Shown one piece after another: positions 1-64,000 of a DNA stretch of 64,000 nucleotides (within the stretch, counting starts at the first letter, position 1; every line of letters begins with the position of its first letter). The notes under the pieces were generated by a model. The model was given only the letters and a program-made list of their open reading frames with translations, was not told where the DNA came from and searched no databases. The position numbers were made by a program, and so were the translations under genes. The stretch covers positions 18,237,911-18,301,910 of the forward strand of contig OX463786.1 in assembly GCA_949825025.1 (NCBI GenBank). Reading direction: 5' to 3'. The stretch is from Siphlonurus alternatus (Eukaryota; Arthropoda; Insecta; Ephemeroptera; Siphlonuridae).

Positions 1-570
1 GAAATAAATTAAAATCAGATTTGTCAATCACATATAACAGAAAAGCAAATTAGATGTAAACTGCTTCTGGGTGGTATTGCCCAGTAGTAAAAAAAGAATG
101 ATAATTGAAAAGTACATTGAAATTCGTTCTTCAAGACTAACCTAACGAATATAATAAATATATTGAAATTCGTTCTTTAAAACGCCCCACAAAAAAGCTA
201 TACAAGCAGGTATCAGATAACATGGTGGAAGTAATGTTAATTCTACGCTCGTGTTTATAAAGCAACATTTGGTGCCCCCCCCCCCCCTCTCAGAGTACTT
301 TGCGTGGTAACACGACACCCCTCCCATCTACTACAATGCATGGAGACCCTCCACATATAAAATAACCATCCTTTTGTGTTGTCTAACAAGTGTATTCATT
401 CAGAATTTCAAGAGCGGTGACAATGTGTATCATAAACAGGTGGTAGAGATGGTAAAAAATTAATGCCAGCCGTGTGTCAGGGTGCTTGAAAGATTTATCG
501 AAATTATTAATAGCAAGTGATAAATGGACAACCTGCATCACTTTTTTATTGCATATTTTGAATGGAGGGC

Positions 571-956
571 TTAAGGGTAATACTAAAGAGTTGATTTTGT
601 AGTCACATTTGATTAGCATGTAAACCTTAGCAACATCATAATATTTTTTACAGACAGTTCATAGCACGAAAAAGTTACAGAACAATTTTTAAAACAATTG
701 GATGAGCTGATTTTTTGCAAATTAATTTTTTTAGTTTAGCTCTCCATGGGAAAGCCCATACTCACAGTACAGAGCCCATATTGAAAACTTAATTTAATAA
801 TATCGGCTCGTTCTTTTGTTTTGAAATATTTTCTGCAACTTCGTGGTGCTAAGGATTGTCTCAATCTCAAAAACAAAAATTAGAACTATTATAAGATTGC
901 TAAGGTACATGTTAATCAAATGTGACTACAAAATCAGCTGTTTCGTGTTACCTTAA
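571..956. mobile_element. TTAA-ended foldback element family G
   Basis: Starts TTAAGGGTAATACTAAAG and ends GTGTTACCTTAA. Inner arms AACATGTAAACCTTAGCAA-type and centre TTTAGCTCTCCATGGGAAAG are shared with 13868. Confidence 0.65.
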
Positions 957-976
957 AGTTTTGTGTGCATTTTTTA

Positions 977-1050
977 ATGCTGTGACGTCGTAATTATGTA
1001 ATTGAATTCTTGAATGTTAAATATTTGCATGACAATGTCGTAACAGTATT
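977..1050. mobile_element. CRE-ended mini-palindrome family I, diverged
   Basis: TGCTGTGACGTCGTAATTAT at the left; TTAAATATTTGCATGACAAT and GTCGTAACAG at the right. Confidence 0.55.
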
Positions 1051-1128
1051 TTTCAGGAGCATATAAAATGTTAAAAGTAAAACATAAATAAAACTTGGCA
1101 ATACATATTTTTGTTGAGTTAGCCCATC

Positions 1129-1130
<2 letters not shown>

Positions 1131-1167
<37 letters not shown>
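1131..1167. repeat. (TA)n microsatellite
   Basis: About 18 AT units. Confidence 0.95.
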
Positions 1168-1169
<2 letters not shown>

Positions 1170-1645
1170 ATGTAAAGAAAACATGCAGCATTTCCATTAT
1201 TAAATGTAATATAAAGCCAATGATTATTTATTTTTTCATAATAATTAATAATTATCTATCTTCATAATACTGTAAACGAAAATATATTGTCTCTAATTAT
1301 AACCATTGAAAATCACTCCAGTTCGAGATTTCAGTATTTCTGTGATATTATGAGATGATTAATTTTTTTTTGTAAATTTAGTAATTAAAATATATTATTA
1401 TTCATAATTAGGTTTACAAAAATTTACAAATTATATTTATTACAACATAAATTGCGTTTTATTTTATAATAATATTAAATAATTGTGTATTGTCCTATTT
1501 TATTTTAAATGTAATTGTAAATTTAATTTATAAAAAATTATTAATATTAATAAATACTAAACATAATAAATAAATCTTTAACTTAAAGAAATGCAAATTA
1601 TATTAACGAGTTAAATTATACTTAAATGCATGGAAAAATTGTTAA

Positions 1646-1957
1646 TGGACAATGCATCAAATTTTTTTATTGCAGAAATGAATAGAGGGTACCAAATTAT
1701 GCTACTCTGAATTTTTTCACATTTTTTTGAAACCCAGAACTATTTTTAAATAATTATTGAAATTGCGGCCACGCCCCCTGGAGGCGTCAATAGGCGTCTC
1801 GGTCCTATCCTTTTTATTAAGGATTCAGGGGTGCCAACTTAACTTACAGAACTTTCAATAATTATTTAAAAATAGTTCCGGGTCTCAAAAAAATCGAAAA
1901 AAATTCAGAGTGGCATAATTTGATACTCTCTATTCATTTCTGCAGTAAAAAATTTCC
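1646..1957. mobile_element. Foldback MITE family A, old copy
   Basis: It shares TTATTGCAGAAATGAATAGA, AACTATTTTTAAATAATTAT and the reverse arm, but the centre has changed to a GC-rich spacer (CCACGCCCCCTGGAGGCG). Confidence 0.65.
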
Positions 1958-2324
1958 AAGTATGTTGTTAATTTTACCTCTCAAGTATTAAAAATTGTTA
2001 AATCGTAACTTTTAATTCAACTTTATTATTATGGTAGGTACTAGAAATTGTTGAAATAAGCTTGAATAAAAAAACTCGATTGAATGATCCACCACTCGCA
2101 ACAAGCCGTCTGCCACAGTAGTATCACATAACCTCGCCGCGTGGGACGACACAATGGCGTAATGAGGGCCAGATGGGTCGCCCGGGGGAATCCCCCCACC
2201 TCCCTTCTGTAAGTGGTGGTGATCGAGGGTTCATGTCAACTATCTGGCTGTCTCTGTGTTAGATTTTATATCAACCTTTTCTAAAAAAAAATATTATATA
2301 TTTTGTTTGCAACAATATTCTATT

Positions 2325-2450
2325 TTACACTCGTCACCTTGGAAATTTTCCCGTTACAGCCTTGTTAATCATCATAAACTGTGTTATTCTTACGGAGCAT
2401 TGTGATTAATAAGGCCGTAAAGGAAAAATTTCCGAGGCAACGAGTGTATA
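2325..2450. mobile_element. Foldback MITE family B
   Basis: Palindrome of about 126 bp. Arms are ACACTCGTCACCTTGGAAAT and GCCTTGTTAATCAT, with the complement on the right (AATTTCCGAGGCAACGAGTG). Confidence 0.75.
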
Positions 2451-2484
2451 TTATTTCATACATTTCATAGTATTAGATAAAAAA

Positions 2485-2540
2485 AAAACACGAAAAACAA
2501 GGATTCATATTCAAAAGGCTTTTATTCAGAAAACACATAT
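2485..2540 (-). repeat. Left member of a 50-bp inverted pair
   Basis: AACACGAAAAACAAGGATTC and ATTCAGAAAACACA are the reverse complement of 3878-3927. Confidence 0.7.
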
Positions 2541-2645
2541 TACAATACAAGTTTGGGCTTAAGTACAAGACTTTTTAACCAGATGAGCCATACAAAAATA
2601 TTAAAAAATACAATATCATGCATTGAATAAAAAATAAATACATAA

Positions 2646-2825
2646 TGGGGGACATTCACAAAGCACTTTAACCCCCACTTTAGCCCCGATTTTTAACCCT
2701 GGTGCTAAACATGGTACTAAAACAGGGGCTAACCATGTTAAGCTTATAGTTTAGCACCATGTTTAGCACCAGGGTTAAAAATTGGGGCTAAAGTTGGGGT
2801 TAAAGTGCTTTGTGAATGTCCCCCA
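2646..2825. mobile_element. Foldback element family E (ATTCAC ends)
   Basis: Near-perfect palindrome of 180 bp: TGGGGGACATTCACAAAGCA at the left and TGCTTTGTGAATGTCCCCCA at the right. The interior has repeated words (GGGGCTAA, GGTGCTAAACATGG) inside each arm. Confidence 0.8.
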
Positions 2826-3579
2826 ATATGAGACATAATTTCAGTTTAAATAGGAAAATTAGTGTTGCGCCTGCAAGAAGGTAATGTAGGCTATTTGCTT
2901 TACTTTAAAGCTAAAACAGTTGCGTGAAATACAGGGGCATAACAACAAAAATATTTTAACTTTTATTTTTAATTTACTAAAATGTAAGGTTATCATAACT
3001 TATTATATTTTTTTTAAATAAAATAAAATCAGCATGCGCTTTGTGCAATTATCACTACAATGAAATTAAATATATTTGTTACGTTTCTTTAATAAAAAAA
3101 ACAAACACCATTCTTTAGTTGATTCTGAGAATACAAGTTGCCAATATTCTCCTATCCATTTTATCCTATCAAACTTCCCATTCTAAAATATATCATTAAT
3201 ATTTAAGTAATTTTATGAGTTTTTATGCCTCGTTGCATTTTACTATAAATAACTGATGTGTTCTTTTTACCATTTAAAAAGGAGATAGGCATTACACACA
3301 TAAATAAGTAGCGCTAGTTAAATCTGCCGCTATTTTTTATACCCCACATAGATAACAAAGGATCTGATGTGGGTTAGCCATCGAGCCCCCTTATACAATG
3401 AAGGGGGGAGGGACGCCATCTGTCAGGGGGGGGGGGGAGTGCATTGTTGACATTACCGATCAGCTGTTCGTATGTGGTGTAGTACCATATTTTATAGATT
3501 ATAGCATTCTTGTACTAAAATGTGAGTTAATAATAATTTTAATTGTTTAACAAATAAAATATTTTATTTATTTATTATA

Positions 3580-3662
3580 TCTTTCATAGCCTGAAAATAC
3601 AATAAAGAGAAAATATGAGAGACTATAAGGCAAATAGAAACGGCTGCAGAAGTAACCTATTT
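3580..3662 (+). repeat. Dispersed tail repeat K
   Basis: CCTGAAAATACAATAAAGAG and GGCAAATAGAAACGGCTGCA match 47928-48003. Confidence 0.55.
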
Positions 3663-3746
3663 TTTTATTCAATGCATCATATAATATGTTTTTATGGCTG
3701 GTCTGGTTAAAACGTCTTGTACTTAAACCCAAACTTATATTGTAAT

Positions 3747-3875
3747 AATAGGTCTGTTCGTAAATACACAATCAGAAGGAATCGATTATTTGTGATGAAC
3801 CTTATTTCCCATTTACATAAGGTTCATCATAAATAATCGATTCTTTCTGATTGTGTATTTATGAACATACCTATT
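3747..3875. mobile_element. Foldback element family F
   Basis: AATAGGTCTGTTCGTAAATA with an inverted right end; long inner arm AATCGATTATTTGTGATGAA. Almost perfect palindrome. Confidence 0.8.
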
Positions 3876-3877
3876 GT

Positions 3878-3928
3878 GTTTTCTGAATAAAAGGATTTTG
3901 AATCTGAATCCTTGTTTTTCGTGTTATA
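3878..3928 (+). repeat. Right member of a 50-bp inverted pair
   Basis: TGTGTTTTCTGAATAAAAGG and TTTTGAATCTGAATCCTTG, followed by TTTTTCGTGTT. The form (AATAAAAGGATTTTGAAT) also resembles 3' ends of some non-LTR retrotransposons, so the pair may be two opposed 3' fragments rather than one 1.4-kb element. Confidence 0.6.
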
Positions 3929-4091
3929 ATATTATTAAAGAAACAAGAGCCTCTTTCAATATTTTGTTAACATGGTCAGGTATTATGTTGTGTGTGTAAT
4001 AAAATTGATTCTGCAGCATGTGCATTTTCATGTAATTTTTCTTTCCTTTTTTTCGTGTGTTATGGAGATTTTAATAAAGGGAGTTTTCTTT

Positions 4092-4212
4092 AGGCCTGTT
4101 CGTAAACCCTGTTCGGTGTACACTTTCTACACCCAATTGACCTTATATCGCATGTACATAAGGTCGATTGGGTGCAGAAAGTGTACACCGAGCAGGGTTT
4201 ACGAACAGGCCT
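4092..4212. mobile_element. Foldback element family F
   Basis: AGGCCTGTTCGTAAACCCTG with exact inverted right end; inner arm TCGGTGTACACTTTCTACAC. It shares the CTGTTCGTAAA terminus with the element 217 bp upstream, but the arm is different. Confidence 0.8.
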
Positions 4213-4559
4213 CCTGTTAGTAATTATTGTAATTTGTATAGTAATAAAAATATTAAATTTATACGCTACAGAAACTTTCATCACATGAAAATGAACACTG
4301 CACGATAATAATTAAAACAATATTTTAATTTAATTAATGTAGTTAATATTGAAATACATTAAAATGTACAATTTTTTATGTATTATAATTAAAATGAACC
4401 ATTTGCCGGCAAATATTATAATTTTGATATATTTTAAACATAAAATCAAACCTTTAATTAATTCTCGAATAATTAATTATTTAAAAACTGCAACGTAATA
4501 AAAAATAATCAATTAAGAAAAATGTTATGTTTATATATAGTCATTCAAATAGCAATGTT

Positions 4560-4780
4560 ATTTTCCAACCGTACAAACGACCTTTATACGCCCTCATGCA
4601 GAAAAACACGAGCATTTACCAGTAAATTGGCGGTGAGCTGGGAGCGTTATTGTGTGGTTCACAATCACCCCGCTGAGAGGCGCTCTGACCGCCCGTTTAA
4701 CGACCGCACCGTGGGAACACTGAATATTATGGTACTGCCGCATTTACTGGCAATAACGTGCTGTAGCTACATGTATCAAT
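4560..4780. promoter_or_regulatory. Unique GC-richer upstream block
   Basis: It contains TGTGGTT and GACCGCAC (Runt-type words) and CGTGGGAA (fits the Su(H) consensus YGTGRGAA). It holds a 99-codon open frame without protein features I recognise. Confidence 0.2.
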
Positions 4781-6354
4781 TATTGAAGGCAATTTGCTTA
4801 TTGTACTGTAATCAAAATTAATCTTAATGATGGCAATAAACTGAAAATAAAAATATTAGTATAGTTTAATGATAATTACTTTGAAATGGAGAAAAAATTG
4901 AAAGTGTTAATTATAATTAAATGTAAATTGAAGCTTCAATTGTTTTTCGTTTTATTATTCAAACTTATAGTAGTATAGTATTTTTATCATATACACTGGC
5001 ATAATATAAATATGCAGCCGTATTTAAAATATATTAACATGATAAATAGATTTGTTTTATTTGTATTTTATTAATTCATCCAACATATGAGATTTATTAC
5101 ATTAAATAATTTAAAATGAAATGAAACACGTTATAACTAAGACAGTACTTAATTTGTGAAAAGTCAAAATTAATAATTACTTACAATACTTAAAGTTTTA
5201 ATTAATGCTTAAGAAAACATGTTAATGGATTACAAAATTGCTAATCATATAATTAAATAAAGAGATAAATTAATTTTAATATTAACTCTATGAGTGTGCA
5301 TGTTGCTATTTGTATAATTTTGCAATCCAGTAGAAAATACAATTGTCTTCTTTTAAATAATCTTGTTTTATCTTACATATATATTATTATATATAGGTAA
5401 CAGAATACAAATTATTTCACAGGAATATTTGGAAATTGAACCTTCAATGCTATAATTTTAATGCTTTTCTGATTATAATAATATACAAACATGGGATGTG
5501 CAATAGAGAATGTATAGGCAAAAAGTGTTGTATTTTTCTGAAGCAAGTAGAGTGAAGCAAGAATTGAGTGTTGTGGAGGTTATATTTGTGGATGACCTAG
5601 GTAATAATGCTGCTGGCTTACCCCGTAAAGTATATTCGTCATGTTATAATATATAATGACATCGAAACAATTATTATACTTTTTCAGTATCCATAAATAC
5701 TTTATGGGCCATTGAAGGTTACATTTTAGTACTATGCAAAAATAAAAGTACCACTTCAATTATTAAAGAACGTTTCTTTTATTTTTTAGATGTAATTTAA
5801 GTTTTATTTCTAAAAATAAAACACTAGTAATAACATTTAAACATGAATTGTATTAAAAGAATGGAAAATACTCTTTTTATATTCACTAACATTTTTTAAT
5901 AAATTATTTAAAGCTCAATTCTAGTTCTTTTTATTTGCAATTCTTACATAATACTTTTTATACTTTAGCTAGTAAGACTTTTTACATAAAATGTTATTAC
6001 CGTATTAAAATAAAGTACATAATAAAACGTATACGATGCTGTGAATAGTAGAATCTTGGGCATAAACCTCCTTCTGGTATTAAAAGAATATAGGCGCTGA
6101 CACTATCATGGTATGTATAGTTACATTTCTAAATGTTGCAAATAAGGGAACTTTTTCTTAATTTCAGGTGTAGGGGTGCAACGTAATTTTTCAGATTTAA
6201 GGGGGTAGGGGAGAGTGTTTTATCTCTTTTACCCAAAATTATTTATCATATTTTAAAGCTACATTTAGCGATTTTTTTTTTACCGGAAGATATGTAAATA
6301 TGCTAGGATTTTTTTCAATGACGTTATTAATTTTTCTATAATTTTTCTAAAACG

Positions 6355-6605
6355 AGTCGTTAAAAATGAATAATATATATCTTTGTCTTCTTATTTGCAC
6401 TTTTCCGAGGAAAAAAGATTAGATTACGTTTTCTTTCCTCTTATTGAGCATTAAATGTTAGAAAATGTCTCCATTTCATTCTCACTTATATATGAGCGGC
6501 GAAGAATTAATTAATATGGATTTTTGAGGCAAAAAGACGTAAAAAAATTAGGTTTAGACGTATAAAGAGCGAGTTGAAGACGAAATTTTAAAACTTTGAA
6601 CTTTT
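6355..6605 (-). mobile_element. Dispersed repeat family D
   Basis: Minus-strand copy of a repeat of about 240 bp that in forward sense starts ATTACGTCTTCAACTCATCC, continues CGTCTAAACCTAATCTTTTT and CTCAAAGTGAGGATGAAA, and ends in AAATTTATTTCAACTCGGG. Non-coding. Confidence 0.65.
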
Positions 6606-6840
6606 TAAAGCAAATTCCCCACGTTAAGATGCAAACGCGAATCCAGAACCAAATTTCGGGGGGTGAGGCTGGGGGGTGGGGCTCTTCATAAGACCAATGT
6701 TAAAGAAATTTGGGAGTGAGGGAAATGCCTATAATATTGCCCATGTTAAATCTGAAATTTCAAAGGCCCCCCCACCTGACCCCTGGATCCCCGCCCAGAC
6801 TTATGTCATAGCAACAATTAAATGACACACGTTAACCTAC

Positions 6841-7036
6841 CTGCATATTTTGGCCAGTGTACGTTATTGAGCACAAATTCTGCACCACAAGCGTCACGAT
6901 AGCCTGCTAAAACATCCACCGCCGACTGTAATTCGACTACAGAGATTTCACCCCCGAGACCACCCCTAACGTACACCCCCGTCAGCAAAATACACTGGCA
7001 GACAGTAACACCGAACCTCGGATTAAAGCTGACTCG
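6841..7036 (-). CDS. Probable internal coding exon of an unidentified gene
   Basis: On the minus strand, a pyrimidine-rich acceptor (TTTTTCTTCC... then CACCTTCAG|C) opens a 196-bp segment that is open throughout and ends at a good donor (TATGCAG|GTAGGT). It encodes 65 residues plus one base, starting RVSFNPRFGVTVCQCILLTG and ending NNVHWPKYA. The segment is far richer in GC than its flanks, and the open frame fits the splice sites exactly, which argues for a real exon rather than chance. I do not recognise the protein: there are no obvious catalytic motifs, and the start is mildly hydrophobic. No neighbouring exons were found. It could belong to another gene upstream of COE/EBF or to a decayed transposon. 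Confidence 0.45.
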
Positions 7037-8201
7037 CTGAAGGTGTGGCGGTCGGAAGAAAAATTCCAGAATAATCCAGAAGGGCACAAACTTTAAATTC
7101 TTCAATTCCAAATATTATAAGGTTTTTATTAATAGTGTTTAATTTAGTGTTATATAGTGTTAATAATAATTTTAACTTTAGAAACAATAATAGTTTAATA
7201 ATTACAACATCCACAACATTTTTCACATTAACAGTACGTTACTTGTTAATTTTATAATTATTATTTTAATTGTTTAATTAATGTTCACGTCTTATTGAAA
7301 GTTTAGCATTTGATTTAAAAATAAAATTAAAAAATTATTAGCAAAGCAAATATTTGATATTTTTAAATTTTTTTTTATTATTTTGCTTTATTTTATTGAT
7401 TGTTTATAATTCAATATTATAACGTGTTCTAAATTAAATAAATAAAATTGACAAACCAATTTATCCCCAGATTTTTAATCATATTTATTTTAATTAGGCG
7501 ATTATGCTTAAAGTTTTGAACAATATTTCATGTTACTTGAGATATTGATAGTCTTGTATTCAAACGCATCACAACCTCAACAACTGCAATTATAGTTCAT
7601 ATTATACATAATGAACTATATACACATTTCATTTCATAAGATAATAAGATTAATCTAATTTAAACTCAATCAAAAGCTATTTTCACCGCCATCACTCACA
7701 GGTATGCGTATATAATAAAATGATAATGACAAAATTTTATTGTTGCGCAGTTGATTCGTCATTGTTTGTTGTGGTCCTTCAGGGAATTTCGCAATGAAGT
7801 TGCGATAAAATTTACATTTGCGTTTTATTGGGACACGATCCAATCAATTTTTAATTAATAAATAACAACAATATGTCTGTATGTTATTGACACCGATATT
7901 GTTTATTTAATTTAACACCGTTATATTGATGTGATAATAAAAATACTTTTTATTTTTTTGAACTACAAATTTTATTGTTTTATTATTTTTTATACCTAAC
8001 GTGTACCTATATAAATATGAACAACACAATTGATATAGCAAAGGGAATCATGGAAACCTTATTGTTAGTTAAAGAGGTCTGTAAGCAATTAATCTAGCTG
8101 ATAATATATAGCTGAAAATTACTATATTATGTAAGAAATAGTTAAGTATTTTGCAAATATGAGATATGATTATAACATCTTTTGTGAGAAAGAAAAAGTT
8201 C

Positions 8202-8451
8202 TTAAGGGTAATAACGCCACCAATGTTTAAAAAAAACAAACAAAAATTATGAAAAAAAAAAAATATATGTTCTCCTCTACACTCCATATCAGTAGCTAAA
8301 ATATCAGGTATACAAATTCGATCTAGTTTTCTTTAGTTATGAATTTTTAAAGTTGACTACTTTAACATAGAGAAGGAGAACATTTTAATTTTTTTTCATA
8401 TTTTTGTGAGGGATTTTTTTTTTATCATTGGTGGCGTTATCTTACCCTTAA
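8202..8451. mobile_element. TTAA-ended foldback element family H
   Basis: TTAAGGGTAATAACGCCACC at the left and GGTGGCGTTATCTTACCCTT-AA at the right, with TTAA at both ends as a target duplication. The interior has CAGGTATACAAATTC shared with 16333. Confidence 0.75.
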
Positions 8452-8763
8452 TCGATGAATAAGATTTCTGTTAAAAAACTTTAACAGACTTGAAGTGTTC
8501 CCCTGCAGGAAAAGTTTCTCCATAAGCCACCATGCTAGAAAAATTCGATTTTTTTCAGTAACTATTGAAGCTAATAAAATCACTTCTTACCCTTCTATTT
8601 AGGAGTTTTCTGATAATTAATCAATCTTCCTCTAAAAAAATGTATTTAATGGCAAAAAAAAAAAAACAATTTTGAACATTTACTTTTTTTACATATAGGT
8701 TTGGATATGACGGTGGGAACACCTCAAAATCAGCTGACTTAAAATTACAACCTCTACTTACGT

Positions 8764-8936
8764 TAAAACCGATATTACACGGTACAATATTTCATTATAT
8801 TTCTAACTATTGTATACAATTTTTCCTTACAAGAAAACTTAATCTACATTTGTTTGTATGGAGAGGAAATTTTCTTGCAAGGAAAAATTGTATACAATAA
8901 TCAGAAAAATTATAATATAGGCTTAATATTCCTTCT
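8764..8936. mobile_element. Foldback MITE family C
   Basis: Palindrome with CCGATATTACACGGTACAAT at the left, GTATACAATTTTTCCTTACA inverted around ATTTGTTTGTATGGAG, and AATATAGGC-TTAA at the right. Confidence 0.75.
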
Positions 8937-9588
8937 AGCAAACTAACTTGTAACCCCATCATCTCTCGGTTCCCACACATATCCACATACCACAGAGACA
9001 ACAAGCAGATTAGGATCTCCGTGCAAGAATGGCCCTCCTCAAGTCAACTTTGACAAAGAAGCCTCACAATAATAGTGTCCGGTGTATGGCGGTCAGATGG
9101 CGGAAATGACAACCTGTCATCTGTTTTTATTTACGAGACGATGCAAATTTACTAATTTTAGTACGAGATATTGTATATGGAATTATAAAATATTTTTTTG
9201 TCATAATACATTGTATAAAAAATTCACAAATTAACATTTAAAAAAAATGCACCAGTAAATTATGGACAAATATTGCACTTGAGATTTGTCGTCTAAAAAA
9301 CGTATTCATGGTTATATGCGTATCTGTAATATTTAATTATTTAATACTCTATATATTATATAATAATATGTCTATATTTTATTAACAGATGATGGTAAAA
9401 AACACATTATTCACTTTCATTTTAGTAACATATATATCTTATTTATATAAACTTTTTCACTTTTTTAAAACGATTTATACACTTATTGCAATTATATTGA
9501 TGTTGTGACATCAGTATGCAGATATTTATTAATTTAAATTGTTGATAAAAAAATTATATTAATACATTTTATAAATTATTTCAAATTC

Positions 9589-9911
9589 AATGGAGTATAT
9601 TGACCTTAATTTTTTTTATTGCAAAAATGGATAGAGGGTGCAAAGTTATGCTATCCTGATTTTTTTTTTAGATTTTTTAGAGCCCGGGAACTATTTTTAA
9701 AAAAAATATTGAGTTATTTTTGTGACGTCACGAGACGCCACTCCTTAAGAAAAAGATAGGACTTGTCGCCGCGTGACGTCACAAAAAGGACTTTCAATAA
9801 TTTTTTAAAAATACTTCCCGGGCTCTAAAAAATCTGAAAAAAATCAGGGTAGCATAACTTTGCACGCTCTATCCATTTCTGCAATAAAAAAAATGATGAC
9901 AATATTCCATT
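9589..9911. mobile_element. Foldback MITE family A, diverged
   Basis: Same arms and TGACGTCA core, with more substitutions (ends TGGAGTATATTGACC and GACAATATTCCA). Confidence 0.75.
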
Positions 9912-10094
9912 AATTTAATGTTCATATAAAAAACATAATTATGAAAATAATAATTATTTTAACAAATTAAAATATTTTATAAAAATACTGGAATATTTAA
10001 TTTTTATCACTTTTAAATTAATTTTAATTTAAAAAATTTATTCATTACATAACAGAAACATCAATTTTTAATTTTTCACAGATATTTAATCAAG

Positions 10095-10290
10095 TGTCAC
10101 ACACGTGTCTAACCAGACGGAACACAGCTCTGTGTGCGGTCAGTTATCACTTCAATGACCGTGGTCAGTTCTGCATTGCGGAAATGACTCATATGACTGC
10201 GGTAAGTTATCACCATATTGACCGTGGTCATGTAAGGGAGATATATTATGACCATTCTGAGAAATATGACGGGATTATAACCGCAATGTA
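10095..10290. promoter_or_regulatory. Unique upstream block with an internal direct repeat
   Basis: TGCGGTCAGTTATCAC...TGACCGTGGTCA is repeated about 60 bp later as TGCGGTAAGTTATCAC...TGACCGTGGTCA. The block is GC-richer than its surroundings. Open frames on both strands are short and look fortuitous. Confidence 0.25.
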
Positions 10291-11009
10291 ATAATTGTGA
10301 TAAAAAAAACAGGATATGGTCTCTTATCTTATCACCCTGCCTTGATTGATAGTAGTTGTTGTATTTATGTTTTAAGGTCATTCACCATTGTGATAATAAC
10401 ACAATTGAGGTTTTGGTGATAAAACAAAAAGATATATAAAAAAATACAATATCTCTATTAAATAAATATTCATAATTTTATCTTCTTCTAAAATAGCAAG
10501 TAATTATTAATTATTAAATTGCATAAAATTTGTAACTAAAATAAAAATCATTCTAATAATGTGCTACATTTTATTTATATAACATTCATATTGTTCATTT
10601 TATTAATTAGAGAAATTTAGAGAAATACTGCAAAAATCTGAATTGTTATAAAATAATAAAACCATGCATGAGTGCACTCTGAAGAGTGCACTCTTGACCA
10701 TAATCAAATAAAACAGATACTTAACCGTGCAATAAAAAAAATATAAAAATCATATACTTAAATTATCTTTTCAATATTCATAACTCATAAGCAAATTAAA
10801 ATATACCTCTTTTATTTCTATAAATAGTTTCAAATTTAACATTAAACTTATAATATGGCATAATAAAAGAGCTATTCAAAATATAGCAGGGAGCGCATTT
10901 CAATAATTTCTGCTATACACTGTTCATTAATTAGTAATTTGAATAATGTAGAATATTATTACTAATATACTTTTATCGATGCATTTATGTACTCCAGTTG
11001 AAAATTTTT

Positions 11010-11250
11010 GTCTTTAGCTCATCCTTTAAACGTCTAAACCAAATCATATTACCTCTTAAACACATTTTATTTCCACTTCGCTCGAAGTGAAGATGACAAG
11101 GAGACAATATTAATATTTCTAACATTTTATTATACCCAAGAATCTCGTCTTTTTTTTCCTCTAAAATGGTGCAAAATAATAGTGAATTAGACGTGAGGAG
11201 AGCTTAATAGCAAAATATATATTATATTATATTTATTTAAACTCGGGTAT
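11010..11250 (+). mobile_element. Dispersed repeat family D
   Basis: Full copy: GCTCATCCTTTAAACGTCTA to TTATTTAAACTCGGGT. Confidence 0.7.
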
Positions 11251-12600
11251 AATGTATGTTAAGTAATGGTTTGTTTAATTTATTATTAGTTTAAATTAAA
11301 TGTAGTTGTAGAAATATTGATTTGAAGTTGTAAAACCAAAATTCTAGACAAAAATTTGGAGTTTCAAATATTCTTTGATAGTAACTATTACAAAATGAAT
11401 CGACATCATACTTCATTATGTTAATACTCTCAGGTAAACAAAATTTCACATATAACCACATATATCATAAATCATCAGACATTGGGTGGCCACCTACAGC
11501 GATTCATAACTAAGGTTCATATTAGCGTGCTACAGCATACCGACGTGAACCTAATGACCATCCTCTCAATATGTTAACAATAAGAAACCGTAAGCACTTG
11601 AATGAACATCAGATAATGAGGAGGCACATATGGGAGACAGATAATACAAATTTGACTTTTGAACGTTGTTAGTTGACGTTGTGGAAAGGGAAATGATTTT
11701 GAAAAGGGTTTAGAGCATTATGAAGTGAAAATTTCAGCAAAAAATTACAGAATATATTTAATTTATAATTAAACATATTTTAAACACAAATTTAAAATAT
11801 TAATTTAAGATTTACATTTTTAGTATTTATTTTTCAATTTATATTTAAGTTATTAATTTTTAAATGTATTTGATAAATTTACAGTAATTTTCAACTTTTT
11901 AATTAAAATTATAAATTAGTTACATTAATGGGTATAATATCAATTGTTTTAGCATAATATCTGACATTATGAACCTGAAAATGAAATAAAGATATCATGG
12001 TAAAAAAAATTTATGTTGATTATTTTCACCTCTCAGGAGTTAGTGAATAACTGAAAATTGTAATAAACTCTCCTTGCATTATAATATGAATAATCGTTAA
12101 AAAAGTTGCAGCAGTCATCAATTTTAGTTCGTTAGATATACTTATAAGTAAAAAAAAAAGTAGAATAAATAAATATTGAGAATATCATTAGAAATTTGGC
12201 GGACATTGATCAAATCACCATCTTTTTCAACTAAATAATTAATATCTCAAAAACTGGACCGATAAATTACTTTTTTTTTTTCTTAATAAAGTGAAGTCTC
12301 CATGTTCTGATCTAAATTTTATTTTTTTTTTACATGAAAAATAACTACCAATTAAGTGACAATAATACTTAATTATGTCAAATTTAAATAATTCGATATA
12401 TATTTTTTTATCAGTCTACTTATTTGATCTTTAATCTGATGATGCTTTTATAAAGGTAAAATATCAAAACCTATATACCTTTAGTATATATAGTACCATG
12501 CATTTAGTACGATATAAAATGCATATTTGCTGGCCATAACTTCACATTTGCGGTAAAGTTTTTGTGGAGCTGTCATAATCCAGGTCGTGAATTCTCGTCA

Positions 12601-12614
12601 ATTCTCGGGGGAAT
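12601..12614. promoter_or_regulatory. Near-perfect 14-bp COE/EBF site, 8 kb upstream
   Basis: ATTCTCGGGGGAAT differs from ATTCCCNNGGGAAT at one base. It sits in a small unique stretch where AATTCTCG is also repeated just upstream. Confidence 0.35.
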
Positions 12615-12901
12615 TCGGGAGACGCTTTTAGCGAATTTCCCAACAGAAAATAACTTCTTGTTTGAGACTTTTTTTTTGTTTTTTTTTTTTTTTAGCTACC
12701 TTGCTTTATGGCTTTTCAGAAGGTGATATTGAAATATATAAAAAGTTTTATGTTGTTTTGAATAATATATTCAATATATATGGACATTATGTGAAAACTT
12801 TATAGCAAAGAGATGTAATATAATGCTTAGACTGTCATCGGTGCTTTAATGTTATTGTTGGGGTTTTATGGAGTCGCGTGTGTTTTAGGTACATCTCCCT
12901 A

Positions 12902-13145
12902 GTTTAAAAATTACGTCTTCAACTCATTCTTTACACGCGCGTTTAAACCTATTCTTTATCCCTTTAAAACACATGTTATTTCCTCGTTGCTCATAATGGT
13001 AATGAACATATTTTTAATATTTTATCCTCAAGAAGAGGAAAAAGGACGTAGCCTCATCTAAAATGGTGCAAAATAAAATGATATTAGACGAGAGAAGAGC
13101 TTAATAGTGAATAAAAGATGACATTTATTTCAACTTGGGCTGAAC
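12902..13145 (+). mobile_element. Dispersed repeat family D
   Basis: Full copy: AAAATTACGTCTTCAACTCA to TTATTTCAACTTGGG. Confidence 0.7.
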
Positions 13146-13867
13146 TTAGCATTGCAGACATATAATATACTCTCCTTTCTTTGCATTTTGTTTATTTTAC
13201 CATAGAAAATTGAGGTATAACTCGCACTGTAATATTATACTGCTCATACATACTGAGTATAATTAATATGACCATAATATCGTAATTATAAATAAATGAA
13301 GGTATAGTTATTACTTTACTGGATAATAAATAATGTAAATATATACTATAATTTATAGAACATTCCCCTTTTTGTAACTATAAAACCAATTAGATTATTA
13401 CCCATGACTGTTATACTTGAATTGCATAATATTACTTAGCAGAACGTTAATTAATAAATAGCAGAAAATATTATAATTACACCTCGGGATGCCGAGAACA
13501 TTAATTCATTTTACCTGACTTGAGAGCTGCAGTTTCAAAAGAAAGGGAGTTTTGAAATTTTAAGACAGTTATAAAGTTATTAAATTCATCACACCTTCAT
13601 AGTCAGCGCTCACAGACAGGCAGGAGTTAAGTTAAAAGTTTAATTGAAGCTAAAAATCGAAGACAAATTTAAATAATATCAATACTTATTGTTTATTGTG
13701 TTAAAGAAATATAAAATTATAGAGGAATAGGCAGAGAGATTGAGAGACGTAAAATTATGAATTGAAATTTATGTGGAAGACTAAAAATATTTATATAAAT
13801 CAAGTCAATCAATGTGTATATTATAAAATTGAATTAAGAATTTGAGTAACTGTCCATATATTTAATA

Positions 13868-14243
13868 TTAACGTAGAGATAACGCCGAACAGCTGATCGA
13901 CGTAATCCCCTTTGATTAACATGTAAACCTTAGCAAATTGACAAAAAAAATTTTGAGAGGCAGATATTAATGCCTAAAAGCCATACAAAAAGTTTCAAAA
14001 ACATTTAACGAGCCGATTTTTTTAAATTAATTTTTTTAGTTTGGCTCTCCATGGAAAAGCCCTATGCTGAAAATTAAAAAAATTAATTAAAAAAAATCGG
14101 ATCGTTAAATGTTTTTGAAGCTTTTTCTATGGCTTTTAGGCATCTCTCAAAAAAATTTCAGAATTTTTGTCAATTTGCTAAGGTTTACATGTTATTCAAA
14201 GGGGATTACGTCGATCAGCTGTTCGGCGTTATCTTTACCTTAA
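13868..14243. mobile_element. TTAA-ended foldback element family G
   Basis: Starts TTAACGTAGAGATAACGCCG and ends CGGCGTTATCTTTACCTTAA. Nearly perfect arms of 170 bp including CAGCTGATCGACGTAATCCC. Confidence 0.8.
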
Positions 14244-14939
14244 AGTTCAATCTTATATAAAGTAAATACAAGCGTTCATATACTGCATGTAGAAAACTTA
14301 AATAACGACGAAAATATCTCAGAAGGCAAAACTAATTTGTAATAAAGTTTGATATAATAATATAAAATCAATAAATTTGCATGAAAATCAAGACAGTTTT
14401 GACATTTCTTTACTTTATTCCGTACTATATGAACAACTACGAAAGTTCATTTCTCCCACTTTATTGACCTCACATTTCCACCCTCTCGATTCCTCATAAC
14501 TTGCACCACAGTACAATGTGGCATGTCTCATGTTGAGAGCGTCTTGTATTGATAATATTGAAACTAAGTCATGAAGAACTCCTCTAGTCTAATATTGAAT
14601 AAAAACACCTTCATATTTTTCAAAACTGAAGTCCTCCTGACCTAGGTCACAGTACAATAGTGACGTCATAAAGATTGATTGAAGGGTGGTAAGGGAGTGG
14701 CAAGTCTCGACATGATATTTCACTTACATTGTTTGAGATGTAGCGAGAATTTTGAACTGGAGATGGTACGATTTAAAACCATGAAGGTACATACAGTATA
14801 TGCAGTAATATAACGGTGATTGATTTCATTAAATTAAACGAAAATATAAAATCTCAAAATATGATCCGTTTATAACTATATGGTAACAACTAATTGCAAT
14901 GTTACATGTTTTCATACTAATACCATAAGCGAACGCTAC

Positions 14940-15245
14940 ATAATTATTCAACCGGGCACTTGATGCACTGATATTGCAAATTCGATTCAATTTGGTCGTG
15001 AGTTCGATCCCAGGCACCGTCAAACTTTTTACAAGTGGCGTTTGCTAAAAAATTCCCACTCTCGCATCCAGGAGGTGATTGATGGCAACCTTCATCAATT
15101 TTCGACCATCTTGACTGAGGTTTCCATTGTTCCCTCAGTCACAACCAGGCAATTAAGTTGTCACTTGTACTATTCTACAACAGGGCTCAGTTGGTGAAAA
15201 AATAATATTAACTTAATTCGATATAGCCTGGAATTAACCCCCTTC
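14940..15245 (+). mobile_element. tRNA-derived SINE
   Basis: GTGAGTTCGATCCCAGGCAC is a good Pol III B box of tRNA type (14996-15015). The downstream body has GACTGAGGTTTCC...CCTCAGTCAC, also present in other fragments in the window. Confidence 0.55.
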
Positions 15246-15321
15246 CCTTCTTATTCATGCAATTACAGCTCAAATAGATATCATTTGAATATTATTCCGA
15301 TTGCTTCTGAGAGGTAAGAAA

Positions 15322-15414
15322 AATACCTGTGGCTAAAATTTTCAAACTTGCCCCAAAATTACAAATCTGTTTCTCTTTTTCTCTTGGAGCTACAAAAAAA
15401 TCAGGCAGAGGTGA
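15322..15414 (+). repeat. Dispersed repeat J, copy 1
   Basis: CCCCAAAATTACAAATCTGT with downstream TTGGAGCTAC and CAGGCAGAGG is shared with 29700 and 56740. Confidence 0.45.
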
Positions 15415-16332
15415 AATTGTTGAAAATATTATGTTGAACAATTTAGTAATAAAACTATCAAGTAAATGACTTTTTTATTAGCAAGTAAAATGAAATTAGA
15501 GTATTATTACTTTTGCATGTTAAAATTTCCAGCAAATATACAAATTAGTTCCATCCGTTCAATTAGTACGGGACACGTCGGAAATAAAACGGAAGTAAAT
15601 TACCCGCGACTAAACGAACAAAATCCTTGGATATTATAGGCTTTGAGTCTGATATACTTCTATCAATATAACTATACACCGGAAGTAGCAGATTTATAGC
15701 TTAAATATGAACTCTAAAACTCTTAAAAGATTACAGAATCTTAAAATATAAAATAAGAATATAAGGTTCACGATTTAAGTTTGAAATTTGTCGAAAAAAA
15801 GCAATGTATATTTTACTTCCGGTTTGTTTTTGTATTAATTAAAGTGTTGATGAGATTTAAATTTTAATGGAATTATCATACATAACAGGATAGAGGCCCA
15901 TTGAGAATTGAAAATAAAAAATAATGAGATTTTTATTTATAAAGCTCTTTTGTATTTTTTCACTAACAAAACAACTTATTAAATATTAATATGTTTATTA
16001 CTTGTTAATCTTTATACTATACAAAAATATTGACTTAGTTTAAAAAAATTTAAGCTGATTATTATTAGTATACGCAATGCAGATATGATGAATTATTGTA
16101 TGTCAGGAAAAGGCATAAGTCCATAGGGGATGTATTGTCAAATATCATGGTACTTGAATCATCCAGATAATTTATATGGTACTTATAAAATATGTTGAAA
16201 AAAAATTACTGTCTAACGCTAATTGCAGGGCAATCTATTTTTTACTCAACAATCAAAATCAACAAAGTTAAGTCTGGATTAAAGTTAGATTTCATTCATG
16301 CAATTTGGGTGTAAGAATTTTACCGAAAGTAG

Positions 16333-16724
16333 TTAAGGGTAAGGTAACACGCCCATGCAATCATGTAAAAAAAAAAAAAAAAAAATGTAAAAAAAAATCC
16401 ACACATGAAAATTAAGAAAAAAAGTTAAAATGTTCTCCTCTACATCCCCTATCAGTATAGTATCAGTAGGTAAAATATCAGGTATACAAATTCAAGCTAT
16501 ATATAGTTTTTAAGTTATAAATTTTTTAAAGTTGACTAATTTAACATGGAAATTCACTTTCTCCATGTTAAATAAGTCAACTTTAGAAATTCATAACTCA
16601 AAAAGAAGCTCAAATTTGTATACCTGATAATTTAGCTACTGATAGGGGATGTAGAGGAGAACATTTTAAATTTCAAGTGTGGGATTTTTTTTTTTTAACA
16701 TTGGGCGTGTTACCTTACCCTTAC
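16333..16724. mobile_element. TTAA-ended foldback element family H
   Basis: TTAAGGGTAAGGTAACACGC at the left and GCGTGTTACCTTACCCTTAC at the right. It holds both inverted copies of CAGGTATACAAATT and of AAAGTTGACTAATTTAACAT; it is the full palindrome of which 8202 is a shortened form. Confidence 0.75.
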
Positions 16725-16756
16725 GTTGAATGCGATTATATTTTGCAATTGTACAG

Positions 16757-16868
<112 letters not shown>

Positions 16869-17549
16869 ACGAAGTAACTCCTACGGTTGTTAAATTAATT
16901 AACAGATGTTCAATATGACTCGGGGGGGGGGGGCGTCACGTGATCACTCACAGCTGATTGCACTGATAACACGTCCTCATTAATTATGCAGTAATTAACG
17001 GATCACATGCACCAGCCTATTAATGTTAGAGGAAGTGCAATTGTTGTAATTAATGCATTGCAGTGATGACAATATAATATAACTATATTCCATATATTGC
17101 TGATGTTTCCTATAATTGAAGACTAAAATATATTATTAATGACGCTTAATAACTAATAGGACATATTGAACACTTTATTTTGTCAATTTCGGACTAATTC
17201 ATGATTATGAATTCAATATCAAATCAAATAAATATAATTATGTTTTATAATTTCATTAATAGCGTATAACTTTGTCTTATTATGTTATAATGAATGCCAT
17301 ATTATTTACTTTAATTATTATATTTTTTTCCTTGATAACTTTAACTGTTGCTATAAATAAAACGTATTAAAATTTTAAGATGGCATTAAATCTATCTAAA
17401 ACTAATACTCAATTAATTACAAACATATATAACAAAATAGTTGTTAAATTACTATTTTATCATGATGATATAGACATTGTTTTTATTGTTTTTATCCAGT
17501 AGGTAAGAATAAAAAAAAAAAGGAAATATTTACAAATTAATGAATGAAA

Positions 17550-17730
17550 AATGTTCCCTCAAACCCTCTCTGCTGACCTTATTTCAACTATGCACGTGCA
17601 AAAAGGTGGGACGAGGGAGTGACAGTTCAATGACCTCTAATCCCCAACCGTCTGCATGAGTCACGTCCCACACCACGTGGTCACCAGGTACAGCTGTGGA
17701 GATCTTGGTGGTCCCGCAGATGTGGAACTA
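17550..17730. promoter_or_regulatory. Unique upstream block rich in E-boxes
   Basis: It has CACGTG (17592-17599 region and the CCACGTGG near 17673), TGAGTCA-like and CAGCTG words. It is about 2.9 kb upstream of exon 1 and GC-richer than its flanks. Confidence 0.25.
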
Positions 17731-18050
17731 GTGTGAGAGAATCAATGTTAACGGGACACTTTTATATACATTTTTAAATACGCATGCATGGATTAAAGTC
17801 ACCGTGGCTATTGTTCAATATATTTTCTGATAGCAAACCTAAAATATTTTTACAACTGTATATATAGATAGGATAAATTGACTAAATAATACGATAAAAA
17901 ATAATAGTATCAAATTTTTTAGATGCTATTTGACTAAATTTTCACTAAAATCACCGCAGTTCTAATGACATTCTTTCAATTTATTTCCTATATAATATAG
18001 TACGTCTTAGAAACTTGATCCTAATTAAATATAATGAGATATTAGAATCT

Positions 18051-18320
18051 GAAAATTGTAGTGGCTTAATCGAAAGGAGAGGTAAAAATATGGTACTGTG
18101 ATTTTTTTCAGATTTTTCTGAGAACGGGAACTATTTTTAAAAAATTCTTGAAAGTCTATTTTGATGACGTCACGGGCGGCACTCCTTAAGAAAAAGGATA
18201 CGGCAGTGCCGCCCGTGATGTCATAAAATAGACTTTCAATAATTTTTTAAAAATAGTTCCCTCAGAAAAAAATTACAGTACCATATCTTTACCCCTTCTT
18301 TCGATTAAGACACTAAAATT
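18051..18320. mobile_element. Foldback MITE related to family A
   Basis: Inner arms (GGGAACTATTTTTAAAAAAT, TGACGTCACGGGCGGCACTC) match family A, but the outer ends differ (GGCTTAATCGAAAGGAGAGG). It appears to be a sister family. Confidence 0.65.
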
Positions 18321-18744
18321 TTCACATGACTATAATAATATCTCATTTTCTCTTTTTTTTTCCCCTCTCAAATTTTTTTTTTTATTTTTCTAATTGCATG
18401 CATGGACAGTATTTATTGTAAGTACGTTCGTATATGCATGGATAAAAATACTTGCAAATGTGTCGAATTATGCATAGAGATCCGAACCTAATATACTTAG
18501 CAAGGTGTACAGACAATATGTATGAAATATGGAATTACATGGCCAGAAAAAAAAATGATTTTTTATAGTTGGTAAAAAAATAAACATTGCAAAAAAAAAA
18601 AAAAAAAAAAAAATCCTCAAAATTACTTTTTGTTAAAGTAATTTATGTAAATATTTTATTTTCATATCATATAAGTACATATTAACGATTGACCCTACTT
18701 GTTAGTTGCTATAACGCGATTAAAAAGAAATTTTCTGTCAGACC

Positions 18745-18815
18745 GATTCAAGTGAAATAAATTTTATAATTTCGATAATTATCAAAAAATTAATCGCTTA
18801 TGGTTTGAGCAGATT
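18745..18815 (-). repeat. Dispersed repeat L
   Basis: Reverse complement of 63835-63910: TTAATCGCTTATGGTTTGAG against CTCAAACCATAAGCGATTA. Confidence 0.55.
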
Positions 18816-19859
18816 CCAGGGGGCGGTTTCTTGTACTTGAAAGTTATACGTGGTGCAAAAAATATATAAAAATAGTTATTATATTATACACGTGCAGGTA
18901 CAAACAGCTGGCAAATCTCCTACTAAATTGTATTATGGCGTTAATATTTTAAAATGCGGTTGAGCGTAATAATCCTTCAAACCTTTTCTAAATGAAATTA
19001 TAGAAAGGTCTGCCAACTTTTTAAACCTTTGTCCCTACCGCCTGCGAACCACCTGAACCTTTGTTTACCATCAGATGACAACCTTGGCATCATTACATCG
19101 TTGTTTTTAAGTTTAGATTAATTGAAATAATTTTGCTGTATATAATAATTTTGTATTATGGCCTATGACATATATATATATATGACAAATTTAATTTATA
19201 TAGGCTAATTACCCAAGTTACAGTCAGCCACAATTCAAGATTTGGCAGTTACCGTTTATTTGGTTTTTACAATGGTACGTTAATATTATATAATTTGATT
19301 TTAAACAAAATATTAAATTCAGTTCATTTATATAAAAACTCCCTATATCTTCATATAAAAAATAAATAAAATTATTATAATTTAATAAATAATACGCAAT
19401 AGGTATTTTTAATAATAAATTTTAACAAATATTAAAGTATATTTAAATTGAATTTTATATTTTTCTCTAACATTAATAATATTAAACAATTTGTTTTATT
19501 CACATCAAGCAATATTTTAATAAATGAACTGAACTCAGAAAATCTCAATACTGGGTTTACTTGATTGAGTAAAGAGCCATCTCTAGCATCTTATATTATG
19601 CGTTATTAGTATTAAGTAACAAATTATATTACATATTATTATATTATTTACCTCCGAAATTTGTTGGTGATATTATGTTAAATAATTATTAATATTTAGA
19701 ACACATTAAATAGAGGAATAGAATATTGTGTTAAATTTTATTTATAAACAGGATTTGATTACAATGTAATATTGACCATATTATAATGCAAGTAATTTTA
19801 TTTTTCGTGTTTTAACATAGAATTACTACGCTAAAGTCTCGAACATTCATGAAATTTTC

Positions 19860-20644
19860 TCTGAGCTTGACCAGTCGTTCTCTCTCGAACGTTTTTCCCT
19901 CAACTGCGCCCCGCGATTCTCGCCTGTCTATCTTATCAAAACTGTGACGTCACGCCAAAAGACGTTATTCCTATTGGTGCATTTACACATAGCACTCCCC
20001 TGTGATTGGTGATATGTAGGCCGGTTAACCCCCCATAGGTTACTATCCCCTACGGTTTAATGCGCAGGTCTCTTAAGGTTATATCTCATAGGACGGTGGG
20101 GAGAAATCCATACATTTGAAGCTCCTCCCTAAAGCATTGAGGGAAAGGGAATTGGTCTCAACGCGCAGCATCCAAACCCCCACAGTAGCGAGCCTCGACA
20201 GTCAACGTTAAAACTCTGACGAGAGCGAACGTCTCTTAAGTATACAGGTGGTGCCGCGTTAGTGAGAGACAGGCAGTGCGATAGTCAACAACACACTTTT
20301 ATACCTCATGTGAAAATCTTAGAAATAAGCAGATTTGTGAACATTTTTTGACGTCGTTGCGTAAAACTGAAAATATAACTGTGAGAAGTGTAAAATATAT
20401 CTTCAAAAAAAGTGTCGTACATTTTAATTCTTCTGAGTATAGTGCTTGTAATTTAACAATATTTGATCATATACTTACTGTGAAAATACTATGAGAAAAT
20501 TATCTACTTAATTTTCTAAGACAATTTCAAGAGAACAATTTTAATTGAGCAGGACATTTTGTCTTCAAACTGGAGGACATTTCTGGCGCGGTGCCCTGCT
20601 GGTCCAAGCTGTACTCACAGCACCAGCAGGGTCGCTCCTCCCTC
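19860..20644 (+). promoter_or_regulatory. Putative promoter and 5' UTR of the COE/EBF gene
   Basis: A non-repetitive, GC-richer block directly precedes exon 1. It holds a CRE (TGACGTCA, 19944-19951), two CCAAT boxes read as ATTGG (near 19974 and 20005), and many short C/T-rich stretches. From about 20240 to 20545 the sequence is unique, with short upstream ATGs each soon closed by a stop, as expected of a 5' UTR. No clear TATA box was identified and the start site is unknown. The frame of exon 1 stays open upstream to a stop at 20546-20548. Confidence 0.45.
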
Positions 20645-20778
20645 ATGTTCGGTCTTCAGGAGCACCACCTCCACCAGCCCAGGGGGCAGCACCTCAAGGA
20701 GGAGCCCCTCACCTCCGCAGGGCAGCTCGCCGCAGCCAGGGCTTGGATGCCGCACGCTCCGCAGGTCGACCATTCAAG
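20645..20778 (+). CDS. kn: COE/EBF exon 1 (N-terminus)
   Basis: The exon encodes residues 1-44 plus two bases of codon 45. It starts MFGLQEHHLHQPRG, followed by LKEEPL and a basic/aliphatic stretch, the usual N-terminal layout of COE proteins (MFG...KEEPL...). The donor is AAG|GTAGAT at 20779. ATG 20645 is the only ATG in this frame after the stop at 20546. Upstream of it the frame also reads CWSKLYSQ; insect Knot has a similar W-x-K-LY segment before its MFGL, so the true protein may begin further upstream, through an unseen 5' exon or a non-ATG start. Confidence is high for the coding part and moderate for the start. Confidence 0.88.
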
Positions 20779-21134
20779 GTAGATATCATAATGTTTGTTT
20801 ATAATAAATACGTTGAAAAATGTAATTATTACGCTGAAGTTATATCACCGTTGAAAAATCCTCACACTTATAGATGATAGACGCAAAATAATGATTGATT
20901 GATTGGTATTTTAGGACAATTGACACATTTTGGTCATGTATGCCCCAGACGTAAAATAGAAGCTACGGGAATTATCATAGAAACTTTAGAAGCCGGTAAA
21001 CTTCAGTTTAAAAAAGTTATATTTATTGTATATAAAAAACACAGTACAGTATATATAGTACACAAATACTTATTTAGTCGAATCAGATAAAAATATCTAT
21101 ATTATACACTCAAATCAACCTTCAGTCTGTAAAC

Positions 21135-21165
<31 letters not shown>

Positions 21166-24100
21166 GAAATATATGCATTATATTAGGCCACTTTTTCAGC
21201 TTAGATGTATAGTTGGTTGCCTATAGGCTTAGGGGCAACATGATGAATTGAATTCAAGGCGAGATTATTAGGCAATTTAGGTGGATATAATATAAAAGTG
21301 TTTATAAATCGAGAAAGCTAGTAGAAAATCAAATTTAATTAATAAATACCTATATAATACGCTCTTTTATTATAACTATTAATCATTATATAACTCTTCT
21401 GTTATATGGTAGTGCAATTACAATTATTTTATTACAGTTAATTTTATTATATTTAGTTTTAATGTACGTTAATATCTCAAATTTATGGTGATATTATAAT
21501 TATATATATTATGCTATATAAATTGCACCCATCTTTGTCATATTTCTAAAATATACATCATGTTTTAAGAATTAAAGTAATATAATATTGAAATCACCGT
21601 ATTATTTGTGTTTTTAAAATCAAGGGAAGAAATTTCAAGTGATAAATGAGCTGTTTCAACTCATTTTTATACCCTTAACATTATATATTAGAAAGTAATA
21701 CAATTCATATCAAATTAATAATAAAAAATGCCTATGTGAAGAGAATATATACCTTGATAAACCTGAACGACAAAATGCCAACCATGCCATTAATTATTTT
21801 CTTCAGTAATTTACATTTGTTTCTCTTTATTTCTATGCATAAATTTTCCGTCTTATCTGAAGTGAAAATGTCATTTGTTAAAAAATCATTCATATATAAA
21901 AAAAAATTGCTTGTGTATCACAAAACTATTGCATCATATCAAGGTGTATATAAACCTCTATATACACCTTGTATCATAATATAATCTAATTTAAAAAATG
22001 ACAATGTTTTAACGATTTACTTTCAGAGTAAAGCAAAATTCAATTATTGTAACAATTAAAATAGTTAAGAAATTAAAATAATTTTTATAGTCTTCAATAA
22101 AATTTATTATATAATAATAAATTTCAATTTTGGGAGATGTAAGAAGAGCACCCAGTCTACCTACATAATATCAAAATTTTTGGTTCACCACATCTCCAGT
22201 CTGGTAACGCGTACAAAGCAGAAGCGGTGTCAATATTGTCAGTGAATAGCCCCTCTGTTTTAAAATGATATTATCACTTTTTTGTATAGCAATGAACGAA
22301 TGAAATCTTCCGTTGATTTTAATTTTAACTAAACTTATTATTAAAATTGTGTATTTCACCAAATTTTCTTGGACAATATAGATGTACTTACAGAATCACA
22401 ACGCTTTTGTGGTCATGAGCAATCCCGCGTGTAAGCAGATAGATATTAGTTGTGCTTTTTGTACAAATTGATTGGAAAGTATGTCGTTTTACATTTTATA
22501 AAAATGACTTTTAAAAATAAATATTACTAACTTTAATATTTCAAAAAAATAAGGTAATATTTTCAATATTGAACTTTGTTATATAAAATATTATTTTTTA
22601 TTAAATGTTTAATTAAAAAATATATATTTTATTTAAATTAATAATAAATATTGTATTATATTAACTAAACAAATACTTAAAATAATTTTTAATAAATGTA
22701 CAAAATATGATGAAATAAAACCTTTTATAACAAATATAAAATATTGTTCCATGTTTTTACATATAATATTTATGCAATGGTGCAGCTGTACTGCAAATTT
22801 ATGAGAACGATAAAAATTTACTGCTAGCGATGTCAATATCGTTACTCTATTGTTTTGTTATGATTCGAACGATAAAAAAAGTGAGAATGAGCGTCAATAA
22901 CTCCCCGCATCTGTAAAATAAACAAATATTGTTATGTATCGAAACTGATATGATGTACTGTATCAATGTACTGTATGATTCACTGTATTGTATTTTTTTT
23001 ATCAATTTTACTGTATGAAGTTTACATAACAAAGTTTATTTCTATGTATATGATTTTATTTAATTCAAATCCTATAGTGAAGATTCAATAAAAAGTCAAT
23101 GACTCAAAAACAATTTACTTTTTCGATTTGTGAACTGTTCCCTGTTTTCAAATGAGAGCTGTGATCAACTATAGTAAAAAATAAAAACACATGCATCTTT
23201 ATTAAAAAAATGTATTAGTATATAATATTCCAGCATGAAAATATGGTGCAGTATTATAATGATTATGGAATTGCCAATACTCCGTTTCTTATTTAAATAA
23301 TAATTATAAAGTAAATTGTAAATTTAAAAAATTAACCATGCATTGCAAGGATGGTTGGGAAAAATTTTTCAGTTTTTTCTTCATTATATGAATTTTTTGT
23401 ATGTTTTTTTTTAAAAATTATATGTATATTATTTGTTTTATTATAAAAATAAATCTCAAAAATATTAATTTATAATTTAAATAATTTATGTTTTGTAATT
23501 TTAATATTGCACTTATTTGTTGATTTTCTAAACATATATAAAGAAAAGAAATGATATAGTATTCACATATTAAGAAAATTATAAGTAAATACATAAATAG
23601 TATATATTATGAAATATTAAACGACATTACCACGATGCTCATGAAGGGAAATTTAGACGTTGGCATATATGTTTGCATGTTGAAACGTTGAAACCCAATG
23701 ATTTGTAAAGGAGTTCTGTTGGGATACAAATTAATAAATTGAATCGATCATCATTAATTTAATTATTGATTACGTTAATTTACTCAAAAATCGTGAATAG
23801 GTTGAATTGAATATGCGCTTTCCATTATCTGTTTTTGGTTTTAGTTAAGCTAAATACCTGGTTCATTACATTAAGTGTGTTACATATTGTGTGTATTTGT
23901 TATGCAGTATTAATTTCAAAAACTTGGCGTGAACTTATGTTTGTTCGAGTAAAAATTCAAAATAAATAAATAAATTATATTTTGTTTCTATTAAATACAT
24001 CGGCATTTATTTACTGTTACAATTTAATTAAAATTATACGTTCAAATCAAATTTTGGTATTTGATAAAACAATCAGAGGTAATAGAGAAAGGTGATAAAT

Positions 24101-24626
24101 AATTACCTTTCACTCTAATAATAATTAAATCAGTAGCAAATTATTCAACAAACCCAGATCATAGATTAAAGTTTAGAAACCACGTATTAAATTTTCAAAT
24201 GTATATATTGCACAGATTAAATAATTTCATTTACCGCTCTATAGTAAGCAAGATCATGTTAAAGCTTATTAAAGTTAAAGCACCGCGGTAGTTAGGTGTT
24301 AAAGCCTTGCTATACTACTAGTGCTGCCCCAAGCGGTACTCTTGTGAAGTTTGGTGTAGAACTGCTCACTTTTTGTCTATTTGCTTTCAGTAGATGACTC
24401 TTTTTACATAATATTCTTTATAGTCTTTCGTGTAAAAGATAATTTCTAAAGAAACATTTAACCGTTGGCTGTACAACCAACAGCAAAAGAACGGAGATTA
24501 CGAGGAAAATAATAAATTACAACATGCATTAGAAAATTTCCATAACTATTAATAATATGTCAATAAAATCAATCCATTCAAACAAAATATCGATCTAATT
24601 GTGAATAAAATTTTCGATAAAATGAA

Positions 24627-24756
24627 TGTACAGTCGTTGCCTTGGAAAAATTCCCTTTGGTGCCTTGTTAATCGCCATTCCCTTGCAGTAAAATAACTTA
24701 GGGTACGGTAATTCACAAGGCTGCAAAGGGAAATTTTCCAAGGCGACAAGTGTACA
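24627..24756. mobile_element. Foldback MITE family B
   Basis: Ends TGTACAGTCGTTGCCTTGG and CCAAGGCGACAAGTGTACA; inner GCCTTGTTAATCGCC shared with 2325. Confidence 0.75.
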
Positions 24757-24782
24757 TAAGTAAATTATACTTTCTGAAAGTG

Positions 24783-24830
24783 TTCAGTTCGATTCCAAGC
24801 ATTGACAAACTTTGTTGATAATTTTTAATT
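24783..24830 (+). mobile_element. Short SINE fragment
   Basis: TTCAGTTCGATTCCAAGCA and then TTGACAAACTTTGTTGAT match the B box and following bases of the SINE at 14990-15035. Confidence 0.35.
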
Positions 24831-25210
24831 AAATAAATAGAAAACAGGTCGCTATATATAGAAAAGTACAGTATAAAAACTATGTTTTATTATGAAATCA
24901 TGATTATATATGTTATAAATATGACTAAGTCAGTTTCTTGATTTTGCTAACGTTTTTCCTGTCCATTATAGGCATAATTTTGAAGTTACTATCGGATTCA
25001 AAAAGGCGTATCCCTGAATAACTAACATACAAATTCCATAAGGAGAGGGGTACACTTCTTTGGTTCTGATAGTAATTAAAATCTGAAAATCTCAATTTGA
25101 ACATATTAAATTAAAACCAGAGTATTTCAAAATATCATCTCTTCATTTTTGTTGATTTTAAAACCTCACCAATACAGCTATACTAAATATAGAAAATAAT
25201 TAGATGAATA

Positions 25211-25530
25211 ATGGAGTATTGTCCTCAATTTTTTTTATTGCAGAAATGGATAGAGGGTGCAAAGTTATGCTACCCTGATTTTTTTCAGATTTTTTTGAGA
25301 CCTGGAACTATTTTTAAAAAATTATTGAAAGTCCTTTTTGTGGCGTCACGCGGCGGCAAGTCCTATCTTTTTCTTAAGGAGCGGCGTCTCGTGACGTCAT
25401 GAAAAGGACTTTCAATAATTTTTTAAAAATAGTTCCCGGTCTCTAAAAAATCTGAAAAAAATCAGGGTAGCATAACTTTGCACCCTCTATCCATTTCTGC
25501 AATAAAAAAAATTGAGGACAATACTCTATT
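25211..25530. mobile_element. Foldback MITE family A
   Basis: A near-perfect palindrome of about 320 bp. Ends are ATGGAGTATTGTCCTCAA and TTGAGGACAATACTCTAT, followed inwards by GGATAGAGGGTGCAAAGTTA and TGACGTCA-containing arms around a short asymmetric centre (GTCCTATCTTTTTCTTAAGG). It is non-coding; any open frame across it is incidental. Confidence 0.85.
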
Positions 25531-26699
25531 TAATATTTCCTTACTATTAAACCCCAAATTAAGTAAAATACTAACGGCTTCTACTAATATATATGCTGAG
25601 ACAAGATCTTTTCTAAGATGACTTCTTTCTTCATTAAATAAGAAAATTTCTTTTTATATTTATTTTTTTTTAGTCTCTTACAAATTTGCAGAGTCTTTTG
25701 AGCTCCACCGTTGACCAAATTTCTGCACGACTTTGCATCAGACGGTCGACTTCTAAAGTAAAGCTCCGTTCCCAAAGGACGTAAAATCTCCCTTCTCAAA
25801 CATGGCTCTGGGAAAACTTACTTTTTTACCTGCTTTGTGAACCTCTTGTATTAAATTAAATACGAAACTGTTTTTATACTGTTTGACATTTTGACATAAA
25901 ACAATATGTAACTAACTTTTCATGATATATATTTTTTTGTGAAGTATTAAGAAATTTTATATAAAAAAGACTAAAATGAAATACTAAATAATGTTCAAAA
26001 ATATTCAGATGAAATATAATTATATTATGTTTTATTAACATCAAAATTTAGTTCATTATTGCTTTGTTTTTTTGTGACTCAATCAATGACCGAAATTATA
26101 ACAGTTTCAAAATAATCTATTTGAATTTTTAAATAACATATTGTTGCATAAAATTTTAATTAATGTTAGTAATTACATATATTTGCATGTAAAAATTTTT
26201 GTTATAGTAAAAAAATTAATTAATTTTAAATAGAACTTAAATTTGAATTGATAAATTATTTAATAAAGTTTTGAGCATTTTTTAATTGTTCTACTATTAA
26301 AATAAACTTAATATTAAATTTATATGTACAATTTTCAGGACAATTTTGTTAATGAAAACTGCGTGTTCACTAATCTTGGGCATTTGACCGGCATCTCCCG
26401 AGTGAATTTTAAATTATGTAATACAAAAGGATAATAATTCAGTGGTACAATTATTAATCTGTTAACAGAAAATATGTCGCGCCAGTGCTGATAATAAAAT
26501 AATTTTTAAATCGTTGCCATTCTAAAGTCAACTGCCAAAAGACCATATTTGGCTTCATTAGATAACTGAACAATAACCTTCAAATTAATGAAATTGTTAT
26601 TATGATGTATTATGAGTGATAAGCCATGCAGCTGTCTTCTTTTTGCCAGCACGCTTTAAAAATTTTGACATTATACTAGAATTGATGCATCTCGATCGT

Positions 26700-26955
26700 G
26701 TTGAAAAATATTTCATATTTTCTTCTCTTTTCTCTTCTTTTTTCCTCCTATTTTGCATCATTTTAGAGGGAAAACGACGAGATTACGTCTTCTTTTCTTT
26801 TCTTGAGCATAAATTGTTAGAAATACTGTCTTCATTTCATCCTCACTTTAAGCTATTAGGAAGAAATAAAATGTGTTTTTGAGGTAAAAAGAAGTAATAA
26901 GATTAAGTTTAGACGTGTAAAGAAATGATTTGAAGACGAAATTTTTCAACTAGTT
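26700..26955 (-). mobile_element. Dispersed repeat family D
   Basis: Minus-strand copy in intron 1. It contains an incidental 88-codon open frame on the + strand. Confidence 0.7.
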
Positions 26956-27059
26956 TTGAAAATTAAATCTAAATCGTATTGAGAAAGCAGTGGAAAAAGT
27001 ATATTTAAGTCCGTTGGTAAAATGCTATCACGTCTACGCACGTGTTCTAAACAAAAGCA

Positions 27060-27255
27060 TACATGTCCGAATCTATTTGATCTATTTTATCATTGGACTT
27101 CAGACATTTTCCAGCAGTTTTTTTACATGTTCTAAATTTTAACTAATGTCCGGAATCGAACTCAGACACGCGTACGTCCGCTTCCCTAGTATAAGACGTC
27201 TTTACCGTCCCCTGGGGAGCATGGAGTTCCAGAAACAAGACAAAACAGCTGTTGG
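27060..27255 (-). mobile_element. tRNA-derived SINE fragment
   Basis: On the minus strand GTCTGAGTTCGATTCCGGAC is a tRNA-type B box (27150-27170), preceded by a tRNA-like 5' half. Confidence 0.45.
27208..27217. promoter_or_regulatory. One-mismatch COE/EBF site (intron 1)
   Basis: TCCCCTGGGG differs from TCCCNNGGGA at the last base. It lies beside a tRNA-derived SINE fragment, so it may be repeat-borne. Confidence 0.2.
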
Positions 27256-27597
27256 AACGTGCAAGTGATGCGCACAATTAGTGGGAGCATTTGTTTGTAT
27301 TAGCTCCAGATTTATTACCTGCTTTTAACTCGTTTGTGTTAATTATTATTGCTTTCTATTATTGAGCTATTTTTAAACTAAATCGAGTGTATCGAGTTTT
27401 AATTTTATTAACTTGGTTCATTGTTAAAATTTAGAATACAATATGCTGAAGTGTTAAAAAAGTTTAATATAAAAAATAAATAAAAATATATATTTTTTTA
27501 ATATTTAAATTTGATTATATTTTATATTATTAATAATTATTGTTTGAAATCTTGAAATATACACAAATAATATTTTTTAGTAAGTCATTTTACTATT

Positions 27598-27790
27598 TAC
27601 TTATTTACTGAGGTTTTCATGGTTTCCTCAGTAACAAATAGACGAATGCTGGGATTGATTTCTTAGGCTATGGCCACTCCGGTTTGGAAGGGACCCACAA
27701 AAGTAGGGTCTACGAAGAGCCGGGAGGTTAACTTCAGTCACTTAATTGTGGCCAGTACCAGTTAAAGCAAAAAAAAAAAAAATAAATAAA
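27598..27790 (+). mobile_element. SINE 3' body with poly-A tail
   Basis: CTGAGGTTTTCATGGTTTCC and the following CTCAGTAAC match the body motif of the SINE at 14940. The segment ends in an A-rich tail (27769-27790). Confidence 0.45.
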
Positions 27791-28409
27791 TTTAAAAATT
27801 ATGATTTTTGAACTCTTGTGGGCAAATTCGGCTTGATTATGCAATATTATAGAATTTTCTCTAGATACATCAAAATGTTCCATGCAATAACTTGTAGGAA
27901 GGAACTATTATTGTAGATACAGTAAACTAAAAATGACATAAAGAATGGGTTGCTTGTAGTAAAATGACCTGGTTTGGTGTTATGTTCATAAATATGGTGA
28001 AATATTTAATAACTACAGTATGCAAAAAAAAAATAAAAACATCGTAATTCGATAATTAATTTTAAAAAATATCAATTTCTAACTTTTCAAAAAAAATTTG
28101 ATTCTACCTATATATACAGTAATTTACAAAGAAACATTAATTTCGTTTAATTGAAACCATTAGGTGAAATTATACAAACAAATAATGTAAACCAAAATAA
28201 TTTATTGAATTAAATAAAATCTCCGAAATTCGCTTTTAAATTTTATAGAGTAAAGACAATTGAACCAAAATATATATGTTTAGTAATAACTGATACAAAA
28301 TCAACTTTGCATGAATATTTAGTTCTTCGAAACTAGAACTTAACACAAAATAATTAACAATGCAACAGGTAAACAAATTTAAAAACAAATGAAGGTAGTT
28401 TTATAATCT

Positions 28410-28600
28410 CATCTCTGAGCCGCTGCGAGACGACAATTTATTTAAATTAATGATGAGTGACAGCTCTAATTAGAGAAAGGTAAATAATAAAAGTCAACAA
28501 CGAAAACTGTCATGTCAGAGAGTGATATTTCACCTTTCTCATCGATCTTAATTAAACCACCTTTGTAGTCTGTCGCAGGTGAATTGTCATCTAATTTAAA
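28410..28600. promoter_or_regulatory. Enhancer-like block in intron 1
   Basis: Dense, non-repeated words: TAATTA and TTAATGA homeodomain sites, TGACAG (Meis/Hth type), CAGGTG E-box and CACCTTTG. No repeat copies elsewhere in the window were noticed. Function is inferred only from motif density and uniqueness. Confidence 0.25.
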
Positions 28601-28671
28601 AAAAATTACCCATTATTATTATTATTTTTTAATCAAACCATTACTAGGTACTGCTACCTACTAATTACTCA

Positions 28672-28996
28672 CTAAGTTTGAAACCCCGAACCTTCCGAAA
28701 CCCTAACTTAGCGTTTCGCAGGCCTTGCAATCCATCCCGGCATTTGCCTGCGACTGAGGGAAATGTGGAAACCTCAGCCAGGATGGACGCTACAGCTTTT
28801 GTCAATGAACCGGAAGTGCAATGGTCCAAAGCTATCAGGGGAACAACATTGTGTAAAAGCGCAATGATTTACCCCTGGGTGGGAAACGTGATTTTTGTTG
28901 AAAATGGTCACCCATCCAACTACTAAACACGCTCGGCGTTGCTTGACTTCGGTGATCTAACGAGACCCGGTCAAGCCCACTTCGCCACACTGCACC
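28672..28996 (-). mobile_element. 5S rRNA-derived SINE
   Basis: Read on the minus strand, it starts with a head resembling 5S rRNA: GGTCTCGTTAGATCACCGAA, then AAGCAACGCCGAGCGTG and TTTAGTAGTTGGATGGGTGA. These match the 5S internal promoter (A box to C box) with substitutions. A unique body follows, with the shared SINE motif CTGAGGTTTCC on the minus strand. The 83-codon open frame on the + strand here is an accident of the SINE. Confidence 0.75.
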
Positions 28997-29397
28997 CACT
29001 TTACTTTACCACACCTAACGTTTTTAACACTTGTAACACTTTTTGTAATATCGACGTCCTGTAATGAGTTTTAAATGTGAACAATAAAATATTTATACCA
29101 AAAGAGTCAAGTTTATTTTGTTAACATTATTTGAAATTTAACCATGCACGTTAAGCTAATTATAACTATATACAAATAAAATTCAGGGTTAAGGTTTAGT
29201 ATTTTAAAATTATTTTCTACCCATAATTCGTAAATAAAGCAACACACAAAACCAAAATTTTTCATGGTACAGGTATTTTGTAATAGAAAACCTGGTAAAA
29301 CTCGATATTACTTTAAAATTTGATACAATTTTCTTTCGAAATGATTAGCAAAAACATCAATAACGCTTTGTATTACTGTACTGTACCTACTACCAAC

Positions 29398-29470
29398 TCC
29401 AATAGAGAACCATGAAAACCTCAGCCAGGATGGTCGGCAATTTGGAGGATGCCTTATTCGATCACCTCTC
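29398..29470 (+). mobile_element. SINE body fragment
   Basis: GAAAACCTCAGCCAGGATGG matches the GGAAACCTCAGCCAGGATGG of the 5S-derived SINE at 28768. Confidence 0.4.
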
Positions 29471-29595
29471 CAAAATATAAATTGTATTCTTTAGGTACCG
29501 AATGTTAGAAGAAATTTAATATTAGTGATTTAGTTTTAGGAATCATAACGTAATAATTAAAAGTGAAAAATTGAAAATTTTGTACACGCACCTCT

Positions 29596-29775
29596 GGACA
29601 CCACGAACTTTACTCCTGCTTTGCTTGTAAGTGTTACCAAGCAGTTCTTGGAGGCGTTGGTGAAAACCAAAACACTCTTGATGTGGGTTGAATGGGTGCT
29701 TTTCTTACCTCACCCGAAATTACAAATCTTTCTATTGTAGCTGCACCCAAGTGAGGCAGGAGCGAAGTTCGTGCT
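29596..29775 (+). repeat. Dispersed repeat J, copy 2
   Basis: TTTACTCCTGCTTTGCTTG and CACCCGAAATTACAAATCTT with TAGCTGCACCCAAGTGAGGC align to 56651-56815. It abuts exon 2's upstream region but is not an exon. Confidence 0.5.
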
Positions 29776-29849
29776 ATCCAAAAGTGTGCAGTAAAAAAAT
29801 GTATTGAATATAAACAAACACTAACCACATATTTTTGTGCCCCTTGCAG

Positions 29850-30003
29850 TGTCGGTGTGAGTCGCGCACACTTCGAGAAGCAGCCCCCCAGCAACCTGCG
29901 CAAGTCCAACTTCTTCCACTTCGTGATCGCTCTATACGACCGCGCGGGACAGCCCGTCGAGATCGAGCGGACCGCCTTCATTGGCTTCGTCGAGAAGGAC
30001 CAG
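29850..30003 (+). CDS. kn: COE/EBF exon 2 (start of DNA-binding domain)
   Basis: It encodes residues 45-96. After a Ser split across the junction it reads [20 protein letters not shown], then [20 protein letters not shown] and [11 protein letters not shown]. This is the diagnostic opening of the COE DNA-binding domain and is almost invariant in animals. The acceptor is CCCCTTGCAG|T and the donor CAG|GTGAGA. A 13-bp segment, ACATCAGGGTACC, is duplicated directly just after the donor (30013-30058). The exon is much richer in GC than the flanking intron. Confidence 0.96.
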
Positions 30004-31974
30004 GTGAGATACATCAGGGTACCGTGACACCTGAACTTTCTCAGGTACATCAGGGTACCTTCATTAGTACTTTACACCAAAGTCTTCTACTCGCACAATG
30101 GTTGTGCATGGGATGATGTAGTGCCTAATTTTGCCACCAGAGCAGAGAACGTAATGGCATTGTTGGCGCTAGGCAACGGTGGTCAACTTCATAATTAACG
30201 GTCATTTTCTATAAGTTAACATGTAAATCAACAACCATGTTTTTCCTTTCACGCGACAGACATTACACAACAATACTTTGTTTACTAACAACGAGCAGAA
30301 GACTTTATGCTTTACACAAGAGAGTAATTATAAATGCGACCAATACTCTAAATCTATGCGTTCAATGCGATCTTAATGATCGATTGCTTCTGTAATATTA
30401 ATTTGTTTCTCAATAATTTATGATTTAACACATTTATTTATTTATATTATTTTGCTGTAAAAAAATTGAAAAACAAAACAATGATGCAAAATTAATTAGA
30501 AGATATTAAAATTTCTAATTTTAATAATTATTTTTTCAAAATAAAAATTTATTTTCATTTATTTATTTTTTTTATTTAGACAATTTTCTTAATTTAATAC
30601 ATTTATATTTTTAAATAAGCTAATTTTTACATGTTGTATAAAAATAATTGTATTTTGGAAAATTAAACTTTTGGTATCATAAAATATTCCCATTGTATAA
30701 CCTTTTAACAATATTTGGAAACAAAAATATTATATCTACATCACTATAAAAATGTCATGGTCATAATTATAGTCACCGGTCCCATAACTCACTATAGTCA
30801 TAACATACTTCATAATGCGGAAGATAATAATATAATTGTCGAGATTAATAAAAGCAAATTAACATCAGGTGCATTATAATAACCCTCGTCAATATATTAT
30901 AATTAAATTGAGTCTACCTGGTCCTTAATTAATATTGGCAGGTAGACCGTAATACACTTTGGCTAACATAGTGGGTGATTGTTACAAGTTTATATGATAG
31001 TACAATAATTGTATTACCGATCAAACAGAATGATCATAATCGACCTTGTACATCCGCCTGCAAAATGAAGTTGAAATAAATTTTATTCGATATATAAGAA
31101 AATCTACCATGTTAATTCCCATAAGATTTTTTATTATTTTTTTACGGAAAAATGGATTCGAGCGAATTTTTTTTAATCGGTTTTTGGTTAAAGCTTGGGT
31201 CATAGAACTTCACTATATTTTTTTCATACCACCTAACGGTGTATTTTTTCGAGATATTCGAGAGTCTTTGTCAGGTAAGGCCCCATGTTAAGCGACGCGT
31301 TCACTGTGGCTTTGGAATTTTTTTCTGACAAACCTATTTGAGATAGAATTTTTTGAATTTTGGTTTGATATGGAGGACTACTTGAACTATTTCTAGAAAA
31401 TACTAACTCAAATTTTTTTTCTAGCGCGCACTTTACTTTAAGATTCAATGCTATGACGTCATTTTTGAGAGGTTTCAAAAATTCATATAAAATCAGGAAA
31501 TTGTCGTAGAATGCTGTAATAAGGCTTGTTATTCATGAAATTCTCGTGCCTTTTGAAATGTTGACAAAAACTTGAAACTTTTTTTTTTGGTCAGTACCCC
31601 ATTCATATTATAATGTTATTATAAATTATAATACAAAATATATGCTGATGACTCATAATTATGCTTTTGCATTTTTATATACTCAAGTAGCAACACAAGA
31701 AAATATTTATAAATTTTTAGTCAAAGCTATTTTGAAAAATTAAAAATATTGAGTTATAAAAAGCTAAATTTATAACACAAATTAAATCAATATTATTACA
31801 GAAAATATTTTATATAAATTTAATTATATTGTTTATATTTCTATGGCTTAACAAATATTAAAATATATAATTATATAGAAAAATATTTACAATATATTTT
31901 TAAAGCTTCCAAACACGTTAAATTTATTAATCCTTAATAATCTAAACTCTAGAAATCCATTAAGGAGCCAATTA

Positions 31975-32165
31975 TCTCTATCCCAAGATTCTAATTTCTA
32001 TGCATCGTAGTGTACAGAGACTAATTGTGATTGTCACACATCAATCCTAATTGCGCACTCGAGTCACGGTCGATGCATAATATGCCAGGCATGACGTGAT
32101 GTCAATAACATCGGGAATTTCCTTCAATAATGGACTAATTAATGTATGTCGAATTAAATGCAGAT
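31975..32165. promoter_or_regulatory. Enhancer-like block in intron 2
   Basis: Unique stretch of balanced composition between AT-rich flanks, with ACTAATTG, CTAATTAATG, TGCATCG and TGACGTGATG words. It contains several homeodomain-type TAAT cores. No repeat copies were seen. Confidence 0.25.
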
Positions 32166-32924
32166 TTGTTGGAATTAATTTAATATATAGATCACATATA
32201 TTGAGTACACCTCTGGATTATTGTACAGTTAATAGCAAATAAAATAAGACAACAATGAGCCTTTGTTGTTATGGGATATAAAGTTTAAATTTCCTACTTC
32301 TATAAGCTTATGATAGCTCTCTAAGAATGTTCGCACTCTTATCAATGCCCGCCTACGCACCAAAATCAAGCGACAAAACAGTTATAAAATGTTATATTTC
32401 TTGTATTATTGTATTAAATATATATATTTTTATTGTATGTATTTTTAATGACGGAGTAGCTATTTCTGACATGTTGGTGGTTGATCACATTATATATGGG
32501 CATTTGCCTTTTTTATTCCACCATTATTTCGGTTAATTATTCTCTTTTTTTTTTCCTTCTCTTTCCCTCCCATTTTGTGTATTTCTTAACCCAATAAACA
32601 ACGTACATCCTTAATGTTGTGAAAATGCATAGATTGCGGTGATAAGGTAGAAGGAAGGGGGGGGGGTACTGCAGTGTACCGAGAAAACAATCATTTTTGG
32701 TTCATTTTATCTGCTATTGACTGTATACATTATATAAATATATATATTTTAATGTCAATAAATAATTGTATTTTATATTCGGCAGTCTTTATTGAAAATA
32801 ATTTTCAACAATTGACAGTAAAAAATGTAATTTATTTTTTCAAAGTCAATATTTTGAAATTGACAGTACAACTGCATAAAAAAAATTCTACGTGTGCAAG
32901 TCAATAAAAGAATTGTTTCAAAAG

Positions 32925-32932
32925 CTACCATG
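32925..32932 (+). repeat. Left 8-bp target-site duplication of composite element
   Basis: CTACCATG lies directly before the first CAGGGATCGG. The same 8 bp follow the last GGTCCCTG at 36418-36425. Eight base pairs is the duplication length typical of hAT transposons. Confidence 0.85.
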
Positions 32933-33166
32933 CAGGGATCGGATGCGGATGCAGATGCAAGATGCACACGGATGCGCAAAAATGAACTTGCATCCGCATC
33001 CGTGCATCCCAGATGCACGGGAAAAAATTAATGCATCCGGATGCGCATCCCAGATGCATGGAAAATAAATTTGCATCCGGATGTGCATCCCAGATGCATG
33101 AAAAATAAATTTGCATCCGGATGCGCATCTCGGATGGACGAAAAAAACGCGTGCATGCGGTCCCTG
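32933..33166 (+). mobile_element. Left hAT-like MITE copy of the composite
   Basis: Ends are CAGGGATCGGATGC and GCATGCGGTCCCTG, imperfect inverted repeats that start CAGGG as in hAT elements. The interior is made of GGATGC/GCATCC words in a tandem unit of about 40 bp (three to four copies), reminiscent of the subterminal transposase-binding repeats of hAT elements. It is about 90% or more identical by eye to the right copy. Confidence 0.8.
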
Positions 33167-36100
33167 AGTTAAAGGCCTCAAAATCCGGCTTTTTTGTTTA
33201 TGATTGAATCTTCAAAATTTCTTCATATTTGAACTCCTAGGGTCCAATTACATGGCGTCAGGTGTTTTCAGCATGATTGAGCTAAAATTAGAAGTTTTGG
33301 TTTTGTCAAGTTTTGCCGTTTTCACCGTATTGAAGTTTAAGGCCTCAAAACCCGTCTTTTTTGTTTGTGATTGAATCTTCAAAATTCCTTCATATACAAA
33401 CTCCTAGGGTCCAAATACATGACGTCGGTTGTTTTCAGCATGATCGAGCTAAAAATAGAAGTTTTGGTTCTGTCAAGTTTTGCCGTTTTCACTGTTTTGA
33501 AGTTTAAGGCCTCAAAATCCGGCATTTTTGTTTGTTATTGAATCTTCAAAATTCCTTCATATTGAAACTCCTAGGGTCCAATTACATGACGTCAGGTGTT
33601 TTCAGCATGATCGAGCTAAAATTAGAAGTTTTGGTTTTGTCAAGTTTTGCCGTTTTCACTGTTTTGAAGTTTAAGGCCTCAAAATCCGGCTTTTTTGTTT
33701 GTGATTGAATCCTCAAAATTTCTTCATATTTGAACTCCTAGGGTCCAATTACATGGCGTCAGGTGTTTTCAGCATGATCGAGCTAAAATTAGAAGTTTTA
33801 GTTTTGTCAAGTTTTGCCGTTTTCACTGTTTTGAAGTTTAAGGCCTCAAAATCCGGCTTTTTTGTTTGTGATTGAATCCTCAAAATTCCTTCATATTTGA
33901 ACTCCTAGGGTCCAATTACATGGTTTCAGGTGTTTTCAGTATGATCGAGCTAAAATTAAAAGTTTTGGTTTTGTTAAGTTTTGCCGTTTTCACTGTTTTG
34001 AAGTTTAAAGCCTCAAAATCCGGCTTTTTTGTTTGTTATTGAATCTTAAAAATTCCTTCATATTTGAACTCCTAGGGTCCAATTACATGTCGTCAGGTGT
34101 TTTGAGCATGATCGAGCTAAAATTAGAAATTTTGGTTTTGTCAAGTTTTGCCGTTTTCACTGTTTTGAAGTTTAAGGCCTCAAAACCCGTCTTTTTTGTT
34201 TGTGATTGAATCTTCAAAATTCCTTCATATTCAAACTCCTAGGGTCCAAATACATGACGTCGGTTGTTTTCAGCATGATCGAGCTAAAAATAGAAGTTTT
34301 GGTTCTGTCAAGTTTTGCCGTTTTCACTGTTTTGAAGTTTAAGGCCTCAAAATCCGGCTTTTTTGTTTGTTATTGAATCTTCAAAATTCCTTCATATTGA
34401 AACTCCTAGGGTCCAATTACATGACGTCAGGTGTTTTCAGCATGATCGAGCTAAAATTAGAAGTTTTGGTTTTGTCAAGTTTTGCCGTTTTCACTGTTTT
34501 GAAGTTTAAGGCCTCAAAATCCGGCTTTTTTGTTTGTGATTGAATCCTCAAAATTTCTTCATATTTGAACTCCTAGGGTCCAATTACATGGCGTCAGGTG
34601 TTTTCAGCATGATCGAGCTAAAATTAGAAGTTTTAGTTTTGTCAAGTTTTGCCGTTTTCACTGTTTTGAAGTTTAAGGCCTCAAAATCCGGCTTTTTTGT
34701 TTGTGATTGAATCCTCAAAATTCCTTCATATTTGAACTCCTAGGGCCCAATTACATGGTTTCAGGTGTTTTCAGTATGATCGAGCTAAAATTAAAAGTTT
34801 TGGTTTTGTTAAGTTTTGCCGTTTTCACTGTTTTGAAGTTTAAGGCCTCAAAATCCGGCTTTTTTGTTTGTTATTGAATCTTAAAAATTCCTTCATATTT
34901 GAACTCCTAGTGTCCAATTACATGTCGTCAGGTGTTTTGAGCATGATCGAGCTAAAATTAGAAATTTTGGTTTTGTCAAGTTTTGCCGTTTTCACTGTTT
35001 TGAAGTTTAAAGCCTCAAAACCCGTCTTTTTTGTTTGTGATTGAATCTTCAAAATTCCTTCATATTCAAACTCCTAGGGTCCAAATACATGACGTCGGTT
35101 GTTTTCAGCATGATCGAGCTAAAAATAGAAGTTTTGGTTCTGTCAAGTTTTGCCGTTTTCACTGTTTTGAAGTTTAAGGCCTCAAAATCCGGCTTTTTTG
35201 TTTGTTATTGAATCTTCAAAATTCCTTCATATTGAAACTCCTAGGGTCCAATTACATGACGTCAGGTGTTTTCAGCATGATCGAGCTAAAATTAGAAGTT
35301 TTGGTTTTGTCAAGTTTTGCCGTTTTCACTGTTTTGAAGTTTAAGGCCTCAAAATCCGGCTTTTTTGTTTGTGATTGAATCCTCAAAATTTCTTCATATT
35401 TGAACTCCTAGGGTCCAATTACATGGCGTCAGGTGTTTTAATCATGATTGAGCTAAAATTAGAAGTTTTGGTTTTGTCAAGTTTTGCCGTTTTTACTGTT
35501 TTGAAGTTTAAAGGCCTCAAAATCCGGCTTTTTTGTTTGTGATTGAATCTTAAAAATTCCTTCATATTTGAACTCCTAGGGTCCAATTACATGGTTTCAG
35601 GTGTTTTCAGTATGATCGAGCTAAAATTAAAAGTTTTGGTTTTGTCAAGTTTTGCCGTTTTCACTGTTTTGAAGTTTAAGGCCTCAAAATCCGGCTTTTT
35701 TGTTTGTTATTGAATCTTAAAAATTCCTTCATATTTGAACTCCTAGGGTCCAATTACATGTCGTCAGGTGTTTTGAGCATGATCGAGCTAAAATTAGAAG
35801 TTTTGGTTTTGTCAAGTTTTGCCGTTTTCACTGTTTTGAAGTTTAAGGCCTCAAAACCCGTCTTTTTTGTTTGTGATTGAATCTTCAAAATTCCTTCAAA
35901 TTCAAACTCCTAGGGTCCAATTACATGACGTCAGGTGTTTTCAGCATGATCGAGCTAAAATTAAAAGTTTTGGTTTTGCCAAATTTTGCCGTTTTCACTG
36001 TTTTGAAGTTTAAGGCCTCAAAACCCGTCTTTTTTGTTTGTGATTGAATCTTCAAAATTCCTTCAAATTCAAACTCCTAGTGTCCAATTACATCACGTCA

Positions 36101-36181
36101 GGTGTTTTCAGCATGATCGAGCTAAAATTAGAAGTTTAAGTTTTGTCAAGTTTTGCCGTTTTCACTGTTTTGAAGTTTAAG
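33167..36181 (+). repeat. 167-bp satellite array, 18 monomers, with 5-mer higher-order repeat
   Basis: Monomers start (GGCCTC or variant) at 33174, 33341, 33508, 33675, 33842, 34009, 34176, 34343, 34510, 34677, 34844, 35011, 35178, 35345, 35513, 35680, 35847 and 36014: a constant 167 bp apart, with one 1-bp insertion before 35513. Monomers with the CCCGTC variant and GACGTCGGTTG recur at 33341, 34176 and 35011, so the larger period is 835 bp, five monomers. The last two monomers are CCCGTC types outside that order. No coding potential. Confidence 0.95.
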
Positions 36182-36417
36182 CAGGGATTGGATGCGGATG
36201 CAGATGCAAGATGCTCACGGATGCGCAAAAATGGACTTGCATCCGCATCCGTGCATCCCAGATGTACGGGAAAAAAATTAATGCATCCGGATGCACATCC
36301 CAGATGCATGGAAAATAAATTTGCATCCGGATGCGCATCCCAGATGCATGAAAAATAAATTTGCATCCGGATGCGCATCCATGGATGCACGAAAAATTAA
36401 TTTGCATCCGGTCCCTG
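36182..36417 (+). mobile_element. Right hAT-like MITE copy of the composite
   Basis: Ends are CAGGGATTGGATGC and GCATCCGGTCCCTG. It has the same internal GCATCC/GGATGC repeats and orientation as the left copy, with scattered substitutions. Confidence 0.8.
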
Positions 36418-36425
36418 CTACCATG
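36418..36425 (+). repeat. Right 8-bp target-site duplication of composite element
   Basis: CTACCATG, identical to 32925-32932. From here the original intron continues for 36 bp to exon 3. Confidence 0.85.
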
Positions 36426-36461
36426 TAATCTAAATTAAATAAACATTGTTCCATGTTTCAG

Positions 36462-36525
36462 GAGGCGGATGGTACAAAGACCAACAACGGCATTCAGTAC
36501 AGACTTCAGCTTCTCTACGCGAATG
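36462..36525 (+). CDS. kn: COE/EBF exon 3 (DNA-binding domain)
   Basis: It encodes residues 97-117 and the first base of Gly118: EADGTKTNNGIQYRLQLLYA and then N. NNGIQYRLQLLYANG is the insect form of a conserved COE strand. The acceptor is CCATGTTTCAG|GAG and the donor AATG|GTGAGT. A transposed composite element ends only 44 bp before this exon, so the branch point and pyrimidine tract must fit in that short remnant or lie inside transposon DNA. Confidence 0.95.
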
Positions 36526-37583
36526 GTGAGTTGATGGTGCTGCCATCTATTAGTAAGAGAAATTTATTGAGGCGAAAAGTGCATTAAAGTTGAAATAATT
36601 TTTATCCTTACGTATATGTGAAGTTGAAGTACGTATAAAATTATATGAAGAAAGATGAAGTTTTGTCTTATTGACGTCATAATGTTAATAGCGAACCTGG
36701 TGGTAAGAAATGAACTACATGCGCCTAGGGAGGATATATTGACTGTTTAACATTGTAAAATCATGAAAATGAGAGCAGCCACAGTATAAATTATAGAATT
36801 TATTGAAAATACCATTGCTATACCTTCCGACAAGTATAATAAAAAAAATATTATAATTTCATAAGTGATGCCTTCTATATAAATTTTGTCATAATTTTGA
36901 TTCTTTCAATGCTATAGTTATTGCCATATAATCTTTACAGACAGCCAAAATCTCTGCGCACATAGCAATCTATTAGTTATTAATTTACTCAATTATTAAG
37001 GATAAAAAAAAAAATAGGAATTACAAGTTTATTTTCAGCAAGTAAGAAATTATATATGTTAGATTAGGTTTAAGAAGAGAAGAGGGTATTTTATTCACAA
37101 GAATCGAACCAGGTAATTTAAAATTGAAAAATTTACATGAAGAGACATAGGACTATTTTATTCCTTCTAAAATACAAGCAATTTTACAACGACTTCAAAA
37201 ACACACAAAATATATTATATTTTTTTAATAGAAAAAATCTTATATATTTTTCCACATGAATATATAACATTTAATTCTTGTATTTTATAATAAGAATATG
37301 GTCCCTCAGTCCCCATGGTAATTCGTTTGTTTGACTTCGGTGGTGTGACGTCAGCATCTTCTCATTGTCATTTGTTTGTCTTTTTAATCTACTGGCGTGT
37401 GGATTTAAATACCTCATTACCGGCGTCACGTGACTTTGAGCGCGAAAATTTAAATATTAAATCCATTTTCCCTCCTGTTTTATAATTTATAAGCGTTCAG
37501 CAGGTTCACAGGTAATGTAGAACTACCGCAGTATGTAGCATAGCTTTACCTGTGACCATTTTTTTATTTTTTTGTGGAATATT

Positions 37584-37702
37584 AACTACGTTTACAAAGA
37601 CGGTATTTAATACACAATGAATTCGTTGACGATTGATAATGTTATTCATATGAAGCGTCGTCAACGAATACGTATTAAACACCGTCATGTGAACGCAGTA
37701 AT
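37584..37702. mobile_element. Foldback MITE (single copy in window)
   Basis: TTAACTACGTTTACAAAGAC at the left and GTCATGTGAACGCAGTAAT at the right; inner arm ATTCGTTGACGA. Imperfect palindrome of about 119 bp. Confidence 0.65.
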
Positions 37703-37852
37703 GTCTGATATTAATCCTTGTCATTGACTGCAGTGAAAGTAGGCAGACACACACAAAAAGTTAATAAAATTATTATAAATCATGTAAATAAACTCGATTA
37801 ATAAATATATCAACTTCAAGAATTACCATAATATTTTTACACTAAAAACTGA

Positions 37853-37879
37853 ATATATATATATATATATATATATATA
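37853..37879. repeat. (TA)n microsatellite
   Basis: About 13 AT units in intron 3. Confidence 0.95.
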
Positions 37880-38251
37880 CCTGAATTTTTGTCTACCTTT
37901 TAATAATCTTGAATCGTAAATTTAATCACTCGGAACTCTTTATCTTCATTAAAATCAAGTTAATAAATAATTACAACATCGGCTTATAACGGAAGTTGGT
38001 CAATATAAGACTTGGCTTATTACATGGTAATCCTGTGTATAATGAATTAGGACTAAGACTTCCGCAGTAAGACTAACCCTGGATTAAGAAGAGGCTGACC
38101 AACGGGGATTGTGAATAACTTTGGTGCTCGTTAGAATGTTAGGGGGTAGTTGAAGTTAATTTTACGAACTTATTTTTAGAGTGAATTTATCGTCTGATGA
38201 GATGCAAATTATGAAATTTCGCGGTCAGTGAAAACAATAACAAATAACCCT

Positions 38252-38530
38252 AGTTGAAAAATTACGTCTTCAAATCATCCTTACACTTCTAAACCTAATC
38301 TCTTTTTATGTATTTTTACCTCACAAACACATCATTTTTTTTCTACGCTCAAAATTAGTACGAAATAAAGACAAGATTTTGTATATTTTACGCTCAATGA
38401 GAGGAAAGAAGACGTGATTTCGTATTTATTCCTCTTTTTTTGTCGAAAATGATGCAAAATAGGAGGAAAAGAGACGAGACGAAACGTTAAAGAAGTAAAA
38501 TGATGAAAAGCATTTCAACTAAGGCATCAA
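38252..38530 (+). mobile_element. Dispersed repeat family D
   Basis: Copy in intron 3: GAAAAATTACGTCTTCAAAT to the CATTTCAACTAAGG end. Confidence 0.7.
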
Positions 38531-39002
38531 GGTGAAGAAAACATGTTTTATCGTTGCATTATACATATATTATAAGGTTGAAATTGTAAGACCTGTGTTT
38601 TAGATTTAAAATACAACCAAGATTTAAAAAAGGAACTGAAAGGAAGAGTATTATTTTTAGGGGTGTATAGAAAATGATTTCAAATTATAAATATATATAT
38701 GACAGACATGGATGTTTATACAGTGTAAACTATGTATCTATAGAATCATAATTAAACTTTGTATTTATCTGACTTTGATAAACTCTGATAAATATTTTTA
38801 AGAGTTACCGTCATTGACCCAAAAATAAAAAAATTCAAAAATAGTTATAATAGCACAGGATTCTGAAATTTGAATATTCGCATTTATACTTATTATTATA
38901 TCATTCGGTAGATTAAATTTGATTTTATTAACTTTTTCATGGACAGTGAACCATAAAATAGCATATAATTATATTTATAGTCTCAATTTTTTAAAAAAAA
39001 AA

Positions 39003-39060
39003 AAAGACAAGAAAAACAGCTCATGGGGCAAATGAAAAAGATTGCTGAGCTGTACATTAA
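39003..39060 (+). repeat. Dispersed tail repeat K, fragment
   Basis: CATGGGGCAAATGAAAAAGA and TTGCTGAGC match 44032-44062. Confidence 0.5.
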
Positions 39061-39153
39061 CTTAAAGTATTTATTCGTCCAAAAATGTGATAAGACAAAA
39101 GATACAGAGAGAATTATGTTATTTTGTTAATTTTCGTTGTTGGTTTGTTTCAG

Positions 39154-39209
39154 GAGTGCGACAGGAGCAAGATATTTTCGTCAGACTGATTGACTCTGTT
39201 ACCAAACAG
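39154..39209 (+). CDS. kn: COE/EBF exon 4 (DNA-binding domain)
   Basis: This 56-bp exon completes Gly118 and encodes residues 119-136: VRQEQDIFVRLIDSVTKQ. The acceptor is TTTGTTTCAG|GA and the donor CAG|GTGAGT. The frame is closed exactly with exons 3 and 5. The sequence is the conserved COE segment that precedes [16 protein letters not shown]. Confidence 0.95.
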
Positions 39210-39287
39210 GTGAGTGTATAGTACGGTATTAATATTAATATAACATGTAATCATATTAGAAGATAACTTGTATTGAAATTGAGGAGT

Positions 39288-39535
39288 CCTATAGTTGAAA
39301 AATTACGTCTAACTCATCAATTATTCATCTAAACCTAATCTTTTTACCTCAAAAACACATATTTCCCCATCACTCAAAGTAAAGATGAAAAAGAGAAAAT
39401 ATTTTATAGAATATAGGAAAGAAGACGTAATTTCATCTTTCTCCCTCTAAAATGAGGGAGTTAAAAGAGGAGAGAGCTTATAATAACGAAAAATATGTAA
39501 AATTTATTTCTAATCCAACTCAGGGGATCTAAAAT
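39288..39535 (+). mobile_element. Dispersed repeat family D
   Basis: Copy only 79 bp after exon 4: GTTGAAAAATTACGTC to TTTCTAATCCAACTCAGGGG. Confidence 0.7.
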
Positions 39536-40829
39536 AAATTAACTTAATTAAAGATAGGGAGTTTCAACATTGCAACGTACATTTTATCATAATTTCAATT
39601 GCAAGTTTTAATGAACAATATTTTGTTATGTTACTAAAAAATTTTTTTTTTACAATTATTTTATTACTTATTTTGTATCATTTTTATTTTTTATTCATAT
39701 CTTTTATTTTAATTTATTTTGTAAATTTAAAAAATGCTTTTATCATTTTTTTTTTAATTAAGTCTTTATTTAATGCAATGAATAAATAATATAAATTATC
39801 TCTCTGTTCAATGACGGTTAGCAACAAAATTGCAATCGTTGCAATGTACTATGTACTTTTTATGTGTGTAAAGAGAGATCATTATATAATTCATTTGCCT
39901 TGTCCCCATTATATAACTCTTAATCTTAAATATCATGACATGTATATTGAATGGGAAATCTTATCTGTGGACCGTTGAGGCAATAATGCGGTTGGCCTAT
40001 TATTTTTAATGCCTATTGAATGACAATATCATTTAAAACTATAAGGTGAGGTAAACGTAATTACTTAGTGTGATAATATTTGTTAAATTTTACACTATAT
40101 GATATACACGTTTTTCCAAGGGTAAACAATTATTCTTCCTTGGAATTTACAACTTCAATACATTCAATTAATGAAACACACGTTGAAAATCTTCTACCTG
40201 AGTGTACAAACGACCACAGATGATCACTATTGAGTGCTAATTGCGACGAGGGGAAAGAAAATCAAATTAAACCAAACGAGGATTCATTCTTACCACAGGT
40301 AGGATAGGAAAAGGGGAAAAGTTTGTTCAGAAATAAAGTCAATGTTATATGCTTTGAATTTCTTCTTGTTGAAATAATGATTTAACATGTAATTCAATAA
40401 AATTCAAAAAATTCAAAATTTTATTAATCTTATATAAAGACAAGTCAGCATACAATATATACAGTATGTATAATAAAATATCAGTTTTTGAAAAAAGTCG
40501 TCAATATGGTACACTGCGCTTCTTTATCAAATACTTCTTTATTAAATGTTAAATAGTATTCATTCGTACTATTTGAGTACAGTCTTTATCGTATGAATTA
40601 TCCACTTTTAAGCTGGAGCTAAGAATGAAAAATTTTTGATCGGAAAAATATTTCCACGACGGGTTAATACATAGGACATAAAGTTTAACGATGAGAATCA
40701 ATCAAAATGCATCTCTATCGTAATATGTATATTGTCTATAATTGATGCAAAAATAAGTGTATTGTACCCAAACTTTTATCCATTTAAAATACAAACATGT
40801 TCCAATGCACGTATCGAACAAGCAAGAAA

Positions 40830-41100
40830 AACGGCGTCATAGATGAATTATTGACTTGCTCTTTAACTGTGACGTCACAGCCCCGTGGTTGACTTACGAT
40901 ATAGTTGTGACGTCATGATGTGTTCATTGACTGTCAGTATATTGTCTCAGTTAGCAGTACGATCGTCCTGGGAGTTGATAGCACACACGGGAGAGTTGGA
41001 CCACGGAGGATAGAGGGGCGGTAACCTAGTAGTGGGAAATGTGGACTCCAGTTACTGCATTTCCTGTGTTTTCAAAATTCACCACTAGATGTCAGTGAGC
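40830..41100. promoter_or_regulatory. Unique block with two CREs
   Basis: TGACGTCA occurs twice (about 40870 and 40910), and CCACTAGATGTCAG (41082-41095) is one base from a CTCF core. The block is not a member of the CRE-bearing MITE families listed here, so it may be functional intronic DNA. Confidence 0.3.
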
Positions 41101-41233
41101 GCTGCAGTAGTTGAGATTTTATTTCAGTTTATTGCCCATATTGAAAATGAAATGAGCATAGTACGCATTTTGTGTATGGACTTTCGTCTTTTCAATTCAC
41201 CAATTGGGTTTTGGTTATTTATCTCTCCAAACT

Positions 41234-41237
<4 letters not shown>

Positions 41238-41285
<48 letters not shown>
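41238..41285. repeat. (TA)n microsatellite
   Basis: About 23 AT units in intron 4. Confidence 0.95.
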
Positions 41286-41288
<3 letters not shown>

Positions 41289-41589
41289 TTTTAACCCAAT
41301 AAACAATTAATTATTATTATTATAGTTAAATAAAAATGTAATTAATTTGCATTTAATTATAATGCTTATTACATAATAAATATTGCATCACTTAGAAAAT
41401 ACTGTTCAATATTAAGTTTGGGACAAAACTCATTTTTTATTATTACAAAGTAGAATTAATTTGTATTCCCATTGGGCTATGCGCTTCATTAGCAAGCTGT
41501 GAATTTTTATCTGTTCATATAAAGAGAATCCCTTCTTTTAGTAATTGTTGAATCATTGCTGTCAATATTAGAAAGAATTGTCGTAGAAG

Positions 41590-41830
41590 TTTCAGTAGCC
41601 AGTTCAATATATGGAACCAGCTCGTCGTTAGGAGTCCATTGGACTGGCTACTGAACCTTCTACGATGATTATTTCTTTGTTATCCATGGAAGGAATTATC
41701 ATAGAAGGTTCAGTAGCCAGTTCAATGGAACCAGCTCGTCGTCAGGAGTCTATTAAACTGGCTACTGAAGCTCCTAGGACGTCAGGAGTCCATTGGACTG
41801 GCTACTGAAGCTCCTATTTCAATCCGAGCT
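41590..41830. repeat. Self-complementary repeat block
   Basis: TTCAGTAGCCAGTTCAAT occurs twice and its inverse GACTGGCTACTGAA three times, with CCAGCTCGTCGT and TCAGGAGTC between them. Two to three hairpins are stacked in tandem. Confidence 0.75.
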
Positions 41831-42879
41831 ACCTGTGTGACATCCCCCCCTGGAGGTCTCTGGAGAGAATCGATGCCGCCGCTGCCACTGCGGACCGGCT
41901 GCGTGCGTCGTGGACAATCAGACTTATCTGGAGTCTGTAGTTCGTAATAGCGCGTGGTCCTTAGTTCATGTGGTTCTTAGCGAGGCTTGTAACATGCGTA
42001 AAGTTTTTATAGGTGTGTTGCTTGTCATTAGAAAATCTTAAAAAACGAATGAGTACGTACAATCACAGTCATATTATATAGTCTATGGTGTATTTTTGTG
42101 ATGATAATGGGCTTTTGGAACTGTTTTTTATGAAAAATTGAGTTCAAAATAAATTATGAAACTAATTTATTGGTCCAATTTGATACGAAATTTAAAAAGA
42201 CCAAATTTTAATAATAAATTGGGATTTTTAGTTTAAATAATAACAATTATTGAATTTATACACATATTTTTAATACGATATTTCATTTTGTAACGAGCAT
42301 TTTATTGTAACAATAGGGTTTTCATTGTTTAATATTTTATAGTGTCTAATTTTTACTAAACAATAAAATTATAGAAAAGCGTATAATATATTTATTGGGA
42401 GTATAAAATTGGCAATCTGTAAAAAAACAAAAAAACAATTTAATTCAATTCAATTTTTTAAAATGAGAAAATAAATTTATAAAATAGCTATATTTTTTTG
42501 CATTGGATGAAAGGGAGCTTCATGAAAGAACGTATATATTGCATTATTCTTTATAATATAAAAGAAATAAATATTTTAATTGTTATAAATCACAATTCTT
42601 TAATACAAATATCAACAATGAAAATGAATTATTTTGAAGTTGTTTCAAGTACACTTAATCGAATTTAAATGTTTGATTTGCTCTTAAAATTTCATTGAAA
42701 AGTGACAGCGAGTTACTGACACGTTGAAACTGATTGACAACATCAACTTTATCTTCAGTGTAACATAAAAAATATAGTTTTCCGAATGACTTGTTTCAAC
42801 AATGGAAAGTGTCACATGTGTAATACGGTCCTTGGGATAACAATGTCCGTCTCTTTGTAATGGGCTGTATAGATAAGAT

Positions 42880-42883
<4 letters not shown>

Positions 42884-42912
<29 letters not shown>
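42884..42912. repeat. (GA)n microsatellite, short
   Basis: About 14 GA units. Confidence 0.95.
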
Positions 42913-42915
<3 letters not shown>

Positions 42916-44019
42916 GGGGTGTGATAGCGGGTGACCATATAATAAAAGGGGAATGCAGCAAGTGAAATAATAAAGGGAGTAACTTGCATAATGCTACAAT
43001 AAAACGAATTGTAAAATATAAAACAAAGTTACAATTAAAAATAAAAAAAGGAAACGAAATAAGTTTTTAACAAATTACATATCCTGTATATTAAATTTAC
43101 TTGCTAGTGAATGCACAAAAAAATAATAATAATTAGCACTGGTAATGAATTTAAAATTTGCCTTTAATATAATATATATTAATGACATTAATTAGAAGAA
43201 ATAAATGCAAGAAAAAATATGATTAAATTGTATTTTAAATTTAGGTAACATGTAATTTCCTAATTGTGTCAATTGCTCCAAAATACCAACCAACCAATCA
43301 ACCATAATTTCCTAATAGAATTTTTAATTTAAGTCAACAAATAAAATTTTAAAATGTGTAATTATTAATACTAAAAATTTTTGTGTTAATCAAATTTTTA
43401 AATATTTTTTTAAATTAACAATATTAATATAATAGTATGTTATTTAATGTATACAAAAGTAAATTTAATATTACTTATGACTGAAAAATTTACATGCAAT
43501 AATTATGGTACTTTAAATGATTTACAGATCTGCTAATACACTATTTGGCTTCTTTTTTTTTATATCCTGACAACTAAATTGATAAAAAGAGAACGCAAAA
43601 AGTTGTTTTCAGAAAGACTACGGGTCATCAATATTAACACTATCTGTCAGAGAAGCAAGTTAATGTTGTTGTCAGCAAACAAGATTACTTTCGCCGCTTA
43701 GAGACGGGCTAAAAGAATTTGCCTCTAACTAAATCTGTCTCGACTGATGTAATTTTCCGCCACCTCTCTCTTACTAAGAATGATTCACGCGAGCAAACTG
43801 TTTCTAACTTGAGAAGAATTTTAATCTCAAAACAAAACTCAATTCGCAAAGTTTTCGTAAACTTCTGTGAAGAAAAAATTTACCGTATAAATTATTGCTA
43901 CATTTCTTTTATAAAATTTAATTTTTATTTACACTTCTATATTTTATTTATTTTTTTATTATCTCTTTCATGGACACAAGCATACATAATATATAACATC
44001 ACAGTGTACGAGTCAATAT

Positions 44020-44065
44020 AATAAAAAAAGTCCATGGGGTAAATGAAAAAGATTGCTGAGCAGCT
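44020..44065 (+). repeat. Dispersed tail repeat K, fragment
   Basis: CATGGGGTAAATGAAAAAGA then TTGCTGAGCAGC. Confidence 0.5.
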
Positions 44066-44703
44066 ATAGTTCATTCACTGTAAATCATCATAATAATCTA
44101 AATAATCAAATGTGTTTCATATGTTCATCATATAATGAAATAATCACAATTGCATTTTCTTTAATATTTACATCTTCTGCTCTAAAAACAATAAAAATTA
44201 CATATAAAAAAAATTAAATAAAGCTCGTAAAATATAAAACTTTTTTTTGCACCAGTCAATTAATTATAATATTTAAGTACATTATAGCACATAATTATAA
44301 ATATAAATATACTGTAAATTTTCTGCATGGTATAAACGAACTGTAATATTGTTACAGCAGTATACTTAATTAAAAATATTTATTTTTTAACTATACGATT
44401 CTATTAAATTTACTAAATTGTTATGCAAGACACATTTTGTAACATTCAGAGCGTGTTTCTACGTCAAATTTTGTTATTATCAAGACTTCTGACGCAAATA
44501 CCGACGTATGCGTGTCGGTATTACATTCATGCAGTTGCGACATCATGAATTTTCGACTAAACGATATAAATTTTTATTATATTATAAACGAAAATAACAA
44601 TACAATAAAGATAAAAGAACCCTGGAAAAGAAAGTATTAAATTTATTATTTTTTTAATTATTACTTAATAAATTTAATTTAAAACAATCTTTAAAGCTTC
44701 AAA

Positions 44704-44823
<120 letters not shown>

Positions 44824-44933
44824 CATTATTCCATTCTTTCTCCTTAAAAAAAAAACATACATGCCATGCACTTGATACTCAATAACCGATGTCACTAACA
44901 TCAATATCTATTTTTTTATAGTATTTACAAAAT

Positions 44934-44943
44934 TCCCATGGGA
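44934..44943. promoter_or_regulatory. Perfect COE/EBF palindromic site (intron 4)
   Basis: TCCCATGGGA, inside ATTCCCATGGGAGT, matches the known EBF consensus ATTCCCNNGGGAAT at all but one of its specified bases. A homeodomain-type TAATTA follows 3 bp later. It lies in an intron of the COE/EBF gene itself. Confidence 0.5.
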
Positions 44944-44979
44944 GTAATTAGTTTCTTTAACAAATTATTGGATAAAAAA

Positions 44980-45290
44980 TGCAGATATAAATTCCCTCTG
45001 GACGTCTGACACGGTAGATTATATTTCTCCACGGGGGTGTGAAAGGTACAGCGGCCCCTAGGTGGCACTTGCCCTGTTATCTCCTCTCATATATCCCCGG
45101 TGATTTGACCCAATCGAGTTCTATCTCACATCTCTGGGGCGTGATGAGACAAGATGGCCGCCAAGCGCACACAATCGCTAGCAACAGGTCACAAATCTCG
45201 CATCTGGGAATTTTAACCTCCATGTTAAGGCAGGTCAGGGTTAATTCATCTCCAGGCATTTGTTTCAATGTAAAGTCACATCAAATTCCA
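44980..45290. promoter_or_regulatory. Unique GC-richer block, candidate cis-regulatory element
   Basis: This stretch is unlike the AT-rich intron around it. It contains AAGATGGCCGCC (YY1/Pho-type word, about 45152-45163), CCCCTAGGTGGCAC (CTCF-like, 45055-45068) and several E-box-like words. It follows a 118-bp CT tract and the perfect EBF site. Both strands are open for 60-80 codons, but there is no convincing splice-site or codon evidence for coding. Confidence 0.4.
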
Positions 45291-45427
45291 TAGTATTTCA
45301 TTTACTGCATTGTTTTAACCAGGGAATTTTATTTTACACACATTTTTTATGTTAATGAATATTAAATTTATGTAAAATGATAATCAATTTATGTAACGTC
45401 CCTCGTCCGGAATAATCATGAGATATC

Positions 45428-45600
45428 ATGAAAAATTACATCTTCAACTCATCCGTTACACGTCTAAACCAAATCTTTTTACCTCCAAAACACATCTTAT
45501 TTCCTCCTCGCTCAAAGTGAGGATGAAATTAAGGCAATATTTCTAAAATTTTATATTCAGGAAGAGGGAAAAAGACGTAATCTCGTCCTCGATAATCTGT
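45428..45600 (+). mobile_element. Dispersed repeat family D, 3' truncated
   Basis: GAAAAATTACATCTTCAACT to AAGACGTAATCTCGTCCTCG; the last third is missing. Confidence 0.7.
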
Positions 45601-45885
45601 CTGCTATTTCAGTTGAACGTAAAAACAAGCACTACTTTATAATTATTTATAACTTGATCATAATTTTGCTCACCTGATAATGTTAACATCTTATTAATGC
45701 ACATGAGATCGCGGTAGGCAGATTACTGAAATTTTTCCGAAAGAATAAGCATAGAATATAATTAATTATCCTATATATACCTGAAAAATTCCTTAATTGG
45801 TATTTTACCAAGAAATGGAATGCAATAGCGTCGTTCGTATTATAGTGTGATTAATTATATATACCTTAGTGCTAATGGGGGCGAT

Positions 45886-46012
45886 TCACGAAAGAGTTAT
45901 CCAGAAAGTTATCCAGCTTTCTCACTAACCGCGGTTAACGCCAGCTTAATTCAATGACACTAAACGTGGTTAGTGAGAATCCTGGATAACTCTCTTCGTG
46001 AATCACGCCTAA
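45886..46012. mobile_element. Foldback element family E
   Basis: GGCGATTCACGAAAGAGTTA with its complement CTCTTCGTGAATCACGCC; the inner arm is CACTAACCGCGGTTAA. Ends are related to 2646, the interior is different. Confidence 0.75.
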
Positions 46013-46894
46013 TATCATTAAATAAAAAGGGAGAATTTCTAATGATATGAGTGTACAGTACATAATATCTGCACTAAAATCAATATATATAAAATTGTAT
46101 ATATCTCAAAAATGAGACAATTTTGTAACATATATTGCATTATATACGTGTATACATGGATGCAAGTAAAAATAATAACATATGCATTGCATTTTTTTTT
46201 ATTCTGTCATGCATATTTCATCAAGTTTATTTCATTTTTTTAAATACCAATATGAAAAAATAATGTGTTTTATACTTTGGCAAAATACAAGGATAAATAT
46301 GAATAAGAATAAATCTGCTGGTAAAATAGCCTCATTAAAAACTTGTTACATCCCCCAACAAAGCGGCCACATGCACCCCTACTTTGGTCCTAATCCCGGC
46401 TACATATTCCATTAAACAAGAATCTATCAGACATACACAAGCCGGGCTAATCCAGGGGCTTGTGGGGGGGAGATAGTGGGGGGGGGGGGATGACCCAGGG
46501 AGTCTTACGTTAGGATTATGTATGTTGTAAAAAGTTAACAATTTATGAATCACAAAATTTATAAATAATTAGTTAGCTTTTGTTATACATATTTCATGTA
46601 TTATAATAAAATGATGAGTCATGTTTATAATAATAATGGAGAGGTGTAATAGCATATAGAGTATCTAATTGATAATAGTACGTATACCATTTTTATCATA
46701 AATCTGTGTACGAATGAAATTCAAGCATTAGCTTATGTAAAAATATCACTAAATCATTTAAATAGGGCAGAATTCATTATAATTAATTAATATGAAACTG
46801 TGCAAACAGATTAGTACGATGGGCATTAAATAGCATGGTCAGATGTCCAAACATAGAAATTAAAAAATATTCTGATTTTAATATACCCTATTAT

Positions 46895-47215
46895 AGTTGA
46901 AAATATACATCTTCAACTCATCCTTTACAACATAATATCTATATAATTAATAAACCTAAACTCCCAATATAAATAAATATTGACCTATTTTTACCTAAAA
47001 AAACAACCTTATTTCTTTCAAGAGAGGATGAAAAAGAGATCATATTTTAAACATTTCATGCCATGTTCAAGAAGAGGAAAGAAGACGTAATTCAGTCTTT
47101 ATTTTTCTTCAAAAATTATGCAAAATAAGAGGGAAAAAGACTAGAAAATGTGTTCAAAGTAATTAAATATATGAAATTTATTTCAATTTCGGGATCTAGT
47201 TAAGATTTATTTGTA
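46895..47215 (+). mobile_element. Dispersed repeat family D, with insertion
   Basis: AACTCATCCTTTACAACATA to TTATTTCAATTTCGGG, with extra AT-rich sequence after the first 40 bp. Confidence 0.65.
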
Positions 47216-47308
47216 TTTTTCCATTTATTTATTTTATTTCACCCTGTACTTAAATTCATATAAAAAATATAATAACATATAATATTTGTGAATCAATTAT
47301 TTACTTTG

Positions 47309-47497
47309 GGCGCGATTCATGCAGCAGTTAGCCAGGTTTGTAACCACGTTTAACTTAACCACGTTTAACTTAACCACGTTTAACTTAACCACGTTTAACT
47401 TAGTGGTTTAACACGTAAAACAGGTCTATTATAGTTAAACGTGCAATGGTTAAGCTAAACATGGTTACAAACCTAACTGCTTCGTGAATTGCACCCA
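47309..47497. mobile_element. Foldback element family E with internal tandem repeat
   Basis: GGGCGCGATTCATGCAGCAG at the left and GCTTCGTGAATTGCACCC at the right. The left arm holds four 15-bp units (47341-47400), while the right arm has only one complementary GGTTAAG. Confidence 0.7.
47341..47400 (+). repeat. 15-bp tandem repeat, four units
   Basis: TAACCACGTTTAACT four times exactly, an expansion of one arm of the foldback element around it. Confidence 0.95.
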
Positions 47498-47925
47498 TTG
47501 TATTTTACCATAACCTGTCTTTCAATCTACTATATTTTTAACTTTTTCCAAATTAATCTCGGCTATCACACACGGCTTATGAAACAAGGGGACTTGTCTA
47601 GTCTTGAAAACATTGACTCTGTGATACAATCAGTAACACAAACAAGAGATGATATTCTAAACTGTTTGCACTTGGCGATAACCCCGCGACACGTGACCTG
47701 ACACGTGTCTGACACGTGTGTACATGAAGCACGCCCTGACAAAATTCAGAGATAACATGAGAGGGGAGGGGGGGGGGGGACTGAGATTGTCGGTGGGGAG
47801 ACAAAAGACAGTCGGATGTAATTGTGTAACATTATCTTATATTATAATAAAAATATTCCTTTTCTCTATAGGAAATACATTCATATACGTAGTTTCTTTT
47901 ATTAAATCCTTAATATACATGTATA

Positions 47926-48005
47926 TATGCTGAAAATACAATACAAGAAAGAGAAAACATGAGAGCCTATGGGGAAAATAGAAACGATTGCAGAAGCAAC
48001 CTATA
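47926..48005 (+). repeat. Dispersed tail repeat K
   Basis: TGCTGAAAATACAATACAAG and GGGGAAAATAGAAACGATTG. Confidence 0.55.
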
Positions 48006-48689
48006 TAGTGTCTATTTACCCAAGAATATAGATCAATGTACTATACATTCAAAAATAGAAGTCTAAATTAATTAAAAACATATAAACAATAGTAATATAA
48101 ATATATATAATGTAATATCTAAAATTTTCTAAATGCTGTAATAAAATTGATACACAATATTATCATTATTATGTTGTATTATACAGTATATTTTTGTAAT
48201 TATAGGGAAAAAAAAAAAGTAAAAATGTGCAATGATCTAAAACTTTATGAACGAGATATTTGCAGATTCAATTAATGTAATATTATTATTATTATTATTA
48301 TTTTTTTACTTTAAAATTAAAACGTAATGGTAAAAAAAATATATAAAATTTTAATTGTAAATAAATATTATATATTAATGTAATTTTATTATTTTAAAAT
48401 AATTATTATGATGTAGATTGTATATGACCAATTTAAAAACATTGAAATAAATTAAATTAAATGTGTTACACAACATTATGTACCAATTAACATTTAATAT
48501 TATGTCAATATTGGTGTGCTTTCCGAGTTATGATATTCGTTATAAAACTTAAACTGTGATTAATATATTAATTAAAATTCGATTAAATAAAAAATAAAAT
48601 TATATATCGTAAAGATGCATGAAGATAATTTGCCACATGACATGCAGCAATAAATATTTTTATTAAATTTCAATAAATTATTTTCCTGA

Positions 48690-48920
48690 AATTCCATTCA
48701 CCCACCTTATTTACACGTCTAAACCTGAACTAAGTACATCAGAGACACATATTACTTCTTCTTCGCTCAAAGTAAAGATAAAAAAAGAGACGTTTTCCTC
48801 CCATAATTCTGTGCTGAATTAGAGGAAAGAAGACGTAATTTTATATTTTTTAAAATCATACAAAATAGAAGGAAAAGAGGAGAAACGTTATGAGTGAATA
48901 AAAGAAAAAAAAATCAACTC
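48690..48920 (+). mobile_element. Dispersed repeat family D
   Basis: ATTTACACGTCTAAACCTGA to AAATCAACTCGGGC. Confidence 0.65.
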
Positions 48921-49700
48921 GGGCATAATCAAAACAGCTAGTAAATTTAATTTTTATACTTTGCAATAAAAAAAGTTTAAAATTAATCCAAACCTCGCGA
49001 ACGTGTGGAAGTTTTAAATGAAATCTTGTCTTTAATTTTCATTATTTCTCCCCTCTGTCTCGACTCAATTAAGTCTCGTGTTGACATTCTTAGTTCTTTC
49101 CTCCACCGCCAGGGGAGTTCTTGGCGCTGCAAATTACCTGAGGGCAATAAAAATAAATGTACTGCTTGACAGAAATGAATGGTCTAATTATATTTTTATT
49201 AGCTAACAGTCTGTATAGGTAATTATTTTTTATTTTTGTATTACATAATCAAATTTACAGATAAAATTTCGATTCATATACGACGAAAACAGGTTATTTG
49301 AAGTTTCAAAATTATATATGTTATAGAAACATGTATGAATTTCTTTTTATAAAGGTTTAAAAAAAAAATAATAATAATGAGAAGAATCAGTAATTTACTG
49401 GATTAAAATGGGTATTTTCAATCACATAGAGCTAAAAAATTTGATATTTAAGCTTTTTTTTTTTTTTTTTTAAACAAAAATTTAGGATTTTAATAATATA
49501 ATATTTAACAATTATTAGGATTTTTTTTACAGAATATATAATGAGCTTTAACAAATATAAGATAGATCTGCATAATTATATGTAACAAACTATCACAACA
49601 ATTTTTATGAATTTAATTCTGTGATGTCAGAAATAAATACCTTGAATAATTGAAAAAGTGATTGCTTTTGATAATTATTCCGAAATTATTCGACTTCTAA

Positions 49701-50219
<519 letters not shown>

Positions 50220-50288
50220 TCGATGTTGCGACAAAAAGAGTTGTGGAAATCGTAACGAGACCCCCTCTGACCCCGTCATTATAGACCG
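50220..50288 (+). CDS. kn: COE/EBF exon 6 (second half of zinc knuckle)
   Basis: It completes Ser161 and encodes residues 162-183, [20 protein letters not shown] then ID, ending with two bases of a further codon (CG, so Arg). Cys163 and Cys169 complete the zinc knuckle. The acceptor is TTGTCCACAG|T and the donor CG|GTGAGT. The next conserved segment of the family (FFLKFFLK...) was not found before the window end. Confidence 0.95.
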
Positions 50289-50639
50289 GTGAGTGTTGTG
50301 TGTACAGTTAGTGCATTAGAAAATTGTGCTTCAATTTATTGCAGTTTAAAGAGCAGTCGTCACCGTCACTACATTGGTCACACTTGATATTGGCCATTCA
50401 ACTGCAAGAAATATATGCATTGGTGTAAATTTTTTATTCACACTGTCTATACGTTTACAGATCATTTAGTGTTGTACATGGAAACTTTACATTGAAATAG
50501 AATTGTAACTGCCTTATTTGTAAATAGACGGGGATCGAACTAGAAACTGAGATAGGATGGAAATTTCAAATAGATGTGGAGGGAAAATAGAGAGATATTC
50601 GGACAACACAGTTTGGTGTCGTGAAAGACTCGTTTCTCT

Positions 50640-50900
50640 CCGCACAGCGTCTCCAAGGTTAATAAAATGGCAGGTAACTTATCTCTCCCTCCCTCTCTCT
50701 CCCTCCTCCCTTCCTCTCCTTTCGAACACCTCTCATCTTCTTCCCCCACCACATTTCCACGCTGCGCCGGCCGCCATCTTGGTGGTACCTTTGTTCTCGC
50801 TGATGTGTCTAGTCTAGCTGCCTTGGAGGACACAAAATGGCGTCCCCTGGGAGCCGAAGACGCCGGGGGACGAGATAACGGAGTCGTCTTGGGAAATAGT
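50640..50900. promoter_or_regulatory. C/T-rich block with GCCATC words and EBF site
   Basis: A pyrimidine tract (50683-50720) is followed by CCGCCATCTTGGTGG (about 50769-50783), then AAAATGGCG and TCCCCTGGGA. GAGA-type and Pho/YY1-type words together resemble a Polycomb/Trithorax response element. Both strands have ORFs here, but neither resembles a known protein. Confidence 0.35.
50843..50852. promoter_or_regulatory. Perfect COE/EBF palindromic site (intron 6)
   Basis: TCCCCTGGGA fits TCCCNNGGGA. It lies in a GC-richer block with GCCATC/GATGGC-type words, 555 bp after exon 6. Confidence 0.4.
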
Positions 50901-51540
50901 CAATATTTTCTCCCCATTTTTGATGACGGAATAAAGGGAAGTTCGAGCGTGTTAGGAAGTTGCAAAAATGTTGAAGTATTATATAAACCTTGCATTCATA
51001 TTATTTTAAAAAAAGAGCATTTAGTACAATATAATGTGGTAAAGTAAAATACACTTAAGTACGTTGATTATATGACACAAAAAACCATAACTCCACCTGT
51101 ATAGTATATATTAGATAAGCTGCAACGCAGTGAACACTTTTGATTTCAAATATTAAAAGTATGTAAAAATTAATTAAATATTTGTCTACTTTAAAAATAT
51201 TGTGGTTACTTAAATACATGCTAACGTTGAATTCAACAATTGATATAATATATTTAAGTATATGCATTTACTTAACAATAGTGCACTTTACTTCGATTTA
51301 AAAAGACATGGTTTTATTACATGCAAGAGCTGTATTGTTGTATCAACAATTGGCTCGTTGACAATTAGCTTGTCTCACCACGGGTCGCTAAGACAACAGC
51401 GTCGCGGTGGCCACAGCTATTCAGAGGAGGGAGGGGGGGCAATAGAATTAAGAGGGGCGCAAGCTTAACATTTAAAATAATTTTTTACTCAGATCTCAAA
51501 AATAAACCTCAGCAAAGCATGTTATTGTATATTATAATAT

Positions 51541-51575
51541 GACCAAGGAATTGAGATATCTCAATTCCTTGATAT
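51541..51575. repeat. Short perfect hairpin
   Basis: ACCAAGGAATTGAGATATCT is part of a palindrome centred on GAGATATCTC. No poly-T follows and function is unknown. Confidence 0.6.
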
Positions 51576-51589
51576 ATGACACTGTAAAG

Positions 51590-51722
51590 CCGGTATTACA
51601 CGATACAATTTTTTGAACTATTGCATGCAATTTTTCCTTTCAAGAACACTTGAACTCCATTTGTTTGTGTGGGGATGAAATTTTCTTGCAAGGAAAAATT
51701 TTATGGTGTAATACAGGTTTAA
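51590..51722. mobile_element. Foldback MITE family C
   Basis: AAGCCGGTATTACACGATAC, CCATTTGTTTGTGTGG centre and GTGTAATACAGG-TTTAA right end. The right inner arm is shortened. Confidence 0.75.
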
Positions 51723-53662
51723 GATGAGAAGTGGAATTAATAAAATGATTTTGATTCTTAATTGATATATATACATTCAAAAAGAGAATTATGTAATTTA
51801 CGGAAAAGAGTAATTTTATTTTAATTTCATATTTGGATATCAGACATTGAGCATTTTTTTTTTTCACACTTTCAAAACCAATAATTTTATATGACACCAT
51901 TTCATATATTTTTAAATGTTTGCTTGACTATTACGTCACAGTATTTCACATCACGATTTTGAGAGTGTTAGATGGGTAAAAAATCCGCATTAAAAAATTG
52001 ACATAACTCCCCAAATATCCTATACAAAAAATTTACGCATATATTGACTTATTAATATATTAATTGAAGCTATATTAATAACATTCATCCAAAGTCAAAA
52101 ATAACCTTCTATAAGGGATGCATGCAAGTTATCGAGTTGTTTACTGTAATTACGTTAATGAAATAAAATTATGTTGTGAGGTGCAGTAAAATATTAATAT
52201 TGTTATTTAATTACGAGACAAGGGGTCAGACACGCGATCGCTGGACACACGAATACATTAGGGAAATAGAAACACTTGGGGTGGTGCTGTCAAAACAATA
52301 CATTGTAAATATTGCACGTAATTTAATATATTTTGTATCTAATTTTACTGTAAAGAACACTCGTGTTAATAATTGTGTTAAGCACTTATTTTTTTGCGTT
52401 TTCAATTTTATAAATAGTATTTAAAATCAAAAACTAAATAATTTTTCTCTATAAAATTAAATGCGAGTTAATTATTAATTAAATTTACATCACGATTTTA
52501 ACACATTTTAAGCAATTATTAGTCATACTGTGAAATGTATGGAGTTCTGTTTATCCTTGCTGCTTTCACTTCATTGTAATTAATCGAATTCAGAAATTGA
52601 GAACAAGAATTAATAAAGGTTCAAAAACTGAACATCTCATAATTGCATTTTAAATGAACATCTATTGGCTGATCTCATTGTTCTCCTAAAATTTGTAATT
52701 TTATTTGTAGCGTTACTTTCCAATCATTGCTTCATTTTAAAATTAATTTTGCATTTATATTGGAATATCAAAACATGTCATTGGCTCTAAATATCCATGA
52801 TCACCAACAATTTGCTTAAAAAGCAATCCTAATAGGTATTGCATATTTTATAATTTATAACAAATAAACTCTTTAAAATAAAATAAAAAAATAATATAAT
52901 ATTATAAAAATTAAAATTAAACATTCAATTAAATTTTCGAATTTTCATCGATTTAACTTAAAAAAAAAAAAATTATTTTTGTGGTTCAATAAAAAAAACA
53001 TCTTATTTTTTTTTAATTAAAAATTAAAAACTGATGAAACTTTAATACATCTGGCGATTAATGAAGTAGAATTACGAATTTTACATATTTCAGTATAATT
53101 AAAAATCGCCAACAGAGAGATTATTTGCGTATTTGCAGTTCAAATGCAATTCCTTGAATTTTTCAAAATTTTAAATTTAAATAAAATAGGTATATTGTAT
53201 TCAAAATCTTAACTTGATGGTTCCTAATAATTTAAATTTGCTCGTCTGATTAAACTCTGGCTTGATATTAGACTGAGGGAGGGTGTATGATTCGATCATC
53301 CCTTACTAATAAGCAGCGGCAAAAATTACTAATTATATTATCATCCCCCTCGTCACATTTTAATGGCAATTAATTAACATTGACTTGCTCATTTCATTAG
53401 CCTGACTCAGCATATATATTTTAATATCTTGGCGTGTCATGTTCCACTCTTCTGTCTAGTAATTTGAGAATGCAACTGTCATAAAAATATGATCATATAA
53501 TTAAGTGGTCAATATAAGCGATTAATATTATTCAATAATGGACAAACTTTATGAATTTTGTTATTGCATAATATTTGGATAGACGACATCAAGTTATGTA
53601 CTGCCAATTTTTATTGACACTTTGTTTGAAATATCAAACATCATTATAATCAATAGAAAAGA

Positions 53663-53742
53663 TGCTGTGACGTCATAGTCATGTAACATCTTACCATATA
53701 CTTGCGTGTTAAATATTTGCATGACTATGACGTCACAGCGTT
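53663..53742. mobile_element. CRE-ended mini-palindrome family I
   Basis: TGCTGTGACGTCATAGTCAT at the left and ATGACTATGACGTCACAGCG at the right, with TTAAATATTTGCATG inside. About 80 bp. Confidence 0.75.
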
Positions 53743-53779
53743 TTGCAGGATGATTTTAAGGGTTAAAATATTGACGGTT

Positions 53780-53909
53780 TGTACACTCGTCGCCTCGGAA
53801 AATTTCCCTTTGCAGCCTTGTTAATCACCATGCCCCGTAAGAATAACACAGAGGGCATGGTGATTAACAAGGCTGCAAGACGGAAATTTTCCACGGTGAT
53901 GAGTGTACA
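53780..53909. mobile_element. Foldback MITE family B
   Basis: Ends GTACACTCGTCGCCTCGG and CCACGGTGATGAGTGTAC; inner arm CAGCCTTGTTAATCACCATG is almost perfectly inverted. Confidence 0.75.
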
Positions 53910-54375
53910 TATTTATCCTTTATTCAAATATGATAAAACAAAACCTCTCTATTTTCCCCTCAGTATAATGTTGAAATATTTTTGTACATTGGTGTACATT
54001 CATGATAAAAGTTGTTTAAATATTTATACATCAACATTTTAAGATGGTACAGAGGCATGATTGAACATAAAGCATAAAACGCGGGGGTTGTTATATTATT
54101 TGAGGGCATGCATCTAGGGGGAGAGACGTAAAGTAATCACAAGTCCCAGGTGGGTTCAGCAATGACTCACAGAATGCACTCGCAAAGTACCAGCAGTGCA
54201 TATAAATGTGCCTCTGACAGTGAAATCTCGCTTTAGTGTTGAGTTTAGGAGAAAGTTTGGAATTAATTTTTGAGGAAAATTTAGTTATAACGCTTCTGTA
54301 TTGCGAGTTTTCGTAGTTGCATTAAATACTTATGTTATATAAATACATTAAAATTGTAAATTGTCATGCTTCTGT

Positions 54376-54697
54376 AATAGAGTATTGTCCTCAAATTTTT
54401 TTATTGCAGAAATGGATAGAGGGTGCAAAGTTATGCTACTCTGATTTTTTTATAGATTTTTTAGAGCCCGGGAACTATTTTTAAAAAATTATTGAAAGTC
54501 CTTTCCGTGACGTCACGAGACGCCGCTCCTTAAGAAAAAGATAGGACTTGCCGCCGCGTGACGTCACAAAAAGGACTTTCAATAATTTTTTAAAAATAGT
54601 TCCAGGTCTCAAAAAAATCTGAAAAAAATCAGGGTAGCATAACTTTGCACCCTCTATCCATTTCTGCAATAAAAAAAATTGAGGACAATACTCCATT
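54376..54697. mobile_element. Foldback MITE family A
   Basis: Full-length copy with the central spacer in the opposite orientation to 25211 (CCTTAAGAAAAAGATAGGAC). First of three copies within 1.3 kb. Confidence 0.85.
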
Positions 54698-54990
54698 GTT
54701 GCTAAATAAATAATAAATTGATTCTGAATTTTTAAAAAACAGCATGCTTCACGAAGGATCAACAAAATTTATCATGACAAACCACGGTAAGCGTCAAATC
54801 AATCAAATCAACCGCGGTTAAGTGACAAAACTGGTTCATCTTTTAGGATATATCGTTTTTTTAATCTTTCTATAAAATGATTAAATTGGAATAGATTTTT
54901 AATTATGAAAAATAATAAGTCAAGGATAATATATGAAAATATTGTCACTATAATATTATAAAAAATTATAAAAATACCAGGATTGTCTAC

Positions 54991-55311
54991 AATGGAGTAT
55001 TGTCATCAATTTTTTTTATTGCAGAAATGGATAGAGGGTGCAAAGTTATGCTACCCTGATTTTTTTCAGATTTTTTAGAGCCCGGGAACTATTTTAAAAA
55101 AATTATTGAAAGTTCTTTTTGTGACGTCACGCGGCGGCAAGTCCTATCTTTTTCTTAAGGAGCGGCGTCTCGTGACGTCACGAAAAGGACTTTCAATAAT
55201 TTTTTAAAAATAGTTCTCGGGCTCTAAAAAATCTGAAAAAAATCAGGGTAGCATAACTTTGCACCCTCTATCCATTTCTGCAATAAAAAAAATTGAGGAC
55301 AATACTCTATT
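54991..55311. mobile_element. Foldback MITE family A
   Basis: Full-length copy with the central spacer oriented as in 25211. Confidence 0.85.
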
Positions 55312-55370
55312 TACAAATAAAAATTCAAATTTTAATTGATTTTCTTTTTTGGCAGGTTAATTAGTTTATC

Positions 55371-55698
55371 AATGGAGTATTGTCCTCAATTTTTTTTTTT
55401 ATTGCAGAAATGGATAGAGGGTGCAAAGTTATGCTACCCTGATTTTTTTCAGATTTTTTAGAGCCCGGGCGGGAACTATTTTTAAAAAATTATTGAAAGT
55501 TCTTTTTATGACGTCACGAGACGCCGCTCCTTAAGAAAAAGATAGGACTTGTCGCCGCGTGACGTCACAAAAAGGACTTTCAATAATTTTTAAAAATACT
55601 TCCCGGGCTCTAAAAAATCTGAAAAAAATCAGGGTAGCATAACTTTGCACGCTCTATCCATTTCTGCAATAAAAAAAAATTGAGGACAATACTCCATT
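55371..55698. mobile_element. Foldback MITE family A
   Basis: Full-length copy with a small insertion in the left arm (CCCGGGCGGGAAC) and the central spacer oriented as in 54376. Confidence 0.85.
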
Positions 55699-56644
55699 AA
55701 ATACAATGAAGTGATTATATAAAATTTAAATTTATTGTTTCAACATTATATTATTTAGGGTATTTAAATATTTACTATAGATTATATTATCAGAAACGTA
55801 TTTAAAAACAAAAAAAGTAATTTAAAATCTGATATTTACATCATTTTATTCAAATAAATCTGGTATAATAAAAAAAGTTTGGAATAAAGTTTATAGTTGG
55901 ATTTAAATTGAATCAACAGTTTTATCATATAAAGCCACGAGTTGTCATAAACTAACAGAAACTTTTCCTTCTATTTTATATAAACATGTTTAAATTGCTC
56001 TCGCATGATTTACGTTTAGAATTTGTTTCATGTGCCATTCGTCATTTGTTTTGGTAACTGAATATAAAGGTGATTTGCAACTTTCACAGAAATATGTTTG
56101 CGGGGATTGAGATTTACGGCCTCGAGTAACTTTTAGAATAAACGTCATTCGTTCATATTTTCTACTTCTATAAACTATGTTATTTCATGGTGAAGGGAAT
56201 AAATAATTTGTACTGAAAAATGTGTAGTAATTTAACTAAGTTTCATTTTCAAAATAAAAATTAAAAGTAATTCATTTGGAATTTTTGTAATTCAGTACTT
56301 TATTGCGTAATGTGCATCTCTATATTTTACAATTTTAAGATCAAAAACTGATGGTATAATAATGAATAATTATGAAAAATATGAGCCAAAATTACATGGT
56401 GAATGAAAGGAAAATCAAAGTAAAATATAATTTTTTGCTTTGTAAATTAAATTTAATTCTTTTATTATTACCATGTTTAAATTTTTTGTACCAAATTTAG
56501 AATTTCAATTTAATTTTTGCTGTCAAAATTCATACCTTAATATTGTCATTTTAAGCTCTTTAAGTTCTTAATTTAAAAGTATTTTTTATGATTAAAATTA
56601 TTATTTATTATTTCAAATTAATTTTTAACCTCATAATTTTCTAA

Positions 56645-56818
56645 CAGGATGGAATTAACTCCTGCTTTGTTTGAAAAGGCATATCCACAAAATCTATGGA
56701 GACAAAGTGAACCAAAACTGTTTTTATATTATAGACTAGGTGCTATCCTAACATCTCCTAAAATTGCAAATCTGCACACTGTCTTTGTTGGAGCTCTAGC
56801 AAGTGTTGTGCAGAGGTG
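56645..56818 (+). repeat. Dispersed repeat J, copy 3, with open frame
   Basis: A 64-codon open frame (MELTPALFEKAYPQNLWRQS...) preceded by CTAACAG looks like an exon. However, the DNA aligns to 29600-29775 and 15322-15414, where the frame is broken. It may be a fragment of a transposon gene. Protein not recognised. Confidence 0.4.
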
Positions 56819-57332
56819 TATATTTTGCACTATTTATATGTAGGAAGCTTCTTTCCCCCCTCTGGTGTTGCGAGCGGTGCGAACCGAGTTAACAATTCAC
56901 GGGCCGTGGTCTGCCCCCCCCCCCTACCCCCACACTGCGGTGTCCGCAAATATAACGTGTGTGTTATGTCGGTCGTGTTAGTATATCGCTACATCACAAT
57001 TTTATATTCGACATTTTTATTTAACAAATTAGAAACATGCTTTGTTATTATACAATAATGTAATATATTAATTAAATTTTATAATGTTATATTTTGATAT
57101 GAATATTAATTTATTATTGATCAATGGTATATATCATTTCAAAACAACATTTTTTTTTGTACTGCAGTGGAGTATATTTTTCAAAATAAACTACAGTGGT
57201 GTTTTGAGAATAGAATTTTATACATTTTTACAGTAAAATTGTTATGATAATTTCTGTTTAATTTAATTATTTTTATTTTTATTTTTTTTTTGTTAAGTTT
57301 CAGGAATTTCATTATTGCCATAGCATTGTACT

Positions 57333-57485
57333 GTACGGTCTTCACCTCAGAAAATTTCCTTTTGTTGCCTTGTTAATTAATCCTCGTCGCCTTGGAAAAC
57401 TCCCAATGTGCATGCAGCCTTGTTAATCACCATGTTATTTTTGCATGATTAACAAAGAGAAATTTTCCGAGGCGACAACTGTATT
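57333..57485. mobile_element. Foldback MITE family B, rearranged
   Basis: The left arm is present twice in tandem (CTTCACCTCAGAAAATTTCC and CCTCGTCGCCTTGGAAAAC) before one right arm, so one copy has partly duplicated or inserted into another. Confidence 0.6.
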
Positions 57486-59631
57486 ATGAATCATTTATAT
57501 AAAAATATCTATAAAACAAAAACGCATTTTTTTTTAAGTCGTCTATATAAAGCATATCGAGAGATCAGAACTTAAAATTCACGCAGTAAAAACAAAGCAG
57601 TTCCCCCATATTCTAATTTTTACCAGTCTCCACAACGCTATCTCTCTAATTTGCCGGTTGAATGCGCTTGGTGATATTTCGTCGTTCTGTGACCAAATTA
57701 GGCAGGGGATGATATCGATCTCCTTAATGTATGCACACTGCAGTGCGGGCGTGCCACAAGGGCTGCATACCTACCGACTGTGCAGGGGTAACTTTACGAT
57801 GGGAGGATTCTACTATGCGCAAAAACGAGAAATTTAAGAACACTAATAAGAAGTATTTTTTGTTGTTGATTATTACATAAATTGAACATTTCAGAGCTTG
57901 TTTATTTTAATATATATGATATATATTAGTAAGCAACTGGATTTCATGCAATAAATAATACAAATATATTAATTTTTTGTTCATAATAGAGAATATTATT
58001 GTAAATTATAACATAAAAAAACTTTAATTTCGCATTTTTGTTTCTTAAATGTTGCATTTCTGATAAGAGCTAATCTGAATTAACAAAATATTACTCTGTT
58101 TTTTAACAAGAACTTTCATTTAAAATTGTATTATTCAATTTTTTGTCATAAAAATTATATAATAAATCATATTTTTTGTTAAAAATGCATCTTAATTCTA
58201 AAAATTAGAGCACATTATTTCGATAAAAACAACAAATTTACCTGTAATAATCACATAAATAAATATTATTGAGAAAAGATTATATTGTTTAAAACCAAAT
58301 ATTATGGTCCTACACAAAATAATAAACAATGAGCTTAGCAATATTCGTTATTACCAAGGCTTCGTATTACCACACATATACAAAATTAGCAAGTCCAAAC
58401 TAATCAGTTCGTATCTCGGATTTCAACAAGGGTGGTCTCAATTCAAATCTCCCGCCCTCATATGTGTCATAAATTATGAAACCTGAGACCTATGACGTCA
58501 TTGGAAATATTGCATGGAGGGTAGTTAGTGCAGTGGGTTTTTTTTTTTTTATAATACGACCTACTTGTTATTGCTGCAATTCGAATTATTAGCTACTTTA
58601 GTTCTGAGATGACGTCACAAACTTTTCCTTTATCCTCCAATACAATATTAATGGGAGGATCACGTGACGTCACATCAAAGATAAGCTGCGAGTACTATAT
58701 ATTTTATTAACTGTCACGATTATATTAAGGCAATGCATAAAAAGTGAAGTACTAAGTCTGTTCGTAGTACTGCAATGGGAGTTTTTTTGCACTTGATTCT
58801 TTCTGCATGCATTCTAACATAAAGTTAATCGAATGCTGAAGATATTTATAGAGAAGTTTTTTTAAATGAAAATAGGTAATTTTTTTAAAATTTTGAAGAT
58901 AAAAAATCATATATTTTTAAAAGGCATCATGGCTGGGTATATAATTATCATGATACTTATAAAGATGAGATTTAAAAAGTTGTGCATTGTGCAATATAAG
59001 AATCTAAGTGTCATAACAACTATTATAATAAATGTAAGTTTCAACAATACTACAGTATATTATTTTATATAACAGTTCCATAAAATCTGTATTATAGTAC
59101 AATAATAATTATCAGCAAAGACTCTTTAAAGGCTAAAAAAAATTAATTAGTATTATAATTTTTTTATATAATTTTATGCAGTATTATAACTTAAATATTA
59201 CAAAATAATATATTTGAAGACCATATAATATGTAATACTGTTTTATAATAATATATAGTTCCACTATATACAGTATAATGTATAAATTATATGATATAAA
59301 ATTAGTTCAAATGGTTGCATGAGTAATAAATGTCTTAATAAAAATAAAATTTATTGAAGCAAATTGTTGCATGTTCAATATTTCTTATCTAATTAACGTC
59401 ACTAGAACAAACCTTTTTCTTATGTACGGCAATCACTTAATACAATTATACATCGAATTTTTACTACTCTCCCATTCTGATTATGTTGTATCACATAACA
59501 ATTGTAAGAGACACGCGCCTCTCCCCCTCAAACACAGCCATCTTCCATCTGTTAGCCACTAGACAGATTAAATTCTCTCAACCAATATTCTCAAGTAGAG
59601 GACTGGTAATTGAACAGTAGCATGTGTTTAA

Positions 59632-59724
59632 TAGAGGAGGGGTATCGTCATAGTAGTAAAATCAGGAATACATTAAAATAGAGGGGGTATCGTCATAGTA
59701 GTAAAATCAGGAATACATTAAAAA
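59632..59724 (+). repeat. 45-bp direct tandem duplication
   Basis: GGTATCGTCATAGTAGTAAA and ATCAGGAATACATTAAAA repeated once at a 45-bp period, nearly identical, so recent. Confidence 0.95.
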
Positions 59725-59937
59725 TGTAATATCACAAAGAGTATCACGCACAAGTATTATGATAATGGAATTGACCATCAAATAATCGATTGTTATATTT
59801 TAAGTGCATTAATGGTATAAACAATTGTTATATTACAAAATTTTTATTCTATAAAAAATAATAACAACTGTTAGAAATATAGATCAAACAAACCTTGCAT
59901 GTAGATTCATTGTATAATATGCTGTTTTTATTTGTTT

Positions 59938-59990
59938 AGGGTGCAAAATAATAAAAGAAAATATGAAATTTATTTCAACTCAGGTATACA
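59938..59990 (+). mobile_element. Dispersed repeat family D, 3' tail only
   Basis: GGTGCAAAATAATAAAAGAA to TTTATTTCAACTCAGG. Confidence 0.5.
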
Positions 59991-60002
59991 TTAATTTAGT
60001 CT

Positions 60003-60179
60003 TCATAGAAGACAGCACCAAGAAAGAAAGAAGGGGTAACGTTCGCTTTCACCCGAGGTGTAGCTCACAATGATCTCCCACAAACTACTCCACTCAATTA
60101 GACTGAGCCATGTTAAAGTACGGGCTATCAACAGCCAGATCGAATCTTCCTCGTGGCTGAGTCGATTGTCCCTCTCCAT
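60003..60179 (-). CDS. Unrecognised 58-residue ORF in a GC-richer block
   Basis: The frame opens MERDNRLSHEEDSIWLLIAR and stops after about 58 residues. It lies in a unique GC-richer block (60000-60230) next to the tail of a family-D element. It is rich in Trp, Leu and Ser, with no signal peptide or motif that I recognise. It may be a small exon, a transposon fragment or chance. Confidence 0.2.
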   Translation of the reverse strand: MERDNRLSHEEDSIWLLIARTLTWLSLIEWSSLWEIIVSYTSGESERYPFFLSWCCLL

Positions 60180-60258
60180 ATGGCGGTACAGACCCTTTAA
60201 GAGAATTTCAACCTCTAATGTAGTCTTATAGAGTGCTAAAGTGTGACGGAGTAAAAAG

Positions 60259-60314
60259 ATTGATTAGTCGATATTGATTAGTCGATATTGATTAGTCGAT
60301 ATTGATTAGTCGAT
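60259..60314 (+). repeat. 14-bp tandem repeat, four exact units
   Basis: ATTGATTAGTCGAT four times. Confidence 0.97.
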
Positions 60315-60565
60315 CAGTGAATCGAGTGCGTAATTTCTTCTGCTTTTCATTATAATTTATGTTTTTTTATCATTACGTATTCATGTAATGGACTTGTCTT
60401 CATGAAATTTTTTATTGCATCTTTGGACGGAAGACCTATAGCTTTTGATTTATATACTTATTTAGAAAACAACATATATATAATAATTATGATACTTTAC
60501 ATAGAATATTAAACAATACACCCCAAGAGTTTGGTTAATATATATTTTTTTTAAAGGCATGCTGC

Positions 60566-60616
60566 AAAACGCTGTGACGTCATAGTCATGTAAATATTTA
60601 ACACACAAGCATTATA
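60566..60616. mobile_element. CRE-ended family I, half element
   Basis: CGCTGTGACGTCATAGTCAT followed by GTAAATATTTAACACACAAG: the left end joined to the inner part of the right arm in reverse, so a deletion derivative. Confidence 0.5.
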
Positions 60617-61397
60617 TAGGGAAAGATTTTGCACTCTCTTCTCAAAAAATGACAATACGTATATAGGTCGGATTCCTCTACATATCCAAATATGTAATAA
60701 AAATATGTCAAGGGAGTTTCATCGCAAATAAAGGTCAGTTTCATATATTGATTAAATCTCCTTAGTCAAATTTTTATGCAATCGAAAATATTAGGCATTA
60801 TTTTAAATGATCACAATGTAAAAAATTTGATTAAAGTCTTAAAACTTTTATAATTTTAACAATATTTTTATTTCGTTTAACGAACCCAATAAATTTATAA
60901 TAAAATATATCATAATTTTATAATAAATTAATTTCATATTAAGTAAATTTAAATAAATTTTTTGGTAAAATGATGTAAAATCTGAAGCCAAGCTCAATCA
61001 CAAAATAATAATAATAATAATAAAATTATTTCTATTAATACGTATGGATATACTCGATTCAATCAAATATTATAATACAATATTATTATCAAATACATAA
61101 TAATTAATTACTACCAAGAAATTTATCTACAATAAGCCTAATTTAATTTTATTCAATTTATGTTTTTACTAGTGCATTCATGTTCGTTATTTTTAGATTG
61201 AGCTGTTGCAGCGAAAGTTCATATTGAAATTATTATTCTCAATTATTTTTAATACAGACGAGAATGTAAATTATGTTATAACATCTCAAGTTCTCTTTTA
61301 AGGGCGCGATTTAATCGAGTAAATTGAACGTCAGATTGTCAGTTAATGAGGGTGGGGGATGATAAATGTTCTGCAGCCTTGCTTGGCTATTAGCTTA

Positions 61398-61529
<132 letters not shown>

Positions 61530-61991
61530 AAGTTGCAAATTGACTCGACCTTACGACCAGTTGAATCTACGAAGTTTGCAAAAAAAAAAAAAAAAAAAAA
61601 GTATATATTGCACTCCATTATTAGTTGAAATAAAGTAAAATTTATTACTATTGTATAAAGCGCCGCGTTAAAAATAATTTACCATTTTCTATTATTTTAT
61701 ATTCGACCTTTTAAGTTTTTCAACTTTTATATACGCTGTTTCTATAATCATTTGTATATGAAAAAAAAATGAAATCTTGTTTTATTATATTTATCCTTAC
61801 AATTTATACGATACAGAATAATCATCACTTTATGACTTGTGTATTCATTATAATATTTATTTGAATTACAGTACTGTATTTAATTATAAAACATTGAAGT
61901 ATAATACTTGCATGGGTAATTAAAATGATTTTATCTTGAATAATATAATCATAATTATCATAGTTTATATCTCAAAATTGAGAGTGGGAAT

Positions 61992-62072
61992 TACTGTGAC
62001 GTCATAGTCATGCAACATCTTTCTCTATACTCGTGTGCTAAATATTTGCATGACTAATGACGTCACAATGTT
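61992..62072. mobile_element. CRE-ended mini-palindrome family I
   Basis: TACTGTGACGTCATAGTCAT at the left and CATGACTAATGACGTCACAA at the right, CTAAATATTTGCATG inside. Confidence 0.75.
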
Positions 62073-62294
62073 TTACGGTTTAAAAAAATTTGACAATACA
62101 TAACTCAAGGTCCTCGATCCAAATATACAATAATAAAAAATAAAAAAAATCATGAATTTTTTCTATTGTTTATAAAATAATATAACAATAATATAATAAT
62201 TAATAACCATGACTTTTTTTAAATAGCATTTAATTTGAAAATACAACTCATATTTTGGCCCCCCTCTCAAGTCTGCACTCAGTTCCCACATTAC

Positions 62295-62370
62295 CAGCAC
62301 TGTGGTGTGATGGTAACCTCAGCCGCGCGATGACAACGCACCTCTGCAGACGTCCTCACTGCAGTTGTCA
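62295..62370 (+). mobile_element. Possible SINE body fragment
   Basis: GGTAACCTCAGCC with downstream GTTGTCAATGG is similar to the body of the SINE at 28672 (ACCTCAGCC...TTTTGTCAATGA). Confidence 0.25.
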
Positions 62371-62463
62371 ATGGGACTGTCAAAACATCGCCGGATGACA
62401 GATTTAGTGGCCCAAAGTTAGCGCCACGTGGTGGTGTTTCTTGAAGATGAAAGATGGGGGGTA

Positions 62464-62628
62464 TTAAGCCTATATTACACGATACAATTTTTCTGATTAT
62501 TGTATACAATTTTTTTTTTACAAGAAAACTTACTCTCCATTTGTTTGTATTGAGGAGAGGAAATTTTCTTGCAAGGAAAAATTGTATACAATAATCATAA
62601 AAATTTTATCGTGTAATATAGGCTTTAA
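62464..62628. mobile_element. Foldback MITE family C
   Basis: The best copy: TTAA-GCCTATATTACACG at the left and CGTGTAATATAGGCT-TTAA at the right, nearly perfect. The flanking TTAA suggests a TTAA target. Confidence 0.8.
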
Positions 62629-62649
62629 ACAACTAACAATAATCATAAT

Positions 62650-62752
62650 GGCAGCGACCAAAGTTATCCAGCTTTCCAGTTATCTCACTATATAAAAGCG
62701 GTTATTAAGGCGTGAAACTTTTATAACTCTTTTCGTGAAATGCGACCATAAG
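62650..62752. mobile_element. Foldback element family E, degraded
   Basis: GGCAGCGACCAAAGTTATCC at the left and TTTCGTGAAATGCGACC at the right; AAAGTTATCCAGCTTTC is shared with 45886. Confidence 0.5.
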
Positions 62753-63101
62753 ATTTCTTAGTAGAATTAGTAATATATAATATGTAAATATGTGATTGAG
62801 CATTTGCTTTCAGCTTTAGAACTGTTAAATAAATTTAACTAGAATAATATAATTAATATAATTATACATCCTTATCAAATAAATATATGAACGCTCGATT
62901 GAATTTTAATTAGTTTGGGGCCTGTGAATCGAGCAGTCATTGCCTGCTGTAAATTAATATATTAATGTTAATATAAATATATTAATATGTATTTATTAGA
63001 TTTAATAATATTAAGGTATATTAATTTATATGTGTATCTAAATAATAAAAAATACCATCATAATGCGTATAGTTGATTTTGATTCATATATATATGGCCT
63101 A

Positions 63102-63249
63102 AAGCCGGTATTACACCATACATTTTTTCTAACTATTGCATACAATTTTGCCTTACAAGAAAACTTGAACTCCATTTGTTTGTATGGAGATGAAATTTTC
63201 TTGCAAGGAAAAGTTGTATGCAAAATTTTATGGTGTAATATAGGCTTAA
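63102..63249. mobile_element. Foldback MITE family C
   Basis: AAAGCCGGTATTACACCATA left end, CCATTTGTTTGTATGGAG centre and GGTGTAATATAGGC-TTAA right end. Only 470 bp from the copy at 62464. Confidence 0.75.
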
Positions 63250-63834
63250 TATTGTAATTATCAATGCAACTCCCTAATAATAATTTTGCATGAACAGATA
63301 ATGAGCTAAGTACTTTAAATGTTTTTCATTCTAAGTTTTATTACGTGTAGATTTAAAGTGACCCTTAAAATATAATATACGTGATAAGTTCTTGCAGCAG
63401 TTCTGTTCAGTGATCGGGTTACATCGTTAATTGTCGGAGGTTGTAACGTGTGGTGAGAGTACGTCCGTGTCGCGCATGTGGCAATGTGGCAAGTGTCGGG
63501 GGGGAGAGACGTAACAGACATCCATATGTACAGTACATAAAATATCATATGAAATTTTCTTTAGTCAATAGATCGCGGAAGTGTTAATTTGAGTTTCGTT
63601 AAGTTTTTCAACAGCATTAAGGATCAATCTCAGTTGATTTAGATGACGGAATCAGCCTCCTTGAATGCAATAAGATTTGCAGGACTTTGAATTCGCCATC
63701 AATAGGTGGCATACAAATTTTGAAGTGGATCTATCTTATCAGTTTTGTAAAAACTTAGAACTCTGTAGAAGTTTAACATTGGCCTTATGGATGGAAACCG
63801 GAAATGGAGCTGTTGTAAGAAAACTGCAAGACTG

Positions 63835-64000
63835 AATTTGCTCAAACCATAAGCGATTAAGTTTTAGATTATTCTTGAAATTTTAAAATTTATTTCATTC
63901 GATTCCGTTAGTTGCAGGGAAATATTCTTTGAATTCAGCAGTAACTGAGATTAATCGTTAAGCGATCAAATTTTCAGAATATTCTTGAAAATTTAAAATT
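63835..64000 (+). repeat. Dispersed repeat L, with internal duplication
   Basis: Matches 18745-18815 inverted. Within it AAGCGATTAAGTTTTAGATT...TTCTTGAAATTTTAAAATT recurs at 63960-64000. Confidence 0.5.

Follow-up and report, generated by a model that had tools for sequence, protein, structure and literature searches.

Positions 32925-36425 of the window, by which we mean the whole 64,000-nucleotide stretch analyzed here, hold a block that very probably belongs to a family of composite hAT transposons (macrotransposons) in which satellite DNA was moved as cargo. The block reads, in order, CTACCATG, a MITE, 18 satellite monomers, a second MITE, and CTACCATG again (Table 1), so that two elements enclose a cargo and their outer ends delimit the inserted unit. 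Because 16 composites, nine of them with exact duplications, are present in the genome, the structure in the window is more than a chance arrangement. Macrotransposition by hAT elements is known from maize; here it appears as a natural, satellite-carrying family.

The block and its MITEs

An earlier note had described a MITE-array-MITE anatomy with an exact outer 8-bp repeat and inner flanks on the satellite 8-mer, and both observations were borne out. Only one further CTACCATG occurs on the plus strand of the window, at 31104. The two MITEs are 92.4% identical, share the same orientation, and have complete CAGGG...CCCTG ends. Internal subrepeats of ~40 bp are found in the left copy; one of these, near the 3′ end, is absent from the right copy, which therefore also lacks the T/A marker site discussed below. 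The array comprises 17 monomers of 167 bp and one of 168 bp, with a five-monomer (835-bp) higher-order repeat spanning monomers 2-16 and edge variants at monomers 1, 17, and 18. The variant AGTTAAAG is also present at composite C9:18614992.

Insertion occurred in an intron of a developmental gene, close to a coding exon, and the 44 bp of intron said to remain between the right end of the block and that exon was confirmed. The earlier note also took the splice-acceptor surroundings to have been rewritten; the tests made here gave no sign of altered splicing. The 21-aa exon product matches COE1 structures (3mln, E 1.2e-4), and other PF16422 matches lie on the same strand at ~39129-39239 (weak), 49725-49802, and 50194-50307. 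COE genes are known only from animals.

Table 1. Features of the composite block and of the surrounding COE/EBF gene (window positions)
Feature	Position	Strand	Remarks
COE1_DBD (PF16422) match	29788..30006 (C9:18267698-18267916)	+	upstream of insertion
Left outer target-site duplication CTACCATG	32925..32932	.	exact match to right repeat
Left hAT-type MITE (MITE1)	32933..33166	+	234 bp; CAGGGATCGGATGC...GGTCCCTG
AGTTAAAG, variant of AGTTTAAG	33167..33174	+	opens array at inner end of left MITE
Satellite array	33167..36181	+	3015 bp; 18 monomers and final AGTTTAAG
AGTTTAAG	36174..36181	+	closes array at inner end of right MITE
Right hAT-type MITE (MITE2)	36182..36417	+	236 bp
Right outer target-site duplication CTACCATG	36418..36425	.	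exact match to left repeat
Coding exon of COE/EBF gene (EADGTKTNNGIQYRLQLLYAN)	36462..36524	+	downstream of right MITE

Elements of the hAT superfamily are marked by 8-bp target-site duplications and short CAG/CTG-type terminal inverted repeats. The MITE family, represented by hundreds of 3′ ends across the genome, displays both features and can be classed as non-autonomous hAT: its terminal inverted repeats (CAGGGATCGGATGC at the 5′ end, GCATCCGGTCCCTG at the 3′ end) are complementary at 13 of 14 positions by direct reading, and exact 8-bp duplications flank four of seven solo MITEs (one within a TTAC repeat) and seven of ten duplex elements. Helitrons leave no target duplication and have 5′-TC/CTRR-3′ ends; a Helitron with an internal satellite is ruled out by the 8-bp duplications and the CAGGG/CCCTG ends. 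A profile search with PF05699 retrieved 32 matches in the genome, several with long open frames, and no autonomous partner sharing the MITE subterminal sequence was found among the six copies whose 3′ flank was read. One multicopy hAT family, with 99.9% identity between L075 and L076 across 893 bp, also terminates in CCCTG, but its GC-rich subterminal repeats are different. A 5S-like stretch adjoins the right MITE in L070; an Rfam scan of L070 gave no match at the gathering threshold.

A genome-wide family and its lineage

Searching the whole genome (455.7 Mb, ≤3 mismatches) for the left MITE/satellite junction gave 18 matches, compared with two for a reversed-pattern control, while the right junction gave 3 + 9 matches and its controls none. 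Sixteen of the 18 left-junction matches were read, and all 16 proved to be composites with a right MITE in the same orientation, ranging from 0.66 to 18.5 kb, with the interiors of several sampled at points. At one extreme, C3:40536602 holds only one satellite monomer; at the other, the longest composite (18.5 kb, interior sampled), whose duplication matches at seven of eight bases, would by its length correspond to ~108 monomers. A composite on C10 spans 8275321-8293845. The earlier note had proposed looking for other MITE-array-MITE blocks with duplications of their own, and 15 more composites were read in the genome. That the block moved as a unit stands, with the correction that the window copy is one member of a family and not an isolated case.

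An exact outer 8-bp duplication flanks nine of the 16 composites (CTACCATG, GTTTTACC, CCCATGGG, CATTTTTG, CTTTTTGT, CATATAAT, AATATAAC, AAAAAAAT, and CAATTAAT; AAAAAAAT is of low complexity), and two more agree at seven of eight bases. In a control on the first 15 composites, none of 210 mismatched flank pairs was exact. This control was used instead of a flank shuffle, which reached six exact pairs in 100,000 shuffles and was set aside because shuffles retain some true pairs. The right end of the composite at C5:15932258 was predicted by a search for 3′ ends bearing the T marker described below, and its right flank, CAATTAAT, equals its left flank exactly. In five of the 16, the outer 8-mers match poorly (6, 5, 4, 3, and 2 of 8 bases); one of these is C9:18614722, to which the window copy is most closely related, and for all five the composite reading has to invoke mutation or rearrangement.

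Related empty sites provide a second line of evidence. For three of nine composites tested (C6:21375820, C5:7746569, and C11:48024838), other copies of the invaded dispersed repeat show the site with a single 8-mer, and none of the eight empty-site copies read contains a MITE. When eight of the nine were queried together, all 40 scored matches (of 1794 candidates) belonged to L032 and L036; no empty site for the remaining six was found among them, which speaks neither for nor against these six. Together, the duplications and the empty sites uphold the original proposal that the block was mobilized whole through its outer ends.

The right MITEs carry a T near their outer 3′ end, at a site within about 20 bp of the terminus, in all 15 informative cases (14 composites and the one-ended array C6:27143484), and this T is absent from the 16 left MITEs and the 17 solo or duplex MITEs compared. 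Because the solo and duplex set consisted of top matches of a left-MITE query, T and A were also counted genome-wide: 12 exact 3′ ends have T and 474 have A. Nine of the 12 T ends are composite right ends; the other three show that T also occurs outside composites, in duplex elements L071 and L072 and in solo MITE L073. Thirteen of the 16 composites have one first-monomer variant in common. A tree of 47 MITEs, built without right ends L039-L050, is mostly unresolved; in it, the left MITE of the window groups with that of L035 (97/81), and the right one, with weaker support, groups with that of L011 (94/75). Because of this lack of resolution, the case for a single founder draws on one marker base and the common junctions, sequence features that point to a common origin of the composites. 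With 16 loci, differing outer flanks, and a common marker, the unit has moved more than once. Of the 5-bp MITE ends, the outer ones are intact in 31 of 32 cases and the inner ones in 21 of 32 (Fisher p 0.0027), a pattern in which two MITEs are becoming one element, with outer ends retained and inner ends drifting. Most likely the composite formed once and then spread, the array not having been captured for the window jump specifically.

Mechanism, founding step, and alternative readings

In the mechanism we propose, the ends of one unit would be supplied by a pair of non-autonomous hAT-type MITEs that point the same way. A hAT transposase acting in trans would make its cuts at the two outer termini, 5′ on the left MITE and 3′ on the right one, and the block with its satellite array would enter the COE intron as a whole, with duplication of the 8 bp CTACCATG. 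For the founding step, a MITE most likely inserted into a satellite array at AGTTTAAG; this MITE may then have been duplicated along with the surrounding satellite, or another MITE may have landed in the same hot spot. Array length would later have been altered between copies by unequal exchange or slippage.

A conserved satellite 23-mer has 3954 matches genome-wide at ≤1 mismatch, and the repeat is a satellite by its tandem, homogenized 167-bp unit, its 5-mer higher-order repeat, and its many arrays. The founding sequence of events suggested earlier, MITE insertion into the satellite followed by amplification, is consistent with the inner 8-mers, but the intermediate it implies was not found: in a satellite-MITE-satellite arrangement, a right-junction match would be followed, at the distance of one MITE, by a left-junction match, and at 3 mismatches no such pair exists among the matches. 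The proposed route for seeding satellite into euchromatin is real but not the sole one, as no MITE was found at the eight left and six right edges read from eight non-composite arrays.

One alternative, which we regard as unlikely, is a single non-autonomous hAT element with long direct terminal repeats, inside which a satellite monomer was captured or originated and then expanded. The composite with one monomer and the differing array lengths would suit such an element, MITEs with internal satellites have already been described, and the composite family does now behave as one element. Each end, however, is a MITE with both termini that is also found alone (seven solo copies read), the satellite also stands in arrays without MITEs (eight sampled), and both inner junctions fall on one satellite 8-mer, as expected of two insertions or a duplicated one.

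The same anatomy could also arise by recombination, if a satellite circle bearing one MITE had recombined into a lone resident MITE at each site; this would account just as well for MITEs that point the same way, for outer 8-bp repeats, and for inner junctions with satellite. What makes it very unlikely is the outer 3′ part of the right MITE, which would derive from the resident and should carry the common base A, whereas T is present in every informative right MITE of a family in which A is the rule. The empty-site copies, which have no MITE, also oppose it.

Independent assembly, with two MITEs inserting near an existing array block by block, could call on the abundance of MITEs (474 exact 3′ ends), on the attraction of insertions to AGTTTAAG, where nested foldback elements are found in two arrays, and on the tree, which does not divide the MITEs into a left and a right clade. 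Such assembly is nonetheless extremely improbable given the common inner junctions, the shared first-monomer variant, the T of the informative right MITEs, outer duplications that match in non-satellite DNA in nine of 16 cases, and empty sites without satellite. Although assemblies do fail at repeats, a mis-join at the window locus is hardly conceivable when MITE-array-MITE recurs at 16 loci with differing flanks, nine of them with exact duplications.

Known systems and significance

Macrotransposons of Ac in maize have reportedly been described by Huang and Dooner (2008) and Wang et al. (2022). Excision of a 28-kb Ac macrotransposon leaves a modified 8-bp duplication (PMC9910405), and composite insertions arise by reversed-ends Ac transposition (PMC4270019). 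As in the present family, the ends of two neighboring hAT elements move the intervening DNA; those cases are alleles obtained by genetic selection, and what they carry is genes or enhancers (PMC9910405, PMC4270019), whereas here a natural multicopy family in an animal host has complete MITEs as ends and satellite as cargo.

Mobile elements that spread satellite monomers, and in which a single monomer gives rise to a longer array, are described for bivalve Helitron/pearl elements and for miDNA4 in Xenopus (PMC5139131, PMC12628747). The former carry Cg170 or BIV160 satellites, with Cg170 copies from one master element varying in monomer number (PMC5139131), and the latter has a satellite array inside a transposon (PMC12628747). 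Each of these is one element (a Helitron or a Tc1/mariner MITE) with an internal array, in contrast to the array described here, which lies between two complete hAT MITEs whose inner ends are still recognizable. The TCAST satellite of Tribolium is similarly dispersed in introns, in some cases within transposon-like structures with short duplications, and the excerpted report includes neither a complete MITE pair as outer ends nor a related-empty-site test (PMC5844308). In Acinetobacter, the same MITE at both ends was proposed to mobilize the DNA between; that composite is a single bacterial case with other cargo (PMC3934969). In the open-access literature, we found no report of a satellite-carrying pair of hAT MITEs (titles and abstract openings) and none combining macrotransposons with satellite DNA.

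Arguments about how satellite DNA passes from its home arrays into genes usually draw on flanking DNA and sequence similarity. In the present case, a single assembly displays the vehicle with its ends, duplications, and empty sites, together with a lineage marker. hAT macrotransposition, which in maize is seen in selected events, has built a natural multicopy composite family, and kilobases of tandem repeats can travel in this way, up to the 18.5 kb of the largest composite. Tentatively, and as an idea we still consider doubtful, composite hAT units might be self-propagating satellite vectors: one founder, having caught a satellite array, would have brought arrays as long as ~18 kb into euchromatin, genes among it, and the arrays would outlast decayed or lost MITE ends as free dispersed satellite that feeds the pool. 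The one-ended array at C6:27143484 may represent the stage that follows loss of a MITE end.

The composite in the COE/EBF intron

Two hAT-type MITEs (92.4% identity), each displaying CAGGG...CCCTG termini and internal 40-bp subrepeats, enclose a satellite array of 18 monomers, each 167 bp long except for one of 168 bp, with a terminal AGTTTAAG added. A five-monomer higher-order repeat spans monomers 2–16. Re-reading of coordinates and ends confirmed the arrangement described in the earlier note, namely same-orientation, complete-ended MITEs around the array and an 8-bp repeat outside them. The 8-mers at the inner flanks, AGTTAAAG and AGTTTAAG, represent the satellite monomer's own 8-mer. The block sits inside an intron of a COE/EBF gene, with same-strand COE1_DBD (PF16422) matches to either side of it. 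The further claim that its right end rewrote the splice-acceptor surroundings is unsupported because 44 bp of intron still precede the exon. COE1_DBD matches across G000:C9:18115000-18456000, the window included, form three sets on alternating strands, and thus three COE/EBF genes appear to lie side by side within 350 kb on this contig.

Features along the window
Feature	Positions	Remark
Whole block	32925-36425	left outer 8-mer CTACCATG, MITE1, array, MITE2, right outer 8-mer CTACCATG
MITE1	32933-33166	
Satellite array	33167-36181	
MITE2	36182-36417	
Exon	36462-36524	match to COE1 structures
Perfect short tandem array	47341-47402	TAACCACGTTTAACT x4.1
Perfect short tandem array	60259-60314	ATTGATTAGTCGAT x4.0

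A composite family across the genome

The genome that contains the window spans 455.7 Mb in 102 contigs; a search of it with the left junction CCCTG/AGTTTAAGGCCTCAAAA retrieved 18 matches at ≤3 mismatches versus 2 for a reversed-pattern control. Sixteen were read (C3:28438335 and C11:69792481 were left out), and all 16 display a left MITE, then satellite, then a far-end second MITE in the same orientation. The window block is one member of a composite family, and the other MITE–array–MITE blocks envisaged in the earlier note exist: among 16 composites including the window copy, nine carry exact 8-bp duplications of their own outside the outer ends, one being the low-complexity AAAAAAAT. Two more agree at 7/8 positions and the remaining five at 6, 5, 4, 3 and 2 of 8. 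Pairing left flanks with other composites' right flanks gave 0/210 exact matches for the first 15 composites. For the 16th, starting at C5:15932258, a right-end marker search flagged C5:15921995 as the missing right end, a prediction borne out by a right flank, CAATTAAT, identical to the left.

Right junctions take two main forms, AGTTTAAG/CAGGG (3 matches) and AGTTTAACTG/CAGGG (9 matches), with controls at 0; one of the nine, C6:27143484, is an array without a left MITE and lies outside the 16. This array (L046, L052) possesses a right MITE alone, its left edge (CCCC/TTAAGGCC) entering unrelated DNA without a MITE, and is possibly a decaying composite. The smallest composite measures 661 bp and holds one monomer; the largest, on C10, measures 18,525 bp and showed nothing but satellite at three interior sampling points. 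Several others were covered at their ends only. Within a 10.3-kb C5 composite, of which ~3.9 kb of interior fell outside the reading, non-satellite DNA directly precedes the right MITE (L070 1-278, oriented). We take this stretch to resemble 5S rRNA; an Rfam search of L070 for it returned no match. Two unrelated foldback elements of ~370 and ~470 bp are nested in two composites' arrays (L010 ~2355-2726 and L011 ~3068-3536, oriented), at or beside TTAA within AGTTTAAG. Because two arrays carry unrelated elements there, this spot attracts elements.

Pre-insertion states were sought by joining flanks. The C6:21375820 composite lies in a dispersed repeat, and besides its own two flanks, 45 of 46 matches to the joined query align across the join, most running ~20–40 bp past it to where the repeat ends. 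Each of the four repeat copies read has one 8-mer, CATTTTTG or CATTTCTG, and lacks the insert. For eight more composites, the best 40 of 1794 candidates all span the C5:7746569 or C11:48024838 joins; two copies read for each display a single CTTTTTGT or CATATAAT. Since repeat copies show a single 8-mer without insert, the pre-insertion state is visible for three of nine composites tested, the other six having no match among those best 40 of 1794.

Probable founder and relatives

Near the 3′ end, right MITEs read AAAAAATCGCG and most MITEs AAAAAAACGCG, a T/A difference. T occurs in 15/15 informative right MITEs (14 composites plus the one-ended C6:27143484 array), a count leaving out the window's right MITE (site missing) and the C5:15932258 copy (found via T), and in 0/16 left MITEs and 0/17 solo or duplex MITEs. 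The right-versus-left comparison yields a Fisher value of 3.3e-9, although the copies are related and so not independent. Genome-wide, exact 3′ ends number 474 with A versus 12 with T, nine of the latter being composite right ends. Furthermore, 13/16 composites have in common a first-monomer variant, TTTATGATT, unlike the window array's consensus. These data point to descent from one founder that moved as a unit; against this, most of the MITE tree, built with most right ends left out, lacks resolution, and left and right MITEs do not separate in it.

The window composite and the C9:18614722 one, separated by 344 kb, appear to be sisters: both have AGTTAAAG and GGATGGACG on the left, their left MITEs are joined at 97/81 in the tree, and their right MITEs have four substitutions in common by eye, although not all are private (two recur in the C9:18614722 copy's left MITE, one in L048). 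The outer 8-mers of the C9:18614722 composite agree at only 4/8, which argues against a simple picture.

A second, shorter family (~600 bp in total; L012, L014-L016, L018, L021, L024-L026 and L028) comprises a MITE, a ~145-bp spacer and a MITE. Mutations mark both inner ends, which read CATTTAACA and CAAAG or variants of these. The outer flanks form 8-bp duplications of the family's own, exact in 7/10, and the whole looks like a composite already turned into a single element. Opposite-orientation MITE 3′ ends also lie ~1 kb apart at G000:C1:9530672/9531646 and C1:42068023/42069102, possible inverted pairs able to cause rearrangements.

The composite is one vehicle for the satellite, and others exist. 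A conserved 23-mer of the monomer gave 3954 genome-wide matches at ≤1 mismatch; eight non-composite arrays were chosen among 100 listed places, and no MITE match >15 bp was found at the eight left and six right edges read. Such arrays often start at one monomer phase, near CTCCTAGGG (5/8 left edges: L055, L057, L058, L060, L062), which hints at a favored point for breaks or for the opening of circles, and at a further dispersal route. The L057 and L058 arrays start with CTAGGG and end with CTCCTA.

Ends, mechanism and enzyme

Five-bp termini are intact at 31/32 outer versus 21/32 inner ends (Fisher p 0.0027), a comparison in which locating composites via the inner left junction is a bias against greater outer intactness, outer ends were also found by patterns (≤2 or 3 mismatches), and none of the 16 was discarded for a missing outer end. 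The C5:6961283 composite displays an exact duplication, AATATAAC, despite a right MITE whose inner end is wholly gone; inner ends are therefore dispensable at outer insertion or decayed afterwards.

hAT transposases pair two ends and then cut there. Where two hAT elements lie close together, the transposase may use the outer pair, and this reaction explains the measurements on these composites. In maize, where macrotransposition by hAT ends is already known, PMC9910405 describes use of the outer ends of neighboring Ac elements and how a macrotransposon of 28 kb was excised, with a modified 8-bp footprint left behind; a related reaction of reversed Ac ends yields composite insertions, according to PMC4270019. 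Satellite within transposons is likewise known from Helitrons and MITEs (PMC5139131, PMC12628747). Our search of the open-access literature found no natural multi-copy hAT composite with complete MITE ends and satellite cargo.

We infer that a hAT transposase mobilizes the composites. Long open frames are present among the genome's hAT transposase matches; the 3′ flanks of six matches revealed no autonomous partner of this MITE. The founder would have arisen when a MITE entered satellite at AGTTTAAG and was then either duplicated or joined by a second insertion, a course that the inner 8-mers fit. Another hAT family (L075, L076; PF05699, ~11 similar matches) possesses a CCCTG end and GC-rich tandem subterminal repeats, and was probably active recently, given that two of its copies are 99.9% identical over 893 bp.
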